From: Synechococcus sp. WH 8101
GTDB taxonomy: Bacteria; Cyanobacteriota; Cyanobacteriia; PCC-6307; Cyanobiaceae
DNA length: 64,000 bases
Direction: 5' to 3'
NCBI RefSeq assembly: GCF_004209775.1
Contig: NZ_CP035914.1
Coordinates: 124,001-188,000 of the forward strand
Shown here: positions 1 to 64,000 of the stretch, piece by piece
How positions within the stretch are numbered: position 1 is the stretch's first letter
How the letters are laid out: each line of letters begins with the position of its first letter
The notes under the pieces: model-generated
What the model was told of the DNA's origin: nothing
Database searches by the model: none
What the model saw: only the letters and a program-made list of their open reading frames with translations
Position numbers and translations under genes: made by a program

Positions 1-981
1 CAGGGCCAGGGGGGTGAGCACCTCCACGGGCAGCTCCACTTCCGCCTCAAGCTCTGCCTCCATTGCCCGGCGGTTTGACTGGGGCATCGCCTCTGTTTGG
101 CCCCCGCGGCGTTCGATCCGGGCCTCAACGATCAGTCGTTTGCCCTGCTCCACCAACAGCGGCAACACCACAAACAGATTGGCGGTGGCGAAGGCGATCG
201 TGAGCGGGGTGCGGAAGCAGCGCAGCAGGCGGCCGGCACCGATCGGTGTGCAGGCGGCGATCAGCTGGGGCAGCACCACCAGGGTGAACAGCAGCACGAT
301 GCCGCCCTGCAGGAAGAGATAGATGCCGAGGCGCGGAATCTCCGCTGCGGAAACTTGGGCGGTGGTGCCGGCGAGGATGGCGAAGACACCGATCGGAGTG
401 AAGCGCGCCACAAAGGCGGAGATCGCCAGCAAGCCATCGCTGAGCCGGTCGAGAATGCTGATGAGGTTCTGACGCGCCGGCACACCGATCAGGGCGATGC
501 CAAGGCAGAGCGAGAAGAGCACCACCGCTGGGATCTGGGTGGTGGCGAAGGCTTCGAAGGGGTTCACCGGGATGAACAGCTCGAGCAGATTCAGCTGCTT
601 CGGCGCTTCCAGGAGGCTGGGGCGGAAGAGGGAGGCGTCCTGCCAGGCGGGAAATCCCAGGGGCAGCAGCAACACCGCCAGCAGGGCCAACAGCCAGAGC
701 AGCAACAGCACCAAAGCGGCTCGGCCGAGCAGGCGACCGGCCTGCGACAGCTCCAGGCGACCGACTCCGGCGATCAGGGAGAGGCTCAGGAAGGGCAGCA
801 CCGGCATCTGAAACAGACGCAGAAACCCGTCACCCACCGGGGCCAGCAGCTGGGTGACGCCGGGCGGCAGCCAGAGCCCTACCACCAGCCCTGCGAGCAG
901 GCCCTCCAACACCTGTACCGCCAGGGATTGCCGCAGAAACAGGCGAAGCGGTGCGAGCAGGCTGCGGCACAACGTGGGCAT
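1..981 (-). CDS. dicarboxylate/amino acid:cation symporter (DAACS family), 3' part cut by window edge
   Basis: Read from the complement, the open frame gives 327 residues before the window edge and starts MPTLCRSLLA, 13 bp after the pdc stop, so it is probably co-transcribed with pdc. It is rich in membrane helices. RFTPIGVFAILA near residues 193-204 matches the conserved helix before the hairpins of the sodium:dicarboxylate symporter family (PF00375), which moves C4-dicarboxylates or acidic amino acids with Na+ or H+. The usual serine-rich re-entrant hairpin motif (S-S-S...T-L-P) is replaced by AFATANLFVVLP at about 263-274. It is followed by about 40 hydrophilic, acidic residues before the frame leaves the window. 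The family call is firm; the substrate is unknown and may not be the classical one. Confidence 0.8.
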   Translation of the reverse strand, partial: MPTLCRSLLAPLRLFLRQSLAVQVLEGLLAGLVVGLWLPPGVTQLLAPVGDGFLRLFQMPVLPFLSLSLIAGVGRLELSQAGRLLGRAALVLLLLWLLALLAVLLLPLGFPAWQDASLFRPSLLEAPKQLNLLELFIPVNPFEAFATTQIPAVVLFSLCLGIALIGVPARQNLISILDRLSDGLLAISAFVARFTPIGVFAILAGTTAQVSAAEIPRLGIYLFLQGGIVLLFTLVVLPQLIAACTPIGAGRLLRCFRTPLTIAFATANLFVVLPLLVEQGKRLIVEARIERRGGQTEAMPQSNRRAMEAELEAEVELPVEVLTPLAL

Positions 982-994
982 GGGCCTGGACCGC

Positions 995-2671
995 TTATCC
1001 GACGCTAGGGGTCTTCAGTTTGTAGCCGCTGTCGATCGTGGTCTCGGGCAGAGGTTGGCTCTCCTCGTTGGGGATCATCACCTCGATGTAGGCGGCGCCA
1101 TCGTGGGCGTCGATCTGATCGAGCACGGCATCCAGCTCGGCCAACGTGCTCACGCGGGCGCTGAGCCAGTTCTTGCAGCCGAAGGCTTCCGGCAGCAGGT
1201 GGTAGTTCACCGGAGCCAGGTCGTCGTAGCCGTGGCCGCGCTCGCTGATCACATCCTCGATGCCGTAGAGGCCGTTGTTGAGCACGAAGATCCGCGGTTT
1301 CACGCCGTAGCGGCCCATCACGGCCAGTTCGTTCAGGGTGAGCTGGTGGGAGCCATCACCGGTCACCATCCAGGTGTGGCCGGAGGTTTTGGCCATCACC
1401 ACCCCGAGGCAGGCCGGCGTGGCCCAGCCGATCGAGCCCCACAGGCCCTGGCCTTCGGCGCTCACACCTGCCGGCAGCAGCACCTTGTTGAGGTGGGTCA
1501 TGCAGGTGCCGGTTTCGATCACCAGCGTGTCGCCGGAGCGCAGTCGCCGCTGCAGACGGGGGTAGAAGCTGGCGGAGCTGGTGGCATCGGTCGGAGCACC
1601 CACCAGCGGCATCGCCTCGAGCTTCAGGCCGTGATCGTTGCAGTGGGTGGTGACGCGTTCGCACAGGGCGTTGAGCACATCATCGATCGCCACATTCACG
1701 AACACCTTGCCGCCTGCGCGTACGAAGTTGTCCTGAATCGACACCACCTTGGCTGGGTCGTAGTGACCGGTCCACAGGCCGGTGTTGAGTTCGGTGGTGA
1801 CGATTCCGCCGATGTCGAGCAAGAAGTCGGCATGGCCGACCAGATCGCGCACCTCGTTCGACGAGGACCAGTCGCCGGCGTACATCCCGGCGTATTGCGG
1901 CATCGCTTCGTCGATGGTGCCTTTGTCGTTCGGGGTGAGGGCCGTGGGCAGGTTCGTTTTGCGGATCAGTTCCAGCGCCTGCTCGCGCACGCCATAACGG
2001 CTCACGAGATGGGTGAGCACCGCCACAGGACGTTGTGCTGCAGCCAATCGGGCCAGGATCGTGCCCACCGCGGCGTCCAGTTCTTCGGGCACGCTGTGTT
2101 GCCGCTTGATGGCCGAGAGCGGTTGTCCGCTCACCGGTGTGCCGAGCACGGGTTGGCCACCGTTCACCTCCGAGATCACCAGGTAGCCGGGCTTGCTCTG
2201 GCGCAGGGCTTCACGGATTACCCGCTCCAGCTCGTCCACGCAGTTGTCGGGCGTGAGCACGGCGCTCACGCAAGCGGCTTCGGCGGAGAGGGCCTGGAAG
2301 CGGTCGTAGACCGCATCGCCAAGGTTGTGGTGGGTGATCAGCCCTTGCTTCTGGATGCGTTCGCTGGGCATGCCCACCAGATGGAACACCGGCAGGCGAT
2401 GGGCCTTGCTGCCCATCACGCCATTGATCGCCGACAGCTCACCCACGCCGTAGGTGGTGGAGAGGATGGCAGCACCGCGGATGCGGGCGTAGCCATCGGC
2501 GGCGTAGGCGGCATTCAGTTCGTTGGCGCAGGCCACCCAGGAGAGGCCCGGCACCAGTTCCGCGGCATCGTCGATCGAGAAGGCGTAGTCGCCCGGTACT
2601 CCGAAGATCCGATCGAGGCCGAGCTGCGACAGACGGCTGAGGGTGTATTGGGCAACGCTTGGAGCAGCCAT
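995..2671 (-). CDS. pdc: pyruvate/indolepyruvate decarboxylase-type thiamine diphosphate enzyme
   Basis: A 558-residue 2-oxo acid decarboxylase of the Pdc/IpdC family, which removes CO2 from pyruvate (giving acetaldehyde) or from indolepyruvate. The N-terminus AAPSVAQYTLSRL leads into FGVPGDYAFSIDD, then CANELNAAYAADGYAR with the cofactor-activating glutamate. The adjacent histidines of Pdc enzymes are in THHNLGDA. The ThDP/Mg motif is GDGSHQLTLNELA...LNNGLYG in the C-terminal third. The frame is open 45 codons further upstream to 2806, but that extension is Ser/Pro-rich and unlike the family, whereas the ATG at 2671 sits where Pdc proteins normally begin. The symporter starts 13 bp downstream. 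No alcohol dehydrogenase is seen nearby, so ethanol formation is inference. Pyruvate versus indolepyruvate cannot be settled from the sequence. Confidence 0.88.
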   Translation of the reverse strand: MAAPSVAQYTLSRLSQLGLDRIFGVPGDYAFSIDDAAELVPGLSWVACANELNAAYAADGYARIRGAAILSTTYGVGELSAINGVMGSKAHRLPVFHLVGMPSERIQKQGLITHHNLGDAVYDRFQALSAEAACVSAVLTPDNCVDELERVIREALRQSKPGYLVISEVNGGQPVLGTPVSGQPLSAIKRQHSVPEELDAAVGTILARLAAAQRPVAVLTHLVSRYGVREQALELIRKTNLPTALTPNDKGTIDEAMPQYAGMYAGDWSSSNEVRDLVGHADFLLDIGGIVTTELNTGLWTGHYDPAKVVSIQDNFVRAGGKVFVNVAIDDVLNALCERVTTHCNDHGLKLEAMPLVGAPTDATSSASFYPRLQRRLRSGDTLVIETGTCMTHLNKVLLPAGVSAEGQGLWGSIGWATPACLGVVMAKTSGHTWMVTGDGSHQLTLNELAVMGRYGVKPRIFVLNNGLYGIEDVISERGHGYDDLAPVNYHLLPEAFGCKNWLSARVSTLAELDAVLDQIDAHDGAAYIEVMIPNEESQPLPETTIDSGYKLKTPSVG

Positions 2672-2874
2672 GGCCCTGAGAGGGAGAGGGATCGTTTCAG
2701 AATTAGCGGGCTTGGAGTGACTTGATTTGGAAGAGATTCTGGGAATTCGCTGACTTTGTTTAGGCGTCTCTGATAGTGCATGATGCGTATCAATTGCTTG
2801 GCTCACGTTGGGCTTTGTTGACGCGTCAGTGCGTTGGCTTTAGATCATGATTTTGGTTGTTCTGAGGTTGCACG
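2672..2874 (+). promoter_or_regulatory. divergent intergenic region between pdc and amidohydrolase, with a candidate promoter
   Basis: About 200 bp, clearly more AT-rich than its surroundings, between divergent starts. TTGACG at 2818-2823 followed after 17 bp by TAGATC at 2841-2846 is a plausible sigma-70-type promoter for the plus-strand amidohydrolase. TGATA at 2771-2775 and TATCA at 2788-2792 form an interrupted palindrome of the kind bound by LysR- or TetR-type regulators. Both are pattern matches only. Confidence 0.35.
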
Positions 2875-4638
2875 ATGTCGATCAATGGCTCCCGCATCCT
2901 GGTGGCTGCGCGCATCCTCACCATGGATCCTGCCTGCCCCATCGCAACGGCGGTGGGGGTGAACCGTGAGGGTCGCATTGCGGCGGTGGGCGATCTCATC
3001 AGCTGCCAGAAGCAATTGCCGGACGCGGAGGTGATTGATCTGGGTTCTGATGTGCTGTTGCCCGGCTTTGTGGAATCCCACTCTCATCCTGTTCTCTCTG
3101 GGGTGGCAACACAGCCTCCGGCTTACTGGATTGCGCCTTATGTGGGCTATCCCACCTGGCAATCAGTCACTGACTTATTCGAGAAACTGCAAGCTGAGGC
3201 GCCAGCTGGCCAGGCCTTGCTGTTTAATGGTTTTGATAAATTACTGCACGGTGCTCCACCGCCAACCCGTGAGGTTCTCGATCGCTATTTCCCGGATCGT
3301 GAGGCGCTGGTGGTGGATAATTCGGGGCATGGAGCGTATTTCAATTCGGCGGTGATCGAGCGCATGGGGTGGACCAAGGCTCCGCCCCCTGATCCTGTGG
3401 GTGGCTCCTTTGGTCGGAATCCTGATGGCACGTCGAATGGTCAGGCTTTTGAAGCTCCTCCGTTGATGTTGCTGATGGAGGCGTTGATGCCAGATCTGGT
3501 TCCGCACCCTCTCGCTTCTGCGGCCCAGTGGTACGCCTTGATGGCGGGGAATGGCATCACCACAGCCTCGGAGATGACCTACAACAGCACCCAAAAACAG
3601 TCGTTTGAGACCCTGGCGCAACTGCCTCACTGTCCCTTGAGGATCTCCCTTTACCACGTGTCGACGGCTGCCGATTGTGCTGGGCCCTGGGAGTCGGATG
3701 TTGCGCCTGAGATGCTGTGCAAGCAAGGGATCAAGTTGTGGGCTGATGGTTCTCCATGGGTGGGCAACATTGCGCTCACATTCCCTTATCTCGATACGCC
3801 CGCGGTGCGAGCTGCTGGCATCCAGCCGGGGGTGCCGCAGGAGATGAATTATTCCCGTGAGCAATTGGATCAGATTCTGGATCAATTGGCTGGCGATCGC
3901 CTTCAGTTTGATTTTCAGGGTCAAAGCACAATTTGCACGCAGAACTGGCAGATGGCTATTCATGTGAATGGTGATGCGGCTTTGGATGTGGTGCTGGATG
4001 CGTTTGAGGCGGCCCTCCAACGCCACAACCTGCTGGGTACGGATCACCGCTGGCGCTTGGAGCATCTCGGTGCCGCCAGGCCGGATCAGCTTCGTCGGGC
4101 GGCCGGTCTTGGGGTGTACGCCTCCATGGGGCCATTCCAATTCCAGTACTGGGGAGATTTATTGGATGGAGAGATGTTTGAACCTGAGCAAGGATCCCAG
4201 TGGTGCCGCGTCAAAGACGCCACCGAGGCTGGCCTCAGGCCCTCGTATCACAACGATGGTTCGGTGAGCCCACCCTCACCGCTTGGCAATCTGAAAACAG
4301 TGGTCACACGCACCACACAGTCCGGCGCCCTGCATGGTCCTGAACAGCGGGTCAGCCTGGATCAAGCTCTGCGTGCACAAACCATTGATGCAGCCTTCAT
4401 TCTTGGCCGTGAGCACGACATTGGCTCCATTGAAGTTGGCAAGTTGGCTGACTTTGTGCAGCTCGATGTCGATCCTCACGATGTGGAGCCGATGCATCTC
4501 GAAGACGGGATCACTGTGCAAGCGACCTGGCTGGGCGGTGAACGCCTTGACATTGCTGCCTTTGAACGTGCGGCTGGAGTGAGTGATCCTGAGCCCCATC
4601 GCCATTTGGCCACGGCTGTGGTCAGACGGTGTTGCTGA
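2875..4638 (+). CDS. YtcJ-like metal-dependent amidohydrolase
   Basis: A 587-residue amidohydrolase of the amidohydrolase_3/YtcJ type, predicted cytoplasmic. Such enzymes hydrolyse amide, carbamate or similar bonds at a Zn-type metal site. The metal-binding HxH is HSH at 69-71 inside LLPGFVESHSHP. A later histidine sits in AIHVNGDAALD, and the C-terminal aspartate is in YHNDGSVSPPSP. It ends with the composite beta domain residues (GKLADFVQLD). It stands alone, 45 bp before a second, distantly similar amidohydrolase. Base composition is lower in GC than the downstream paralogue, with more TTG and GAT codons, which suggests separate and possibly recent acquisition. The substrate is unknown. 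Confidence 0.85.
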   Translation: MSINGSRILVAARILTMDPACPIATAVGVNREGRIAAVGDLISCQKQLPDAEVIDLGSDVLLPGFVESHSHPVLSGVATQPPAYWIAPYVGYPTWQSVTDLFEKLQAEAPAGQALLFNGFDKLLHGAPPPTREVLDRYFPDREALVVDNSGHGAYFNSAVIERMGWTKAPPPDPVGGSFGRNPDGTSNGQAFEAPPLMLLMEALMPDLVPHPLASAAQWYALMAGNGITTASEMTYNSTQKQSFETLAQLPHCPLRISLYHVSTAADCAGPWESDVAPEMLCKQGIKLWADGSPWVGNIALTFPYLDTPAVRAAGIQPGVPQEMNYSREQLDQILDQLAGDRLQFDFQGQSTICTQNWQMAIHVNGDAALDVVLDAFEAALQRHNLLGTDHRWRLEHLGAARPDQLRRAAGLGVYASMGPFQFQYWGDLLDGEMFEPEQGSQWCRVKDATEAGLRPSYHNDGSVSPPSPLGNLKTVVTRTTQSGALHGPEQRVSLDQALRAQTIDAAFILGREHDIGSIEVGKLADFVQLDVDPHDVEPMHLEDGITVQATWLGGERLDIAAFERAAGVSDPEPHRHLATAVVRRCC

Positions 4639-4683
4639 TCACAACTTCCCTCTCAAGAGCCACCCACAGCTTGCTTTGTTCTG

Positions 4684-6378
4684 ATGACTGTTGCCATTGC
4701 TGATCTCATCCTTCATGGGGGCCCCATCCTCACGATGGAGGCTTCCCAGCCCCGAGCCGAGGCGATCGCCATCGCCGGCGGTGAGATCTTGGCGGTGGGA
4801 ACCAAGACGGACGTGATGGCCCACGCTGGGCCCACCACCCAGCATCTGGATCTGGCGGGCCGCACCGTGCTGCCTGGCTTTATTGACGCTCACGGTCACT
4901 TCGCCAATGCCCTGCAGGTGGTGGGTTGGGCCAACATTCAGAGGCCCCCGGCGGGGCCCGTGACCAGCATCGCCGACCTGCTGCAGGTGCTGCGCGAGCA
5001 CGTGCTGCGCCACCCCGTTGCCAACGGCGAGTGGGTGATCGCCTATGGCTACGACCCGGATGGCTTCAGCGACGGCCGCCCGCTCGATAAGGCCGATCTG
5101 GATGCGCTGTTTCCGGAGAACCCGGTGATGGTGATCCATAACTCCAACCACGGCGCTGTGCTCAACAGCTGCGCTCTGGCACTGGCGGGTTACGACGCCA
5201 GCACCCCCGATCCGGCCGGTGGCGTGATCGTGCGCCGCCCCGGCAGCACTGAGCCCGCGGGGCTGGTGATGGAGACGGCCTTCATCCCGTTGTTCCTGCA
5301 CATGCCACAGCCCTCCGAGGAGCAGCGGCTGGAGCAGTTTGAGACGGCACAGCGGCTCTACACCGCGAAGGGCATCACCACCGTGCAGGACGGCGCCACG
5401 GTGGCCGCCGATCTGGGCCTGTTTCAGCGGGCGGCGCGTGAAGGTCGCCTCTGTGTCGACCTGGTGTTGCTGCCGCTGGTGCTCGATGTGCCATCGATGC
5501 TGCGCGAGCGCTTCCCCGACTTTCACGGTCAACCACTGGAGCTCCCCCAGCCCGCGCGCGAGGCCTTCGGCCACTACCGCGATCGCCTCAAGCTTCAGGG
5601 CATCAAGCTGCTGGTGGATGGCTCACCCCAGGGCAAAACGGCCTTCTGGGGCGAGCCGCTGCTCACACCGGGCCCTAATGGGGAGGCCAACTGGCGCGGT
5701 CAGCCGGTGTGCGCGCCTGAGCAACTGATGGAGGCGGTGGCGCAGCTGAGCGCTCAGGGCATTCAGCTGTTTTCCCATTGCAACGGTGATGCTGCGATCG
5801 ACTTGATGATCGAGGCCTGCCGCCGGGCCGGGCTTCGGCCCGAGCAGGACCACCGCACGGTGATCATCCACTCCCAGTTCATGGCGCCCGGCCAGCTTGA
5901 GCAGTACGTGGAGCTGGGCCTGCACCCCAGCTTTTTCACGGTGCATGCCTTCTTCTATGGGGATGTGCACCTGGCCAACCTGGGGCCTGAGCGGGCTGGG
6001 CGCATGAGCTCGATGGCCAGTGCCATGGCTCTGGGGCTGCACTGCTCGAACCACAACGATTTTTCCGTCACGCCGATTGAGCCCATGCGCATGGTGGAAA
6101 CGGCGATGACCCGCCGCACCCGCACCGGTGTGGTGCTGGGCGCCTCGGAGTGCGTGAGCGCTGAAGCGGCTCTGCGGGCCCTCACCATCGAAGCCGCCTG
6201 GCAAATCCGTGAGGAGACCAGCAAAGGCAGCCTGGCTCCTGGCAAGCGGGCCGACCTGGTGATCCTCGACGCCGACCCCACCGCTCTGGCCCCCGAGCAG
6301 CTCAATGGCATTGCCGTGGTGGCCACACTCAAAGACGGCGTGTGCGTGTACGGCTCCCTCGATGGAGGTCAGGCATGA
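4684..6378 (+). CDS. YtcJ-like metal-dependent amidohydrolase (second copy)
   Basis: A 564-residue amidohydrolase of the same family as the preceding gene but clearly diverged and of normal high GC. HGH at 70-72 in LPGFIDAHGHF gives the first metal ligands. SHCNGDAAIDL carries the later histidine, and SNHNDFSVTPIEP the catalytic aspartate region. The C-terminus GKRADLVILDADPTAL is typical of the small beta-sandwich domain. Its stop codon overlaps the start of the CobW-like gene (ATGA), so it is the first gene of a three-gene unit with that GTPase and the MFS transporter. The context suggests uptake or export and hydrolysis of an unknown organic amide with metal supply by the GTPase; this is inference. 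Confidence 0.87.
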   Translation: MTVAIADLILHGGPILTMEASQPRAEAIAIAGGEILAVGTKTDVMAHAGPTTQHLDLAGRTVLPGFIDAHGHFANALQVVGWANIQRPPAGPVTSIADLLQVLREHVLRHPVANGEWVIAYGYDPDGFSDGRPLDKADLDALFPENPVMVIHNSNHGAVLNSCALALAGYDASTPDPAGGVIVRRPGSTEPAGLVMETAFIPLFLHMPQPSEEQRLEQFETAQRLYTAKGITTVQDGATVAADLGLFQRAAREGRLCVDLVLLPLVLDVPSMLRERFPDFHGQPLELPQPAREAFGHYRDRLKLQGIKLLVDGSPQGKTAFWGEPLLTPGPNGEANWRGQPVCAPEQLMEAVAQLSAQGIQLFSHCNGDAAIDLMIEACRRAGLRPEQDHRTVIIHSQFMAPGQLEQYVELGLHPSFFTVHAFFYGDVHLANLGPERAGRMSSMASAMALGLHCSNHNDFSVTPIEPMRMVETAMTRRTRTGVVLGASECVSAEAALRALTIEAAWQIREETSKGSLAPGKRADLVILDADPTALAPEQLNGIAVVATLKDGVCVYGSLDGGQA

Positions 6379-7259
6379 GCAACGCCTCAGCTGTGGCGAG
6401 GCTGCGTGGTGTCCCCGTCACGGTGGTGGGGGGCTACCTGGGTTCGGGCAAAACCACCCTGATCAATGGTTGGCTGCAGCAGGGCGCCTGTGAGGGTTGG
6501 GCCCTGTTGGTGAATGATCTCGGCCAGATCAACGTGGATGCCGAACGCCTCCGCCAGGGCGATGGTCGTGTGCTGGAGCTCGGCGGTGGATGCGTCTGCT
6601 GCACCCTGCGCGATGGCTTGGGAGTGGCGCTCCTGGAGCTGGCCAAGCGCGAGCAGCCACCCGTTCATGTGCTGATTGAAACCAGTGGCATGGCGGTGCC
6701 CCGCCGGGTGGCCAGTCAGCTGCAGCTGTTGGGTTTGACCATCGCCCGTGTGTTGCAGGTGGTGGATTTGGAGCGGATTGAAACCCTCTGGCACGACCCC
6801 TGGGTGGGTGAGGTGGTGCAACAACAGTTCGAAGGGGTCGACGTGTTGCAGTTCAGCAAGGCCGATCTGCTGGAACCGGTGGAGGCCCAGCGGCGTCAGC
6901 AGTGGTTGCTTCAGCAGCTGGAGGCCCTCCAACAGCAGCCTGCTCCCCCCTCTCACAGCGAACGGCAACTGGTGCGGAGCGATGTCTGGCTGCAACTCGA
7001 AGCGCTCGAGCGCAGTCAGGTGCTGGCTTGGGCCGAGCAACTCGGTCCAGAGGTGCTGCGCGCCAAAGGTGAGCTCTGGCTCAACGATGCCCCGGATGGC
7101 CCCGTGTCGCTCGACCGCGTCGGCGATCGGGTGATCCTGGTCGCCAGCCCTACCCGGCCCTGGAGCCAGCCGCTGCAGCGGCGTGGTGAGCTGGTGGTCA
7201 TCAGCCAGGCCGGCGCCCCTGCCCCCCGCTGGCCTTCTCTCTGCCTGATCCCTGCATGA
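6375..7259 (+). CDS. CobW/COG0523-family GTPase (metallochaperone)
   Basis: A 294-residue G3E GTPase of the CobW/COG0523 group, whose members deliver zinc or other metals to client enzymes. Walker A GYLGSGKTT lies at about 20-28. The metal-binding CxCC is at 73-76 in GGGCVCCTLRDG. ETSGMAVP matches switch II. The guanine-recognition motif is SKAD instead of NKxD, a slight deviation. The start ATG at 6375 overlaps the stop of the amidohydrolase and has GGAGG at 6365-6369, one of the few good Shine-Dalgarno sites here; this rules out the in-frame upstream start at 6342. It lacks the His-rich tail of many zinc-loading members. Placement between a metalloenzyme and a transporter suggests that it serves the amidohydrolase. 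Confidence 0.85.
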   Translation: MSNASAVARLRGVPVTVVGGYLGSGKTTLINGWLQQGACEGWALLVNDLGQINVDAERLRQGDGRVLELGGGCVCCTLRDGLGVALLELAKREQPPVHVLIETSGMAVPRRVASQLQLLGLTIARVLQVVDLERIETLWHDPWVGEVVQQQFEGVDVLQFSKADLLEPVEAQRRQQWLLQQLEALQQQPAPPSHSERQLVRSDVWLQLEALERSQVLAWAEQLGPEVLRAKGELWLNDAPDGPVSLDRVGDRVILVASPTRPWSQPLQRRGELVVISQAGAPAPRWPSLCLIPA

Positions 7260-8773
7260 ACGACAAATCCACAGGCGCCCTGGCGGTGCCGTTTCTGGGG
7301 CTGGTGTCCAGCCTTCAGCTGATCGATCCCACCGTGGCCAACACCGCTCTGGTGAAGGCGGGCGAGGCTCTGAACATGCAGGGATCCACCCTGGCGTTGG
7401 CGGCGAGTATCTCCACCCTGGCTCAGGCGGCCACCGTGCTGCTGATGGGGTTTCTCGGTGATCGCCTGGGCCGGCGTCAGGTGCTGATGGCGTCCTTGCT
7501 GCTCTCCATCGCTGGGGATGGCATCGCCCTGATGGCGCCGAATGCCGATCTGTTCCTTCTGGGCCGTGCCTTGGTGGGCATCGGCGTCGGCGCCGCCCTG
7601 GCGCTCTCATTCGCGGCGGTGCGGTTCGTGAGCCGCCCGGAGCAGCTCGGCCAAGCCCTGGGCGTGTGGAACCTGCTGATCATCGCTGGGTTCATTGCTG
7701 GATCACTGCTGGGGGGCGTGTTGGCAGACACCAGCTGGCGCCTGGCGCTAGGCCTGGTGCCGCTGATTGCGCTGCTCTGTCTGCCGCTGGTTCCCGTGCT
7801 GTTGCCGGAGATGCCTGCGAACCGCGAGCTGCGGGCGGACTGGCCGGGGTTGATCAGCATTGCTGCAGCGATGGTGCTGTTCTTGACGGGCGTCAGCCAT
7901 GCGGTGAGCGGTTTCACGTCACCGGAGTTTCTGATCCCCACCCTGGCTGGTGTGGTGCTCTTCGGGGTGCATGTGTTGATCGAGCGCAGCCGCCAGACGC
8001 CCATCTTTCCGGTGGCCTTGTATGGCCGGGGCCTCTTTGCAGCCGCGATTGTGAGCGGCATCGCCTGGAACTTCGCCCAGGCGGTGGTGCAGCTGCAGAC
8101 CAGCAACTTCTGGCAGGTGGTGCAGCGCTACAGCACCAGCCAGGTCGCCCTGGCCCAGTTACCTCTGTTGATCTGCTTCGCCCTTGGCGGTGTGGTGGCT
8201 GGTCGGCTGCTGAGCCCAGGCCGCCGTACGTCGCAGCTCATGGCCAGTGGCGTCATCACCCTGGTGCTGGGCCTCTTCTTGCTTGCCGGAGTGCGTGCCA
8301 CCAGTCACTACGTCGCGTTCGTGCTGCCGTTGATGCTCGTCGGCAGTGGTCTGGCCTTTGTGTCCGTGCCCCAATCGGCATTGTTTGTTCAGGAGGCACC
8401 GCCTCGTTATTTCGGTTCGGTGACCGCCTTCCGCACCACCACTGGTCAGTTGGGCTTTGCCCTTGGCTTTGCCGTCAGTGGCGCCATGGTGAACGGATTT
8501 GGTTTCGCCAGCCTGCGCGATCGCTTGTTGAAGCTCGGAGCATCGCCGGCTCAGATCCCAGGTCTGGAAGACAAAGTGCGAGCGCTGCTGAGCAGCGGCG
8601 CCCTCAGCCATGTCAAAGGGGCCCCATCTCAGGTGATGGAGGTGATCGGTCAGTCCTATGCCAGTGGCTTGGCAGGCACCATGATCGTGGTGGCACTGTT
8701 GGTGGCACTGCTTGGTTCCATCAGCCTGTTGCTGCTGGTGATCGGCCGTCAGCAGGGGCCTGCTCAGGCCTGA
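7256..8773 (+). CDS. MFS transporter, DHA2 (drug:H+ antiporter) type
   Basis: A 505-residue polytopic membrane protein with about 14 predicted helices, the size and pattern of the DHA2 branch of the major facilitator superfamily. Motif A is GFLGDRLGRRQVL between helices 2 and 3, and GVWNLLIIAGFIAGSLLGG resembles motif C. Start and stop overlap with the CobW gene (ATGA), so translation is probably coupled. DHA2 proteins usually export organic molecules. With two amidohydrolases upstream, the substrate could be a product or a toxic amide, but nothing in the sequence specifies it. Confidence 0.85.
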   Translation: MNDKSTGALAVPFLGLVSSLQLIDPTVANTALVKAGEALNMQGSTLALAASISTLAQAATVLLMGFLGDRLGRRQVLMASLLLSIAGDGIALMAPNADLFLLGRALVGIGVGAALALSFAAVRFVSRPEQLGQALGVWNLLIIAGFIAGSLLGGVLADTSWRLALGLVPLIALLCLPLVPVLLPEMPANRELRADWPGLISIAAAMVLFLTGVSHAVSGFTSPEFLIPTLAGVVLFGVHVLIERSRQTPIFPVALYGRGLFAAAIVSGIAWNFAQAVVQLQTSNFWQVVQRYSTSQVALAQLPLLICFALGGVVAGRLLSPGRRTSQLMASGVITLVLGLFLLAGVRATSHYVAFVLPLMLVGSGLAFVSVPQSALFVQEAPPRYFGSVTAFRTTTGQLGFALGFAVSGAMVNGFGFASLRDRLLKLGASPAQIPGLEDKVRALLSSGALSHVKGAPSQVMEVIGQSYASGLAGTMIVVALLVALLGSISLLLLVIGRQQGPAQA

Positions 8774-8782
8774 GTGCGCATC

Positions 8783-9988
8783 ATGGGTTCGCGTAGTTCT
8801 GGCGCTGTGGCGCACCCGTTCGCGGACCGGCAGCTTGCTGCTGCCCTGCTCCAGTGGTGGCAGCAGCACGGTCGCTGCGCGCCAGACCTCAAGCCCTGGA
8901 TGGTGACGCCTGAGGGGCGTTGGCCCCTGCCTGAGCAGGCGATTGATCCCTACGGCGTTCTCGTTGCCGAGGTGATGTTGCAGCAGACCCAGCTGCAGGT
9001 GGTGTTGCCCTATTGGCGGCGCTGGATGGCGGCCTTTCCTTCCTTAGAGGCCCTGGCGGCGGCGGAGGAGCAGGCCGTGCTGCTGCAGTGGCAGGGTTTG
9101 GGTTACTACTCCCGTGGTCGACGCCTGCTGGCGGCAGCGCGATGGATCCGGGAGCAGTGGCGCTGCGGTGCCGATCGGTCTAGCGACGCCTGGCCCCGGG
9201 AGCTGGAGCTCTGGCTGGCCCTGCCCGGGGTCGGTCGCAGCACCGCCGGTGGCATTCTCTCGTCGGCGTTCAACAGTTGTCTGCCGATTCTTGATGGCAA
9301 TGTGCGCCGGGTGCTGGCCCGCCTGCAGGCCCATCCGCGGCCACCGATGCGGCAGCAGGCCCTGTTCTGGCAGTGGAGCGAGGCCCTGGTCGCGGCGGCC
9401 CCAGGCCGGGGTCGGGATTGCAATCAGGCCTTGATGGATCTGGGCGCCACGCTCTGCACGCCGCGCCAACCGTCCTGTGGTTTGTGTCCCTGGCGCTCGA
9501 GCTGTGCTGCCTACGCTGCCGGCAGTCCCGATCACTACCCCGTGAAAGACGCCCCCCGCTCCGTGCCCTTTCAGGTGATCGGTGTGGGCGTGGTGCTCAA
9601 TGCAGCCGGTGAGGTGCTGATCGATCAGCGTCTCAACGAGGGCTTGCTCGGTGGACTCTGGGAGTTTCCCGGCGGCAAGCAGGAGCCCGGTGAGGCGATC
9701 GGGTACACGATTCAACGCGAGCTGCAGGAGGAGCTGGCGATCGAGGTGGAGGTGGGTGAAGAGCTGATCAGCCTGGAGCACGCCTACAGCCACAAGAAGC
9801 TGCGGTTTGTGGTGCATCTCTGCCGCTGGAGCTCCGGTGAACCGCAGCCCTTGGCCAGTCAGCAGGTGCGTTGGGTGCGGCCACAAGACCTCGACGCCTA
9901 CCCCTTCCCCGCTGCCAACGCCAGGATCATCGCTGCCCTGCGCCAGCATCTCGGCATCGTCGCTGGCGATCTGCCCCAGGCGGGCTGA
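8783..9988 (+). CDS. mutY: A/G-specific adenine DNA glycosylase MutY
   Basis: A 401-residue base-excision repair enzyme that removes adenine mispaired with 8-oxoguanine. The catalytic glutamate is in VAEVMLQQTQ, the helix-hairpin-helix is LPGVGRSTAGGI, and the catalytic aspartate is in ILDGNVRRVLARL. The [4Fe-4S] cluster ligands are spaced C-x6-C-x2-C-x5-C from CTPRQPSC. The C-terminal 8-oxoG-recognition domain keeps a complete Nudix box (GKQEPGE ... RELQEEL). ATG at 8783 is preferred to the GTG at 8774. It follows the MFS gene by 9 bp. Confidence 0.95.
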   Translation: MGSRSSGAVAHPFADRQLAAALLQWWQQHGRCAPDLKPWMVTPEGRWPLPEQAIDPYGVLVAEVMLQQTQLQVVLPYWRRWMAAFPSLEALAAAEEQAVLLQWQGLGYYSRGRRLLAAARWIREQWRCGADRSSDAWPRELELWLALPGVGRSTAGGILSSAFNSCLPILDGNVRRVLARLQAHPRPPMRQQALFWQWSEALVAAAPGRGRDCNQALMDLGATLCTPRQPSCGLCPWRSSCAAYAAGSPDHYPVKDAPRSVPFQVIGVGVVLNAAGEVLIDQRLNEGLLGGLWEFPGGKQEPGEAIGYTIQRELQEELAIEVEVGEELISLEHAYSHKKLRFVVHLCRWSSGEPQPLASQQVRWVRPQDLDAYPFPAANARIIAALRQHLGIVAGDLPQAG

Positions 9989-10050
9989 ACCCTGTTGGCA
10001 GCCAGGCGATCCCTGGCCAGGCTGCCCATCAGACACCTGCACGACCCAGC

Positions 10051-11097
10051 ATGACCGATCCCTCCCCGCAGGTGCTCTGCCTCGGCGAGGCCCTGGTGGA
10101 TCGGCTCGGTCCGCCAGGTGGTGATCCCCTCAGCGCTGCGCCGGAGCAGTGCGATGACCGGCTGGGTGGCGCGCCCGCCAACGTGGCGTGTGCTCTCGCC
10201 CGTCTGGGGACGGCGGCGGGCTTCATCGGCCGGCTAGGCGACGATGCCATCGGCGCCAGCTTCCGGGAATTGCTGGTGGATCGCGGTGTCGATCTGCGCG
10301 GGCTTCAGTGGGATGCCGCTCGCCCCACCCGGGTGGTGCTGGTGCGTCGCCACCTCGATGGGGAACGGGTGTTTCAGGGGTTCGCCGGTGATCGGGGGCA
10401 GGGGTTTGCCGATCAGGCCCTCGAGCCGGAGGCTCTGGCCCTGGCCTGGCCTCCTCTAGCGGCAGCGGTGCGCTGGTTGCTGGTGGGCACTATTCCTCTC
10501 GCCAGTGAGGCCTCGGCGGCGGCGCTGAGGTTTGCGCTCGCCCTGGCCAAGCGCGATCAGGTGCGGATCGCTCTGGATGTGAACTGGCGTCCCACCTTCT
10601 GGAGGGCTGACGCTGATCCTGCGGCCGGTCCGGATGCTGCAGCACGGGCTGCGATCGCACCGCTGCTGCCCCAAGCCGCTCTGCTGAAACTGGCGCGGGA
10701 GGAAGCGGAATGGCTGTTCGACACGGCCGATCCGGTTGCCGTCAGCGCCCGTTTGCCCCAGCGGCCGGATGTGGTCGTCACCGATGGCGGTGACCCCGTG
10801 CGTTGGTGCATCGCCGGGCACAGCGGCGCGCTGCCGGTGCTCGCTCCGCCTCGGGTGGTCGATACCACTGGAGCTGGAGATGCCTTCACCGCCGGCCTGT
10901 TGCATCAGCTGGTGCGGCTGACGCCCGCCGTCGGTCAGCCACTTGACCTCAGCGAGGCCGTGGTGCAGCAGATGGTGCGCTTTGCGGCGGCCTGCGGCGC
11001 CCTCGTGTGCGCTGGGGCTGGAGGCATCGATCCCCAACCATCCGCTGCCGCCGTGGCGTCGTTTCTGGCTCAGGCGCCAGTGCCGGCGTCCATCTGA
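10051..11097 (+). CDS. PfkB-family carbohydrate kinase (fructokinase-like)
   Basis: A 348-residue ribokinase/PfkB kinase, most like bacterial fructokinases. The N-terminal LCLGEALVD and RLGGAPANVACALARLG are the sugar-binding signature, and the C-terminal DTTGAGDAFTAGLLHQ carries the catalytic aspartate and anion hole. An open frame extends upstream inside mutY, but ATG at 10051 fits the family start. Its last 28 bp overlap the convergent tsaE. Picocyanobacteria use such kinases on fructose released from sucrose; the exact sugar is inferred. Confidence 0.87.
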   Translation: MTDPSPQVLCLGEALVDRLGPPGGDPLSAAPEQCDDRLGGAPANVACALARLGTAAGFIGRLGDDAIGASFRELLVDRGVDLRGLQWDAARPTRVVLVRRHLDGERVFQGFAGDRGQGFADQALEPEALALAWPPLAAAVRWLLVGTIPLASEASAAALRFALALAKRDQVRIALDVNWRPTFWRADADPAAGPDAAARAAIAPLLPQAALLKLAREEAEWLFDTADPVAVSARLPQRPDVVVTDGGDPVRWCIAGHSGALPVLAPPRVVDTTGAGDAFTAGLLHQLVRLTPAVGQPLDLSEAVVQQMVRFAAACGALVCAGAGGIDPQPSAAAVASFLAQAPVPASI

Positions 11098-11585
11098 ATC
11101 GCCGGCTCGCGCAGCTGGGCCAGCCGCCCGCCTTCCTGGCGGTGGTTCAACGTGAGTGTCCAGGCATCGGTGAGCTGCAGACTGAGTCGCTCGGGCCACT
11201 CCACCACCAGCAGGGCGCCGAGGGCGCGGGCCTCTTCTTCTTCCTGCAGAAACAGGTCATCGGCGGCCGCGGCCAGCTCCAGCCGATAGAGATCGAGATG
11301 CACCAGCGGCGGCTGCCCCTGCGAATAGTGCTGGGCGAGCGCGAAGGTGGGGCTGGTGATCGGTTCGCTGATCCCCAACTTCTCCGCCATGCCTTGCACC
11401 AGGGAGGTTTTGCCGGCGCCGAGCGGGCCCTGCAGCAACAGCAGGGAGCCGGCGGGCAGCCAGCCGGCCAGAGCGCGACCGAGGTCGCGTGTGGCCTGCA
11501 GATCCGTGAGGATCCAGCTTCTCTCTGTACATTGAAGGCCTGGCGAGCCCGAAGCCTCGGAGACTCTGCAGAGATTCCTGTCCAC
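11070..11585 (-). CDS. tsaE: tRNA t6A threonylcarbamoyl modification ATPase TsaE
   Basis: A 171-residue member of the TsaE (YjeE) family, the ATPase that works with TsaB and TsaD to make N6-threonylcarbamoyladenosine at position 37 of ANN-decoding tRNAs. Walker A is [13 protein letters not shown], the threonine loop is [12 protein letters not shown], and HLDLYRLE and VVEWPERL are further family signatures. The first about 25 residues lie beyond the usual family start, but no other ATG, GTG or TTG start follows in frame, so 11585 is kept with some doubt. It is divergent from ahcY with only 25 bp between start codons. Confidence 0.92.
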
Positions 11586-11610
11586 GTCCTCCCCAGGGAG
11601 TTTTCAACTC

Positions 11611-13041
<1,431 letters not shown>

Positions 13042-13101
13042 TCCCCACCTCGGGCGGCGTTGACGCCCCATGGAAGACTTGCGCCAACGTGCGCAGGCTC
13101 C

Positions 13102-13761
13102 ATGGGGCTTTCTGAATTCGTCACCCAGTTGCCCCAATGGATCGGGCAGGCCGTCGAGGCCAATCCCTGGGCCGGCTACGGCGCGATCTTCGCGGCGATG
13201 TTCCTGGAGAACCTCTTTCCGCCGATCCCCTCGGAATTGATCATGCCCCTGGGGGGCTTTTACGTGCAGCAGGGCCAGCTGCAGTTCATTCCGGTGGTGC
13301 TCGCCGGCCTGATCGGCACCGTGCTTGGTGCCCTGCCCTGGTATGGAATCGGTCGCTTGATCAACGAGGAGCGGATCGAGCAGTGGCTCAGCCGTCATGG
13401 CCGTTGGATCGGCATCAGCCCCGACGAGCTGGCGCGCAGTCGCCGCTGGTTTAATCGCTATGGCACCGCTCTGGTGTTCTGGGGGCGCCTGGTTCCCGGC
13501 ATCCGCACCTTGATTTCCGTGCCCGCCGGCATCGAGCTGATGCCGCTGCCACCCTTCCTGATCTGGACCACGGCCGGCAGCCTGATCTGGACCCTGTTGC
13601 TCACCATCGCCGGCATGGTGCTGGGTGAGGGCTACAGCAACGTGGAGCTGTGGATCGAGCCGGTCTCCAAGGTGATCAAGGTGCTGCTGGTGATTGCCGT
13701 GCTGGCTGGTGCGGTGTGGCTCGGGTTGCGGATCTGGCGGAGAGGCAACGCGGCCGACTGA
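13102..13761 (+). CDS. DedA-family membrane protein
   Basis: A 219-residue inner-membrane protein of the DedA/SNARE-associated (VTT) family. Members are proposed to translocate lipids such as undecaprenyl phosphate or phosphatidylethanolamine and to need the proton motive force. FLENLFPPIPSELIMPLGGFY near the N-terminus and GRLVPGIRTLISVPAG in the second half are the two family signatures, with re-entrant helices and a basic C-terminal tail. ATG at 13102 is chosen over an in-frame TTG at 13060 because it starts directly before the amphipathic first segment. The role in this organism is unknown. Confidence 0.88.
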   Translation: MGLSEFVTQLPQWIGQAVEANPWAGYGAIFAAMFLENLFPPIPSELIMPLGGFYVQQGQLQFIPVVLAGLIGTVLGALPWYGIGRLINEERIEQWLSRHGRWIGISPDELARSRRWFNRYGTALVFWGRLVPGIRTLISVPAGIELMPLPPFLIWTTAGSLIWTLLLTIAGMVLGEGYSNVELWIEPVSKVIKVLLVIAVLAGAVWLGLRIWRRGNAAD

Positions 13762-13785
13762 AGCGACGGCCGCGGTCTGGCTGGC

Positions 13786-14163
13786 TCAGAAGGGCACTTC
13801 CTCTTCGCTGGGGCTGCCGCCGAAGCCACCTGAAGCGGCGTCGTTGTCGCGCTTGGAGCCGAGCAGCTCGAGGCGGTCGACCCGCACCACGGGTTTGCTG
13901 CGCTCTTCACCGCTGTTGCGATCGGTCCAGCGTTCCAGCTTGAAGCTGCCGATGATGCCCAGCAGTGAACCCTTCTTCACGTAATCGGCGGCCACCTGGG
14001 CCTGCTTGCCCCAGATCTCCAGGTTGAACCAGTCGGGTTCGTCGTCGCGGCTGCGACGGTTCACGGCCATGGTGAGGTTCGCCACCATGCTGCCGGATTC
14101 GAAATAACGCACTTCAGGGTCGCGGCCGGCTCGGCCGACCAGGGTGACGGAATTCACGCCCAT
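13786..14163 (-). CDS. ssb: single-stranded DNA-binding protein
   Basis: A 125-residue SSB with one OB fold, beginning MGVNSVTLVGRAGRDPEVRYF. It binds single-stranded DNA in replication, repair and recombination. The C-terminus is short and acidic (EEEVPF), the protein-interaction tip equivalent to DDDIPF. ATG at 14163 is selected because GGAGA lies just upstream and the family starts here, although the frame stays open to 14247. It is divergent from mreB. Confidence 0.95.
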   Translation of the reverse strand: MGVNSVTLVGRAGRDPEVRYFESGSMVANLTMAVNRRSRDDEPDWFNLEIWGKQAQVAADYVKKGSLLGIIGSFKLERWTDRNSGEERSKPVVRVDRLELLGSKRDNDAASGGFGGSPSEEEVPF

Positions 14164-14329
14164 GTCAGTCTCCAATTTGATTGGGTCAATGATGCGCCAC
14201 AGCTGTCTGGTTCGACAGTTGTTGTGGCTGCTTTCAAGGAGTTCCACCGTCCGGGTCGACTGTCACAGGCTGGTGGGCTGAAGGGCCGTGCAACTGCCCC
14301 TATGATTCGCCGACCTGAGCCGGGCCAAG
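14164..14329 (+). promoter_or_regulatory. ssb/mreB divergent region with -10 box and inverted repeat
   Basis: A 166-bp divergent spacer. TATGAT at 14301-14306 is a near-consensus -10 element that would place the mreB transcript start about 17 nt before its GTG; no matching -35 is evident. GCCACAGCTGTC (14196-14207) and GACAGTTGTTGTGGC (14214-14228) form an imperfect inverted repeat around a 6-nt loop, a possible operator or RNA hairpin. Confidence 0.4.
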
Positions 14330-15382
14330 GTGCTTTTTCGTCGCTTCCAGCTGTCCCGTGACATCGGGATCGACCTGGGCACAGCCAACACTCTCATTTA
14401 TGTGTCGGGCCGCGGCATCGTGCTGCAGGAGCCTTCGGTGGTGGCCCTGGATCTGGAGCGCGGTGTGCCTCTGGCGGTGGGGGATGAGGCCAAACTGATG
14501 TTGGGCCGCACTCCGGGAAACATCAAGGCCGTGCGTCCCCTGCGCGATGGCGTGATCGCCGATTTTGATGCCGCCGAGCAGATGCTCAAGACCTTCATCC
14601 AGAAGGGCAATGAGGGTCGCGGCATCGTGGCGCCCCGCCTGGTGGTGGGCATCCCCAGCGGCGTCACCGGCGTGGAGCGACGTGCCGTGCGTGAAGCCGG
14701 TCTGGCCGGAGCCCGTGAGGTGCATCTGATCGATGAGCCGGTGGCGGCGGCCATCGGCGCCGGTCTGCCGGTGACGGAACCCGTCGGCACGATGATTGTG
14801 GACATCGGCGGTGGGACCACCGAGGTGGCGGTGCTCAGCCTCGGCGGCACCGTGCTGAGCGAATCCGTTCGGGTGGCCGGTGATGAGATCAGCGATGCCA
14901 TCGGCGTCTATCTCAAGAAAGTGCACAACCTCGTGGTGGGTGAGCGCACGGCGGAAGACATCAAGATTCGGATCGGCTCGGCCTTCCCCGACAACGAGTT
15001 CGACCAGACCGTGATGGATGTGCGCGGTCTGCACCTGCTGTCGGGGCTGCCCCGCACGATCCAGCTTCAGGCCGGTGATCTGCGCGAAGCAATCGCTGAG
15101 CCGCTCAATGTGATCGTGGAAGCGGTGAAGCGCACCCTGGAGCGCACCCCACCCGAGCTGGCGGCCGACATCGTTGATCGCGGCATCATGCTGGCCGGCG
15201 GCGGTGCCCTGGTGCGGGGCATCAGCGACCTGATCAGCCACGAAACCGGCATCTTCACCCACATCGCTGAAGACCCGCTCCTGTGCGTGGTCAATGGCTG
15301 CGGCCAGGTGCTGGAGGACTACAAGCGTCTGCAGCGTGTGCTCGACACGCCTGAATACGTGCGCAACACGGTGACGGCCTGA
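14330..15382 (+). CDS. mreB: rod shape-determining actin homologue MreB
   Basis: A 350-residue bacterial actin that polymerises under the membrane and directs cell-wall elongation. IGIDLGTANTLIYV is the phosphate-1 loop, DIGGGTTEVAV phosphate-2, and the adenosine motif is MLAGGGALVRG. It begins at a GTG codon (reading VLFRRFQLSRDIGID), which fits the amphipathic N-terminal membrane anchor of MreB. It is the first gene of mreBCD, followed after 4 bp by mreC. Confidence 0.96.
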   Translation: MLFRRFQLSRDIGIDLGTANTLIYVSGRGIVLQEPSVVALDLERGVPLAVGDEAKLMLGRTPGNIKAVRPLRDGVIADFDAAEQMLKTFIQKGNEGRGIVAPRLVVGIPSGVTGVERRAVREAGLAGAREVHLIDEPVAAAIGAGLPVTEPVGTMIVDIGGGTTEVAVLSLGGTVLSESVRVAGDEISDAIGVYLKKVHNLVVGERTAEDIKIRIGSAFPDNEFDQTVMDVRGLHLLSGLPRTIQLQAGDLREAIAEPLNVIVEAVKRTLERTPPELAADIVDRGIMLAGGGALVRGISDLISHETGIFTHIAEDPLLCVVNGCGQVLEDYKRLQRVLDTPEYVRNTVTA

Positions 15383-15386
15383 ACCG

Positions 15387-16133
15387 ATGGGCTCCTCCCA
15401 GTGGCCGACTGTGCCACGCCTGCGGGGCTGGCGACGTCTCTGGCCCTGGGTGGTGTTGCTCGCCGCCCTCGCGGCTGTGCGCTGGAGCAAAGGGGCTGGT
15501 TTCGCGGATGCCTACGCCCTGTTGAGTCGTCCCTTCTGGCCCGGTTCCGCCCAGAGGGAGTGGCTGCAGTCGGCTGGCAGCCTCGAGCAGCGCGCCCGCC
15601 TGCAGCTGTTGCAGCAAGACAATGCCCGCTTGCGGGGGCTGCTGGAGCTGGATCGCAACGCCGATGCCAGTCGCCGCGTGTCGGCGGCGGTGATCTCCCG
15701 CCAAGTGGAGGGTTGGTGGCAGCAACTGGAGCTGGGCCAGGGTTCCCTCGCTGGCCTTGCTGCCGGTGACGCGGTCATGGGGCCGGGTGGCCTGCTGGGC
15801 CGGGTGCAGAGCGTCACTCCTTCCACAGCTCGCGTGCGTTTGCTTACGTCACCTGGCAGTCAGGTGGGGGTGTGGGTGCCGCGAACGCAACAACATGCCC
15901 TGTTGGTGGGCGTGGGCACCGGCAGACCTCAGCTGCGCTTTCTCGACAAGGACGTGAAAGCCCGTGCCGGCGATCTGGTGAGCACCTCACCCGCTAGCAC
16001 CTTGCTTCCCCCCAATCTGCCGGTGGCGGTGATCCAGTCGATCAACCCCCGCGGGGTGCCTGCGCCCGATGCGGTGGTGCAGCTGGTGGCGTCGCCGGAT
16101 GCTGTCGACTGGGTGCAGGTGCAGACCCGCTGA
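15387..16133 (+). CDS. mreC: rod shape-determining protein MreC
   Basis: A 248-residue single-pass protein: a basic N-terminus, one membrane helix (about 18-33), then a coiled coil (QRARLQLLQQDNARLRGLL) and the periplasmic beta domains that bind elongasome partners. GLLGRVQSVTPSTARVRLLT and VQSINPRGVPAPD are typical. It lies between mreB and mreD and shares the stop/start overlap TGATG with mreD. Confidence 0.92.
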   Translation: MGSSQWPTVPRLRGWRRLWPWVVLLAALAAVRWSKGAGFADAYALLSRPFWPGSAQREWLQSAGSLEQRARLQLLQQDNARLRGLLELDRNADASRRVSAAVISRQVEGWWQQLELGQGSLAGLAAGDAVMGPGGLLGRVQSVTPSTARVRLLTSPGSQVGVWVPRTQQHALLVGVGTGRPQLRFLDKDVKARAGDLVSTSPASTLLPPNLPVAVIQSINPRGVPAPDAVVQLVASPDAVDWVQVQTR

Positions 16134-16639
16134 TGGCACGGCTGCATCAACAACCGATCTGTGTGGCCTCCGCCCTGATGGTGCCCCTGCTCACCCTCGC
16201 CACCCCCACCTGGCTCACCCTCTCGGGGGTGGCGCCGAGCTGGGCGATTCTCTGGCTGCTGCCCTGGTCGCTGGTGGATGGCCCCGTGTCCGGGCTGGTG
16301 GCTGGCGCCTGTGTGGGCCTGGTGCTCGATGGCCTCGGCGGCAGCGGCCTGACCCAGGTGCCAGCGTTGATGCTGCTCGGTTGGTGGTGGGGGCGATTGG
16401 GCCGCCGTGGGCGGCAGATTCAGCGCAGCCTCAACCTGGGGCTTCTGGCCTGGATCGGCAGCATGGCGCTTGGTCTCAGTCTCTGGGTGCAGCTGCGACT
16501 GTTCCAGGGCCTGGATGCTCCGTTGCTGCAGCACTGGGCCTGGCAGCTCTGTCTGTTGCAGGCTGTGCTCACCGGTCTTCTTGCGCCCATGCTCGCGTCC
16601 TGGCAGCTGCTGATCTGGCGCCGCCGCGCCCCGGCCTGA
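16133..16639 (+). CDS. mreD: rod shape-determining protein MreD
   Basis: A 168-residue polytopic membrane protein with about five helices, the third member of the mreBCD elongasome operon. Sequence conservation in MreD is poor; the call rests on size, hydrophobic profile and position directly after mreC, with overlapping stop and start codons. Its ATG at 16133 uses the last base of the mreC stop. Confidence 0.85.
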   Translation: MARLHQQPICVASALMVPLLTLATPTWLTLSGVAPSWAILWLLPWSLVDGPVSGLVAGACVGLVLDGLGGSGLTQVPALMLLGWWWGRLGRRGRQIQRSLNLGLLAWIGSMALGLSLWVQLRLFQGLDAPLLQHWAWQLCLLQAVLTGLLAPMLASWQLLIWRRRAPA

Positions 16640-16664
16640 TGCTCTCCGCCTGAGTTCGCCCGAG

Positions 16665-17972
16665 ATGGTTCTCCCCCTCCGCCGCCGCACTGTTCTGCTC
16701 GCCCTGCTGCTGAGCGGCTCCACCCTGCTGGCCTGGGGGTGCCGCCCGGCGGCCCGCACCGAGGGGCCGCTGCAGCTCTGGACGCTCCAACTGGCGCCCA
16801 AGTTCAACGGTTACATGGAGGGGGTGATCGATCAGTGGGAGCGCCAACACCCCACGGCACCGGTCCGTTGGACGGATTTGCCCTGGGGATCGGTGGAACG
16901 CAAGCTGCTTGCCGCCGTTTTCGCGCGCACGGCGCCTGATGTGGTCAATTTGAATCCACCCTTTGCGGCCAATCTCGCTAGCAAGGGTGGACTGGCGGAT
17001 CTCACGCCTCTGTTGCCGGAAGGGGCGTCCAGCCGCTATCTGCCGTCGGTGTGGCAGGCGGCGCGCGATCCAGAGGCCGGTCAGATCGCTGTGCCCTGGT
17101 ATCTCACCGTGCGCTTGAGCCTGGTGAACCGCGCGCTCCTGGCGGAGGCGGGGCTGAAGCAGCCACCGCAGCGCTGGGAGGAGGTGCCGGCGTTCGCGCG
17201 CCGGATTCGCCGGGCCACCGGGCGCTATGGCCTGTTTGTGACCGTGGTTCCCGACGACTCCGCCGAATTGCTGGAGTCGATGGTTCAGATGGGGGTGACC
17301 CTGCTCGATGACCGACAACGGGCAGCATTCGACTCGGCGGCTGGCCGCCGCGCCTTTGCGTTCTGGACCGATCTCTATCGCGAAGGCCTGTTGCCGCGTG
17401 AGGTGGTAAGTCAGGGGCAGCGACGGGCGATCGAGCTGTACCAGAGCGGTGAGCTGGCCGTGCTGGCCAGCGGTGCGGAGTTCCTGCGCAGCATTCAGAC
17501 CAACGCGCCTGGGATCGCGGCCCGGACCGAGCCGTTTCCGCCCCTCACCGGTGTGGATGGCACCGCCAATGTGGCGCTGATGACCCTGGCGGTGCCCCGT
17601 CAGAGTGCGCGTCAGCGGGAGGCGGCGGCCCTGGCCCTCTTCCTCACCAATGCCACCAATCAGGCCCGCTTCGCGCGCGAGGCCCGGGTGCTGCCCTCGT
17701 CGCGGCAGGCGCTCAACCAGGTGCGGGCCGAACTGGAGGCGGAGCGGCCGACCACGCCGCAGCAGGCCCAGATCCGTCAGGCGCGCCTGCTGTCGGCCCA
17801 GACCCTGGAGTCGGCGAAGGTGCTGGTGCCGGCCAGCCCGGGCATCAAGCGGCTGCAGAGCATCATCTACACCCAGCTGCAGCGGGCCATGCTTGGCCAG
17901 ATCAGTAGCGATGAGGCGGTTCGGGAGGCGGCGCTGCAGTGGAATCGCTACGCCGAGGCCCGCTGGCCCTAG
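16665..17972 (+). CDS. ABC transporter sugar-binding lipoprotein (family 1 solute-binding protein)
   Basis: A 435-residue extracellular solute-binding protein. The N-terminus has three arginines, a hydrophobic stretch and AWGC with Cys26, an imperfect lipobox, so it is probably a lipoprotein in the periplasm. The mature part has the cluster-1 carbohydrate-binding pattern: VIDQWERQHP near the N-terminus, VVNLNPPFAANLA, and GELAVLASGAEFL. Such proteins deliver sugars or compatible solutes such as glucosylglycerol or trehalose to an ABC importer. No permease or ATPase gene is next to it. The ligand is not predictable from sequence alone. Confidence 0.8.
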   Translation: MVLPLRRRTVLLALLLSGSTLLAWGCRPAARTEGPLQLWTLQLAPKFNGYMEGVIDQWERQHPTAPVRWTDLPWGSVERKLLAAVFARTAPDVVNLNPPFAANLASKGGLADLTPLLPEGASSRYLPSVWQAARDPEAGQIAVPWYLTVRLSLVNRALLAEAGLKQPPQRWEEVPAFARRIRRATGRYGLFVTVVPDDSAELLESMVQMGVTLLDDRQRAAFDSAAGRRAFAFWTDLYREGLLPREVVSQGQRRAIELYQSGELAVLASGAEFLRSIQTNAPGIAARTEPFPPLTGVDGTANVALMTLAVPRQSARQREAAALALFLTNATNQARFAREARVLPSSRQALNQVRAELEAERPTTPQQAQIRQARLLSAQTLESAKVLVPASPGIKRLQSIIYTQLQRAMLGQISSDEAVREAALQWNRYAEARWP

Positions 17973-18080
17973 CTTGCACGGTTTCTTAAGACAATCGGAA
18001 GTCTCAAGGCCTTGTGATCGCCTCTCTCGTAATCGGTTTGCCCTGAACGGTAGGGTTGCGACTCTTCACGAGCGGTTCGC

Positions 18081-18851
18081 ATGCCCGAAGCCGGGCCATC
18101 CAGCACTCCGAAGGCGACGATCCTGGTGGTGGATGACGAGCCCGCCGTGCGGCGAGTGCTTGTGATGCGTCTGCAGCTGGCCGGATACCAGGTGATCTGC
18201 GCTGAAGACGGTGAAGAGGCGCTCGAGCGCTTCCACCGCGACAGCCCCGATCTGGTGGTGCTCGATGTGATGCTGCCGAAGCTCGATGGCTTCGCGGTGT
18301 GCCGTCGTTTGCGGGCTGAGTCCTGCGTGCCGATTATTTTCCTTTCCGCTCTGGAAGCGATCTCCGAGCGGGTGGCTGGCCTGGATCTCGGCGCCGACGA
18401 CTACCTGCCCAAGCCCTTCAGCCCCAAGGAGCTCGAAGCCCGGATCGCCTCGATCCTGCGCCGTGTCGGCCGCGGTTCCGCCACGGCGGAACCGCGCGAG
18501 GTGCCGGTGGGGCAGGGTGTGCTGCGCGTGGGTGATCTGATGGTGGATACCAACCGCCGTCAGGTGACCCGTGGCAGTGAGCGGATTGCCCTCACTTACA
18601 CCGAGTTCAGCCTCCTGGAACTGTTGTTCCGCGAGCCAGGCCGGGTGGTTCCTCGCGCTGAAATCCTGGAGCAGCTCTGGGGTTATCCGCCGCGCCGCGC
18701 CGCTGATCTCCGTGTTGTGGATGTGTATGTGGCCCGGTTGCGGGGCAAGCTTGAGCCCGACCCGCGCAATCCGGAATTGATTCTCACAGTGCGGGGGATC
18801 GGCTACGCCTCCCAGCGCATGGGTGATCTGCCCCAGGTGGCGAGCGGCTGA
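18081..18851 (+). CDS. rpaB: OmpR-family response regulator, RpaB/Ycf27 type
   Basis: A 256-residue two-component regulator. The receiver domain has DDE at 18-20, phospho-acceptor Asp62 in [12 protein letters not shown] and Lys111 in [14 protein letters not shown]. The winged-helix domain reads [19 protein letters not shown] and [23 protein letters not shown]. It is much closer to RpaB (Ycf27) than to RpaA; RpaB controls high-light and photosystem genes with the kinase NblS. A second RpaB paralogue elsewhere cannot be excluded, so the symbol is provisional. The 108-bp leader shows no convincing HLR1 site. Confidence 0.75.
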
Positions 18852-18907
18852 GGCACAGCCCCTGGCGGAGCGGTCGGGCAGGATGGCGCCCGACTGCTGA
18901 AGGCCCG

Positions 18908-20398
18908 TTGTCTGAGCTGCGCGACACCCGTTTAGAGAAGGCCAACGCTCTGCGGGAGCTGGGGAGGGAGCCCTATGCCCTGCGTTTTGAGCCCAGCCAC
19001 CGCACGGCGCAGTTGCAGGCCGACCATGACGACCTTGCCAATGGCGAGGAGCGTCAGTTGGAGGTGGCGGTGGCCGGGCGGGTGATGACCCGACGGGTGA
19101 TGGGAAAACTCGCCTTCTTCACCCTCGCCGATGCCACCGGCCCGATCCAGCTGTTTCTGGAGAAAGCCAGCCTCGGCGACGCCTTCGCCCAACTCACGTC
19201 CCTGGTGGATGCGGGGGATTGGATCGGGGTGCGGGGGATCCTGCGCCGCACCGATCGCGGTGAGCTTTCGGTGAAGGTGGCGGAGTGGCAGATGCTCACC
19301 AAGGCACTCCAGCCCCTACCCGACAAGTGGCATGGCCTGGCGGATGTGGAGAAGCGCTACCGGCAGCGTTACCTCGATCTGATCGTCAGCCCCCAGTCGC
19401 GCGAGACCTTCCGGCGTCGCGCCCTGATGGTGAGCGCGATCCGTCGCTGGCTGGATAGCCGCGATTTTCTCGAGATCGAGACGCCCGTGCTGCAGGCGGA
19501 AGCCGGTGGGGCGGAGGCGCGGCCGTTCATCACTCACCACAACACGCTCGACCTGCCGCTCTACTTGCGGATCGCCACCGAGCTGCATCTGAAGCGGCTG
19601 GTGGTGGGAGGGTTCGAACGGGTGTATGAGCTGGGTCGCATCTTCCGCAACGAAGGGGTCAGCACCCGTCACAACCCGGAATTCACCTCCGTGGAGGTGT
19701 ATCAGGCCTATGCCGATTACGTCGACATGATGGATCTCACCGAGCAGTTGATCGCCTCGGTGACCGAACAGATCTGCGGCACCACCCGCATCACTTATCA
19801 AGGCATGGAGGTGGATCTGACGCCCCCTTGGCGCCGGGCGACGATGCATGAGCTCGTGCAGGAAGCGACAGGACTCGATTTCACTGCGTTCACGGACCGC
19901 GACGCCGCCGCAACGGCCATGGCCGCTGCGGGGTTGGAGGTGCCGGATGCGGCCGACAGCGTCGGTCGCCTGCTCAACGAAGCTTTTGAGCAACGGGTGG
20001 AGGCCACGCTGATCCAGCCCACGTTTGTGATCGACTATCCAATCGAGATCTCACCGCTGGCCCGTAAGCACCGCAGCAAACCGGGCCTGGTGGAGCGCTT
20101 CGAATTGTTCATCGTCGGTCGCGAGACCGCCAATGCCTTCAGTGAATTGATCGATCCGCTCGATCAACGCCAGCGCCTCGAGGATCAGCAGGCCCGTCGC
20201 GCTGCAGGTGATGACGAAGCCCATGGGGTGGATGAGGATTTCCTTCAGGCCCTGGAGGTGGGCATGCCCCCCACCGGCGGCCTGGGGATCGGCATTGATC
20301 GGCTGGTGATGCTGCTCACCGACAGCGCTTCGATCCGCGATGTGATTGCGTTCCCGTTGCTGCGCCCCGAGGCCCGACCCGTCAGCATGGATAATTAG
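18908..20398 (+). CDS. lysS: lysyl-tRNA synthetase (class II)
   Basis: A 496-residue class II aminoacyl-tRNA synthetase that charges tRNA-Lys. An N-terminal OB fold ([21 protein letters not shown]) binds the anticodon. Motif 2 is [18 protein letters not shown] and motif 3 [14 protein letters not shown]. The frame begins at TTG 18908 (read [15 protein letters not shown]); no ATG or GTG matches the family start, so a TTG start is accepted. It follows the response regulator by 56 bp. Confidence 0.93.
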
Positions 20399-20413
20399 AC
20401 CCAGTGGCTGGGT
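20399..20413 (+). other. small hairpin after lysS
   Basis: ACCCAG-TGG-CTGGGT directly follows the lysS stop. It is a perfect 6-bp stem with a 3-nt loop but has only a mixed pyrimidine tract after it. It may be a weak terminator or an attenuating hairpin before the next small gene. Confidence 0.3.
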
Positions 20414-20422
20414 TCTCTTCCC

Positions 20423-20686
20423 ATGAGTGGTGAGCGCGTAGGTTTCCGCTTCAAGCACGCCGATGCGGTGGTCAAGCGCAATCCCCAGGGGCGCTCCCGG
20501 CGCGGCTGGGTGATGGAGCCGGTGGAGCAGACCACCAGCCGTGGCACCAAGATGCCCGCCTACCGCATCCGCTGGCGCGACAGTGAACGGCCTGAGATCG
20601 TGCTGCAGCACATGCTGATTGCCGATCCTGATCCCACCCCGCCGCCGGAAAATGTGAGCCTCGAGCCGCCGGCCCCCAAGGCTTGA
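20423..20686 (+). CDS. small conserved-type protein of unknown function
   Basis: An 87-residue basic protein beginning MSGERVGFRFKHADAVVKRN. It has a central mixed region (MPAYRIRWRDSERPEIVLQHML) that looks like a small beta barrel of the SH3-like kind, and a Pro-rich tail. It has no signal peptide or membrane helix. I do not recognise a named family. It sits 24 bp after lysS, in the same direction, and ends exactly where the convergent helical protein gene ends. Confidence 0.7.
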   Translation: MSGERVGFRFKHADAVVKRNPQGRSRRGWVMEPVEQTTSRGTKMPAYRIRWRDSERPEIVLQHMLIADPDPTPPPENVSLEPPAPKA

Positions 20687-21172
20687 TCAGCTGAGCCCCT
20701 GGCGGCGCCGCAGCTCCTCCAGTTCCTGTTGGGCTTCAAACAGGGCCCAGTCCTCGTCCAGACTTCTCCCCTGCTGCTGCTGGGCAGCACTGCGGTGCAA
20801 GGCATTGAGTTGGTGGTCGAGATCCCGGAACTGCTGGCCGAGCTGGCCCAGTTCCTCCCACAGCTGCCGCCCCTGATCCATCAGGGTTTGCGTGTGGGCT
20901 TCGGCCCGTCGCGTCAGATCCATGGCGCCGGCAGCGCGAGCTCGATCACTGCGCCCGCGCCAATCGCGCACCTCCTGCGCCAGGCTGAGCAGTTGGCGGC
21001 GATGCTCCTGTGCCTGCTCCTGCAGTTGCCGCCGCCGGCGTTGCAGGTCCTGTTGCCGGTCGTGAAGGTGCTGCTGGCGCAGCAGTTGATCCTGCTGGGG
21101 GTTGGAGCGCAGAAAGGCGTTGAGGCGCTGCTCCAGGTTGCGTTCGAGTTGATCCAGCCAGCTGGGAGCCAT
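20687..21172 (-). CDS. hercynine metabolism protein (coiled coil, egt operon)
   Basis: A 161-residue, Gln/Arg/Leu-rich, almost wholly helical protein with long coiled-coil segments (for example QQHLHDRQQDLQRRRRQLQE). It is the last gene of the ergothioneine operon; its ATG overlaps the stop of the preceding small gene (ATGA). By length, composition and position it corresponds to the cyanobacterial family annotated as hercynine metabolism protein (TIGR04376, from memory). No enzymatic motif is visible. It may organise or tether EgtB/EgtD, but that is speculation. Confidence 0.72.
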   Translation of the reverse strand: MAPSWLDQLERNLEQRLNAFLRSNPQQDQLLRQQHLHDRQQDLQRRRRQLQEQAQEHRRQLLSLAQEVRDWRGRSDRARAAGAMDLTRRAEAHTQTLMDQGRQLWEELGQLGQQFRDLDHQLNALHRSAAQQQQGRSLDEDWALFEAQQELEELRRRQGLS

Positions 21173-21426
21173 CAGTCGGCCTCGGGCGCTGGGGGAGCCG
21201 CCGGGGTTGCCGGTGAGGTGATCAAGGGTGCCTCGATCTCCTGCTGCAGCGGTGTGATCGCTCCGTCGCGGGAGCGCAGCAGCAATTGGGTGAGGCGGGC
21301 CACCGATCCCTCCCCCAGATCCAGTGCACTGAGTCGTTCAAAGGCCTGCCTGTAGAGCGTTTCCAGCTCTTCGATCAGGGATTCGCGCTGTTGGCGGATG
21401 GTGCGGCGCTGTTCCTCGCGACTCAT
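21172..21426 (-). CDS. hercynine metabolism small protein
   Basis: An 84-residue protein: MSREEQRRTIRQQRESLIEE, then a helix with LYRQAFERLSALDLGEGSVARLTQLLL and a Pro/Ala tail. It matches the small cyanobacterial companion of EgtB/EgtD (TIGR04375, from memory). ATG at 21426 is taken, not the longer frame to 21522, because the extension would run into egtD and is low-complexity basic. It lies 46 bp after egtD and overlaps the next gene by ATGA. Its biochemical role is unknown. Confidence 0.75.
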   Translation of the reverse strand: MSREEQRRTIRQQRESLIEELETLYRQAFERLSALDLGEGSVARLTQLLLRSRDGAITPLQQEIEAPLITSPATPAAPPAPEAD

Positions 21427-21472
21427 GGCTGTTCTTCGCGACGCATGGCAGCGGCGATAACGGGATCGAGCG

Positions 21473-22420
21473 TCAGTCTGCCGCTTCCAGGAGATGCAGG
21501 GAGAGGCTGTCGGCGGCGTCATGCCAGCGGGCCGCGCACCGCCAGCCCGCTTCCTGCGCCAGGGCCGCGGCCATCGCCGGGCTGTATTTCACGCTGTATT
21601 CCGTGACCAGGGGCTCCCCTGCCGCGAAGTCCCACCGCTGGCCGTCGATGCTCACCTGTTGGTCGCAGCAGCTGATCAGGGCCATTTCCACCCGGCTGTG
21701 GTCGGCTTGCCAGCGGGCCCTGTAGCGAAACCGTTCGGGGTTGAAATCGGCCTGCAGATCCTGGTTCAGCCGTTGCAGCAGGTTGCGGGCGAAGGCGGCG
21801 GAGATCCCGGCAGCGTCGTCATAGGCCGCCTCCAGCCGCTGGGCCGGCTTGGGATGGTCGAGGCCGAGCAACAAGGGGCCTCCCGCCAGCAGGTGGCGGA
21901 AGCGTTGCAGCAACTGCACGGCCTCCTGCCGATTGAAATTGCCCAGGGAGCTGCCGGGGAAGAAGCCGAGCCGCCTCTGGCCCTCCAGCAGCGGATGGGG
22001 GGGCAGGGCGTCGAGTTGGCTGTGGTCACAGCAGATGCCGAGCATCGGCACCCGGGGGTGGGCCGGTTGGAGAGCGGCGAGTGCGTCGCGCAGATGGGAG
22101 GCGCTGATGTCGAGGGCGACATAGGCGGCTGGTTGCAGGGCCGCCAGCAGGGGACCCACTTTGCGGGCACTGCCGGCACCAAACTCCACGATCACCCCCG
22201 AACCGAGCCTGGTGGCGATCTCAGCAGCGCTGGCGTTCAGCAGGGCGATTTCGGTGCGGGTGAGGGTGTATTCCGGTTGCTCGCAGATCTGATCGAACAG
22301 GCGCGAGCCCTCGGCGTCGTAGAGAAACCAGGCCGGCAGCTGGCGGGGCTGACGTGCCATGCCCTCGCGCACCAATTGGTGCATGTCGGCGGCGGCAGGA
22401 TGGAGATCGATCAGGTTCAT
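21473..22420 (-). CDS. egtD: L-histidine N(alpha)-methyltransferase EgtD
   Basis: A 315-residue SAM-dependent enzyme that trimethylates histidine to hercynine, the first step of ergothioneine synthesis. YDAEGSRLFDQICEQPEY and LTRTEIALL form the histidine-binding N-terminal part, VEFGAGSARKVGPLL is the SAM loop, and FFPGSSLGNF is a further family signature. ATG at 22420 overlaps the egtB stop by four bases, so the longer upstream frame is a shadow. AhcY, encoded elsewhere in this window, would recycle the three SAH produced per hercynine. Confidence 0.94.
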   Translation of the reverse strand: MNLIDLHPAAADMHQLVREGMARQPRQLPAWFLYDAEGSRLFDQICEQPEYTLTRTEIALLNASAAEIATRLGSGVIVEFGAGSARKVGPLLAALQPAAYVALDISASHLRDALAALQPAHPRVPMLGICCDHSQLDALPPHPLLEGQRRLGFFPGSSLGNFNRQEAVQLLQRFRHLLAGGPLLLGLDHPKPAQRLEAAYDDAAGISAAFARNLLQRLNQDLQADFNPERFRYRARWQADHSRVEMALISCCDQQVSIDGQRWDFAAGEPLVTEYSVKYSPAMAAALAQEAGWRCAARWHDAADSLSLHLLEAAD

Positions 22421-23628
22421 CGGCACAAGCGCAGGCCGGAGGCCATCCAGCGCGAGGCGGGTGGGAAGAAATTGCGGTAGGTGAGGCGGCTGTGCCCCGC
22501 CGGGGTCAACCGGCTGCTGCCGCGCAACACAAACTGGGAGGTCATGAATTTGCCGTTGTATTCCCCCACGGCACCGGCTGCCGCTTGGAAGCCCGGATAG
22601 GGCCGATACGGACTGGCGGTCCATTGCCACAGCTCCCCGTGGGCTTGATGCAGCGCGCCGTTGAACTTCCGCGCTGCCACCTCCCATTCCGCTTCGCTGG
22701 GCAGTCGGGCGCCGGCCCAGCGGGCGTAGGCATCGGCCTCAAACCAACTGAGATGACGCACGGGACGCTCGGGCTGCAGCGGTTGGCGACCCGCCAGGGT
22801 GAACTCCCACATCCAGGGGCCTTCGGGGTCATCGCGGCGCCAGTAGCGGGGTGCCTGCCACTGCCGCTCCTGAAGCAGCGCCCAGCCTTCGCTCATCCAG
22901 AGATCCGGTCGCCGGTAGCCGCCGTCGTCGATGAAGCGGTGGAAGTCGGCATTGGTCACCAGCCGGTCCGCGATCGCAAACGGTTCCAGCCACACCCGGT
23001 GGCGCGGCCCCTCGTTGTCGAAGTGGAAACCGTCGCAGCTTTGGCCGATCTCCACCAGGCCAGCGGTGGGTTCAAGCCACACAGGCCCATCCGCGGCTTC
23101 GTGGGCCCAGGTGGGTGGCGTGGGCTGGTCGGCATCGCGGCGATACACCGGCTCCAGGGGCTGACGGCTGAAGCCATCGAGCAGGTCCATCAGCAGCAGC
23201 TCCTGGTGCTGCTGCTCGTGGTGCAGGCCCAGCTCCACCAGCTCCAAGCAGAGGGGGTCGTTGCTGCGACTCAGCAGCCGTTCCACGGAGCCGTCGACCC
23301 GGCGGCGCCAGGCGAGCACTTCCTCGATCGTCGGACGGCTGAGCAGACCGCGCTGCGGCCTCGGTTGCCGGGGCCCGATGGCGTCGTAATAGGAATTAAA
23401 CAGATAGCCCCAGCGGCGATCCGCCGTCTCGTGCTCGGGCCAGAAGCGCTCCAACACAAAGGTTTCGAAGAACCAGGTGGTGTGCGCCAGGTGCCACTTC
23501 GGCGGGCTCGCATCCGCCATGCCCTGAAGGCAGAGATCCTCCGGTTGCAGCGGTTCGATCAGGCGTTCGCTGCTGCGGCGCACCTCCAGCAACCGCGACA
23601 GCAGGGAAGGCAACGTGCTCAGGGGCAT
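22417..23628 (-). CDS. egtB: ergothioneine biosynthesis sulfoxide synthase EgtB
   Basis: A 403-residue non-heme iron enzyme that joins hercynine to cysteine or gamma-glutamylcysteine through an oxygen-dependent C-S bond. The N-terminal DinB-like domain supplies the three iron ligands: one His in KWHLAHTTWFFETF and two in LHHEQQHQELL. The C-terminal half is the formylglycine-enzyme-like fold (LPSEAEWEVAAR, SHFN-type end RLTYRNFFPPASRWMASGLRL). ATG at 23628 fits the family; the open frame upstream overlaps the divergent kinase gene. No egtC or egtA is adjacent, as in other cyanobacteria. It is the first gene of a four-gene unit. Confidence 0.94.
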   Translation of the reverse strand: MPLSTLPSLLSRLLEVRRSSERLIEPLQPEDLCLQGMADASPPKWHLAHTTWFFETFVLERFWPEHETADRRWGYLFNSYYDAIGPRQPRPQRGLLSRPTIEEVLAWRRRVDGSVERLLSRSNDPLCLELVELGLHHEQQHQELLLMDLLDGFSRQPLEPVYRRDADQPTPPTWAHEAADGPVWLEPTAGLVEIGQSCDGFHFDNEGPRHRVWLEPFAIADRLVTNADFHRFIDDGGYRRPDLWMSEGWALLQERQWQAPRYWRRDDPEGPWMWEFTLAGRQPLQPERPVRHLSWFEADAYARWAGARLPSEAEWEVAARKFNGALHQAHGELWQWTASPYRPYPGFQAAAGAVGEYNGKFMTSQFVLRGSSRLTPAGHSRLTYRNFFPPASRWMASGLRLCR

Positions 23629-23684
23629 GGCCTGCTGGTCATTCGGCGAGCCCCTTCTACCATCAGCCCACTGCGGCGGGAACG

Positions 23685-25790
23685 ATGGAGATCGGCTCTG
23701 TGCTCGCGGAGCGTTATCGGATCGATCAGCAGCTGAGTGGTGCTGCGGCTGACGCAGCAGCTGGCGTTGACGGCCCCGTTGGCTCGGCTCCCCAGGGGAT
23801 CCTCTGGCGTGCGGCCGACACGCTCGCTGCCGATGCGCCTGTCGCCCTGCGTGAATTGCGTGATCCCGCCGCCCAGGCGCGGTTCCGGGCAATCTGGCCG
23901 GCGATGCAGGCGGTTTTGCACCCCCAGATTCCCCGCTTCGGTGGTCTGTTGGAGGAGAACGGTGCCCTTTGGCTGGTGCGCGAGTGGCAGGAGGGTCAGA
24001 GCCTGCGCCAAATCCAGATCCAGCGGACTGAACGCCAGCTGGTGTTCGGTGCCGGGGAGGTGCTGCTGCTGCTGCGGCAGTTGCTGCCGGCCCTGGCCGT
24101 GCTCCATGGCCGTGAGCTCGTGCACGGGGATCTCAACCCGGGCAATCTGCTCCGCCGCGACCAGGACGGTCTCCCGGTGCTGATCGATTTCGGCCTGCTT
24201 CAGCAGGTGGGCCAGCAGCCGATCGCCGGAGCCACCGCCGGCTTTGCGCCCCGGGCCCAGGGCCGTGGCGAGGCGGCCGCGGCTTGGATGGATCTGCATG
24301 GCCTCGGGGTCACGGCCCTCACCCTGCTGAGCGGTCGTCCACCGGAACAACTGCTGGAGGCCAGCCGCGAGGCCAACAGCCCCTGGCGCCTGCCCGACAG
24401 CCTCAGCCTGGAGGCTCCCTTCCGGGGTGTGCTCGAGCGTTTGCTGAGCGAGCGTCAGGGCGAGCGTTTCGAGCAGGCCCGCGAGGCCTTGCAAGCGCTC
24501 CAGGCCGTGGCGATGCCGGAATCCATCGGCCCCCAGGTGCTCTCGGAGCGCACCGTGGTTCTGGCGCCGGTGGCGCCGATTCCCGTGCCAGTCCGGGAGA
24601 CCACGTCTCCCGCCCTGCCCAGCCTCGAGCCTGAGCCTGCGGCGGCCTCTGAGGTCTCCGTGTCGCGCAGTCGGCCGCGGCAGGAGGAGCGGCAGCAGGC
24701 AGCGGAGGGGCGTCTCTGGCCCGTGGTGGGGGCACTGCTGATCTCCGCTGTGCTTGGAACGGCCATCGGCTGGTTCCTGCTCAGCCGTGGCCGGGCCCCC
24801 GATCGCGCTCCTTCCACGGAGCGGGATGTGGTGGGCCGGGCGCCGACGGCAAGCCTGCCCCCGGCGGAGGTGGATCAGCGGCAGCAGCTGCTCAGTCGCC
24901 TTCGTGCGCTCCAGATCGACCGCAGCTGGTTCCTGCAGTTGGTGGATGCCAGTTTGCTGGCTCGCTTCCCGGAGCGGAACGGCCGCCTGCCCAGCGACTC
25001 GCTCGAGGATGCACCGTTGCGCCGGGTCTGGAACGAGCTGGCGGAGGAATGGCTGGCCCGGGTCGAGCAGTTGCCACCGGATCTGCGCTCTCGCCTCGGC
25101 CGTCTCAAGGGAGCGGATTGGCAAAAACAACGGGAGACCCTGACCCAACAGGGCGTCAATCCCCGGGTGGTGGAGCAGTTGGTCAGTGCGTCGGCTCAGA
25201 ATCTTCTGCCTGGGGTGGTGAGCGGCAGCAAGCCGCCGGAGCCCTATCTGCAGCTCTGGTATGCGGCGGCGATGCGAGGCCTGGCGGATGTGCAGATCGA
25301 AACGCTGAAGGCCAGGCCCGATGCGCCGGTGGTGCTTTCCAGCCGGGTGCCCTCGGGCGGCGCCCGTTTGATCACCATTCAGGTGCCGGCGGGCCGTCGT
25401 CTCGTGCTGGGTATCAACGGCACCCCCCTGATGCAAATGACGGTGTATGGCGCCGATGGTCAGGTGGCGGCGGAACGGGGCCCGCTGCGGGTGGTGACGC
25501 TGACGCCGGAGGCGGGCTCTCCGGTGCAAGTGTTGGTCACCAACGAAGGGGTCTCCTCCGGCCTGCTCACCCTCTCCTGCCGCGCCGATCGCCCGGCACC
25601 GAAACCCCTGCCTGAGGTGGATCCGCAGCCGATTCCAGATCCAGCCACCGGCGCCCGCGGCTCCGTGGAGGCGATGCCGGAACCGCCTGGCCCCAGGCCG
25701 GCGGGGATGCCGGAACCCGTGGCCGAACCAGCGCCGCCGGCCGAGCCCGCTGCGTCAGCCACTCCGCCGGGGGCTGCCGGGGCTCAATAA
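23685..25790 (+). CDS. membrane-anchored protein kinase-like protein (degenerate Ser/Thr kinase)
   Basis: A 701-residue protein. Residues about 1-290 form a protein-kinase domain with HGDLNPGN (147-154, catalytic-loop Asp149), DFG (168-170) and DLHGLGVT. However, the VAIK lysine is replaced (VALREL, Arg56), the glycine loop is not recognisable, and the APE motif reads APR. A single membrane helix lies at about 345-366. The outer part is an unrecognised domain of about 240 residues that ends in a beta-rich segment and a Pro/Glu/Ala-rich tail (about 610-701). It could be a pseudokinase scaffold or an atypical active kinase. It is divergent from egtB and its last 7 bp overlap smpB. Confidence 0.75.
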
Positions 25791-26278
25791 CGCGCCATAG
25801 CCGCCCGCGTTTCCTTTTTCACTTGCTTCTCCTTCTCGGCGGCACGCTTGTCGTGCAGCTTGCGGCCTTTGCCGAGGCCGATGGTGACCTTGATCCATGA
25901 CCCCTGCAGGTGCATGTTCAGCGGGATCAGGGCCAGTCCCTTCTGGTCGAGCTGGCCCCGCAGCTTGTCAATTTCGCGCCGGTGGGCGAGCAGGCGCCGG
26001 ACCCGTAGGGGGTCGTGGTTGTAGTAGCCGCTGGCGTGGCTGTGGGGGGCGATGTGCACGTTGTGCAGCTGCAGTTCGCCGTTGCGGATCAGGCAGAAGC
26101 CATCGCGCAGGTTGGCCTGGCCGGCCCGGATCGATTTCACTTCTGTGCCCACCAGTTCGATGCCTGTTTCCAGCGTTTCAAGAATCTCGTATTGATGACG
26201 CGCCAGGCGGTTGTCCGCCAGCAGACGGTTGGCCGCTGCCCGGGCTGCGGCGCCTTTCTTTCCTCCCCCCTTGGCCAT
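25784..26278 (-). CDS. smpB: tmRNA-binding protein SmpB
   Basis: A 164-residue SsrA-binding protein for ribosome rescue by trans-translation. After a basic N-terminus, [43 protein letters not shown] and [26 protein letters not shown] are typical, with the basic C-terminal tail that enters the mRNA channel. It overlaps the kinase gene end by 7 bp and starts only 18 bp from the divergent ruvB. Confidence 0.96.
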
Positions 26279-26296
26279 CGCCGTTACCCTTCCTCC

Positions 26297-27355
26297 ATGG
26301 CGATCGTCTCATCCGGTGCCGGCCGGTCCCCTCTGCTGGATCCCACCGCTGCTCCGGAGCGGCAGGAACAGCCGCTGCTGGCAGCGAATCGGGATGAGGG
26401 TCTCAGGCCCCGCCGCCTCGACGACTACATCGGCCAGCCCGAGCTCAAGCAGGTGTTGGCGATCGCGGTGCAGGCGGCCCTCGGTCGCGGCGACGCCCTG
26501 GATCATGTGCTGCTCTACGGCCCACCGGGCCTGGGCAAAACCACCATGGCTCTGGTGCTTGCCGAGGAGCTCGGGGTGAGCTGCCGGATCACCAGTGCCC
26601 CCGCCCTCGAACGCCCCCGCGACATCGTCGGTCTGTTGGTGAACCTGCAGCCGAATGAGTTGTTGTTCATCGATGAGATTCACCGTCTCACCCGGGTGGC
26701 TGAGGAGCTGCTCTATCCGGCGATGGAGGATCGCCGTCTGGATCTCACCGTGGGCAAGGGCAGCACGGCCCGCACCCGCACCCTGGAGCTGCCACCGTTC
26801 ACGCTGGTGGGGGCCACCACCAGGGCTGGGGCGCTCAGCTCACCGTTGCGCGATCGCTTTGGCCTGATTCAACGGCTCGAGTTTTATGGCCAGGAGGATC
26901 TGGAGGCGATTGTGGAGCGGGCGGCGGGTCTGCTCGGTCTTCGCCTCACGCCCCAGGCCTGCGCTGAAATCGCCGGCCGCTGTCGCGGCACGCCGCGGAT
27001 TGCCAACCGTCTGTTGCGCCGGGTGCGGGATGTGGCCTGCGTAAGGGATGTGGAGGGAGCGATTGATGCGGCACTGGTGGATGACGCGCTCCGCCTGCAT
27101 CGCGTCGATGGCCGCGGCCTCGATGCCAGTGATCGCCGCCTGCTGGAGCTGCTGCTGCAGGCCCATGGCGGCGGGCCGGTGGGGCTCGACACCCTGGCGG
27201 CTGCGCTCGGTGAGGACCCCACCACCCTGGAAGCGGTGGTGGAGCCTTATTTGCTCCAGCTCGGTTTTCTGCAACGCACCCCCCGGGGCCGGGTGGTGAC
27301 GGCAGCAGGACGCGATCATCTGGGCTGGCCGGTCGAGGAGATCGACGCTGCATGA
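26297..27355 (+). CDS. ruvB: Holliday junction branch migration ATPase RuvB
   Basis: A 352-residue AAA+ motor that drives branch migration with RuvA. Walker A is [12 protein letters not shown], Walker [11 protein letters not shown], sensor 1 [10 protein letters not shown] and the arginine-finger region is LRDRFG. ATG at 26297 is chosen; the longer open frame upstream lies antisense to smpB. Its stop overlaps the start of the following TPR gene (ATGA). Confidence 0.95.
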
Positions 27356-28137
27356 TGCGTCGTTGTCTGCTGCTTTTGTTCACGCTGCTGCTGCTGGCCC
27401 AGCCGGCGTCAGCGCTGAGTGACGTGGTGCCAGACGATCAGGCCCTGTTTGAGCAGGCTCTGGGGGCGAGTCGGCAGGGGGAGGCGGCTGAGGCCCTGCC
27501 CCTCTGGGATGCCTTCCTGGCGCGTCATCCTGAGGATGCGGCGGCCTGGAGCAACCGCGGCAATGTGCGCCTGGTGCTTGGCGATCCGGAGGGGGCCATT
27601 GCTGATCAGAGCGAGGCGATCGCCTTGGCCCCAGACGCCATCGACCCCCATCTCAACCGGGGCACCGCCGAAGAAGCCCTGCAGCGCTGGCCTGAAGCCG
27701 CCGCCGATTACGACTGGATCCTGGAGCGGGATCCTGCCGAAGCCTCGGCCCTTTACAACCTCGGGAATGTGCGCGGCTCCCAAAGCGACTGGTCGGCTGC
27801 CGCCCATCTCTATGGCCAGGCGGCGCTAGCTCGACCTGGATTCGCCATGGCGCGCTCCAGCGAAGCCCTGGCCCGTTATCAACTGGGTGAGCTCGATGCC
27901 GCCGAGCAGGAGCTGCGCAAGCTGATCCGCCGCTATCCGCTCTTCGCGGATGCCCGCGCTGGTCTTTCAGCCCTGCTTTGGCGGCGCGGACGCGGCGGCG
28001 AAGCGGAAAGCCATTGGGCCGCCGCCGCTGGGCTTGATCCGCGTTATCGCCAGAGCGACTGGTTGCTCCAGGTGCGGCGCTGGCCGCCCCGGCCCACCGC
28101 CGACCTTGCGGCGTTCCTCAAGCTGGAGAGTCCATGA
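27352..28137 (+). CDS. secreted tetratricopeptide-repeat protein
   Basis: A 261-residue protein with an N-terminal signal peptide ([21 protein letters not shown], cleavage probably after Ala-Ser-Ala) and about four to five TPR motifs, for example [26 protein letters not shown]... and [21 protein letters not shown] proteins of this kind are protein-protein adaptors in the periplasm or thylakoid lumen. It overlaps ruvB upstream and the M20 peptidase downstream by ATGA, so these genes are probably translationally coupled. No specific partner can be named. Confidence 0.82.
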
Positions 28138-29330
28138 GTGATCCCTCCCGGCTCTGGTCCGCGCGTCTCGAGCGGGAACTCCCTGAGCTTCTGGAGCTGC
28201 GCCGCCATCTGCATGCCCATCCCGAGCTCAGTGGCGAGGAGCACCAGACGGCGGCCCTGGTGGCCGGTGAGCTCAGGCAGCGCGGCTGGCGGGTGCGTGA
28301 AGCGGTGGGTCGCACGGGGGTGGTGGCGGATCTGGGGCCTGCGGAAGGCCCCAGGGTGGGGCTGCGGGTCGACATGGATGCCCTGCCGGTGGAGGAGCGC
28401 ACAGGCCTTCCTTTCGCTTCCCGTCGTCAGGGTGTGATGCATGCCTGCGGCCACGATCTGCACACCTGCGTGGGGCTCGGCGTGGCGCGGTTGCTGGCGG
28501 CCGAACCGGCGTTGCCCTGCGGCGTGCGCTTGTTGTTTCAACCGGCCGAGGAGCTGGCCCAGGGAGCGCGTTGGATGCGGGAGGACGGCGCCCTGGAGGG
28601 GCTGAGTGCCCTCTATGGCGTGCATGTGTTTCCCTCCCTGGCTGCGGGCACGATCGGGGTGCGCAGCGGCAGCCTCACGGCAGCGGCCGGTGAACTGGAG
28701 ATCGAGGTGATCGGGGAGGGCGGCCATGGCGCCCGGCCGCACCAGTCGGTGGATGCGATCTGGATCGCCGCCCGGGTCGTGACCGGTCTGCAGGAGGCGA
28801 TCAGTCGGCGCCTTGATGCCCTGCACCCTGTGGTGGTGAGTTTCGGGGCGATTGAGGGGGGCAAGGCCTTCAACGTGATTGCCGATCGGGTGCGACTGCT
28901 TGGCACCCTCCGCTGCCTGGATGCTGACCTGCACGCCCGGCTGCCGGCCTGGATCGAAGAGACCGTGCAGGCGATCTGCGCCAGTTTCGGTGCCACGGCC
29001 CGGGTTGGTTATCGCTGCATCGCGCCGCCGGTGCACAACGACCCGGCGCTCACCGATCTGCTTGAGCGGTGTGCGATCGACCAGCTGGGGCGCGACCGGG
29101 TGCTGCGTCTGGAGCAGCCGTCTCTGGGCGCCGAGGATTTTGCTGAGCTGGTGCAGGACGTTCCCGGCAGCATGTTTCGCCTCGGGGTCGCGGGGCCGGA
29201 GGGATGCGCGCCCCTGCATCACGGCAGCTTTCTGCCGGATGAGGCGAGCCTGGCCGTGGGAATCCGGGTGCTCACCGCCACTCTGCTGGCCTGGTTGCAG
29301 GACAAGGGCAGCCAGGAGGTGGGGCGATGA
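28134..29330 (+). CDS. M20D-family amidohydrolase (hippurate / IAA-amino acid hydrolase-like)
   Basis: A 398-residue zinc peptidase-type amidohydrolase. RRHLHAHPELSGEE opens the catalytic domain, VDMDALPVEE and MHACGHDLHT carry metal ligands, FQPAEELAQGA holds the catalytic glutamate, and GGHGARPHQSVDAI lies at the dimerisation insert. Members hydrolyse N-acyl amino acids such as hippurate or indole-acetyl conjugates. The substrate here is unknown. It sits in a run of overlapping genes (TPR gene, this gene, small membrane protein, HEAT protein). Confidence 0.88.
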   Translation: MSDPSRLWSARLERELPELLELRRHLHAHPELSGEEHQTAALVAGELRQRGWRVREAVGRTGVVADLGPAEGPRVGLRVDMDALPVEERTGLPFASRRQGVMHACGHDLHTCVGLGVARLLAAEPALPCGVRLLFQPAEELAQGARWMREDGALEGLSALYGVHVFPSLAAGTIGVRSGSLTAAAGELEIEVIGEGGHGARPHQSVDAIWIAARVVTGLQEAISRRLDALHPVVVSFGAIEGGKAFNVIADRVRLLGTLRCLDADLHARLPAWIEETVQAICASFGATARVGYRCIAPPVHNDPALTDLLERCAIDQLGRDRVLRLEQPSLGAEDFAELVQDVPGSMFRLGVAGPEGCAPLHHGSFLPDEASLAVGIRVLTATLLAWLQDKGSQEVGR

Positions 29331-29572
29331 CGTCGCCAGTCCGCCCCGCCGGTCACGTCTGGTTGTCGTTGGCAGCCCCGTTGCTGGTGCTGCTGGGGGT
29401 GGTGGCGATGCTGCAGCGCCAGGGCAACGATCGCCTGCAGGCCCTGCCTGCGATTCTGGTGGGCATCGCCCTGGTGATCAGTGCGATCGTCGGCCGGAGG
29501 CGCCGGCGACATCGTCTGTTGCTCGCTTTGCGCAGCACCCGGGCGGAGCGCCCCTCGCGATCACGGGATTGA
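29327..29572 (+). CDS. small two-helix membrane protein
   Basis: An 81-residue protein with two membrane helices (about 12-30 and 40-58) and a strongly basic C-terminus (GRRRRRHRLLLALRSTRAERPSRSRD). It resembles the small cyanobacterial DUF3188 proteins, from memory and not confirmed. Its start overlaps the M20 gene (ATGA) and its stop overlaps the HEAT gene (TGATG), so it is almost certainly translated within this unit. Function unknown. Confidence 0.7.
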   Translation: MTSPVRPAGHVWLSLAAPLLVLLGVVAMLQRQGNDRLQALPAILVGIALVISAIVGRRRRRHRLLLALRSTRAERPSRSRD

Positions 29573-30216
29573 TGCCTGCCATGCCTGAGTTTTCATCGCT
29601 GCCGGATCCGTCCGCCTTGCGTGCGGCGATCAGCTCCGGGGATCCAACCCGGGCGATGCCGGCTTTGGCCGGACTGCGGGAGTTCCCGGAGGATCAGACC
29701 GAGGCGGTGGTGGTGCCGTTGCTGATCCTCGGTTCAGAGCAGGAGGCCTTTCTGGTGCGCTCCCTCAGTTGCAGTGGGCTCGGGGTGCGCCGGAGCGAGG
29801 CGGGCTGGGCGGTGCTGTGTCGTCTGCTCCGCGAGGACGAGGACGCCAATGTGCGCGCCGAAGCCGCCAATGCCTTGGCCAGCTACGGCGTTGCGCGATC
29901 CTGGCCCCTGCTGCGGGACAGCTTCAGCGCCGATCACGCCTGGTTGGTGCGCTGCAGCATCCTGGCTGCCTTGGCGGAGCAGCCGGCGATGGAGCCCGGT
30001 TGGTTGATGGCGCTGGCCCGTGAGGCGATTGCCGATGCGGATGGCACCGTGCGGGTGGGCGGAACGGAGATCTTGGGCCGGTTAGTGCGGGAGCAGGGTG
30101 GTGCTGCCACCGATGCGCCGGTCATCACCGCTGAGGCCCGCAGCCTCCTGCAACGGCTTCAGCAGGACGGCGATCACCGGGTGGTGGCGGCGGCCCTGAA
30201 TGGCCTTCAGTCCTGA
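29572..30216 (+). CDS. HEAT-repeat (PBS lyase-like) protein
   Basis: A 214-residue all-helical protein with HEAT-like repeats such as DANVRAEAANALASYG and DGTVRVGGTEILGRL. It is of the kind grouped with phycobilisome lyase and NblB-type proteins, though most such proteins in picocyanobacteria are of unknown function. ATG 29572 (MPAMPEFSS) overlaps the upstream stop; ATG 29581 is an alternative. A role in phycobiliprotein assembly is possible but is only a family-level guess. Confidence 0.75.
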   Translation: MPAMPEFSSLPDPSALRAAISSGDPTRAMPALAGLREFPEDQTEAVVVPLLILGSEQEAFLVRSLSCSGLGVRRSEAGWAVLCRLLREDEDANVRAEAANALASYGVARSWPLLRDSFSADHAWLVRCSILAALAEQPAMEPGWLMALAREAIADADGTVRVGGTEILGRLVREQGGAATDAPVITAEARSLLQRLQQDGDHRVVAAALNGLQS

Positions 30217-30246
30217 TCGGTCAGCCCTTGCTAGCGTTCCAACACC

Positions 30247-30336
30247 ACTAGGGGTGCCTCAGAGCTGCTTACAGCTTGGGGGCTGAGATCACACCCTCCG
30301 CACCTGATCCGGGTCATGCCGGCGCCAGGGAAGTGA
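30247..30336 (+). promoter_or_regulatory. thiamine pyrophosphate (THI-box) riboswitch upstream of thiC
   Basis: The segment has the conserved TPP riboswitch blocks in order: AGGGGTGCC, GGGCTGAGATCACACCCT (CUGAGA core), then CACCTGATCCGGGTCATGCC and GGCGCCAGGGAAG. It lies 59 nt before the thiC start. It should lower thiC expression when thiamine pyrophosphate is abundant. Ends are approximate. Confidence 0.95.
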
Positions 30337-30346
30337 CCAAGCGTGA

Positions 30347-31795
<1,449 letters not shown>

Positions 31796-31823
31796 TCATG
31801 ACTCGAGAGCGCGGAGATGCGGT

Positions 31824-32771
31824 TCAGTCGGCGTCTCCGCTGCATCGCGATTTGAAATCTGCAATCGTGCGATCCAGGCCGGTGGCGAGGGGAACTATCG
31901 GTTGCCATTGGAGAACATCTTGAGCCAGCTTGATTACGGGCTGGCGTTGTAGCGGATCGTCCTGAGGCAGGGGCTGATGGACGATGGCCAGATCGGAATT
32001 GATCCGATCACGCACCATGTTTGCCAGCTGTTGGATGGTGAATTCGTCTGGGTTGCCGATGTTCATCGGTCCTGTGTGATCGCTTTTCATTAGGCGGATC
32101 ATGCCTTCGATTAGATCGTCCACGTAGCAGAAGGATCGCGTCTGCTGGCCATCGCCATAAAGGGTCAGTGCTTTTCCCCTGAGTGCTTGCATAATGAAGT
32201 TGCTCACGACGCGGCCATCGTCGGGAAGCATGCGGGGACCATAGGTGTTGAAGATGCGCATCACACGGATTTCCGTGTTGTGCATGCGCTTGTAGTCAAA
32301 GCAGAGTGTTTCAGCGATGCGCTTACCTTCGTCGTAGCAGCTGCGAATGCCGATGGCGTTAACGCAGCCGCGATAACTTTCCGGTTGTGGGTGAACCTCG
32401 GGATCGCCATACACCTCGCTGGTGCTCGCGAGGAGGAATCGCGCTTTCACACGCCGGGCCAGGCCCAGCATGTTGTAGGTGCCCAGAAAGCTGGTTTTAG
32501 CCGTTTTGATCGGGTTGTGTTGGTAGTGAATCGGGGATGCAGGGCAGGCCAGGTGCCAGATCCGATCCACCTCCAGTTTGATCGGTTCGGTCACATCGTG
32601 ACGAATCAACTCGAACTTGGGATGACCGATCCAGTGCTGAATATTGGCTTTACGTCCGGTGAAGTAATTGTCGAGACAAATCACTTCTTCGCCGGCTTGC
32701 ATCAGCCGATCCACCAGATGGGAGCCGAGAAAGCCGGCGCCGCCGGTGATTAGGTTTCGAGTTGGAGCCAT
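31824..32771 (-). CDS. UDP-glucuronate decarboxylase / UDP-xylose synthase (SDR)
   Basis: A 315-residue extended short-chain dehydrogenase/reductase close to [19 protein letters not shown] is the NAD loop (Gly10-Gly16), [12 protein letters not shown] and [16 protein letters not shown] are UXS signatures, and the catalytic YxxxK is Tyr146/Lys150 in CYDEGKR. It converts UDP-glucuronate to UDP-xylose for cell-surface polysaccharide. Its base composition is visibly lower in GC than the flanking thiC and tkt, and no other polysaccharide gene adjoins it, so it is probably an insertion between two housekeeping loci. Confidence 0.9.
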
Positions 32772-32780
32772 AGCTGGAAA

Positions 32781-32811
32781 TAAAAAAGCCCCGCTATGAA
32801 GCGCGGGGCCA
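32781..32811 (-). terminator. rho-independent terminator after tkt
   Basis: On the minus strand, GCCCCGC and GCGGGGC arms around an 8-nt loop are followed by TTTTTTATTT. It lies 33 bp after the tkt stop and 10 bp upstream of the UDP-glucuronate decarboxylase start, so it ends the acpP-fabF-tkt transcript and insulates the next gene. Confidence 0.88.
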
Positions 32812-32843
32812 TGAAATCATTCACTTGTGAGTTGGTGTCGCCT

Positions 32844-34853
32844 TCAGCCCAGCAGCGCTTTGGCTTTGGCCACTACATTCTCCACGGTGAAGCCGAACTT
32901 CTCCATGCAGGTGCCGCCCGGGGCGGAGGCGCCGAAGCGATCCATGGTGACGGTGGCGCCATCGAGGCCCACGAAACGGTGCCAGCCGAAGGCTTCCGCT
33001 GCTTCCACCACGATCCGCTTGCGCACGGCGCTGGGCAGAACCTCTTCCTTGTAGGCCTCGCTCTGCTCATCGAACAGCTCCACGCAGGGCATGGAGACGA
33101 CGCGCACCTTGTGGCCTTCGGCGCTGAGCTGCTTGGCCGCTTGCACGCAGAGATCGAGTTCGGTGCCCGTGCCGATCAGAATCAAGTCGGGTGTGCCAGC
33201 GCAATCCTCGAGGATGTAACCGCCGTGGGCCACCTTGTCGATCGAGGAGTTGGCCTGGTTAGCCATGCCCTGGCGGCTGAGGCAGAGAGCACTCGGACGC
33301 TTGCGGTTCTGGATGGCCAGCTTGTAAGCGCCACTGGTTTCGTTGCCGTCGCCGGGGCGGAACACCAGCAGGTTGGGCATCGCCCGCAGGGAAGGGATGG
33401 TTTCGATCGGCTGGTGGGTGGGGCCGTCTTCACCAACGCCGATGGAGTCGTGGGTGAGCACGTAGATCACGCCCAGCTCGCTGAGAGCGGAGAGGCGCAT
33501 TGAACCCCGCATGTAGTCAGCAAACACCAGGAAGGTGCCGCCGTAGGGGATCAAGCCGCTGTTGTGATAGGCGATGCCGTTGAGGATCGCCGCCATGGCG
33601 TGCTCGCGCACGCCGAAGTGCAGATAGCGCTTCTCGGGGGTCTCCGGCTGGAAGGATCCAGTCTCACCGGCGATGTCGGTGTAGTTGGAGTGGGTGAGGT
33701 CAGCGGAGCCACCGATCAGCTCGGGCAGGTTCGGGCCCAGGGCACCCAGGCAGATCTGGGAGTGCTTGCGGGTGGCCAGACCCTTGTCGTTGGGGGTGTA
33801 GGAGGGGAGATCCTTGTCCCAGCCCTGGGGCAGTTCACCTCGCAGCATCCGCTCAAATTCAGCGGCTTCGCTGGGATACTTGTTGCGATAGCTGGCTAGA
33901 GCCTGGTTCCATTCGGCTTCGAGGCTGGCGCCGCGTTCGATCGCCTGACGGTATTGGTCGTAGGCCTCCTGGGGCACTTCGAACGGCCCGTGGTCCCAGC
34001 CGAGCTGCTTGCGGGTGAGTTCCGTTTCTTCTTCGCCGAGGGGAGCGCCGTGCACACCAGCCGTGTCGCTCTTGTTGGGGGAGCCGTAGCCGATCGTGGT
34101 GGTCACCTTGATGATCGACGGCTTGTCGGTGACGGCCTTGGCGGCCTCAATCGCCTGAGCAATGGCATTCACATCGGTGTTGCCATCGGCCACGTGCTGC
34201 ACGTGCCAGCCGTAAGCCTCATACCGCTTGAGAACGTCTTCGGTGAAGGACACATCGGTGCGTCCGTCGATGGTGATGTGGTTGTCGTCGTAGAGAGCGA
34301 TCAGCTTGCCCAGCTTCAGGTGACCTGCCAACGAGCAAGCTTCCGAGGCCACACCCTCCTGATTACAGCCATCGCCCATGATCACGTAGGTGTAGTGATC
34401 GACGACCTTGGCGTCGGGCTTGTTGAACTTGGCCGCCAGGTGGGCTTCAGCGATCGCTAGGCCCACGGCATTGGAGATGCCGGCACCAAGAGGACCCGTG
34501 GTCACTTCAACGCCAGGGGTTTCGAAGGTTTCCGGGTGTCCGGGGGTCTTGGAGCCCCACTGACGGAACTGCTTGATGTCGTCCATCGTCACCGAGTCGT
34601 AACCGGTGAGGTGCAGCAGCGCGTAAAGGAGCATGCAGCCATGGCCAGCCGAGAGCACGAACCGATCTCGGTTGAACCAGAGGGGGTTCTTGGGGTTGTG
34701 CTTCAGGAACTTGTCCCAGAGGGTGTAGCCCATCGGGGCTGCACCCATGGGCAGACCGGGGTGGCCGCTCTTGGATTTGTTGACCGCATCAACGGCCAGC
34801 ATGCGGATGCTGTTGATGCAGAGGGTGTCGAGGGAAGCGGGCGCGGCGACCAT
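32844..34853 (-). CDS. tkt: transketolase
   Basis: A 669-residue thiamine diphosphate enzyme of the Calvin cycle and pentose phosphate pathway, moving two-carbon units between sugar phosphates. [15 protein letters not shown] opens the protein, [13 protein letters not shown] is the ThDP motif, and [18 protein letters not shown] lies in the pyrimidine domain. It is the last gene of acpP-fabF-tkt, 44 bp after fabF, with a terminator after it. It feeds on the same pentose phosphates as the phosphoketolase at 48451-50880. Confidence 0.97.
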
Positions 34854-34897
34854 GGCGTGGTGACGAGGAACAGAACAGTGGATGCGCAGAGTTTGGA

Positions 34898-36145
34898 TCA
34901 GCGCATGCGACGGAAGGCAAGGCAGACGTTGTGGCCGCCGAAGCCGAAGGAGTTGGAGAGCACCGCGTCCAGTGTGGCTTCACGGGCGGTGTTCGGAACG
35001 ACATCCAGATCACAGTTGGGATCTGGGTTGGCGTAGTTGATCGTGGGGGGCACAACGCCATAGCGGATGGCGAGAACGCTGGCCACCGCCTCAATGCCCC
35101 CGGAGCCTCCAAGCAGGTGGCCGGTCATCGATTTGGTGGAGCTCACAGGGATCTGAGAGGCCCGATCACCGAGTGCGCTCTTGATGGCAGCGGTTTCGTT
35201 GCTGTCGTTGGCTGGGGTGCTGGTGCCATGGGCATTGATGTAACCCACACACTCAGGGGCCAGGGCGGCATCGTCGAGCGCTAGGCGGATGGCAGCGGCG
35301 CCGCCCACACCACCCGGGGTCGGGGCGGTGATGTGGTGGGCATCACAGGTAGTGCCGTAGCCCACGATTTCCGCCAGCACCGTGGCGCCGCGGGCTTCGG
35401 CGTGGGCCAGGGTTTCGAGCACCAGCAGGCCTGCCCCTTCACCGATCACGAAACCATCCCGCTCGGCGTCGAAGGGGCGACTGGCTGTGGCGGGATCATC
35501 GTTGCGGAACGACAACGCCTTGGCGCTGGCGAAACCGGCCACTCCCAGGGGCGTAATCGCTGATTCGGCGCCACCGCAAATCATGGCGTCGGCTTTTCCC
35601 AGCTGGAGGATCCGGAAGGCATCGCCGATCGCATTGGATCCGGCGGCACAGGCGGTGGCCACGGCGGAGCTGGGGCCCTTGGCGCCGAGGGCGATGGCCG
35701 CCAGCCCGGTGGCCATGTTGGGGATCATCATCGGCACCGTGAAGGGGCTGACCCGCCCTGGTCCCTTGTCGACTAAGACGTGGGCCTGAGTCTCCATCGT
35801 CAGGAGGCCGCCGACGCCAGAGCCGATGCTGATGCCGATGCGGTGGGCATTGGCGTCGGTGATCTCCAGGCCGGAATCGGCAAGGGCCTGCTTGGCCGCC
35901 ACCACACCGAATTTGCAAAACCGATCCCAGCGCTTGGCTTCCTTCGCTTCGAGATAGCCGCTGGGGTCAAAGGCTTTCACTTCCGCCGCGAAGCGGCAGG
36001 CGTGGGCGCTGGCATCAAACAGTGTGATCGGAGCCACACCATTGCGGCCGGAGGTCAGCCCGGTCCAGTAGTCGGCAACCGTGTTGCCGATCGGTGTCAC
36101 CGCGCCGAGGCCCGTGACCACGACACGTTGGAGACCCTCCACCAT
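34898..36145 (-). CDS. fabF: 3-oxoacyl-[acyl-carrier-protein] synthase II
   Basis: A 415-residue condensing enzyme of fatty-acid elongation. The nucleophile cysteine is in [15 protein letters not shown], with the two catalytic histidines in [14 protein letters not shown] and [13 protein letters not shown]. It begins [20 protein letters not shown] and follows acpP by 8 bp. Confidence 0.97.
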
Positions 36146-36153
36146 CCCGATCC

Positions 36154-36396
36154 TCAGGCCTGCTTGTCTTCGATGTACTTGACGGCGTCACCAACGGTGG
36201 CGATGCCTTCAGCGGCTTCGTCGGGAATTTCGATGTCGAAGGCTTCTTCCAGAGCCATCACCAGCTCGACTGTGTCGAGGGAGTCGGCGCCGAGATCGTT
36301 CTGAAAGTTGGATTCCGGCTTCACGTCGCCGGCATCAACGCTGAGCTGCTCCGCCACGATCGAACGGACTTTTTCGAGGATCGCTTCCTGGGACAT
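36154..36396 (-). CDS. acpP: acyl carrier protein
   Basis: An 80-residue acidic four-helix carrier protein. The phosphopantetheine site is Ser in [20 protein letters not shown] at 36396 gives the family start [14 protein letters not shown]; the open frame further upstream is not coding. It is the first gene of acpP-fabF-tkt and divergent from psaC. Confidence 0.97.
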
Positions 36397-36456
36397 GGCC
36401 GTGAAGACGGGACGACGCATCCTACGGGCTGGTCTCGCGGTCGTTAACAACGGTGA

Positions 36457-36780
<324 letters not shown>

Positions 36781-36807
36781 TTTGGCTCGTCAATAGGCCA
36801 TAAGCTC

Positions 36808-36832
36808 AGCCCGGCAGTTGCCGGGCTTTTTT
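36808..36832 (+). terminator. rho-independent terminator between psaC and glmS
   Basis: AGCCCGGC and GCCGGGCT form a perfect 8-bp stem around AGTT, followed by TTTTT. It lies 27 bp after psaC, and its T-tract ends only two bases before the glmS ATG at 36835. Confidence 0.93.
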
Positions 36833-36834
36833 AT

Positions 36835-38707
<1,873 letters not shown>

Positions 38708-38721
<14 letters not shown>

Positions 38722-40165
38722 TCGCGGCCGCATCACTGCGGCCATACAGATCGTCGAAACGCACGATGTCATCTTCACCGAGGTATTCACCGCTCTGCAC
38801 CTCGATCATCTCCACCGGGATACGGCCGGGGTTGCTCAGTCTGTGCTTGCAGCCCATCGGGATGTAAGTGCTCTGGTTTTCCCCCACGAGTTGTTGATTG
38901 CCATCCCGCTCGACGAGGGCGGTGCCCTTCACCACCACCCAGTGTTCGGCGCGGTGGTGGTGCATCTGCAGCGACAGGCTTGCACCCGGTTTGACTGAGA
39001 TTCGTTTCACTTGCCAACGGTTGCCTTCCACCACGCCGGTGTAGGAGCCCCAGGGGCGGTAGATCCTGCGGTGGGCCTTGCCTTCGGGGCTGCCGTCGGC
39101 CTCCAGTTGCTTCACGATCGTTTTCACGTTCTGGGTCTGGCTGCGATCGGCGATCAGCACGGCGTCATCGGTTTCCACCACCACCAGGTTCTCCACCCCC
39201 AGCCCCACCACGAGGCGATGCTCGCTGCGCAGGTAGCAGTTGCGGCTGCCTGCGCTGATCACTCGGCCGCGCAGAACGTTTCCGTCGTCATCGCGATCGG
39301 CGGTGTCCCACAGGGCACTCCAGCTGCCCACATCACTCCAGCCTGCCGCCAGGGGCAGCACCGAGCCCAGCACCGTTTTCTCCATCACGGCCACGTCGAT
39401 GGCCACATTCGGGCACTTGGCGAAGGCTTCTCGTTCCAGGCGTAGGAAGTCGAGGTCGGCCACGTCCTGCTCCAGAGCGGCGCGGCAGCAGCTCACCACT
39501 TCAGGCGCCAGCCGCTCCAGCTCGGCGAGCATGGCGCTGGCCCGGAAGAGGAACATGCCGCTGTTCCAGGTGAAGCGACCGCTGGCGAGGAACTGCTCGG
39601 CCGTGGTGCGATCGGGCTTCTCCACAAAGCGCGCAATCGGCACGGGTTGGAGCGATCCCGCCTCTAGCGGCGCCGCCGCTTCGATGTAGCCATAGCCGGT
39701 TTCCGGCGCTGTCGGCACGATCCCGAAGGTCACCAGACGGCCTGCTTCCGCGTCGGCCCGACCGGCTTCGATCGCGGCGCGAAAAAGGGCCGCATCGCGG
39801 ATCACGTGATCGGCGGCCAGCACCAGCAGAAGCGGATCCTCACCGCGGGCGGTGGCCTGGAGGGCGGCGACCGCCACAGCCGGTGCCGTGTTGCGCCCCA
39901 TCGGCTCCAGCAGGATGGCGCCCGGCTCCACACCGATCTGGCGCATCTGTTCGGCCACGATGAAACGGTGGTCGTCGTTGCAGATCAGCAGGGGAGCTCC
40001 GAGGCCGCTCAGTCCCTCCAGCCGTTGCTGGGTTTGCTGCAGCAGGGTTTCGTCGCCGCTCCCCCCCAGGGGCCAATACTGTTTGGGGTAGCTGGCGCGG
40101 GAGAGGGGCCAGAGCCGGGTGCCGGTGCCGCCGCAGAGGATCACCGGGATCAGGGGGGTGGTCAC
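38708..40165 (-). CDS. manC: mannose-1-phosphate guanylyltransferase / mannose-6-phosphate isomerase (bifunctional type)
   Basis: A 485-residue type II enzyme making GDP-mannose. The N-terminal nucleotidyltransferase has LCGGTGTRLWPLSRASYPKQY at about 10-30 and the sugar-phosphate site RFVEKPDR. The C-terminal cupin isomerase domain has RPWGSYTGVVEGN, LSLQMHHHRAEHWVVVKGTA and a GCKHRLSNPG metal site. GDP-mannose supplies surface polysaccharides and fucose-type sugars. It is convergent with glmS (14-bp overlap), and rimM lies upstream on the same strand. Confidence 0.93.
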
Positions 40166-40226
40166 CGTGGGCTGAGCCGAACGTGGCGCCAGTGTCGCGC
40201 AAGGCTGGAGCGCTTGTCAGTGCCAG

Positions 40227-40754
40227 CTACAGCTCCAGAAGGCCAGGCGGTGGAGTGAGCAGCAGCCAGCCCGCCTTCAGGTGCACCTCCGGCACGATCG
40301 CCTCCACGAAGGGAATCAGTTGTTTGCGGCCATCCCTGCGCTCCACCTCCAGCAGGTCATTGCCACCGCTGATCAGGTCGGTGACGCTGCCGATCGCTTC
40401 AGCATCGGCCTGGAGCCGCACCTCGAGGCCCACTAGATCGAGGAGGTGAAATTCGCCATCGGCCAGGGCGGGACGGTCATCGGCGCGCACCAACAGGGTC
40501 TGGCCCACCAGGGCTTCGGCGGCGCTGCGGTCGTTAATCCCCTCGAAGCGCACCACGAACAGCTGTTTGCCGGGCAGCTGCCGACCGCTGCTCAACTCCA
40601 CGGCGCGGGGTTCGCCGCCACGGGCCTGCAGCCAGCGGGTGCCGGGTGTGGTGAAGCGCTCCTGGAACTCACTGGCGGGATTGACGCGCAGCTCGCCGCG
40701 GAGCCCCTGGGCCCCCACCACGGTTCCCACCGCCAGCCAGTCGTTGCTGTTCAT
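40227..40754 (-). CDS. rimM: 16S rRNA processing protein RimM
   Basis: A 175-residue ribosome assembly factor that binds S19 during 30S head maturation. The N-terminal barrel has [19 protein letters not shown], the linker [12 protein letters not shown], and the PRC-barrel part [18 protein letters not shown] and [11 protein letters not shown]. It is divergent from ndhS with 51 bp between starts. Confidence 0.95.
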
Positions 40755-40805
40755 CAGCTCATCATGTCGCCACGCGATACTGGGTATCGATCGCTGCCTG
40801 CATCC

Positions 40806-40988
40806 ATGGCCTCCACCGCTCCGATCCTGCCCGGTGCCACGGTGAAGGTGGTGGATCCTCGTTCGATCTACAACGGGTACACCGGGTTCGTGCAGCGGAT
40901 CAGCGGGGACCGGGCAGCGGTGCTGTTTGAAGGCGGCAACTGGGACAAGCTCGTGACCCTCCGCCTCAGGGATCTCAGCGCCGCCTGA
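40806..40988 (+). CDS. ndhS: NAD(P)H dehydrogenase-like complex subunit NdhS
   Basis: A 60-residue SH3-like protein, the subunit that forms the ferredoxin-docking site of cyanobacterial NDH-1. [20 protein letters not shown] and [21 protein letters not shown] match the family (DUF3252). The ATG at 40806 gives the right length; the longer open frame upstream lies antisense to rimM. Being so short, the gene is easily missed. Confidence 0.9.
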
Positions 40989-40993
40989 GAGTG

Positions 40994-41809
40994 ATGTTGG
41001 CCGGCGTCCGGGTGCAGCTGCGGCGGGTCGTGCTCGACTCCGACACCCGAGCCGGACGCCTTTACAACCTGATCATTTTTGGCACGATCCTGGTGAGTGT
41101 GGCGGGGCTGATGGTTGAGCCCCATCCGCTCCATCTCGCTGCGGATGATGTGGTGCCGGCCTGGGTGCACAGCCTTGAGCGGGCCTGCCTGCTGGTGTTC
41201 ATCGCCGATTTTCTGCTCCACCTCTGGGTCACGCCCCGGCCGCTCGCCTACCTGCGCAGCTTCTACGGCCTGATCGACCTCTCGGCGGTGCTGTTCTTTT
41301 TTGTGCCCCAGATCAGCAGTGGCCTAATCCTCTGGATCTTCAAGTTCGGGCGGGTGCTGCGGGTGTTCAAGCTGCTGCGCTTTCTCGATGAGGCCCAGCT
41401 GCTTGGCAATGCCCTGCGCGCCAGTGCCCGCCGCATCGGCGTGTTCCTGTTCTTTGTGGTGATGACCCAGGTGGTGCTGGGTTACGTGATGGTGGTGATT
41501 GAAAGTGGTCACCCCCAGACGCAGTTCCAGACCGTGGGGCACGGCGTGTATTGGGCGATCGTCACCATGACCACCGTGGGCTACGGCGATGTGGTGCCCC
41601 AGACGGTGCTCGGTCGCTTGTTGGCGGCGGTGGTGATGTTGCTCGGCTTCGGGATCATTGCCATCCCCACCGGCATCGTCACGGTGGAGACGATCAATCA
41701 GGCCCGGCAGGATCAACGCTCCTGTGGGGATTGCGGCCGCACCGGCCACCGCCACCGGGCCGCCCATTGCGATCAGTGCGGCGCGGTGTTGCCCTTAGGG
41801 CGTTCTTGA
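40994..41809 (+). CDS. voltage-gated-type potassium channel with C-terminal zinc ribbon
   Basis: A 271-residue six-helix ion channel. Helix S4 is [15 protein letters not shown] with regularly spaced positive residues, and the pore has the K+ selectivity filter TTVGYGD at about 193-199. After S6 ([18 protein letters not shown]) the short cytoplasmic tail carries four cysteines spaced C-x2-C-x11-C-x2-C (from about residue 243), a small zinc ribbon with extra histidines. This suggests gating or assembly by zinc or redox state. ATG 40994 is used; a GTG lies one codon earlier. It follows ndhS by 5 bp, and its last 37 bp overlap the convergent rnc. Confidence 0.87.
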
Positions 41810-42525
41810 AGGTGTTGCAGGGCGTTCCTGGCGGCCTCCTGTTCCGCCTGGCGGCGTGAGCCGCCCCATCCCTCAGCGAGGAGATCGGGCAGGCTCACGC
41901 GGCAATGAAAGCGGCGCGGGTCACCGTGGCGCCGGCTGATCTCCCGGGTGTCATAGGCCGGCAGGCCCTGGGCCTGACTCTGGCTCCACTCCTGTAGGGC
42001 GGATTTGCTGTTGCCCCGGTGCGGATCGGCGAGCACGGCGGCGCTGGTCTGCTGCCAATAGGGCGTCAGCCAGGCCTGCACCGGCTGCAGCCCCCCGATG
42101 GCATAGATCGCGCCGATCAGCGCTTCACTGAGTTCGGCGCGCAGGGTGGCGTGCGCGGCGACATCACCGCTGGCCGTGGCACCGATCCGCCACCAGTGCT
42201 CGATGCCGATGGTTTCCCCCAGCTGAGCCAGCCACTGATCGCTCACCAGCTGGGCGCGCAGGGAAGATCGGTCCCCCACCGGCAGCTGGGGATAAATGCT
42301 GGCGATGAACTCGGTGGCGGCCAGGCGCAGCACCGCATCGCCGAGAAATTCCAGCTGCTCGTGATGGGGATGCAGACCGCTGGAGGTGTGGGTGAGCGCT
42401 TCATTGAGTTGGGCGAGTTCGCGGCCCTTGAGCGGCAGCGGCGGGGTGAGGTCAAGCTGCAGCCAGAGCTTCTCCAGCTGCTCGCGACGAGCGGCATCGA
42501 TTGCAGTCGGCGTGTTCGGTGCCAT
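41773..42525 (-). CDS. rnc: ribonuclease III
   Basis: A 250-residue double-strand-specific endoribonuclease. The signature is EQLEFLGDAVLRLAATEF. The second metal-site helix reads AELSEALIGAIY, with Glu where most enzymes have Asp. A C-terminal dsRNA-binding domain (GNSKSALQEWSQSQAQG ... [19 protein letters not shown]) follows. It processes rRNA precursors and antisense duplexes. Its end overlaps the channel gene by 37 bp on the opposite strand, so the two transcripts form dsRNA, RNase III's own substrate. Confidence 0.92.
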   Translation of the reverse strand: MAPNTPTAIDAARREQLEKLWLQLDLTPPLPLKGRELAQLNEALTHTSSGLHPHHEQLEFLGDAVLRLAATEFIASIYPQLPVGDRSSLRAQLVSDQWLAQLGETIGIEHWWRIGATASGDVAAHATLRAELSEALIGAIYAIGGLQPVQAWLTPYWQQTSAAVLADPHRGNSKSALQEWSQSQAQGLPAYDTREISRRHGDPRRFHCRVSLPDLLAEGWGGSRRQAEQEAARNALQHLQERPKGNTAPH

Positions 42526-42613
42526 GGCGCAGGCGCGGCATCCCCCATGATTGCCTTCGAAAGACAGGGGCGGTTCCGGTGGGCGGCGTTGCTGCTATCG
42601 GCACACTTTGGCC

Positions 42614-43366
42614 ATGACCTACTGGCTCAGCAAAATCCTTCCCCTGGCCCTGCTGCCCCTGGGGTTGAGCCTGATTCTGCTGCTTCTGGGGCTGTCGATG
42701 CGCTGGCGGTGGCCGGTGATCGGAGCCCTTGCGCTGCTGTGGATGTTTTCGCTTGGACTGGTGAGTCAGGCCCTGTGGCGCTGGTTGGAAGCTCCCTGGC
42801 AGCGCCTGCCTGCGTCAGCAGCCTCTTCGGCCGATGCGATTGTGGTGCTCAGTGGTGGCCGTCATCCCGCTCCGGGGGCGGCCCGTATCAGCGAGTGGGA
42901 AGATCCCGATCGCTTCCTGGCTGGGCTCGATCTCTATCGGGCCGGCAAGGCGCCGCGCCTGCTTTTCACCGGCGGAGCCAGCCCTTTTCGACCCGGACAG
43001 CCCCCGGAAGGCCAGCGCTATCTCGCCGAAGCGGAGCAGCTCGGCATTCCTCCAGCGGCCATGGCCAGCACGCCGGTGGTGGTGAACACCGCTGAGGAAG
43101 CGGTGGCGATTCGGCAGCTGCTCGATGGTCCCTCCGCCCGCATCCTTCTGGTCACCAGTGCGTTCCACATGCGCCGGGCCCAGCGGCTGTTCGAGCGGCA
43201 GGGGCTGCAGGTAAAGCCGTTTCCGGTGGATTTTCAATCCCGTGGGGCCTGGGCCGGCCCCCTGTGGCGGGATCCCAGCCAGTGGCTGCCCACAGCCCAG
43301 GCTCTCGATCACAGTTCCCGCGCTCTGCGCGAGTTGTTGGGGCGACTGGTGTATCGAGCTTGGTGA
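42614..43366 (+). CDS. YdcF/SanA-like (DUF218) membrane protein
   Basis: A 250-residue protein with two N-terminal membrane helices followed by the DUF218 domain: ADAIVVLSGGRHP, LLFTGGASPF, NTAEEAVAIRQLL and ILLVTSAFHMRRAQRLFERQG. Related proteins (ElyC, SanA) affect envelope and cell-wall precursor metabolism; the reaction is unknown. ATG 42614 (MTYWLSKILPL) is preferred to an in-frame start at 42551, because it begins right before the first helix. Confidence 0.83.
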   Translation: MTYWLSKILPLALLPLGLSLILLLLGLSMRWRWPVIGALALLWMFSLGLVSQALWRWLEAPWQRLPASAASSADAIVVLSGGRHPAPGAARISEWEDPDRFLAGLDLYRAGKAPRLLFTGGASPFRPGQPPEGQRYLAEAEQLGIPPAAMASTPVVVNTAEEAVAIRQLLDGPSARILLVTSAFHMRRAQRLFERQGLQVKPFPVDFQSRGAWAGPLWRDPSQWLPTAQALDHSSRALRELLGRLVYRAW

Positions 43367-43386
43367 AGAGCTACTGAGCTAATAGG

Positions 43387-43778
43387 GTGAAAGCAGGACA
43401 TAAGCCGGGTTCTGTTCTCCCTTCCGGGGAAGGGGGGTGGTCATCTATCTGGGATCGCCGTTACCGACGACCTCGAGCGGCACGTTGTTGGCGGAACGGG
43501 GCTGATGGCCAACCGTCGTTCCTGGGCCTTGCTCCCGGCCGGGGTTTACCGAGCCAGCACCTCTCGATGCTGCTGGTGCGCTCTTACCGCACCTTTGCAC
43601 CCTTGCCTGTGCCGGCGAGCCGGCCATCGGCGGTGTGTTTCTGTGGCACTCTCCTCACGGTCACCCGCACTGGGCGTTACCCAGCAAGCCTGGCCATCGG
43701 GGAGCCCGGACTTTCCTCAACCGAGCCCATCGCCCCGTGGGACGACGCCTCGATCGCGACCACCTCGCCTGCTTTCAA
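43387..43778 (-). ncRNA. rnpB: RNase P RNA
   Basis: On the minus strand the RNA has the bacterial type A hallmarks: GGGCTCGGTTGAGGAAAGTCCGGGC near the 5' end, ACCGTGAGGAGAGTGCCACAGAAA, GGTGCAAAGGTGCGGTAAGAG and the 3' part AACCCGGCTTATGTCCTGC. The ends GAAAGCAGG and CCTGCTTTC pair as helix P1 (43768-43776 with 43389-43397), which fixes the limits to a few bases. It matures tRNA 5' ends. It lies just upstream of, and divergent from, a tRNA gene. Confidence 0.96.
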
Positions 43779-43797
43779 ACCCCATAATGGCCACTGA

Positions 43798-43871
<74 letters not shown>

Positions 43872-43944
43872 TAGTCGACACTACATTTGGTGGGGTGGCC
43901 AGAACGCACACCCCCGCTAGCGTTGCGCCAGTGAACCCGGTGCC

Positions 43945-44307
43945 ATGACCCAGCTTCACGATCTGCGGCTGAGGCTCCTTGTTCAGCAGGAAAGCGAGCG
44001 CATCGCCGACTCCCAGCCCACCGATCTCGATCTCTCTGTGGTGCAGGCCCGGTGCCTTTGCTGGTTGGCCCTGCTGGCCGAAGCGCACGAAGACCAGGCC
44101 AGCGATGCCGAGCGCCGTGGCGACACCGAGCAGGCGATGGGCTGGTTTGCCGATTCCATGCGCCTCCGCGATGTGATTCAGGTGGTGAGTTCGATCGAAA
44201 TCCCCCTCCCGGGTGCTGCCGATGACAGTGCCGATGGTTCTGATCCAGAGGGCGGAGATCAGGGTTTTTCGGGGGATTTTTCGGGAGAACCGCCCCTGGC
44301 AGCATGA
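43945..44307 (+). CDS. unrecognised small protein
   Basis: A 120-residue acidic protein starting MTQLHDLRLRLLVQQESERI. It is mainly helical, with a TPR-like helical hairpin (CLCWLALLAEAHEDQASDAERRGDTEQAMGWFADSMRL) and an Asp/Gly/Ser-rich disordered tail. No signal peptide or membrane helix. I do not recognise a family. Coding bias and a clean start after the tRNA support it as real. The tail is encoded by a small repeat (TTTTTCGGGGGA then TTTTTCGGGAGA). Confidence 0.65.
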   Translation: MTQLHDLRLRLLVQQESERIADSQPTDLDLSVVQARCLCWLALLAEAHEDQASDAERRGDTEQAMGWFADSMRLRDVIQVVSSIEIPLPGAADDSADGSDPEGGDQGFSGDFSGEPPLAA

Positions 44308-44345
44308 TCAGGTGCCATAGTGGGAATTGATCTAGAGGGTCTGCG

Positions 44346-44801
44346 GTGCCTGAAGAGCCCTGTCAATGCCCTGACTGCCAACGCTTCTACCGGGAGCACG
44401 ACCGTCTGATCCGTGAATGCCCCACCCTGCGTCAGCAGCAGGAGCTCAGCTGGGCCGCGCTGCAGGCGTTCCGTACCCTTTCGGGTCGTGTGCTGGAAGA
44501 TCTGCAGAAGCAGCACGGCGCCCGCAGCTCCGAGGCCCAAGCCCACGCCACCCCCGTGGGCGGCACTGAGGAGCCGGCCGATGCGATTCAGCAGGCAATG
44601 GCCGATCTGGAAAACATCAATGCCCATCTCTTTTCGATCGAGGCCTTGATGGAGCGCATCTTTGATGTGCGCGTGCCCGACGATATTGAGCAGAAGTTCC
44701 GTGAGCTGGCCGGTGAGCTCGCCCCTGATCCACTCAATGCCGATCGGTTGCGCCTCAACCGCTTGCTCCATCAGACCCCCGACCTGCCCGATCGCGGCTG
44801 A
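44346..44801 (+). CDS. unrecognised cysteine-containing protein
   Basis: A 151-residue protein starting at GTG 44346 (read MPEEPCQCPDCQRFYREHD). The N-terminus has cysteines at 6, 8, 11 and 25, which could bind zinc, followed by long amphipathic helices (for example ADAIQQAMADLENINAHLFSIEALMERI). It lies 38 bp after the preceding unknown gene and ends 3 bp before the convergent ackA end. Family unknown. Confidence 0.65.
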   Translation: MPEEPCQCPDCQRFYREHDRLIRECPTLRQQQELSWAALQAFRTLSGRVLEDLQKQHGARSSEAQAHATPVGGTEEPADAIQQAMADLENINAHLFSIEALMERIFDVRVPDDIEQKFRELAGELAPDPLNADRLRLNRLLHQTPDLPDRG

Positions 44802-44804
44802 TCC

Positions 44805-45857
44805 TCAGAAATTAGCCCTCTCACTGAGGCGGGCGATCATCCCTTCTTCATCGGCGGGCACCACCTGAATCTCCAGACCGGGGATCCAGCTGAGAGCATC
44901 GCCCAGTTCCTGCTTGAGGGCTCCATCGTGTTCGCCGATGCCCCCCGTGAGCGCGAGCACGTCGACGCCGCCCAGACTTGCGGCCATGGCGCCAACTTCC
45001 TGTAGCAACCGGTGGCGGAACACCGCCAGCGCCAGTGTGGCACCGGCATGGCCAGCGGCAGCCTGCTCACGGATCTCCCGCATGTCGCCGCTCAGCCCCG
45101 AGAGGCCCTTGAGGCCGGCCTGCTTCTGCAGCAGCTCCGCCAGTTGCGCTTCGCTGAAGCCTTCCCGCATCAACTCCAGCAGCACACCGGGGTCGACGCT
45201 GCCGCTGCGGGTGGCCATCACCAGCCCCTCCAGCGGCGTGTAGCCCATGGTGGTGTCGATGCAGCGGCCGCCATGCACCGCCGCCAACGACGCCCCCGCC
45301 CCGAGATGGGCGCTGATCAGGCGCAGCTGACTGGGATCGCGGCCCTGGGCCTGCCACTGCGCGGCCACGGTTTCCGCCACGTGCTGGTGGTTGAGGCCAT
45401 GAAAGCCGAAGCGGCGCAGCCCCCGAGCCCGCAGCTCTGCCGGCAGCGCGTAGGTGCGGGCCGCTTCCGGCAGGGTGCTGTGGAAGGCGGTGTCGAAACA
45501 GGCCCACTGCGGCAGCTCCGGCGCCCAGGCCCGGGCCCAGGCGATGCCCGTTAGGGCCGGTGGATTGTGCAGCGGTGCCAGCGGGATCAGCGATTGAAGC
45601 TCTTGCTCCACCGCCGCATCGATCCGGGTGGGAGCGATGAAACGCTCACCGCCGTGCACCACCCGGTGGCCGATGCGCACCAGCGCCTGGCGATGCTCAG
45701 CCAGGGCCGGCGCCAGCCAGTCGTGCAGCACGGTGTGGAGCTCTTCCCCGGGAGCCAGGCTGCGCCCCTGGTGCCAGCAGGCCACCCCACCCGGTTCGAG
45801 CAGGGCGGCCTTGAGGCTGGAGCTGCCCAGGTTGATCACCAGGGTGAGCGGAGCCAT
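44805..45857 (-). CDS. ackA: acetate kinase
   Basis: A 350-residue kinase converting acetyl phosphate and ADP into acetate and ATP. LVINLGSSSLKAALL, HRVVHGGERF, CFDTAFHSTLPEAARTYALP, GFHGLNHQHV, SAHLGAGASLAAVHGG and LTGGIGEHD are the family motifs. It is about 50 residues shorter than enteric AckA, chiefly in the first domain. ATG 45857 overlaps the glgP stop by four bases (ATGA). As the last gene of xfp-glgP-ackA it would turn phosphoketolase-made acetyl phosphate into ATP. Confidence 0.93.
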   Translation of the reverse strand: MAPLTLVINLGSSSLKAALLEPGGVACWHQGRSLAPGEELHTVLHDWLAPALAEHRQALVRIGHRVVHGGERFIAPTRIDAAVEQELQSLIPLAPLHNPPALTGIAWARAWAPELPQWACFDTAFHSTLPEAARTYALPAELRARGLRRFGFHGLNHQHVAETVAAQWQAQGRDPSQLRLISAHLGAGASLAAVHGGRCIDTTMGYTPLEGLVMATRSGSVDPGVLLELMREGFSEAQLAELLQKQAGLKGLSGLSGDMREIREQAAAGHAGATLALAVFRHRLLQEVGAMAASLGGVDVLALTGGIGEHDGALKQELGDALSWIPGLEIQVVPADEEGMIARLSERANF

Positions 45858-48385
45858 CAGCGCACGTCGCAGGTGATCTCCACGTTCAGGGGCTGCACGT
45901 TCCAGATCGACTCGCAATACTCCCGGATCGAGCGATCGGAGGAGAAGAAGCCGGTGCGGGCCGTGTTCAGCAGCGACATCCGGTTCCAGTGCTGGCGATC
46001 ATGCCAGGCACGGCTCACCGCGTCCTGGGCGCGCAGGTAATCGGCGAAATCCGCCATCACGAAGAAGGGATCGCTGCCGGTGAGGTTGTCGAGCAACGGC
46101 CGGAACAGGTCGCTGTCGCCATTGCTGAAGTGGCCGATCTCCACCAGCCGGATCGCTTCGGCGAGCTCGGGCAGCGACTGGATCACCTCCCAGGGGCGGT
46201 AGCCGCTGCGCTTGAGGGCGCCGATCTCCTCCACCGTTTTGCCGAACAGGAAGAAGTTCTCACCGCCCACCCGCTCGCGGATCTCCACATTGGCGCCATC
46301 GAGGGTGCCGATGGTGAGCGCCCCGTTCATGGCGAACTTCATGTTGCCCGTGCCGGAGGCCTCCTTGCCGGCGGTGGAGATCTGCTCAGACAGGTCGGAG
46401 GCGGGATACACCTGCTCACCCAGCTTCACGTTGTAGTCGGGCAGGAACACCACCCGCAGGCGGCCATCCATGTCGGGGTCGGCATTCACCGTTTCGGCGA
46501 TGCCGTTGATGAAACGGATGATCAGCTTCGCCATGTAATAGCCCGGGGCAGCCTTGCCGCCGAAGATCACCGTGCGCGGTGCCATGCCATCGGCCTGGCC
46601 GTTCTTGATCCGCAGGTACTGGGTGATCACCTGCAGGGCATTGAGATGCTGGCGCTTGTATTCGTGGATGCGCTTCACCTGCACATCGAACAGGCTGGCG
46701 GGATCCACCAGCACGCCGGTGTGGCGGTGGATATAACCCGACAGTTTGCGCTTCACCGACAACTTGGTGGCGCCCCAGTGCTCGAGGAAGCCGGAATCGT
46801 GTTGGCGCTCCTCCAGCCGGCGCAGCTGCTCCATGTCGGTGATCCAACCCTCGCCGATGTGCTCATCGAGCAGGCTGGCCAGCTCGGGGTTCGATAAGGC
46901 CACCCAGCGGCGGGGCGTGACGCCGTTGGTGACGTTGGTGAACTTCTCCGGCCAGAGCTCGGCGAATTCCGGCAGCAGCTGGCTCTTCACCAGGTCGGAG
47001 TGGAGGGCGGCCACGCCGTTGACGTGATGGGCGCCGATCGTGGCCAGGTGGGCCATGCGCACCGCCTTGCCCCCCTCTTCATCAATGATGGACAGCTTGC
47101 GCTGGATCGCATCGTTGCCCGGGTAGCGCAGACGCACCTGCTGCAGGAAGCGGCGGTTGATCTCGTAGATCAGCTCCAGGTGGCGGGGCAGCAGATCGGC
47201 GAACAAGCCCAGATCCCACTTCTCCAGGGCTTCTGGCAGCAGGGTGTGGTTGGTGTAGGCCACCGAGCGGCTGGTGATGTCCCAGGCCTTGTCCCACTCC
47301 AGGTGGCGATCGTCGATCAGCAGCCGCATCAGCTCGGCCACGGCGATCGCCGGGTGGGTGTCGTTGAGCTGAACAGTCCAGTAGTTGGGGAAGTCCTCCA
47401 CGGCCAGGCCGCGGTGGTCGAGGCTGCGCAGCATGTCCTGCAGCGAGCAGCTCACGAAGAAGTGCTGCTGCTTCAGGCGCAGGCGGCGGCCCTCATCGGT
47501 GCCGTCGTTTGGATAGAGCACCTTGGAGAGGGTTTCGCTGCCCACCTTCTCCTCAACAGCGCCGTAGTAATCGCCGATGTTGAAGGCATAGAAGTCGAAG
47601 CTCTCGGTGGCATCGGCGCGCCAGAGCCGCAGCCGATCGCAGGTGTTCACCCGGTAGCCCAACACAGGCACGTCGTGGGGCACACCGATGGCATGCTCGG
47701 CTGGGATCCAGCGGGAGCGGTAATTGCCCTTGTCGTCGATGTAGCTCTCGGTGCGGCCGCCGAAACCCACGAAGCAGGCCTCATCCGGCTGGGGCAGTTC
47801 CCAGGGCCAGCCCCCTTTGAGCCACTTGTCAGTGACCTCCACCTGCCAGCCATCGCGGATCAGCTGATCGAAGATGCCGAACTCGTAGCGGATGCCGTAA
47901 CCGGTGGCGGGCACCTGCAGGCTGGCCAGCGATTCCATGTAGCAAGCGGCGAGGCGACCGAGGCCGCCGTTGCCGAGGCCGGGCTCCTCCTCAACTTCGA
48001 GGATCTGCTGCAGCGACTCGATGCCGAAGCGCTTCAGTGCTTCCTCCGCCGCCTGCTGCATGCCCAGGTTGAGCAGGTTGTTGTTGAGCTGCGGACCGAT
48101 TAGGAACTCCGCCGACAGGTAGGCGACGCTGCGCTGCGGCTGGGCCCGGATCGCCTCCAGGCTCGCGAGGTACCGGGTCATCAGGCGATCCCGCACCGCG
48201 TAGCTCAGGGCCATGTAGAGGTCATGGCGGCTGGCGGTGGGGGCCAGCTTGCCGAGCGTGAAGAAGAGGTGCTCGGTCATGCCGTCAAAGACGGCGTCGG
48301 CCTCCAGGCCAGCCCGTTCAGGGTCGGCATAACAGCCGGGGGTGGGCAGGCGCAGGTCGAGGCGTTGGGAGGGAGTGCTGCTCAT
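45857..48385 (-). CDS. glgP: glycogen phosphorylase
   Basis: An 842-residue PLP enzyme releasing glucose-1-phosphate from glycogen. SVAYLSAEFLIGPQLNNNLL and GLGNGGLGRLAACYM lie near the N-terminus, VQLNDTHPAIAVAELMR in the middle, and the PLP lysine is in EASGTGNMKFAMNGALTIG. It is placed between phosphoketolase and acetate kinase on one strand, 65 bp after xfp and overlapping ackA. This ties glycogen breakdown to acetyl-phosphate formation. Confidence 0.96.
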   Translation of the reverse strand: MSSTPSQRLDLRLPTPGCYADPERAGLEADAVFDGMTEHLFFTLGKLAPTASRHDLYMALSYAVRDRLMTRYLASLEAIRAQPQRSVAYLSAEFLIGPQLNNNLLNLGMQQAAEEALKRFGIESLQQILEVEEEPGLGNGGLGRLAACYMESLASLQVPATGYGIRYEFGIFDQLIRDGWQVEVTDKWLKGGWPWELPQPDEACFVGFGGRTESYIDDKGNYRSRWIPAEHAIGVPHDVPVLGYRVNTCDRLRLWRADATESFDFYAFNIGDYYGAVEEKVGSETLSKVLYPNDGTDEGRRLRLKQQHFFVSCSLQDMLRSLDHRGLAVEDFPNYWTVQLNDTHPAIAVAELMRLLIDDRHLEWDKAWDITSRSVAYTNHTLLPEALEKWDLGLFADLLPRHLELIYEINRRFLQQVRLRYPGNDAIQRKLSIIDEEGGKAVRMAHLATIGAHHVNGVAALHSDLVKSQLLPEFAELWPEKFTNVTNGVTPRRWVALSNPELASLLDEHIGEGWITDMEQLRRLEERQHDSGFLEHWGATKLSVKRKLSGYIHRHTGVLVDPASLFDVQVKRIHEYKRQHLNALQVITQYLRIKNGQADGMAPRTVIFGGKAAPGYYMAKLIIRFINGIAETVNADPDMDGRLRVVFLPDYNVKLGEQVYPASDLSEQISTAGKEASGTGNMKFAMNGALTIGTLDGANVEIRERVGGENFFLFGKTVEEIGALKRSGYRPWEVIQSLPELAEAIRLVEIGHFSNGDSDLFRPLLDNLTGSDPFFVMADFADYLRAQDAVSRAWHDRQHWNRMSLLNTARTGFFSSDRSIREYCESIWNVQPLNVEITCDVR

Positions 48386-48450
48386 GGAGTGGGGAAGGGT
48401 GAGTCAGGAACGCTTGTGAGAAAGCCGATGGGCCGGTGTGTTGCTCGGGC

Positions 48451-50880
48451 TCAGGCCTTGCAGGAGCCGTGGCCGAGGCTCCAGCGCCAGTTGTTGATTT
48501 CCGGTGCATCGGTGCCGTGCTCGTAGGCGTAGGCGCGGTGCTTCTGGATCTCGTCCTTCATCTGCTCCTTCACATGGGCGGCGCGGGAGCCGAGCTTCTC
48601 CACCCGATCGATCACATCGATCACCAGGTCGTAGCGGTCGATCTGATTGCTGATCGCCAGCTCGAGCGGTGTGTTGATGTTCCCCTTCTCCTTGTAACCA
48701 CGCACATGGAAGTTGTTGTGGTTGGGGCGGTTGTAGGTGAGGCGGTGGATCAGCCAGGGATAGCCGTGGAAGTTGAAGATCACCGGCTTATCGGGGGTGA
48801 ACAGGCTGGCGAAATCCACATCGCTGAGGCCGTGGGGGTGATCCTTGGGGTTGGAGAGGGCGAACAGCTTCACCACATTCACGTAGCGGATCTTGATGTA
48901 GGGAATCCGCTCCCGCATGATCTCGATCGCCGCCAGGCACTCCTTGGTGGGGATGTCGCCCGCGGAGGCCAGCACCACATCCGGGTCATCGGGTTCGGCG
49001 CCGCAATTGTCGTTGCAGGCCCATTCCCAGATGCCCGCACCCTTGGCCACATGGCGGCGCGCTTCATCGAGGGTCAGATATTGCAGGTGCTTCTGCTTGT
49101 CCGACACGATGATGTTCGCCACATTGGTTTCGGTGAGCGCTCGTTCGGCCACCGCCAGCAGGCTGTTGGCATCGGCCGGCAGATACACCCGGGTGATGCT
49201 GCCCTTCTTGTTGCCGGCCAGATCGATGAAACCGGGATCCTGATGCGTGAAGCCGTTGTGGTCCTGACGCCACACGGTGGAGGAGATCAGGCAGTTCCAG
49301 GGGCCGATCGGGGCGCGCCAGGCGATCTCTTCGCAGTGCTCCAGCCACTTGCAGTGCTGGTTGTACATCGAGGCCACCACATGGGCGAAGGCCTCGTAGG
49401 TGTGGAAGAAGCCGTTCCGCCCGGTGAGCAGATAGCCATCCATCATCCCCACCAGGGTGTGCTCGGAGAGCATCTCCACCACGGCTCCATCGCGGGAGAG
49501 CTCGCTGCCGTTGAGGTCTTCCGGCAGGAAGTCGGCCATCCAGGCTTTCTTGGTGGCGCCATACACGGCCTGCAGACGGTTGGAGGCGGTTTCGTCGGGG
49601 CCGAAGAGGCGATACCCACCGGGGTTGAGGCTGATCAGGTCGCGGATCAGTTCGCCCAGGGGATAGGTGTTCTCCTTTTCGGTGGTGCCAGGACTCGTGA
49701 CCGGCACCTCGTAGTTGCGGAGATCTGGGAAGAAGAGATCTTTGCGCAGGACACCGCCGTTGGTGTGGGGGTTGGAGCCCATGCGGCGATCACCTTTCGG
49801 GGAAAGGGCGCGGATCTCCTCGCGCACGGCGCCGTTGTCATCGAAGAGTTCCCAGGGGCGGTAGCTCTTCATCCAGTCTTCGAGCAGGCGCAGGTGGCTC
49901 TCGTTGCTCTTCACATCCGCCACCGGCACCTGGTGGGAGCGCCAGAAGTTCTCGATTTTCTTGCCGTCGATCTCCTGGGGGCCGGTCCAGCCCTTGGGGG
50001 AGCGCAGCACGATCATCGGCCAGCGGGGGCGGAAGGCTTCACCACTGCTGCGGGCCTGGTCGCGGATCGCCCGGATCTCCAGCACCGCCTGCTCCATCGC
50101 CACCGCCATCTGGCGGTGCATGGTCATCGGGTCGGAACCCTCCACCACGATCGGGCTCCAGCCGTAGCCCTTCAGCAGGCTGTCGAGTTCCTCGTGGGGG
50201 ATGCGGCTGAGGATGGTCGGGTTGGCGATCTTGTAGCCGTTGAGGTGCAGCACCGGCAGCACGGCACCGTCTTTCACCGGGTTGATGAACTTGTTGATGT
50301 GCCAGCTGGTGGCGAGGGGGCCGGTTTCGGCTTCACCGTCGCCGACGCAGGCGATCGTGATCAGCTCCGGGTTATCAAACACCGAGCCACAGGCGTGGGA
50401 GAGCACATAACCAAGCTCGCCGCCTTCATGGATCGAACCGGGCATTTCGGCGGTGCAGTGGCTGCCGATGTGCCCTGGGAAGGAGAACATCTTGAAAAAC
50501 TTCTTCAGCCCCGCCTCATCGAGTGATTTGTCGGGGTAGCGCTCGGTGTAGCTGCCATCGATGTACACCGGGCCGCGGGCGCCGGGGGCGCCGTGGCCGG
50601 GGCCCGACATGTAAATCATGTCGAGGTCGTATTTGTTGATCAGCCGGTTGGCGTGGGTCCAGATGAACGCTTGGCCGGGGCTGGATCCCCAGTGGCCGAG
50701 CAGACGATTCTTGATGTGCTCCGGTTGCAGCGGTTCGCGCAGCAGCGGGTTGTCCTGCAGGTAGATCATGCCCACGGCCAGATAGTTGGCCGTGCGCCAG
50801 TAGGCATCCAGGCGCTGGAGTTCCTCATCCATCGGCGCCTGCACGTTCTGGGCGGCGGCCTGATAAGGCGTGGTGGTCAT
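48451..50880 (-). CDS. xfp: xylulose-5-phosphate/fructose-6-phosphate phosphoketolase
   Basis: An 809-residue thiamine diphosphate enzyme that uses phosphate to cleave xylulose-5-phosphate or fructose-6-phosphate to acetyl phosphate plus glyceraldehyde-3- or erythrose-4-phosphate. SGPGHGAPGARGPVYIDGSY, the signature EGGELGY and GDGEAETGPLATSWH are diagnostic; the protein ends NNWRWSLGHGSCKA. ATG 50880 (MTTTPYQAAAQN) is used; the open frame continues to 50952. It is the first gene of xfp-glgP-ackA. Confidence 0.96.
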   Translation of the reverse strand: MTTTPYQAAAQNVQAPMDEELQRLDAYWRTANYLAVGMIYLQDNPLLREPLQPEHIKNRLLGHWGSSPGQAFIWTHANRLINKYDLDMIYMSGPGHGAPGARGPVYIDGSYTERYPDKSLDEAGLKKFFKMFSFPGHIGSHCTAEMPGSIHEGGELGYVLSHACGSVFDNPELITIACVGDGEAETGPLATSWHINKFINPVKDGAVLPVLHLNGYKIANPTILSRIPHEELDSLLKGYGWSPIVVEGSDPMTMHRQMAVAMEQAVLEIRAIRDQARSSGEAFRPRWPMIVLRSPKGWTGPQEIDGKKIENFWRSHQVPVADVKSNESHLRLLEDWMKSYRPWELFDDNGAVREEIRALSPKGDRRMGSNPHTNGGVLRKDLFFPDLRNYEVPVTSPGTTEKENTYPLGELIRDLISLNPGGYRLFGPDETASNRLQAVYGATKKAWMADFLPEDLNGSELSRDGAVVEMLSEHTLVGMMDGYLLTGRNGFFHTYEAFAHVVASMYNQHCKWLEHCEEIAWRAPIGPWNCLISSTVWRQDHNGFTHQDPGFIDLAGNKKGSITRVYLPADANSLLAVAERALTETNVANIIVSDKQKHLQYLTLDEARRHVAKGAGIWEWACNDNCGAEPDDPDVVLASAGDIPTKECLAAIEIMRERIPYIKIRYVNVVKLFALSNPKDHPHGLSDVDFASLFTPDKPVIFNFHGYPWLIHRLTYNRPNHNNFHVRGYKEKGNINTPLELAISNQIDRYDLVIDVIDRVEKLGSRAAHVKEQMKDEIQKHRAYAYEHGTDAPEINNWRWSLGHGSCKA

Positions 50881-51048
50881 GATCCTGTCCATCCAGGGGT
50901 CAGTACGCGGAAGGTAGCCATGGCCTCCGGGCCTGGTCGTCATCAACGGCACATCGACACCGTGCGGTGGCCCACGTCAGCGGCTCAGCGGGAGCATCAA
51001 TGGGCAGCGTTTGCCTTTAAGGTCCCCCAAACTTCGGACCGACCCGGC
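50881..51048. promoter_or_regulatory. divergent spacer between xfp and the cation/proton antiporter
   Basis: 168 bp between divergent start codons; it must hold the promoters of the xfp-glgP-ackA unit and the antiporter. I found no clear -35/-10 pair or known operator in it. Confidence 0.3.
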
Positions 51049-52443
51049 ATGGTTCTCCCCCTGGAGCTGGCCCAGCTGCCCGAGATCCTCACCCAGCTCA
51101 GCAGTCACGATCTGGAGGTGGCCGAGACCCTGATCGGGGTGATCCGCTTCCTGCTGATCTTCGTGGCGGCGCGCACGATGGCGGAAGTGCTGGTGCGGCT
51201 GCAGTTGCCCACCATCCTCGGTGAGCTCCTGGCTGGCGTGATCATCGGCGCCTCCGGCCTGCATCTGCTGGTGCCTCCCGACACCCAGGCCCAGCTCAGC
51301 CAGAGCTTTGTGTCGCTGATCAGCGGCTTGGCGGCGATCCCGCCCGACACGATCCCGGAGATCTACAACGAAACCTTCCCGTCGTTGCAGGCGGTGGCGA
51401 CGCTCGGTCTGTACGCGCTGCTGTTCCTCACCGGGCTGGAAAGCGAACTGGATGAACTGGTGGCGGTGGGCGGTCAGGCCTTCACCGTGGCCGTGGCCGG
51501 TGTGGTGCTTCCCTTCGCCCTCGGCACCTTCGGCCTGATGAGCCTCTTCCACGTGGAGCTGATCCCGGCGATCTTCGCCGGAGCGTCCATGACGGCCACC
51601 AGCATCGGCATTACCGCCAGCGTGTTCGGGGAGCTCGGTTACCTGAAAACGCGCGAGGGGCAGATTGTGATCGGCGCTGCCGTTCTCGACGACATTCTTG
51701 GCATTGTGATCCTGGCTGTGGTGGTGTCGCTGGCCACCGGCGGTTCCCTGGCGATTGCCCCGATCGTGAAATTGGTGGCTGCGGCGATCGTGTTTGTGGT
51801 GGCGGCGATCGGCCTCAGCCGCACCGCGGCACCTGCCTTCGACTGGCTGATCGACAAGCTCAAGGCGCCGGGGGAAGTGCTGGTGGCCTCCTTCGTGATC
51901 CTGTCGTTCAGCTGCTTTGCGGCCACGGCGATCGGCCTGGAGGCGGCCCTCGGCGCCTTTGCCGCTGGCCTGATCCTCAGCGGCTCCAAGCACAACCACG
52001 CCATTCAGCAGGCGGTGCTGCCGATCGTGACCCTGTTCGCCACGATCTTCTTCGTGCTTGTGGGTGCGGGCATGGATCTTTCGGTGATCAACCCGCTCGA
52101 TCCGGCCAGCCGCTCCGCCCTCGTGGTGGCCGGTTTCCTGCTGGTGATCGCGATCGTCGGCAAGATCGCATCGGGTTGGGCTTTCCTCAGCGACAAGCCC
52201 ACGCGCCGCCTGGTGGTGGGTCTGGGCATGATGCCCCGGGGTGAAGTGGGTCTGATCTTCCTCGGCCTGGGCACCAGTGCCGGCCTGCTCTCGCCCTCGC
52301 TGGAGGCGGCGATTCTGCTGATGGTGATCGGCACCACCTTCCTGGCTCCGATCCTGCTGCGCCTGGTGATCGGTGGCGACAAACCCGACGATGGCGACAG
52401 CGTTGATGAGGCGGTGGCGGCCGATCCGGTTGGCTTAATCTGA
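51049..52443 (+). CDS. CPA2-family cation/proton antiporter
   Basis: A 464-residue polytopic membrane protein with about 12-13 helices. LPTILGELLAGVIIGASGL at the N-terminus, FLTGLESELDEL, SMTATSIGITASVFGELG and GAAVLDDILGIVILAV (the conserved DD pair) are typical of Na+(K+)/H+ antiporters of the KefB/NapA type. It lacks the C-terminal TrkA-N domain of KefB. ATG 51049 is chosen; the long open frame upstream lies antisense to xfp. Likely roles are pH and Na+ homeostasis. Confidence 0.9.
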   Translation: MVLPLELAQLPEILTQLSSHDLEVAETLIGVIRFLLIFVAARTMAEVLVRLQLPTILGELLAGVIIGASGLHLLVPPDTQAQLSQSFVSLISGLAAIPPDTIPEIYNETFPSLQAVATLGLYALLFLTGLESELDELVAVGGQAFTVAVAGVVLPFALGTFGLMSLFHVELIPAIFAGASMTATSIGITASVFGELGYLKTREGQIVIGAAVLDDILGIVILAVVVSLATGGSLAIAPIVKLVAAAIVFVVAAIGLSRTAAPAFDWLIDKLKAPGEVLVASFVILSFSCFAATAIGLEAALGAFAAGLILSGSKHNHAIQQAVLPIVTLFATIFFVLVGAGMDLSVINPLDPASRSALVVAGFLLVIAIVGKIASGWAFLSDKPTRRLVVGLGMMPRGEVGLIFLGLGTSAGLLSPSLEAAILLMVIGTTFLAPILLRLVIGGDKPDDGDSVDEAVAADPVGLI

Positions 52444-52462
52444 TTGATTACGCCTTCTGGGA

Positions 52463-52813
52463 TCAGCCCTGCTCTCGCCGTGCCAACAGCAGAAACAGGC
52501 TCCAGCCCACCGTGATCAGGGCCAGGCTGGAGCCCCAGCCCGGCCCGAGCGTCCAGCTGAGCAGAAGCTGCAGCACCAGTCCCACGGCGAGGGCCAGCAG
52601 CAGGCTGCTGATCACCAGGGCGACCTGCTGGCCACCGCGGCTGAGGGGACCCTGGGCCAGGCTTTCCTCAAGGCGCTGGAGCGGGCCGCTGAGGGGGATG
52701 TAAAGCGCCAGCGCCCAGAAGAGGCCGCCGCGCAGCATGGCGGGATCCACCAGGGGGCCGAGGCCGCCGCTCCATTCGTTCACGATCCGCGCATCACCAG
52801 GGCTGCCTAGCAT
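52463..52813 (-). CDS. small membrane protein of unknown function
   Basis: A 116-residue protein with three predicted membrane helices: about 30-45, 64-88 and 92-110. The loop LSGPLQRLEESLAQGPLSRGGQQV lies between the first two. No family is recognised. It is convergent with the antiporter (19 bp apart) and divergent from the alpha/beta hydrolase (23 bp). Confidence 0.65.
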   Translation of the reverse strand: MLGSPGDARIVNEWSGGLGPLVDPAMLRGGLFWALALYIPLSGPLQRLEESLAQGPLSRGGQQVALVISSLLLALAVGLVLQLLLSWTLGPGWGSSLALITVGWSLFLLLARREQG

Positions 52814-52836
52814 CGCCAGCCCTGTGGGCGATTGCG

Positions 52837-53775
52837 GTGACCCTTGCTCCAGATGCTGCTCCGACCCGCCAGGTCGAGCCCTGGCGCTTCCGCGGCCATG
52901 CCGTGCATAGCCTCAGTTGCGGTCCCAGTGCCTCCAGTGCTGATCAAGGCCAGCCGGCCTTGCTGCTGGTGCATGGCTTCGGAGCCTCCACCGAGCACTG
53001 GCGCCACAACATCCCCGTGCTCAGCCGCAGCCATGAGGTGCATGCCATCGATCTGCTCGGCTTCGGCTGCAGTGCCAAGCCGGCGGAGCTCGCCTATGGC
53101 GGTGTCCTCTGGCGCGATCAGCTGGTGGCCTACGTGCAGGAGCGGATCGGCCGCCCCACGGTGATCGCCGGCAACTCCCTCGGTGGCTTCGCGGCCCTGG
53201 CTGCCGGTGCTGCCCTCGGCCCCGAGGCCGCCGGCGTGGTGCTGCTCAATGCGGCCGGACCGTTCAGCGACGAGCAGCAACCCGCCAAGGGCTGGGGCGC
53301 GATCGCCCGCCAGACGATCGGTGCGGCCCTGCTCAAGAGTCCACTGCTGCAGCGACTGCTGTTTGAGAACCTGCGCCGTCCGGCCACGATCCGCCGCACC
53401 CTCAACCAGGTGTACATCGATCGCACCAACGTCGATGACGCCCTGGTGGAAGCGATCCGACGCCCTTCGCTGGATCCGGGCGCTTTCGGGGTCTTCCGCA
53501 CCGTGTTCGACATCCCCCGCGGTCAGCCCCTCGATGAGCTGTTCGCGGTGTTGCAGGCTCCGCTGCTGTTGCTCTGGGGCATCCGCGATCCCTGGATCAA
53601 TGCCGCCGGTCGGCGTGCCAGTTTCCAGCGCCATGCCCCGGCAGCCACCACGGAGGTGGTGCTGGAGGCGGGCCATTGCCCCCACGATGAGGTGCCGGAT
53701 CAGGTGAATGCGGCCCTGCTCGACTGGTTGGCGAGCCTGCCGCCGCGGCAGGCATGTCGGCCAGAACACCGGTGA
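52837..53775 (+). CDS. alpha/beta-fold hydrolase
   Basis: A 312-residue hydrolase of the lipase/haloperoxidase-like group. LLLVHGFGASTEHWRHN carries the oxyanion hole, the nucleophile serine is in VIAGNSLGGFAAL, the acid in LLWGIRDPWI and the histidine in EAGHCPHDEVPDQ. Start at GTG 52837 (VTLAPDAAPTRQ) gives a sensible N-terminus. The substrate is unknown; in cyanobacteria such proteins have been linked to pheophytinase-like or ester hydrolysis, which is only a possibility here. Confidence 0.82.
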   Translation: MTLAPDAAPTRQVEPWRFRGHAVHSLSCGPSASSADQGQPALLLVHGFGASTEHWRHNIPVLSRSHEVHAIDLLGFGCSAKPAELAYGGVLWRDQLVAYVQERIGRPTVIAGNSLGGFAALAAGAALGPEAAGVVLLNAAGPFSDEQQPAKGWGAIARQTIGAALLKSPLLQRLLFENLRRPATIRRTLNQVYIDRTNVDDALVEAIRRPSLDPGAFGVFRTVFDIPRGQPLDELFAVLQAPLLLLWGIRDPWINAAGRRASFQRHAPAATTEVVLEAGHCPHDEVPDQVNAALLDWLASLPPRQACRPEHR

Positions 53776-53823
53776 TTCATGGTCGCGGCGGTACCTTCCC
53801 GCCAACCTGGATCCAACGGATCA

Positions 53824-54717
53824 ATGGCCATGACGCTCACGCAGCAGTCCGCGCCCTACGCCCATTGGGAGTATGTGCACCCCGAATCGGGTGATCGCCT
53901 CAGGATCGTGCCCGAGCGGGGCGGCCTGGTGAGTGAGTGGCGCTGCGATGGTCGCGAGGTGCTCTATTTCGACCAGGAGCGTTATGCCGACCCCAGCAAA
54001 AGCATCCGGGGCGGCATCCCAGTGCTGTTCCCGATCTGCGGCAATCTCCCCGGCGATGTGCTGCCCCTGGCCAGTGGGGAGTTCACCCTCAAGCAGCACG
54101 GGTTTGCCCGCGACCTGCCCTGGCAGCTGCAGCTGCTCGAGGATCAGAGCGGTGTGCGCCTCAGCCTTCACGACAACGAGGCGACCCGGACGGCCTATCC
54201 CTTCCCGTTTCTGGTGGTGATGGAGGTGCGACCCGTGCCCCAGGCCCTCGAGATCAGCGTCACGATCCGCCATCAGAGTGATGATCACCAGGGCAAGGAG
54301 CCCAAAAGCGACGCGGCTGCCGAAGCGATGCCCTTCAGCTTCGGCCTCCATCCCTATTTCAACGTCACCGACCTGAGTCGCACCCACCTGGAAGGGCTGG
54401 CGCCGGTGTGCCTCAATCATCTGGAGATGGCTGAAGCCGACACCGCCTCCCAGCTGGCCCGTCTGCCCGAGGGTGTGGACTTTCTTACCCGCCCCGCCGG
54501 CCCGGTGACCCTGGAGGATGATGTCGCCGGCACCCGGTTGCAGCTGCAACATCTCGATCCGATGGATCTCACCGTGGTGTGGACCGAGCCACCGCGGCCG
54601 ATGGTCTGCCTCGAGCCCTGGACCGGGCCGCGGCAGGCGCTGATCAGCGGCGATCGCAAGCTTGAGCTCGCTCCCGGTGAGAGCCGCACGCTCGGCTGCC
54701 GTTACGTGATCAGCTGA
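53824..54717 (+). CDS. aldose-1-epimerase / glucose-6-phosphate epimerase-like protein
   Basis: A 297-residue galactose mutarotase-like beta sandwich. RIVPERGGLVSEWRCDGREVL begins the fold, SIRGGIPVLFPICGNLPG is the conserved substrate loop, and FSFGLHPYFNV carries the catalytic histidine. The glutamate is in VCLEPWTGPRQAL. Family members interconvert alpha and beta anomers of sugars or hexose-6-phosphates. ATG 53824 or 53830 could be the start. It is convergent with glcE, overlapping it by 8 bp. Confidence 0.85.
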   Translation: MAMTLTQQSAPYAHWEYVHPESGDRLRIVPERGGLVSEWRCDGREVLYFDQERYADPSKSIRGGIPVLFPICGNLPGDVLPLASGEFTLKQHGFARDLPWQLQLLEDQSGVRLSLHDNEATRTAYPFPFLVVMEVRPVPQALEISVTIRHQSDDHQGKEPKSDAAAEAMPFSFGLHPYFNVTDLSRTHLEGLAPVCLNHLEMAEADTASQLARLPEGVDFLTRPAGPVTLEDDVAGTRLQLQHLDPMDLTVVWTEPPRPMVCLEPWTGPRQALISGDRKLELAPGESRTLGCRYVIS

Positions 54718-56025
54718 GGGGATACGGCGTCGCCACCCCCGGCAGGCGACCGCGGCTCAGTTGCTGGAGCGGATCAAATTCCCGTTTCAGCGCCTCGATC
54801 AGGGGGCGGGCGGGGGCATCGAGCCAAGCCGGTAGGGCCGCGCCGGGATCGGCCGGCTCCGGCTGCACCAGCACCGTGAGCTGGCCGCCCAGCAGGTTTA
54901 CCCGTTGCCGCAAGGCCTGCACCGCATACCCAGGCGTCCTTGGGGCATCGGCTGCGTTGGTGCTTTCTTGCCAGAGGTCGCCGCTGCCGGCCCCCGCCGC
55001 CAGCTCGCCCCGCCAGCCCTGGAGGCTGGACAGCTCCCGGCTGGCGAGCAGGTCGGCGACCCGGGCCGGCGGCAGGGCCAGACGCAGGAGCCAGGCGCAG
55101 GAGTCTGTGGGGGCAGCTGGGGTTGGCAGGGGACTGCCCCAGGAGTGTCGTTCCGCGCTCAGTTTGTGGTGCGCGGCGAGTGACTCGAGGCGGCTCAGCT
55201 GCGCCTCCAACGCCGCATCACTGACGCTGGCGATTCCCACCTGGATGCTCCAGGCGTGCGCTGTCGGGCCGGTGCAGGGGGCGGAGCATGGGTCGCCCTG
55301 CCAGTTGATCCATTCCGGGGTAAGCGTGCTGGCCCCCACCTCGGCGCGCCAGGCCTCCAGAGCCTGGAGCTCGCCTGCTACCCGCAGTTGGGCTCGGGCT
55401 GGCCGGATCGGCTGGGTGCGCAGGGTGAGGCTGTGGATCAGGGCGAGGCTGCCCCAGCTGCCGCAGAGCAGGCGCATCAGGTCGTAGCCAGCCACATTCT
55501 TGACGACGCGGCCGCCTGCCTGGGCGCTGATGCCATCGCTGCGGATGAGACCGATGCCGATGATCTGGTCGCGCACCCCCAGGTGCCGCTGGCGGAGGCC
55601 ACCGCTGAGGCCCCGCGCCACCAACCCACCGATGCTGCCGGCGGAGCGACCGGGTTCCGGCAGGAGTGGCTCAGGCGTGCTGCCCCAGGGCCAGTCGATC
55701 GGCAGCCACTGGTTGTGCACCGCCAGGGCCGCCTGGAGCTCGGCCAGGGGTAGACCCGCCTCCACGGTCACGGTGAGATCGTCGACGGCGTGGTGGAGGA
55801 TCCGCTTGAGTTGCCTGGTGCTCAGGCGCGGGTGGGCGCTGCCATCGGCGGCTGGTTGCAGGGGTGCGCCCCAGTGCAGTCGGGTGCCGAGTCCACAGGG
55901 CACCCAGGGGTGGCCGTCCTGGTGCAAACCGCGCACGGTGTCCTGCAGTTCACCCAGGCCGTCGGGTGCGATCAGCTCGTGATGGCGCGGTGACGCGGTG
56001 ATGGCAGCAGAGGCTCGGAGGCCAT
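54710..56025 (-). CDS. glcE: glycolate oxidase subunit GlcE (FAD-binding); 5' end unresolved
   Basis: About 425 residues of an FAD-linked oxidase subunit. LIAPDGLGELQDTVRGLHQD and PCGLGTRLHWG form the first part of the FAD-binding domain, and GSIGGLVARGLSGGLRQRHLGVRDQIIG and GGRVVKNVAGYDLMRLLCGSWG its core. With GlcF (58240-59577) and GlcD elsewhere, it would oxidise glycolate from photorespiration. The coding frame has no ATG, GTG or TTG between its stop upstream and residue HELIAPDG. The only good ATG, at 56025 (MASEPLLPSPRH), is in another frame that stops at 55972. Either a base is missing near 55980-56015, or a non-standard start is used. The left limit is certain, the right one not. Confidence 0.75.
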
Positions 56026-56034
56026 GATCGTGCC

Positions 56035-57489
56035 ATGACCATCGTGGTGATCGACGACGACCCCACCGGCTCCCAGACGGTGCACACCTGTCCGTTGTTG
56101 CTGCGCTGGGATCTGGACACGTTGCGCCGGGGCCTGCGCCATCCCTCCCCGTTGCTGTTTGTGCTCGCCAACACGCGGGCCCTTGCGCCGGCAGCCGCTG
56201 CAGCCCGCAATCGTGAGATTGCCAGCGCCCTGGTGGCGGCCCTGGCGGCGGAGGCGATTCCGCCTGAAGCGGTGCAGCTGGTGAGTCGGGGTGACTCCAC
56301 CCTGCGCGGCCATGGTGTGCTCGAACCCCAGGTGCTGGCGGAGGTCTGGCAGGCCGAGGTCGGCCCGGTGGATGCCACCTTGCACGTGCCCGCCTTCCTG
56401 CCGGGGGGGCGCACCACGGTGGGCGGAGTCCATTTGTTGCACGGCGAGCCGGTGCACCGGTCGGCCTTTGCCCAGGACCGCGTCTTTGGCTACAGCACCA
56501 GCGATCTGGCTGCCTGGTTGGAGGAGAAGAGCGCTGGTGCGATTGCCGCCGCGTCTGTGGCCAGATTGAATCTGGAGCTGCTGGATCGGGCAGACCGGGC
56601 TGGCTCTGAGGCGCTGGTCGGCTGGTTGGCAGCTCTCGACGGCAACCGACCGGTGGTGGTGGATGCAGAGCGGCCCGAGCAGCTTGCGGCCCTTGGCGCG
56701 GCGGTGGAAGCACTCAGGGGGCGCAAGCGCTTTCTGTTCCGTTCCGCCGCCAGTCTGCTGAATGGCTTGGTGGAGGGGGCAGGGCGGCCCCTCGGGCCTC
56801 AACCTCTCGATGCCGCCAGCCTGGCATCCCTGCGTCGTCGTGGGGCCACAGGCCAGGCGCTGCCAGGGCTCGTGTTGGTGGGGTCTCATGTGCCTCTGGC
56901 GGATCAGCAGCTGGCGGTGCTGCTGGCGGAGGAGCGTTGCGTGGGCCTGGAGCTGCCGGTGGCCCGGATCGCCCGGGTGCTGGAGGGGGGCAGCGCCGAT
57001 CTGTTGCTGGCGGATCTGGAACGGGAGTGGTTGGCGCGGTTGCGACAGCTGCTGGCGGCCGGGCGCACGCCGGTGTTGTTCACCAGTCGGGGTGAGTTGA
57101 GTTTCGGGATCGATGCTGCTGCCATGGAACGACGCCTGGCCTTCGGGATGGAGCTGGCCCGGTTGATGGCTCGCCTGGTACGCGGCCTGCTGCGCGGTGG
57201 CGTGCGCGGCGTGGCTGGCTCGGATGCGCAGGCGGCGCCAGCGTTGGGCTACCTGATCAGCAAAGGCGGAATCACCACCGGCACTGTGCTGGCGGAGGGG
57301 CTGGGGCTGGAGGCGGTGCAGCTGGAGGGCCAGCTCTTGCCTGGCTTGTCGCTGGTGAGGTCCCTGGGTGATGGTTCTGATGCTGTGGTTGGGCTGCCGA
57401 TCCTCACCTTCCCAGGCAACCTCGGCGACCCGAGCACCCTGGCGGAGGCTTGGCATTGGATGGAGTGGGGTGGGGCGGGGAATGCTTGA
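56035..57489 (+). CDS. four-carbon acid sugar kinase family protein (DUF1537)
   Basis: A 484-residue protein of the OtnK/DtnK type. Proteobacterial members phosphorylate D-threonate, D-erythronate and related four-carbon acids. The N-terminal substrate domain has VVIDDDPTGSQTVHTCPLLL, LANTRAL and VSRGDSTLRGH; the C-terminal nucleotide domain has LISKGGITTGTVLAEGL and ILTFPGNLGDP. ATG 56035 faces the presumed glcE start only 9 bp away. A role in salvage of sugar acids is inferred, and the substrate in cyanobacteria is unknown. Confidence 0.85.
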   Translation: MTIVVIDDDPTGSQTVHTCPLLLRWDLDTLRRGLRHPSPLLFVLANTRALAPAAAAARNREIASALVAALAAEAIPPEAVQLVSRGDSTLRGHGVLEPQVLAEVWQAEVGPVDATLHVPAFLPGGRTTVGGVHLLHGEPVHRSAFAQDRVFGYSTSDLAAWLEEKSAGAIAAASVARLNLELLDRADRAGSEALVGWLAALDGNRPVVVDAERPEQLAALGAAVEALRGRKRFLFRSAASLLNGLVEGAGRPLGPQPLDAASLASLRRRGATGQALPGLVLVGSHVPLADQQLAVLLAEERCVGLELPVARIARVLEGGSADLLLADLEREWLARLRQLLAAGRTPVLFTSRGELSFGIDAAAMERRLAFGMELARLMARLVRGLLRGGVRGVAGSDAQAAPALGYLISKGGITTGTVLAEGLGLEAVQLEGQLLPGLSLVRSLGDGSDAVVGLPILTFPGNLGDPSTLAEAWHWMEWGGAGNA

Positions 57490-57537
57490 GGCAAAGGCTG
57501 CGGCTCGGTTGTCTTCGAGCCCCCTCGACTCAACGCC

Positions 57538-58131
57538 ATGTCGTCTCCCAGCAAGCATCAAGCTCGCAATTTTCAAGCCCTGAACCTTCAAGCTCGAACG
57601 GGGCCTGAATCCGCTCGATCAAAGGCTTCTCCCGACTGTCTCGAGTTCGACAGTGTCGAGTCCGACAATCTCCAGCCCGACAGTGTCCATGGGTATGACG
57701 CATTGTCATACCTACGGACAGCCGAGGCATCGACAAGACCCTCCTCAACATCAGCCGCACCAGGCCCTGCGCCGCTGGATCCTGTGGTGAGTGTGCGCGT
57801 CAGAACCACCACGTTGGCAGAGCTGGAGTGGCTCAAGCGCCGTCTTGGCATGAATCGGAGCAACTGCATTCGGATGGCTGTTGAGCACTACCTCGCCGCC
57901 CATCGCCTGGAGTCTGTGGCCGGCGAGCAGTCGCGACTGATTCAGGAGTTGGAGGGGTGGCCAGCTGTGGAGACAGACCTCTGCAGTGGCGACATCGTGC
58001 GTTTGGCCACGCCGCTTCGGATCAACCGCTCCCAGACGAGCGACCTGGCCGTGGTGTTGCAGGCCAGCCCCTGGGTGGGCACCCATCCCACCCTCAGTGT
58101 TTGCCCCATGGACACCACCAGAACGATATGA
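57538..58131 (+). CDS. ribbon-helix-helix domain fused to the N-terminal half of a MazF-like toxin
   Basis: A 197-residue open frame. Residues 1-80 are low-complexity and encoded by 15-bp repeats. Residues about 83-122 (VSVRVRTTTLAELEWLKRR, then MNRSNCIRMAVEHYL) look like a ribbon-helix-helix DNA-binding domain, as in antitoxins. Residues about 150-197 (SGDIVRL, DLAVVLQAS, TLSVCPMDTT) resemble the first half of MazF/PemK RNases, but the catalytic Arg before AVV is missing. A GTG at 57967 could once have been a separate toxin start. The matching second half of the toxin continues at 58112-58312 in another frame. A GTG start at 57784 is possible for the DNA-binding part alone. The reading is by eye. 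Confidence 0.55.
   Translation: MSSPSKHQARNFQALNLQARTGPESARSKASPDCLEFDSVESDNLQPDSVHGYDALSYLRTAEASTRPSSTSAAPGPAPLDPVVSVRVRTTTLAELEWLKRRLGMNRSNCIRMAVEHYLAAHRLESVAGEQSRLIQELEGWPAVETDLCSGDIVRLATPLRINRSQTSDLAVVLQASPWVGTHPTLSVCPMDTTRTI
57556..57690 (+). repeat. two blocks of 15-bp tandem repeats
   Basis: Block 1 (57556-57600) is three units of the form YTTCAAGCYCKNAAC, encoding HQARN, FQALN, LQART. Block 2 (57631-57690) is four units of the form YCCGACAGTGTCGAG, encoding PDCLE, FDSVE, SDNLQ, PDSVH. Several units of block 2 contain the dyad CGACA-G-TGTCG. They are separated by 30 bp of related sequence. They may be iteron-like operators or a minisatellite within the coding frame. Confidence 0.8.
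57692..57712. repeat. perfect inverted repeat (8-bp arms)
   Basis: GGTATGAC and GTCATACC are perfectly complementary around the 5-nt loop GCATT. It lies directly after the tandem repeats and about 70 bp before the ribbon-helix-helix coding part. Candidate autoregulatory operator or RNA hairpin. Confidence 0.75.
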
Positions 58132-58144
58132 GCAGCCGACCCCC

Positions 58145-58312
58145 ATGACCGATCTCCCCTTCCCTTTTTTCCTGATGTTGGATCGTGTGAGTTGGGTGGA
58201 TCGTCAGGCGGTGCTGAGGCGGCACGGCCGTCTCAGCGATCAGGCGATGCTGCGTCTGCGCTCTGCACTGATGCGCTGGTTCGCTTGTTCCCCTGGGGGG
58301 CAGTCGCTCTGA
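58145..58312 (+). pseudogene. frameshifted C-terminal half of a MazF-like toxin
   Basis: A 55-codon frame, FLMLDRVSWVDRQAVLRRHG then RLSDQAMLRLRSALMRWFA. It matches the end of MazF/PemK proteins (pattern VMVDRI-x-VxRxxLG-x2-IGRLSxExMxxVxxAL). Reading the same frame upstream from 58112 gives PPERYEQPTP, equivalent to the EPTP segment before that block. One frame change at about 58105-58128 would therefore join it to the preceding ORF. It could be translated alone from ATG 58145 but would lack the active site. Its last 73 bp overlap glcF on the other strand. Confidence 0.5.
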
Positions 58313-59577
58313 GGCGCTGACAACCCGGTAGATCGGGCCAGCAGTTGCATCGGATGCAGGACCTCCGGACCATCGACCTCCAGGTGGCGGCGCAGTTGCA
58401 GGCTGCAGCCGATGTTGGCGCTCGCGATCACGCTGGCACCGGTGCCGCTCAGGTCTTGTGCCTTGATCTGGCCGAGTTCGGCCGCCTCGGCTGGCTGCAC
58501 CAGGTTGTAGATGCCGGCGCTACCGCAACACACGCCCACTTCGGTGGCCTCGCGCAGCTCCAGCTCCGGAATCGCCCGCAGCAGCTGGCGAGGCTGGGCG
58601 GTGATGCCCTGGCCGTGGATCATGTGGCAAGCATCGTGATAAGCCACTGCGATCGGCAGCGGTTGGAGGGAGCGGCGGAATGCGTCTGAGAGGCCCCGGG
58701 CCGCCAGGAATTCATGCACATCCAACACGGGGTAGGGAAAGCCGCTTTGCCCCTCGTTCAGCAGCTCGCCGTAGGCCTTCATGGTGTGACCACAGCCGGA
58801 GGCCGCCACCAACACCGCATCGAGGCCCTCGACTCCCGCGGCCGTAGAGAAGCTGCGAACTAGCTCGCTGGCCAGTTCCCGCGTCTGTTCGAGCTGCCCC
58901 TGGTGGTGGCTCACGGCACCGCAGCAGCCCTGATCCGCAGGGATCACCACCTCGAATCCGTTCGCCTGGAGCACCGCCACGGTGGCCTGATTCACATCCG
59001 GATCGAAGCAGCGCTGCACGCAGCCGAGCACCAGTCCCACCCGGCCGCGGCGTTCGCCCCGGGCCGGATTCAGCAGGGGAAAGCGATCCCTGAACCCCTC
59101 CGCTGCCAGGGGGGGCAACAGCGCCTCCATGGCCTCCAGCTGGGGTCCGAGCCAGCGGGGCAGGCCGGCGCGGCGGGCCAGGGTTTGGAGGGGTCCTCCT
59201 GCGTAGGCGCGCAGGGGGGTGAGCAGGGCGCGCAGCCGTTTGGGGTAGGGGAGCACCGCCAGCAGCAGCTGGCGGAAGCTCTGCTGCCAGGGAGAGCGCA
59301 GCTCGTCTGTGTTCAGCTTTGGCCGGGTCGCCTCGATCAGCTGGTCGTAGCGCACCCCGGAGGGGCAGGCGCTGACGCAGGCGAAGCAGCCCAGACAACT
59401 GTCGAAATGGGACGCCACGGTGGCATCGAGGCTCAGCTCGCCCGCTTCGATCGCCTTGAGGGTGTGGATGCGCCCCCTTGGTGAATCCATCTCCGTGCCC
59501 AACACCCGATAGCTGGCGCAGGTGGGGAGGCAGAAGCCGCAATGGATGCAGGGGTCGGTGGGGTCAGCGATCGCCAT
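58240..59577 (-). CDS. glcF: glycolate oxidase iron-sulfur subunit GlcF
   Basis: A 445-residue protein with two N-terminal [4Fe-4S] motifs (CIHCGFCLPTC and CLGCFACVSACP) and two CCG domains (VLGCVQRCF ... DQGCCGA and YHDACHMIHGQG ... GVCCGSAGIYN). It takes electrons from the GlcD/GlcE flavoproteins in glycolate oxidation. ATG 59577 gives the family start; it overlaps the end of the PhyH gene by 14 bp. The last about 25 residues (after LLARSTGL) are unlike the family and read through the antisense of the decayed toxin, so the original stop may have been lost. Confidence 0.92.
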   Translation of the reverse strand: MAIADPTDPCIHCGFCLPTCASYRVLGTEMDSPRGRIHTLKAIEAGELSLDATVASHFDSCLGCFACVSACPSGVRYDQLIEATRPKLNTDELRSPWQQSFRQLLLAVLPYPKRLRALLTPLRAYAGGPLQTLARRAGLPRWLGPQLEAMEALLPPLAAEGFRDRFPLLNPARGERRGRVGLVLGCVQRCFDPDVNQATVAVLQANGFEVVIPADQGCCGAVSHHQGQLEQTRELASELVRSFSTAAGVEGLDAVLVAASGCGHTMKAYGELLNEGQSGFPYPVLDVHEFLAARGLSDAFRRSLQPLPIAVAYHDACHMIHGQGITAQPRQLLRAIPELELREATEVGVCCGSAGIYNLVQPAEAAELGQIKAQDLSGTGASVIASANIGCSLQLRRHLEVDGPEVLHPMQLLARSTGLSAPQSDCPPGEQANQRISAERRRSIA

Positions 59578-60331
59578 GGCGCCATTGTGAAGGGCTGATC
59601 CGGATTCCGGCTTGCTGCAGTCGGCGTTTGAGTGTGGCGTCGTTGCGTTCCCGAAGGCTGTTGACAACAGGAGAATGCCCATAGCCGTGCAGCGTGGTCT
59701 GGGGATTGCGCGTGAGGGGAGCTCGCAGCCAGTTCACGATCAGGGCATGGCGCACGATGGGGCTGCGATTGCTGCTGGAGGCGTGCAAGGTCCAGGGCGT
59801 GTGAACCGTGGCGTCGCCGAAGGCCATCGGTGCCGCCATGGTGGGGGACCTTCCCGGCAGGCCGATGGGCGTACTGACAGCGGCCTGGGGTTGATGCAGA
59901 AGGCAATGGCGATGGCTGCCAGCCATGAACTTGAGAGGGCTGTTCATGGCATCCATTGCCTGCAGCGGGATCCACACCGACAGGGCCTCCAAGCTGTCGC
60001 TGGCGATGAAACGAGCGTCCTGATGCCAGGCGGTGCCGGGCTCCCCGGGGTTTCGGCTGTACAGGGTGACCGCCAGCAGCTCCAGCGGCTCTCCCTTGAG
60101 GTCGCAGGCGCGATCCAAGCGCTCCAGGAGGCTGGGGGTTCGCAGCAGCCGGTCCAGGGCAGGCAGATCATCCTGTAGAAACCAGAGGTGTTCACCGCTC
60201 TGTCGCCAGATGGCAGCGGAGTCGATGATCCGAGGGATGAGCTCGCGCAGTTGGAGGCGTGTCGACGGATCGAGAAATCCCGGAATGAAAACGAAACCGT
60301 CTCGGTTGAAGCGGGCTTCAGCCAGTTGCAT
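59564..60331 (-). CDS. phytanoyl-CoA dioxygenase (PhyH)-family Fe(II)/2-oxoglutarate oxygenase
   Basis: A 255-residue oxygenase. FNRDGFVFIPGFLDPSTRLQL is the family N-terminus. The iron-binding HxD is H103-Q-D105 in TAWHQDARFIA, the distal histidine is H183 in TLHASSSN, and the 2-oxoglutarate arginine is R194. Family members hydroxylate lipids, amino acids or small natural products, with succinate and CO2 as by-products. It overlaps the orphan gene upstream and glcF downstream by 14 bp each. The substrate is unknown. Confidence 0.85.
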   Translation of the reverse strand: MQLAEARFNRDGFVFIPGFLDPSTRLQLRELIPRIIDSAAIWRQSGEHLWFLQDDLPALDRLLRTPSLLERLDRACDLKGEPLELLAVTLYSRNPGEPGTAWHQDARFIASDSLEALSVWIPLQAMDAMNSPLKFMAGSHRHCLLHQPQAAVSTPIGLPGRSPTMAAPMAFGDATVHTPWTLHASSSNRSPIVRHALIVNWLRAPLTRNPQTTLHGYGHSPVVNSLRERNDATLKRRLQQAGIRISPSQWRHGDR

Positions 60332-61163
60332 GGCTCAGCAGATACAGCTTGAGCATCCAGTCGTTGGGGGAGTTTGCCGTCGGCATCAGTTTGAAGTGAC
60401 TGAAGCCGATTCGGTGGCTCGGTTGGTGATGGTGTTGCCAGTGGACCTGGCGCTCCAGACTGCGCTCCAGGGCTCCTGTGGGCAACCAGGGGCTCACTTG
60501 AGCAATCAGGCGATCGACGGCTGGATCGGGCCAGGCACTGCCCTGTTGCAGCCGTCCGGCAGGGAACAGTTCAAAGCCGAGATGGCTCAGGCCATCGTTT
60601 CCCCAGTCGAAGGTGGCCGACCAGGACAGGTCGTCGCAGGCCAGCAGATGGTTCAGTTCGGGATCCTCGAGCGCGGGATGACGTCCCCGGAGCCAGGCGG
60701 TCTGGCCGGCACCGGTGAGGTTCAGGCGCCAGCGGCCCTCGCGGTGGGCGGGGCGATCCGGGAACAGGCCTAGATGGCTGATTACAACATTTTCCCCAGG
60801 CAGGGTCCTGGGCCAGGGTCGTGACTCGATCGTCCCGTGGGCATTCGGCTCTTGTGGCACCAGTTCGTTGCGCAGGCTCTGCAGGGCCTGCACGGTGTGG
60901 GTCTGGTGGTTCATCAGCCGTAGGAACAGTCCTGGTGGCCCTTGGAAGGGCTGGTCGAACTCCAGCCATGGATCCCGCAAACTGCCGCGGCCTCTGCTGA
61001 GGGCCCGATCCAGGGCCTGCAGAAGGGGTGACCAGGCGTCCCACCCCCGGCGCGCGCTGGGGTGAGGAACCGGTAGGGAGAGATCCGCTGGCGCGTCGGG
61101 ATTGTTCAGTGGAATCTCGAGCAGCGCCACCGCTCCGATCGGCGGGGTGGGGCTTCGCATCAC
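60318..61163 (-). CDS. unrecognised 281-residue protein in the oxygenase cluster
   Basis: A soluble protein starting MMRSPTPPIGAVALLEIPL. It has no signal peptide or membrane helix, is rich in Trp, His and Pro, and has several strand-like stretches with conserved-looking turns (NVVISHLGLFPDRPAHREG, LSHLGFELFPAGRL). It ends IGFSHFKLMPTANSP then WMLKLYLLSHATG. I do not recognise the family. It overlaps the PhyH gene by 14 bp and lies 13 bp after the WelO5-like oxygenase gene, so it is very probably co-expressed with both. It might be a substrate-binding or biosynthetic partner; no function is claimed. Confidence 0.7.
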   Translation of the reverse strand: MMRSPTPPIGAVALLEIPLNNPDAPADLSLPVPHPSARRGWDAWSPLLQALDRALSRGRGSLRDPWLEFDQPFQGPPGLFLRLMNHQTHTVQALQSLRNELVPQEPNAHGTIESRPWPRTLPGENVVISHLGLFPDRPAHREGRWRLNLTGAGQTAWLRGRHPALEDPELNHLLACDDLSWSATFDWGNDGLSHLGFELFPAGRLQQGSAWPDPAVDRLIAQVSPWLPTGALERSLERQVHWQHHHQPSHRIGFSHFKLMPTANSPNDWMLKLYLLSHATG

Positions 61164-61176
61164 CCAGGTCCTCGCA

Positions 61177-61860
61177 TCACACGTAGCAGTGCAGAGTGGT
61201 GCGGGATTGGTTCAAGCGTAGAAATCCCCCCAGCACCACCCTGGGGCGCGGACCCACCGTCGGTCGGATCCGATGGGGGTGAACTCCAGCGTTAAACAGC
61301 AGCAGATCACCGGCTGCGAGGTCGTGTTGTTCCCGGTTGGCAAGGATCTCCAGCTCACCCCCGCCGCTGGCGGCCTGCAGTGCGTAGATGAAACTCATCT
61401 GCAGATCCGGGTCGAACAGGGTGTCGGTTAATCCACCGGTCTCGACCAGGTTGCAGTGATTCCAGTCGCGCTCGCAGTGATCCGGGATGGTGCCCCCCGG
61501 TGCCATCTCCCGCAGGGCCCAACCCGGCAGGGGGGTGCCGTCTGCAAGCCGCAGAGGATGAACGGGCAGAGCGAATCGCTGTTCGAGCCAATGGCAGAGG
61601 GGCTGGAAGAAGAGTTGATCGAGCCGTTGGCAGGGTTGACTCGGTCGTTTCCGAAGGCTGTGCCGATAGCGATCCGGTGCTGTGCCAACGCAGCTGCGGG
61701 GCAGGGTGCGACCCCATGGCGTATTGGCCCAGGCCCCTTGATGCCGCGTGCTGCGCAGCTCATCGCACACAGTGCTGATCGCTTCGTGATCCCAGCCTGG
61801 TCGGTCGCGACGGAGAGCCAGCTCGCCCTCCAGGACGCTCTGAAGCAGCGTGGGCGTCAA
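61177..61860 (-). CDS. WelO5-like Fe(II)/2-oxoglutarate oxygenase with HxE motif
   Basis: A 227-residue protein read from TTG 61860, 5 bp after the icd stop; no ATG fits, and the longer frame lies inside icd. The C-terminal half resembles the carrier-free halogenase WelO5: QMSFIYALQAASGGGELEI, then AGDLLLFNAGVHPHRI and RPRVVLGGFL. The first iron ligand motif is H128-C-E130, the distal histidine H196, the 2-oxoglutarate arginine about R207. WelO5 has HxG there, leaving room for chloride; a carboxylate at that place favours hydroxylation. So it is probably a hydroxylase of the WelO5-like family. The resemblance was judged from memory of WelO5. Confidence 0.72.
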   Translation of the reverse strand: MTPTLLQSVLEGELALRRDRPGWDHEAISTVCDELRSTRHQGAWANTPWGRTLPRSCVGTAPDRYRHSLRKRPSQPCQRLDQLFFQPLCHWLEQRFALPVHPLRLADGTPLPGWALREMAPGGTIPDHCERDWNHCNLVETGGLTDTLFDPDLQMSFIYALQAASGGGELEILANREQHDLAAGDLLLFNAGVHPHRIRPTVGPRPRVVLGGFLRLNQSRTTLHCYV

Positions 61861-61865
61861 CTGGC

Positions 61866-63290
61866 CTAAAAACGCTCGATGATCGCCTTGGCGAAACCGC
61901 TGCAGCTCACCGGCTCCACGGCCGGTTCCATCAACCGGGCCAGGTCGTAGGTGACCTGTTGATCCGCGATGGCGGCGCTGAGGCCCTGCGTGATCAGGTC
62001 GGCGGCCTCCTGCCAACCCAGGAACTCCAGCATCATCACGCCGCTGAGGATCACCGACCCCGGATTGATCCGATCCAGACCAGCGTGCTTCGGCGCGGTG
62101 CCATGGGTGGCTTCAAAAATCGCCGCGTGATCACCGATGTTGGCGCCGGGGGCCATGCCCAGACCGCCCACCACGGCGGCGGCGGCGTCGGAGATGTAGT
62201 CGCCGTTGAGGTTGAGGGTGGCCAGGATCGAATACTCCTGGGGCCGGGTCTGGATCTGTTGGAAAATGCTGTCGGCGATCCGGTCATCGACCAGCACCAT
62301 CTGCTTCCACTGGCCATTGCCGTGGCTGCTGCCGATCGCCTCGATCACGCCCTGTACCTCGGCATCGATCGCGGCCTTTTTCTCCGGCGTCAGGCTGTCG
62401 TAGCCCGGTTCGATCATGCGTGCATTCGCCTGCACACTCAGGTTGGGATCACTGTCGAGATTGCCGAGGATCCAGCTTTCCCGCTCGGTGATGCACACGT
62501 CACGGAATTCGGTGGTGGCCAGCTCGTAGCCCCAGTCGCGGAAGGCGCCCTCGGTGAATTTCATGATGTTCCCCTTGTGCACCAGGGTTACGTGACGCTT
62601 GTCGCCCTCCATGCGCAGGGCGTGCTGGATCGCCTTGCGGATGTGGCGCTGGCTGCCGTGCTTGCTCACCGGTTTGATGCCGATGCCGGCACCCTCCGGG
62701 ATCTGGCGCTGGCCCAGTTTGCCGTTAGCGGGGATCACCACCTCATTGAGGTGCTTGCGCAGCTCCTGCCCCACCGGGTCATTCGCTTCCCACTCCACCC
62801 CCATGTAGATGTCTTCGGTGTTTTCCCGATACACGATCACGTCGAGATCTTCCGGGCGTTTGTGGGGGCTCGGCGTGCCGGCGTAGTAGCGACAGGGGCG
62901 CACACAGGAATACAGATCAAAGAGTTGGCGCAGCGCCACGTTCAGGGAACGGATGCCGCCGCCCACCGGCGTGGTGAGGGGGCCTTTGATCGCCACGCCA
63001 TAACGGCGGATCGCTTCCAGGGTGTCTTCGGGCAGGTATTGATAGGTGCCGTAGAGGTCGCAGGCCTCATCGCCGGCGTACACCTTGAACCACTCGATGC
63101 GACGCTCGCCGCCATAGGCCTTGGCCACGGCGGCATCCAGCACCTTCTGGGTGGCAGGCCAGATGTCCACGCCGGTGCCGTCACCGCGGATAAAAGGGAT
63201 GATCGGGTCGTTGGCCACCACCGGCTGACCGTTCTCGAAGCGGATCGGTGTGCCCTGGCTGGGGGCCGTGAGCTTCTCGAACTGAGCCAT
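61866..63290 (-). CDS. icd: NADP-dependent isocitrate dehydrogenase
   Basis: A 474-residue enzyme converting isocitrate to 2-oxoglutarate, the carbon skeleton for ammonium assimilation in cyanobacteria. [16 protein letters not shown], the substrate loop [69 protein letters not shown] and [20 protein letters not shown] are typical. ATG 63290 ([13 protein letters not shown]) is preferred over 63317. The 2-oxoglutarate oxygenase gene starts 5 bp downstream. No clear NtcA site (GTA-N8-TAC) was seen in the 91-bp upstream spacer. Confidence 0.97.
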
Positions 63291-63381
63291 GGCTGGGTCG
63301 CCGCCGGGCGGCATCACATCGGGGCCGAGCCTATGACTCAGGGGGGATCCCTAAAGTTCGCCCTGATCCGCTGCGCCATCA

Positions 63382-64000
63382 ATGCCGAACCCCAGTGGTG
63401 TGTGGGTGGTGGCGGCTTGCTTCAACGAGCAGGACGTGATCACGACCTTCATCGACCGGGTGTTGGCGGTGCCCGGAGTGCACCAGCTCGTGCTCATCGA
63501 TGACGGCTCCCGCGATGCCACGGTGGAGCGGATCCTGACCTGGCAGGCCCAGCACCAGGAGGCGCCGATCACCCTGCTGGAGCTGACCCGCAACTTCGGT
63601 AAGGAGGCGGCGATGCTGGCCGGCCTGGATTACGTGGCGGGTCGCTGCGAGGCGGCGGTGCTGATTGATTCCGACTTGCAGCACCCGCCGGAGCTGATCA
63701 AGCTGATGGTGGCCGAGTGGCGGGCTGGCGCGGAAGTGGTGACCGCCGTGCGCGATGACCGCGACCAGGAATCGCGCCTGAAGGTGGCGAGCGCCTCCTG
63801 GTTTTATCGGGTGTTCAACCGGCTGGTGGATTCGATTCAGCTGCAGGAGGGTGCCGGCGACTACCGCCTGCTCGATGCTCCGGTGGTGGAGGCGCTCATC
63901 CGACTGCGCGAATCCAGTCGTTTCTCCAAAGGGCTGCTGCCCTGGACCGGTTATCGCAGTGTTGAGCTGCCCTACCAGCGGGTCAGCCGGGTGGGCGGCA
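63382..64000 (+). CDS. family 2 glycosyltransferase (DPM1/GtrB-like), 3' part outside window
   Basis: The first 206 residues of a GT2 enzyme, starting MPNPSGVWVVAACFNEQDVI. VLIDDGSRDAT, TRNFGKEAAMLAGLDY, LIDSDLQHPPELI (DxD-type metal site) and EGAGDYRLLDAPVVEALI match the polyprenyl-phosphate sugar transferase group (dolichol-P-mannose synthase / GtrB-like), which usually continues into C-terminal membrane helices. It would load a sugar onto a lipid carrier for surface modification. The frame is open at the window end. Confidence 0.88.
   Translation, partial: MPNPSGVWVVAACFNEQDVITTFIDRVLAVPGVHQLVLIDDGSRDATVERILTWQAQHQEAPITLLELTRNFGKEAAMLAGLDYVAGRCEAAVLIDSDLQHPPELIKLMVAEWRAGAEVVTAVRDDRDQESRLKVASASWFYRVFNRLVDSIQLQEGAGDYRLLDAPVVEALIRLRESSRFSKGLLPWTGYRSVELPYQRVSRVGG

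Follow-up and report, generated by a model that had tools for sequence, protein, structure and literature searches.

A Kv-type K+ channel gene of Synechococcus sp. WH 8101 carries a conserved four-cysteine tail, a predicted zinc ribbon shared by channels of several bacterial phyla

A Kv-type channel gene in the window (the whole 64,000-nucleotide stretch of Synechococcus sp. WH 8101 DNA that was analysed) ends in a short cytoplasmic tail with four cysteines, and comparison of homologous sequences indicates that this tail is a conserved part of a large bacterial channel family and no accident of one genome. We consider it probable, at roughly 70%, that a structural Cys4 zinc ribbon forms the tail and provides the cytoplasmic domain of bacterial Kv subfamilies that span several phyla, probably in channel assembly and in coupling to the gate. 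The tail is a very small module, probably zinc-bound, that stays associated with the same S6 types in Cyanobacteriota and in other phyla.

A Kv-type channel with a Cys4 tail

The channel gene (Table 1) is an intact open reading frame for 271 amino acids beginning with an ATG at 40994; a GTG at 40991 is a possible alternative start that would add one residue. Pfam gave four matches on the protein in all, among them Ion_trans at E 3.1e-33, and the AlphaFold2 model (63 sequences; mean pLDDT 81, pTM 0.59) comprises six membrane helices and a pore helix. Basic residues occupy every third position of S4 (K117, R120, R123, K126 and R129), R120 and R123 being invariant in alignment A1, as are P225, T226 and G227 in S6; the TVGYGD filter is invariant or nearly so in the same alignment. 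Among solved structures, those closest in sequence and fold include Kv4.2, Kv2.1, Shaker and Kv3.1, with about 20–28% identity and Z 14–16. An ordinary voltage sensor and TVGYGD pore had been described for this gene in the initial annotation, and the filter, the regular S4 charges and the Ion_trans match all bear this out; the gene is predicted to encode a Kv-type voltage-gated channel that presumably conducts K+. In the organism's own genome (2.63 Mb), one other match to the channel was found, confined to the pore and at 35%.

Table 1. Features of the channel locus, in window coordinates
Feature	Position	Strand	Evidence
rimM, divergent neighbour upstream of ndhS	40227..40754	-	Pfam RimM, E 2.4e-22
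ndhS, NDH-1 subunit S	40806..40988	+	Pfam NdhS PF11623, E 3.2e-27
Kv-type six-helix K+ channel gene (predicted)	40994..41809	+	Ion_trans, AlphaFold2, PDB Kv folds
Voltage-sensor domain S1-S4, residues 19-127	41048..41374	+	AlphaFold2 helices, residue list
Selectivity filter TVGYGD, residues 194-199	41573..41590	+	sequence; alignment A1
S6 helix, residues 205-238, including P225-T-G	41606..41707	+	AlphaFold2
C-terminal Cys4 zinc ribbon, predicted (C244, C247, C259, C262; conserved H252, A256)	41723..41779	+	sequence, conservation, predicted fold
Tail-to-tail overlap of channel gene and rnc, 37 nt	41773..41809		ORF coordinates
rnc, ribonuclease III, convergent neighbour	41773..42525	-	Pfam Ribonuclease_3 and dsrm

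The protein contains five cysteines, at positions 65, 244, 247, 259 and 262, and the last four make up the motif C244-x2-C247-x11-C259-x2-C262 that had been noticed at the short cytoplasmic end; the first of them falls 50 residues after filter T194 and 19 after P225. Three nearby histidines had also been pointed out, and H252, H254 and H258 are indeed all present inside the motif, but general conservation extends to H252 only. Within the Synechococcus family, for which 44 loci were read and 36 are distinct by their last 120 residues, the four cysteines are kept in all 36 distinct sequences (in one of them, L040, the ribbon contains an N), and so are the 11-residue gap and H9, A13, D17, G20 and L23 of the ribbon. 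H258 is typical of this lineage (H in 32 of the 36), H254 is not conserved in these sequences, and the linker ahead of the ribbon is variable, with a mean entropy of 2.06 bits.

The ribbon follows particular S6 types across phyla

Alignments A1 and A3 were drawn from channels already known to have the ribbon, and their invariant cysteines therefore prove nothing on their own. The ribbon is likewise present at 80 of 80 loci from other genomes (the best 80 of 184), a set that favours ribbon carriers, one of its six search peptides having been taken from the ribbon. By title, these ribbon-bearing records include Bacteroidota, Acidobacteriota, Myxococcota, Planctomycetota and Proteobacteria.

The survey that carries the argument used a profile, A2, of 31 membrane domains cut ahead of the tail, with non-ribbon channels included; its rows also include ribbon-bearing channels, so that the profile favours their kind. 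It was searched against 116 cyanobacterial genomes (E limit 1e-20) and, at an E limit of 1e-30, against 120, 61 and 59 genomes from the phyla of the Burkholderiales, Flavobacteriales and Planctomycetota records, and all 192 places found (49, 82, 32 and 29, one of them the window's own) were read. A survey of cyanobacterial channel C-termini had been proposed as a check on the tail, and there the full ribbon occurs at 35 of 49 places; the corresponding figures for the other three sets are 39 of 82, 24 of 32 and 16 of 29. With the window's own place excluded, 113 of 191 homologue places carry it.

When these places are sorted by S6 type, using regular expressions, the full ribbon is found after S6 in 53 of 55 PTGI channels, the S6 type of the window channel itself, in 32 of 32 PWQ channels, in 0 of 23 PAGILASGF channels, and in 28 of 81 others, the last group consisting of a ribbon family that we label gamma-type, a name coined in this analysis, together with many channels whose long tails are of other kinds. 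Two PTGI channels deviate, namely L220, in which the first knuckle has decayed (SSCCQ) and the second is kept, and L237, in which an unrelated frame follows S6, probably through a frameshift. In each of the 113 full ribbons, 10 or 11 residues separate the knuckles. Counted from the filter T to the first cysteine, the distance is 50 residues in the window channel and in 31 of 32 PWQ channels, 49 in 23 of 28 others, and 49–57 in 52 of 53 PTGI channels.

Gap-11 ribbons of the survey also share individual residues: a G after C4 (52/52 in PTG, 32/32 in PWQ), an H at position 9, equivalent to H252 in the window (47/52 and 32/32), and an A at position 13 (49/52 and 32/32). The position 9 counts cover 95 of the 113 survey ribbons, a set that excludes 18 of the gamma-type ones; across these 95, G follows C4 in 92 and C2 in 54. 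When 14 genomes were searched with a ribbon profile, the channel ribbon was the top match in each, a result favoured by a profile built from channel ribbons. The same genomes contain 15 other ribbon loci, mostly of gap 10 by eye, two of which (L301 and L305) have, by eye, an H at position 9 but a gap of 10. Since these loci are generic and none has gap 11, the widespread CPxCG zinc ribbon seems to occur in the tail as a version specific to channels.

The gamma-type channels form a group in the phylum of the Burkholderiales record, with an S6 ending in FAxxT, gap-10 ribbons and often several members per genome (L198, L200, L201, L203, L205, L206, L207, L209, L210 and 18 of L319–L341). Fifty-five of the surveyed places gave 18 ribbons, every one gamma-type, and contribute nothing to the PTGI and PWQ counts; H at position 9 is absent from the gamma-type ribbons in the 8 rows counted.

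On a tree of the membrane domain (quick maximum-likelihood, 145 rows, tail excluded), the 107 ribbon rows require 3 changes, with gain and loss not distinguishable, whereas shuffling of the trait gives a mean of 34 and 0 of 500 shuffles falls as low as 3; 53 of the 142 inner branches of this tree have support below 80, and several non-ribbon rows are long branches. The ribbon rows fall in three clades, namely PTGI (66/67), cyanobacterial PWQ (32/32) and gamma-type (9/9). The tree omits L235, L237, L238, L253, L262, duplicates and 55 of the surveyed places, and L194 and L196, rows of the survey count with a single CxxC that sits in another domain, are scored in it as having none.

A half ribbon was seen as well. 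In twelve bacterial Kv channels whose S6 is of the PAGIL type, the C-terminus has one CPxC knuckle only, in most cases CPHCG (L144, L147, L153, L161, L164, L258, L259, L262, L263, L267, L268 and L369), and in these channels two subunits could complete one inter-chain zinc site.

Predicted fold of the tail

In the AlphaFold2 model of the whole chain, the S6 helix runs to residue 238 and is followed by the ribbon at a block pLDDT of 85–87; a disordered tail, which was considered, does not agree with this model. Alignments of the whole model to PDB entries mostly end near residue 249, and the ribbon was therefore predicted and searched by itself. Taken alone, it is predicted by AlphaFold2 to form a beta-hairpin (pLDDT 76, pTM 0.43), and the Foldseek and VIA-align matches listed for it are by title largely zinc fingers of RanBP2/Nup153, NZF and ZRANB2, at E of at least 0.46 and Z of at most 3.3, which is too weak to count on its own. 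Others among these neighbours, MDM2 and an RNA polymerase I subunit, are zinc proteins, and a few rows are neither. In a search with a ribbon profile, RNF213 residues 43–67 align across all four cysteines at E 3.4e-4; the top row, RPA12 at E 1.6e-4, is a sum of short pieces. The window protein's own match to Pfam DZR scores 13.6 bits, under the curated cut-off of 27.3; with an E limit of 0.1, DZR is matched by 47 and Zn_ribbon_3 by 35 of 63 relatives, a set picked among ribbon carriers.

The zinc-ribbon reading of the initial annotation is thus well supported, by the two CxxC knuckles, the G that follows C4, the predicted beta-hairpin and the Pfam matches in many relatives. CxxC pairs can also be redox pairs, and the cysteines might accordingly form disulfides or a metal-free target site for thioredoxin. 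We regard this as very unlikely, given that paired CxxC knuckles with a G after C4 are a zinc-ribbon signature and that the PTGI, PWQ and other groups have all four cysteines at 113 places and a partial set only in L220.

The ribbon is independent of the overlap with rnc

It had been noticed that the channel gene overlaps rnc in antisense by 37 nt, and the ribbon had been placed inside this stretch. The overlap itself stands, but the ribbon is not in it: its codons share only 7 nt with rnc, at 41773–41779, which amount to the C262 codon and one base. The rnc product scores 164 bits against TIGR02191, for which the cut-off is 166.25.

If the tail were a by-product of this overlap, as the presence of the C262 codon within it might suggest, the cysteines should not be conserved in orthologues. 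Across the 36 distinct Synechococcus-family loci, the overlap of channel and rnc ranges from -721 to +76 nt, 7 loci having none and the others 4 to 76 nt, and all 36 encode the four cysteines. Relatives without rnc in their fetched flanks carry the same ribbon, a check that applies outside the flanks of L181–L269 and L316–L370. In addition, rimM, ndhS and rnc adjoin one another in five family members without a channel at this site (G031, G033, G035, G153 and G160; L270–L274). With the cysteines kept in the absence of overlap, with differing overlaps and in other phyla, the by-product explanation is refuted, and we give it practically no weight. The five channel-less relatives also suggest that the channel was inserted into, or cleanly lost from, this site; one of them, G035, has a ribbon channel at another locus (L032).

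Genomic context of the channel

The channel ATG lies 5 nt after the ndhS stop, and the alternative GTG 2 nt after it. The order ndhS-channel-rnc is found in all 44 Synechococcus-family loci, mostly with the channel start 4–5 nt past the ndhS stop, and translational coupling of the channel to ndhS is possible. No ndhS was found next to the channel in the cyanobacterial loci tested outside the Synechococcus family, and the linkage with NDH-1 is therefore local to that family. A functional reading of the ndhS linkage was set aside on this ground and is kept as a local lead only. An apparent joint loss of ndhS and channel in six genomes (G020 and five less complete ones) was also set aside: rnc was not found in them either, and we read these cases as assembly gaps.

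In two close relatives the channel gene is disrupted (L025 in G024 and L026 in G028; an in-frame TGA, and a split frame with a TAG), so the channel is dispensable in those genomes. Both disrupted copies retain the four cysteines, with the ribbon codons intact.

We then consider whether the ribbon could serve to dock a partner protein, RNA or DNA and take no part in gating. The RanBP2 and NZF fingers that top the fold list are, by their titles, bound there to Ran, ubiquitin or RNA, which would agree with such a role. Neighbouring genes were compared all against all, using 1830 stop-to-stop ORFs of at least 110 amino acids from 173 ribbon loci. In the two largest clusters, which cover 75 and 62 loci, 61 of 100 and 52 of 71 ORFs are frames that overlap the channel over more than half its length, and the remainder look by eye like shadow frames, with a few real genes linked in. 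The next cluster, of response regulators, covers 16 loci, mostly PWQ-type cyanobacteria with single loci of other phyla, and belongs to a very common family; further clusters hold 14 loci with unclear frames and, by eye, genes local to a lineage, namely the deaminase-like gene described below and a miaA-like gene in 6 loci. No clear partner gene recurring across phyla was found in the neighbour clusters of the 173 ribbon loci, and a docking site would not need the near-fixed spacing below S6; we find the docking role distinctly unlikely.

Two side observations concern the surroundings. By eye, 11 cyanobacterial loci have a deaminase-like gene close to their PWQ-type channel, and many of them have a response regulator too (L138, L140, L141, L143, L145, L148, L149, L152, L155, L162 and L163). 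Beyond rnc, the window contains a bacterial class A RNase P RNA at 43386–43775 (-) and a tRNA at 43798–43871 (+), both above the Rfam gathering score.

A probable structural zinc ribbon as the cytoplasmic domain

In the explanation that we favour, a structural zinc ribbon, each subunit would bind one Zn2+ through C244, C247, C259 and C262, and the metal would fold a beta-hairpin knob of about 25 residues following S6. Four such knobs may ring the inner mouth of the channel tetramer, where they would act in assembly and gate coupling and stand in for the domains that other K+ channels have (T1, RCK or cyclic-nucleotide); the ribbon would be the only sizeable cytoplasmic domain of the channel, with H252 as its likeliest non-Cys contact residue. 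A rigid coupling through a single helix phase is disfavoured, because the distance from filter to first cysteine varies by several residues among PTGI channels. Several observations count against the structural ribbon: the DZR match of the window protein below its cut-off, the weak fold matches, the lack of H9 in the gap-10 gamma-type ribbons, the loss of the first knuckle in L220 and the two disrupted copies in close relatives.

The initial annotation suggested that a ribbon directly after S6 could act as a redox or metal gate. As a sensor, the ribbon would alter gating through zinc release, cysteine oxidation or protonation of H252, and K+ flux would follow cytosolic redox state, zinc or pH. 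In a eukaryotic Kv channel, the T1–T1 interface has reportedly been found to contain a Zn2+-dependent redox switch (Wang 2007), which, going by the title, provides a precedent by analogy, and the near-invariant H at position 9, not seen in any gap-11 ribbon of the 15 other ribbon loci, would also suit a sensor. The conservation, however, is expected equally of a structural site, and Prevotella records of ruminant origin keep the ribbon just as oxygenic phototrophs do, which a structural module explains no less well than a switch driven by oxygen or thioredoxin. A redox or zinc switch could exist but finds no support here, and we judge the sensor reading to be rather unlikely. Our confidences in these readings overlap, since sensing or docking is compatible with a structural ribbon.

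On a more far-reaching interpretation, which we offer as a long shot, the channels would form a phylum-spanning Kv class gated by a zinc ribbon with a near-invariant histidine that responds to metal, redox state or pH, unlike gating through T1, RCK or cyclic-nucleotide domains, and in the Synechococcus family the adjacency to ndhS might tie K+ counter-flux to NDH-1 electron transport. No description of zinc-ribbon-tailed Kv channels was found in the open-access literature searched, a scope outside which most subscription papers lie and within which differing word forms could hide one. What appears to be new is that the Kv channel carries a kind of cytoplasmic domain, common in bacteria, of which we found no description. 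A channel of about 270 residues allows the effect of a minimal cytoplasmic domain on a voltage gate to be tested with a few point mutants.

Comparison with known systems

The usual picture of a bacterial Kv channel is that of a bare core, or of a core joined to an RCK or cyclic-nucleotide domain. Zinc in a T1 domain is a feature of certain eukaryotic Kv channels, Kv3.1, Kv2 and Kv4 among them, and these channels share the Kv membrane fold of the window channel. In PMC9287412, the zinc-bearing T1 domain of Kv3.1 is described as touching S6, and its zinc site is N-terminal, between T1 subunits, and built from C104/C105 and H77, whereas that of the window channel is predicted to be a C-terminal Cys4 ribbon inside one chain. 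No T1 domain was found ahead of S1, which starts at residue 19, and none is among the four Pfam matches. The T1-zinc channels are the closest working analogy for a sensor, at a different site.

Among cyanobacterial channels, SynK (slr0498) is a six-helix K+ channel of the thylakoid and plasma membranes of Synechocystis that was found through the filter T-x-G-[YFL]-G-D, and it is described as core-only, with no regulatory domains and no evenly spaced S4 charges (PMC2853561). Compared with that description, the window channel differs in having a tail domain and regular S4 charges. Sll0536, a Synechocystis homologue, is said in PMC13099474 to lack functional information.

The membrane domain is also shared with PDB entries 2a0l, 1orq and 6uwm, which we take to be KvAP, at phmmer E 9.6e-16 to 1.9e-15, and these core matches end at query residue 230, ahead of the ribbon. 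The tail itself resembles the generic CPxCG ribbons (DZR, Zn_ribbon_3 and Zn_Ribbon_1), in which some 10 residues lie between two CxxC knuckles and which are frequently found at the end of a protein. Unlike these generic ribbons, those of the PTGI and PWQ channels mostly have a gap of 11, with an H at position 9 and an A at position 13.

Follow-up and report, generated by a model that had tools for sequence, protein, structure and literature searches.

A three-gene unit of Synechococcus sp. WH 8101, a marine strain of clade VIII (PMC7033273), is with a probability of about 0.62 a prenylation-plus-oxidation tailoring cassette that was gained as a unit and in which a WelO5-like enzyme serves as an HxE/H oxygenase. 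The substrate is probably aromatic and of the indole or tryptophan type, either free or within a peptide, and WH 8101 probably makes a prenylated, oxidised compound that has not been described before. The unit lies within the analysed window, a stretch of 64,000 nucleotides that corresponds to positions 124001-188000 of the single-contig genome of 2,630,292 bp (Table 1). According to the mechanism we propose, an ABBA-barrel prenyltransferase would prenylate an aromatic side chain, an indole being the most likely one, and would in this way supply, or itself use, a prenylated aromatic substrate. The WelO5-like enzyme would hydroxylate or otherwise oxidise the substrate and a PhyH-type enzyme would contribute a second oxidation, both acting on the prenylated product or, alternatively, prior to prenylation.

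Table 1. Features of the cassette and its flanks in the window, and neighbourhoods of prenyltransferase homologues outside Synechococcus
Feature	Position (window) or locus	Strand	Basis
glcF-like Fe-S protein, conserved downstream flank	58240..59682	(-)	Pfam CCG/Fer4; directly after icd in genomes without cassette
PhyH-type 2-oxoglutarate dioxygenase, 255 aa	59564..60331	(-)	Pfam PF05721, 67.7 bits; cassette partner in 5 genomes
281-aa protein, predicted ABBA-barrel aromatic/peptide prenyltransferase	60318..61163	(-)	AlphaFold2, Foldseek, homologues in RiPP clusters
WelO5-like 2-oxoglutarate/Fe(II) oxygenase, HxE variant, 227 aa	61177..61860	(-)	Pfam PF22814, PDB phmmer, hhalign, orthologues
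R207 codon, candidate 2-oxoglutarate-binding Arg	61240..61242	(-)	Invariant in 5 orthologues; role inferred from spacing after distal His in fold
H196 codon, predicted distal iron-binding His	61273..61275	(-)	Aligned on WelO5 distal His; invariant, unlike H194
H128-C129-E130 codons, predicted HxE iron-binding motif at WelO5 HxG position	61471..61479	(-)	Alignment to WelO5 H164-V165-G166; invariant in 5 orthologues
icd (isocitrate dehydrogenase), conserved upstream flank	61866..63317	(-)	Pfam PF00180; flank genus-wide
Prenyltransferase neighbourhoods with LanM and Nif11/NHLP precursors	L098, L116, L117		
Prenyltransferase neighbourhoods with Nif11 precursors	L110, L115		
Prenyltransferase neighbourhoods with lasso-type cyclases	L111, L114		
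Prenyltransferase neighbourhood with Trp halogenase	L112		
Prenyltransferase neighbourhood without class among the nine	L113		

The oxygenase ORF was placed on the minus strand since the plus strand of the same interval has internal stops. Its length is counted from a TTG at 61860, and the frame continues open upstream into icd. A first-pass annotation, made from the sequence alone, had described the product as WelO5-like, and profile searches bore this out: Pfam PF22814 (WelO5) matched with 48 bits (E=1.6e-12) against a curated cut-off of 27, and the PDB chains retrieved at E<=1e-5 by phmmer and profile searches were all of the WelO5 type (5iqs, 5iqu, 5j4r, 6gem, 8acv and 8aut). Judged from its sequence, the oxygenase is a genuine relative of the chlorinating enzyme WelO5. 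With WelO5 and AmbO5, the carrier-protein-independent Fe/2OG halogenases of hapalindole-type alkaloids, it shares membership of PF22814, aligned iron His residues and a C-terminal GD-LLFN-G...HR...GGFL core, but it has HxE instead of HxG, is approximately 80 residues shorter and aligns strongly in its C-terminal part only. The strong similarity is confined to about the last 51 residues (profile positions 226-276), with the N-terminal half unaligned. The earlier statement that the C-terminal 80 residues follow WelO5 closely thus applies to this stretch, but not to the iron-motif segment, which aligned weakly to WelO5 in HMMER and better in hhalign (131 columns). No relatives were found in the viral contigs searched.

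It is quite improbable that the protein is a generic HxD/HxE 2OG oxygenase, such as a lipid or amino-acid hydroxylase of core metabolism, that resembles WelO5 superficially and has unrelated neighbours. The generic family PF13640 (2OG-FeII_Oxy_3) also matches weakly, below its cut-off, and the gene follows icd, whose product makes 2-oxoglutarate. Against this, profile-profile comparison by hhalign gave a probability of 97.7% (E=1.9e-12) against five WelO5-family proteins of cyanobacteria, in the same iron-motif register, whereas a set of HxD oxygenases gave 22%. Moreover, the cassette is patchily distributed (5/31 genomes), unlike core metabolism, and its three genes occur together in all five carriers.

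The carriers of the oxygenase gene among the 31 genomes of the genus are WH 8101, G181, G156 (Synechococcus UW140), G169 (Synechococcus UW105) and G540, the latter four proteins being 93%, 57%, 56% and 55% identical to that of WH 8101. A scan of genome contigs returned only UW140 and UW105. The fifth family hit of the first genome search, a match in G064 (E=4.5e-4), was discarded because of stops within its frame. Across the five orthologues H128, C129, E130, D132, W133, N134, H196 and R207 are invariant; since H194 varies while H196 does not, H196 is favoured as iron ligand. With a dN/dS of 0.21 between the two closest orthologues, the gene is under purifying selection.

In the phmmer alignment H128-C129-E130 falls on H164-V165-G166 of WelO5, a position that reads H-V-D in 5iqu, the G166D variant of WelO5 (PMC8407142), and H196 falls on the distal His. 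The replacement of the halogenase HxG by HxE, as initially read, is therefore a conserved trait of the five orthologues. In WelO5 chloride can bind the iron at a site that the Gly leaves free; where a carboxylate ligand takes this place, oxygenase chemistry results. WelO5-type halogenases have Gly or Ala in HxG/A and a halide site; here an invariant Glu130 is found instead, and a facial triad of H128-x-E130...H196 would leave the iron without an open halide site. Given the conserved Glu130 at the WelO5 Gly position, hydroxylation or a related oxidation, rather than chlorination, is predicted as the most likely outcome, which agrees with the reaction suggested by the first-pass annotation.

The contrary case, that the oxygenase halogenates despite Glu130 or uses another ligand set, we consider very improbable. 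Other halogenase classes do not follow simple motif rules, and the AlphaFold model of the oxygenase, built from a 4-sequence alignment, was discarded as too poor for iron-site geometry (pLDDT 44, pTM 0.31), which leaves this case some room. However, E130 fills the very position whose Gly makes room for the halide in WelO5, it does so in all five orthologues, and a structure of WelO5 G166D exists (5iqu).

HxE is not unique to the Synechococcus gene within the WelO5 family, since it also occurs in other cyanobacterial members, as HFE in L010 and HCE in L012, one of which adjoins HxG paralogues in the same locus. A tree of the family does not settle the ancestry of HxE versus HxG, the branch to the Synechococcus clade measuring 4.85 changes per site. 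Because of this tree and the occurrence of HxE elsewhere, the idea that the gene is a possible relative of the halogenase ancestor lacks support. The rule that Gly marks a halogenase and Asp or Glu a hydroxylase is commonly probed with mutants, and WelO5-type enzymes are valued as biocatalysts; a natural HxE branch, together with HxG members in related cyanobacterial clusters, offers a direct comparison for this rule.

The oxygenase gene is the first of three co-directional and putatively co-transcribed genes, followed by those for the 281-aa protein and the PhyH dioxygenase. A gap of 13 bp separates the first two, and the last two overlap by 14 bp. Of the 31 genomes, 5 have the trio, intact and in the same order, between icd and glcF, whereas icd is directly followed by glcF in 11 genomes that lack the cassette and other genes occupy the junction in further genomes. 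Since the trio is constant in its carriers while the junction is empty or differently filled elsewhere, it is regarded as a unit that was inserted into a variable junction and would have been gained as a whole in some marine Synechococcus. None of the genomic islands that have been listed in WH 8101 (PMC7033273) includes the cassette. Its position downstream of icd, with two enzymes that consume 2-oxoglutarate, is suggestive but may be a coincidence, since icd holds that locus genus-wide, with or without the cassette. Genus-wide, the junction (window 59538-61866) is either empty or contains the cassette, a membrane glycosyltransferase-like, a D-lactate-dehydrogenase-like or a sulfotransferase-like gene, the last three being named by eye.

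The 281-aa neighbour is predicted, on the basis of its model, to be a previously unrecognised ABBA-barrel prenyltransferase. The AlphaFold2 model (pLDDT 70, pTM 0.73) has ten strands in beta-beta-alpha order, and the top Foldseek matches are all ABBA/DMATS aromatic prenyltransferases. Best among PDB entries is PriB (E=5.3e-5), followed by DMATS1, MpnD and CymD, all of these bacterial or fungal indole prenyltransferases being matched at prob 1.00. TM-scores are about 0.5, and therefore support the ABBA fold but not its details. From these four enzymes the 281-aa protein differs by the lack of detectable sequence similarity and by its length (281 versus approximately 350-400 aa). Searches against Pfam and NCBIfam, permissive thresholds included, and against PDB profiles gave no match. 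The cyanobactin prenyltransferases (TruF/LynF, TIGR04445) are of similar length, have the ABBA fold and are cyanobacterial, but hhalign found no significant profile-profile match to them and sequence kinship was rejected. Pfam Trp_DMAT (PF11991) had no match anywhere in cyanobacteria and is hence uninformative. The basic and Tyr residues R82, R146, K258, K272 and Y274 are invariant and lie on strands of the model; they are candidates for binding the diphosphate within the barrel. The dN/dS of 0.33 indicates purifying selection. If the prenyltransferase is active, a prenylated natural product is predicted in marine Synechococcus.

The earlier placement of the oxygenase outside any indole-alkaloid cluster held only in part. 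Unlike in the hapalindole setting, an indole isonitrile synthase (PF05141) gave no match in the five carrier genomes, in a search that had no positive control; on the other hand, the gene adjoins a predicted indole-type prenyltransferase in a conserved three-gene cassette. In hapalindole clusters WelO5/AmbO5 are accompanied by the ABBA-type prenyltransferases AmbP1/AmbP3, with which they cooperate in the pathway (PMC6632223), so that both WelO5/AmbO5 and the window oxygenase are genomically associated with an ABBA prenyltransferase, in the latter case a predicted one. It can be proposed tentatively, at somewhat under even odds, that the cassette product is a small, free, prenylated aromatic metabolite, derived for instance from free tryptophan or another indole, and that the route is a minimal parallel of the hapalindole pathway. 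This agrees with the stand-alone cassette and with best Foldseek matches that are L-Trp/indole prenyltransferases; the isonitrile synthase result speaks against it, as does the fact that the nearest sequence homologues are RiPP-cluster enzymes.

These homologues are distant and lie in cyanobacteria outside Synechococcus. With the Synechococcus 281-aa profile one homologue was identified among the loci examined, in genome G264, with a full-length alignment of 25-28% identity and the common motifs DLS-P-P, EFD, H-G, R-N, G-E--P, FSH-KL and K-YLL. The ORF immediately before it, with which it shares 4 bp, belongs to the WelO5 family (186.5 bits); the motif of this ORF is also HCE, and its 5' end is damaged by an in-frame stop. 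Also in this locus (L098 4052-15890) are the gene of a LanM lanthipeptide synthetase (892 bits), another prenyltransferase homologue, two PhyH genes, a squalene-hopene-cyclase-like ORF and a precursor with an NHLP leader and the Trp/Cys core CTWGVSCQSSSN. Thus, all three kinds of cassette gene recur together in a distant cyanobacterium. A transposase-like ORF is located upstream of the damaged WelO5-type ORF.

When the profile was widened by the G264 homologue, matches were obtained in 11 of 357 cyanobacterial genomes, and the Synechococcus family aligned to ten homologues with a probability of 96.4% (E=1.1e-9, 252 columns). Seven of the nine neighbourhoods examined outside Synechococcus are LanM/Nif11 or lasso clusters. 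The prenyltransferases of L116 (7997-9781) and L117 (8058-9779) carry a 2OG-Fe(II) oxygenase domain as a C-terminal fusion (68.5 and 66.7 bits); both fusion genes are preceded by another 2OG oxygenase, in LanM loci with approximately six Nif11-type precursors. With the 281-aa protein a predicted family of prenyltransferases is defined, whose members are repeatedly accompanied by 2OG oxygenases, twice as fusions, in lanthipeptide and lasso clusters. The oxygenases of about 215 aa beside the prenyltransferases of L115-L117 were ruled out as WelO5 relatives of the window gene, being HxD enzymes of PF13640. Lasso cyclase-like Asn synthetases are found beside the prenyltransferase-family genes of L111 and L114, the latter also with B2 and PqqD-type proteins, and in L112 (8471-11303) such a gene adjoins a flavin Trp halogenase (479 bits).

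MppC from Moorena producens, published in December 2025, is an ABBA-type lanthipeptide prenyltransferase which geranylates the Trp indole and acts on a cyclised peptide (PMC12715784). Prenylation of a lanthipeptide Trp fits the present family because homologues of the 281-aa protein lie in lanthipeptide clusters; the likeness to MppC consists of a predicted ABBA barrel and of distant homologues in cyanobacterial LanM/Nif11/NHLP clusters, and is drawn by fold prediction and context. It is conceivable, though rather doubtful, that the trio acts in trans on a prochlorosin-like ribosomal peptide whose gene lies elsewhere in the genome, prenylating and hydroxylating its Trp-containing core. The predominance of the prenyltransferase family in LanM/Nif11/NHLP or lasso clusters and the activity of MppC are in favour, and so are the prochlorosin precursors that are scattered in marine Synechococcus genomes, among them that of cassette carrier UW105 (PMC10783134). 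Yet LanM, Nif11 and NHLP genes are absent from the window and flanks of the cassette, whereas some homologues do have LanM and leader peptides nearby, and neither a precursor nor LanM adjoins the window gene as in MppC-type clusters. In addition, an N-terminal segment of about 45 residues that the RiPP-cluster homologues possess is missing from the Synechococcus prenyltransferase, and its C-terminus KLYLLSHATG has none of the aromatic residues that several of these homologues show at this place. The absence of a C-terminal leader-binding element was considered but not retained as a firm claim, since most homologues are likewise without a long tail. One RiPP-mining study of these strains does not mention prenylation. 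The fuller version, in which prenylated prochlorosin-like peptides are made in trans and the WelO5-family enzyme, as a non-halogenating branch, hydroxylates peptide-borne prenylated Trp, we consider unlikely. The preferred reading, a tailoring cassette that combines prenylation and oxidation within one pathway, accommodates a free as well as a peptide substrate.

Two of the loci examined carry WelO5-family genes with HxG motifs. In genome G363 (L059 6243-14106) LanM and an FkbM methyltransferase stand beside three WelO5-family genes, two of which are halogenase-like (HIG and HKG) and one of which reads HFE; a short ORF in this locus ends CNSTCHIGTAVGS. The FkbM methyltransferase is the 278-aa ORF that was at first read as a prenyltransferase. 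The locus is a candidate cluster for a chlorinated and oxidised lanthipeptide. In genome G516 (L058 7093-18584) an HVG gene of the family is found with an asparagine-synthetase-like gene, Rieske-like oxygenases, short-chain dehydrogenases and a P450-like gene, as read by eye, and this locus possibly directs the synthesis of an uncharacterised halogenated product.
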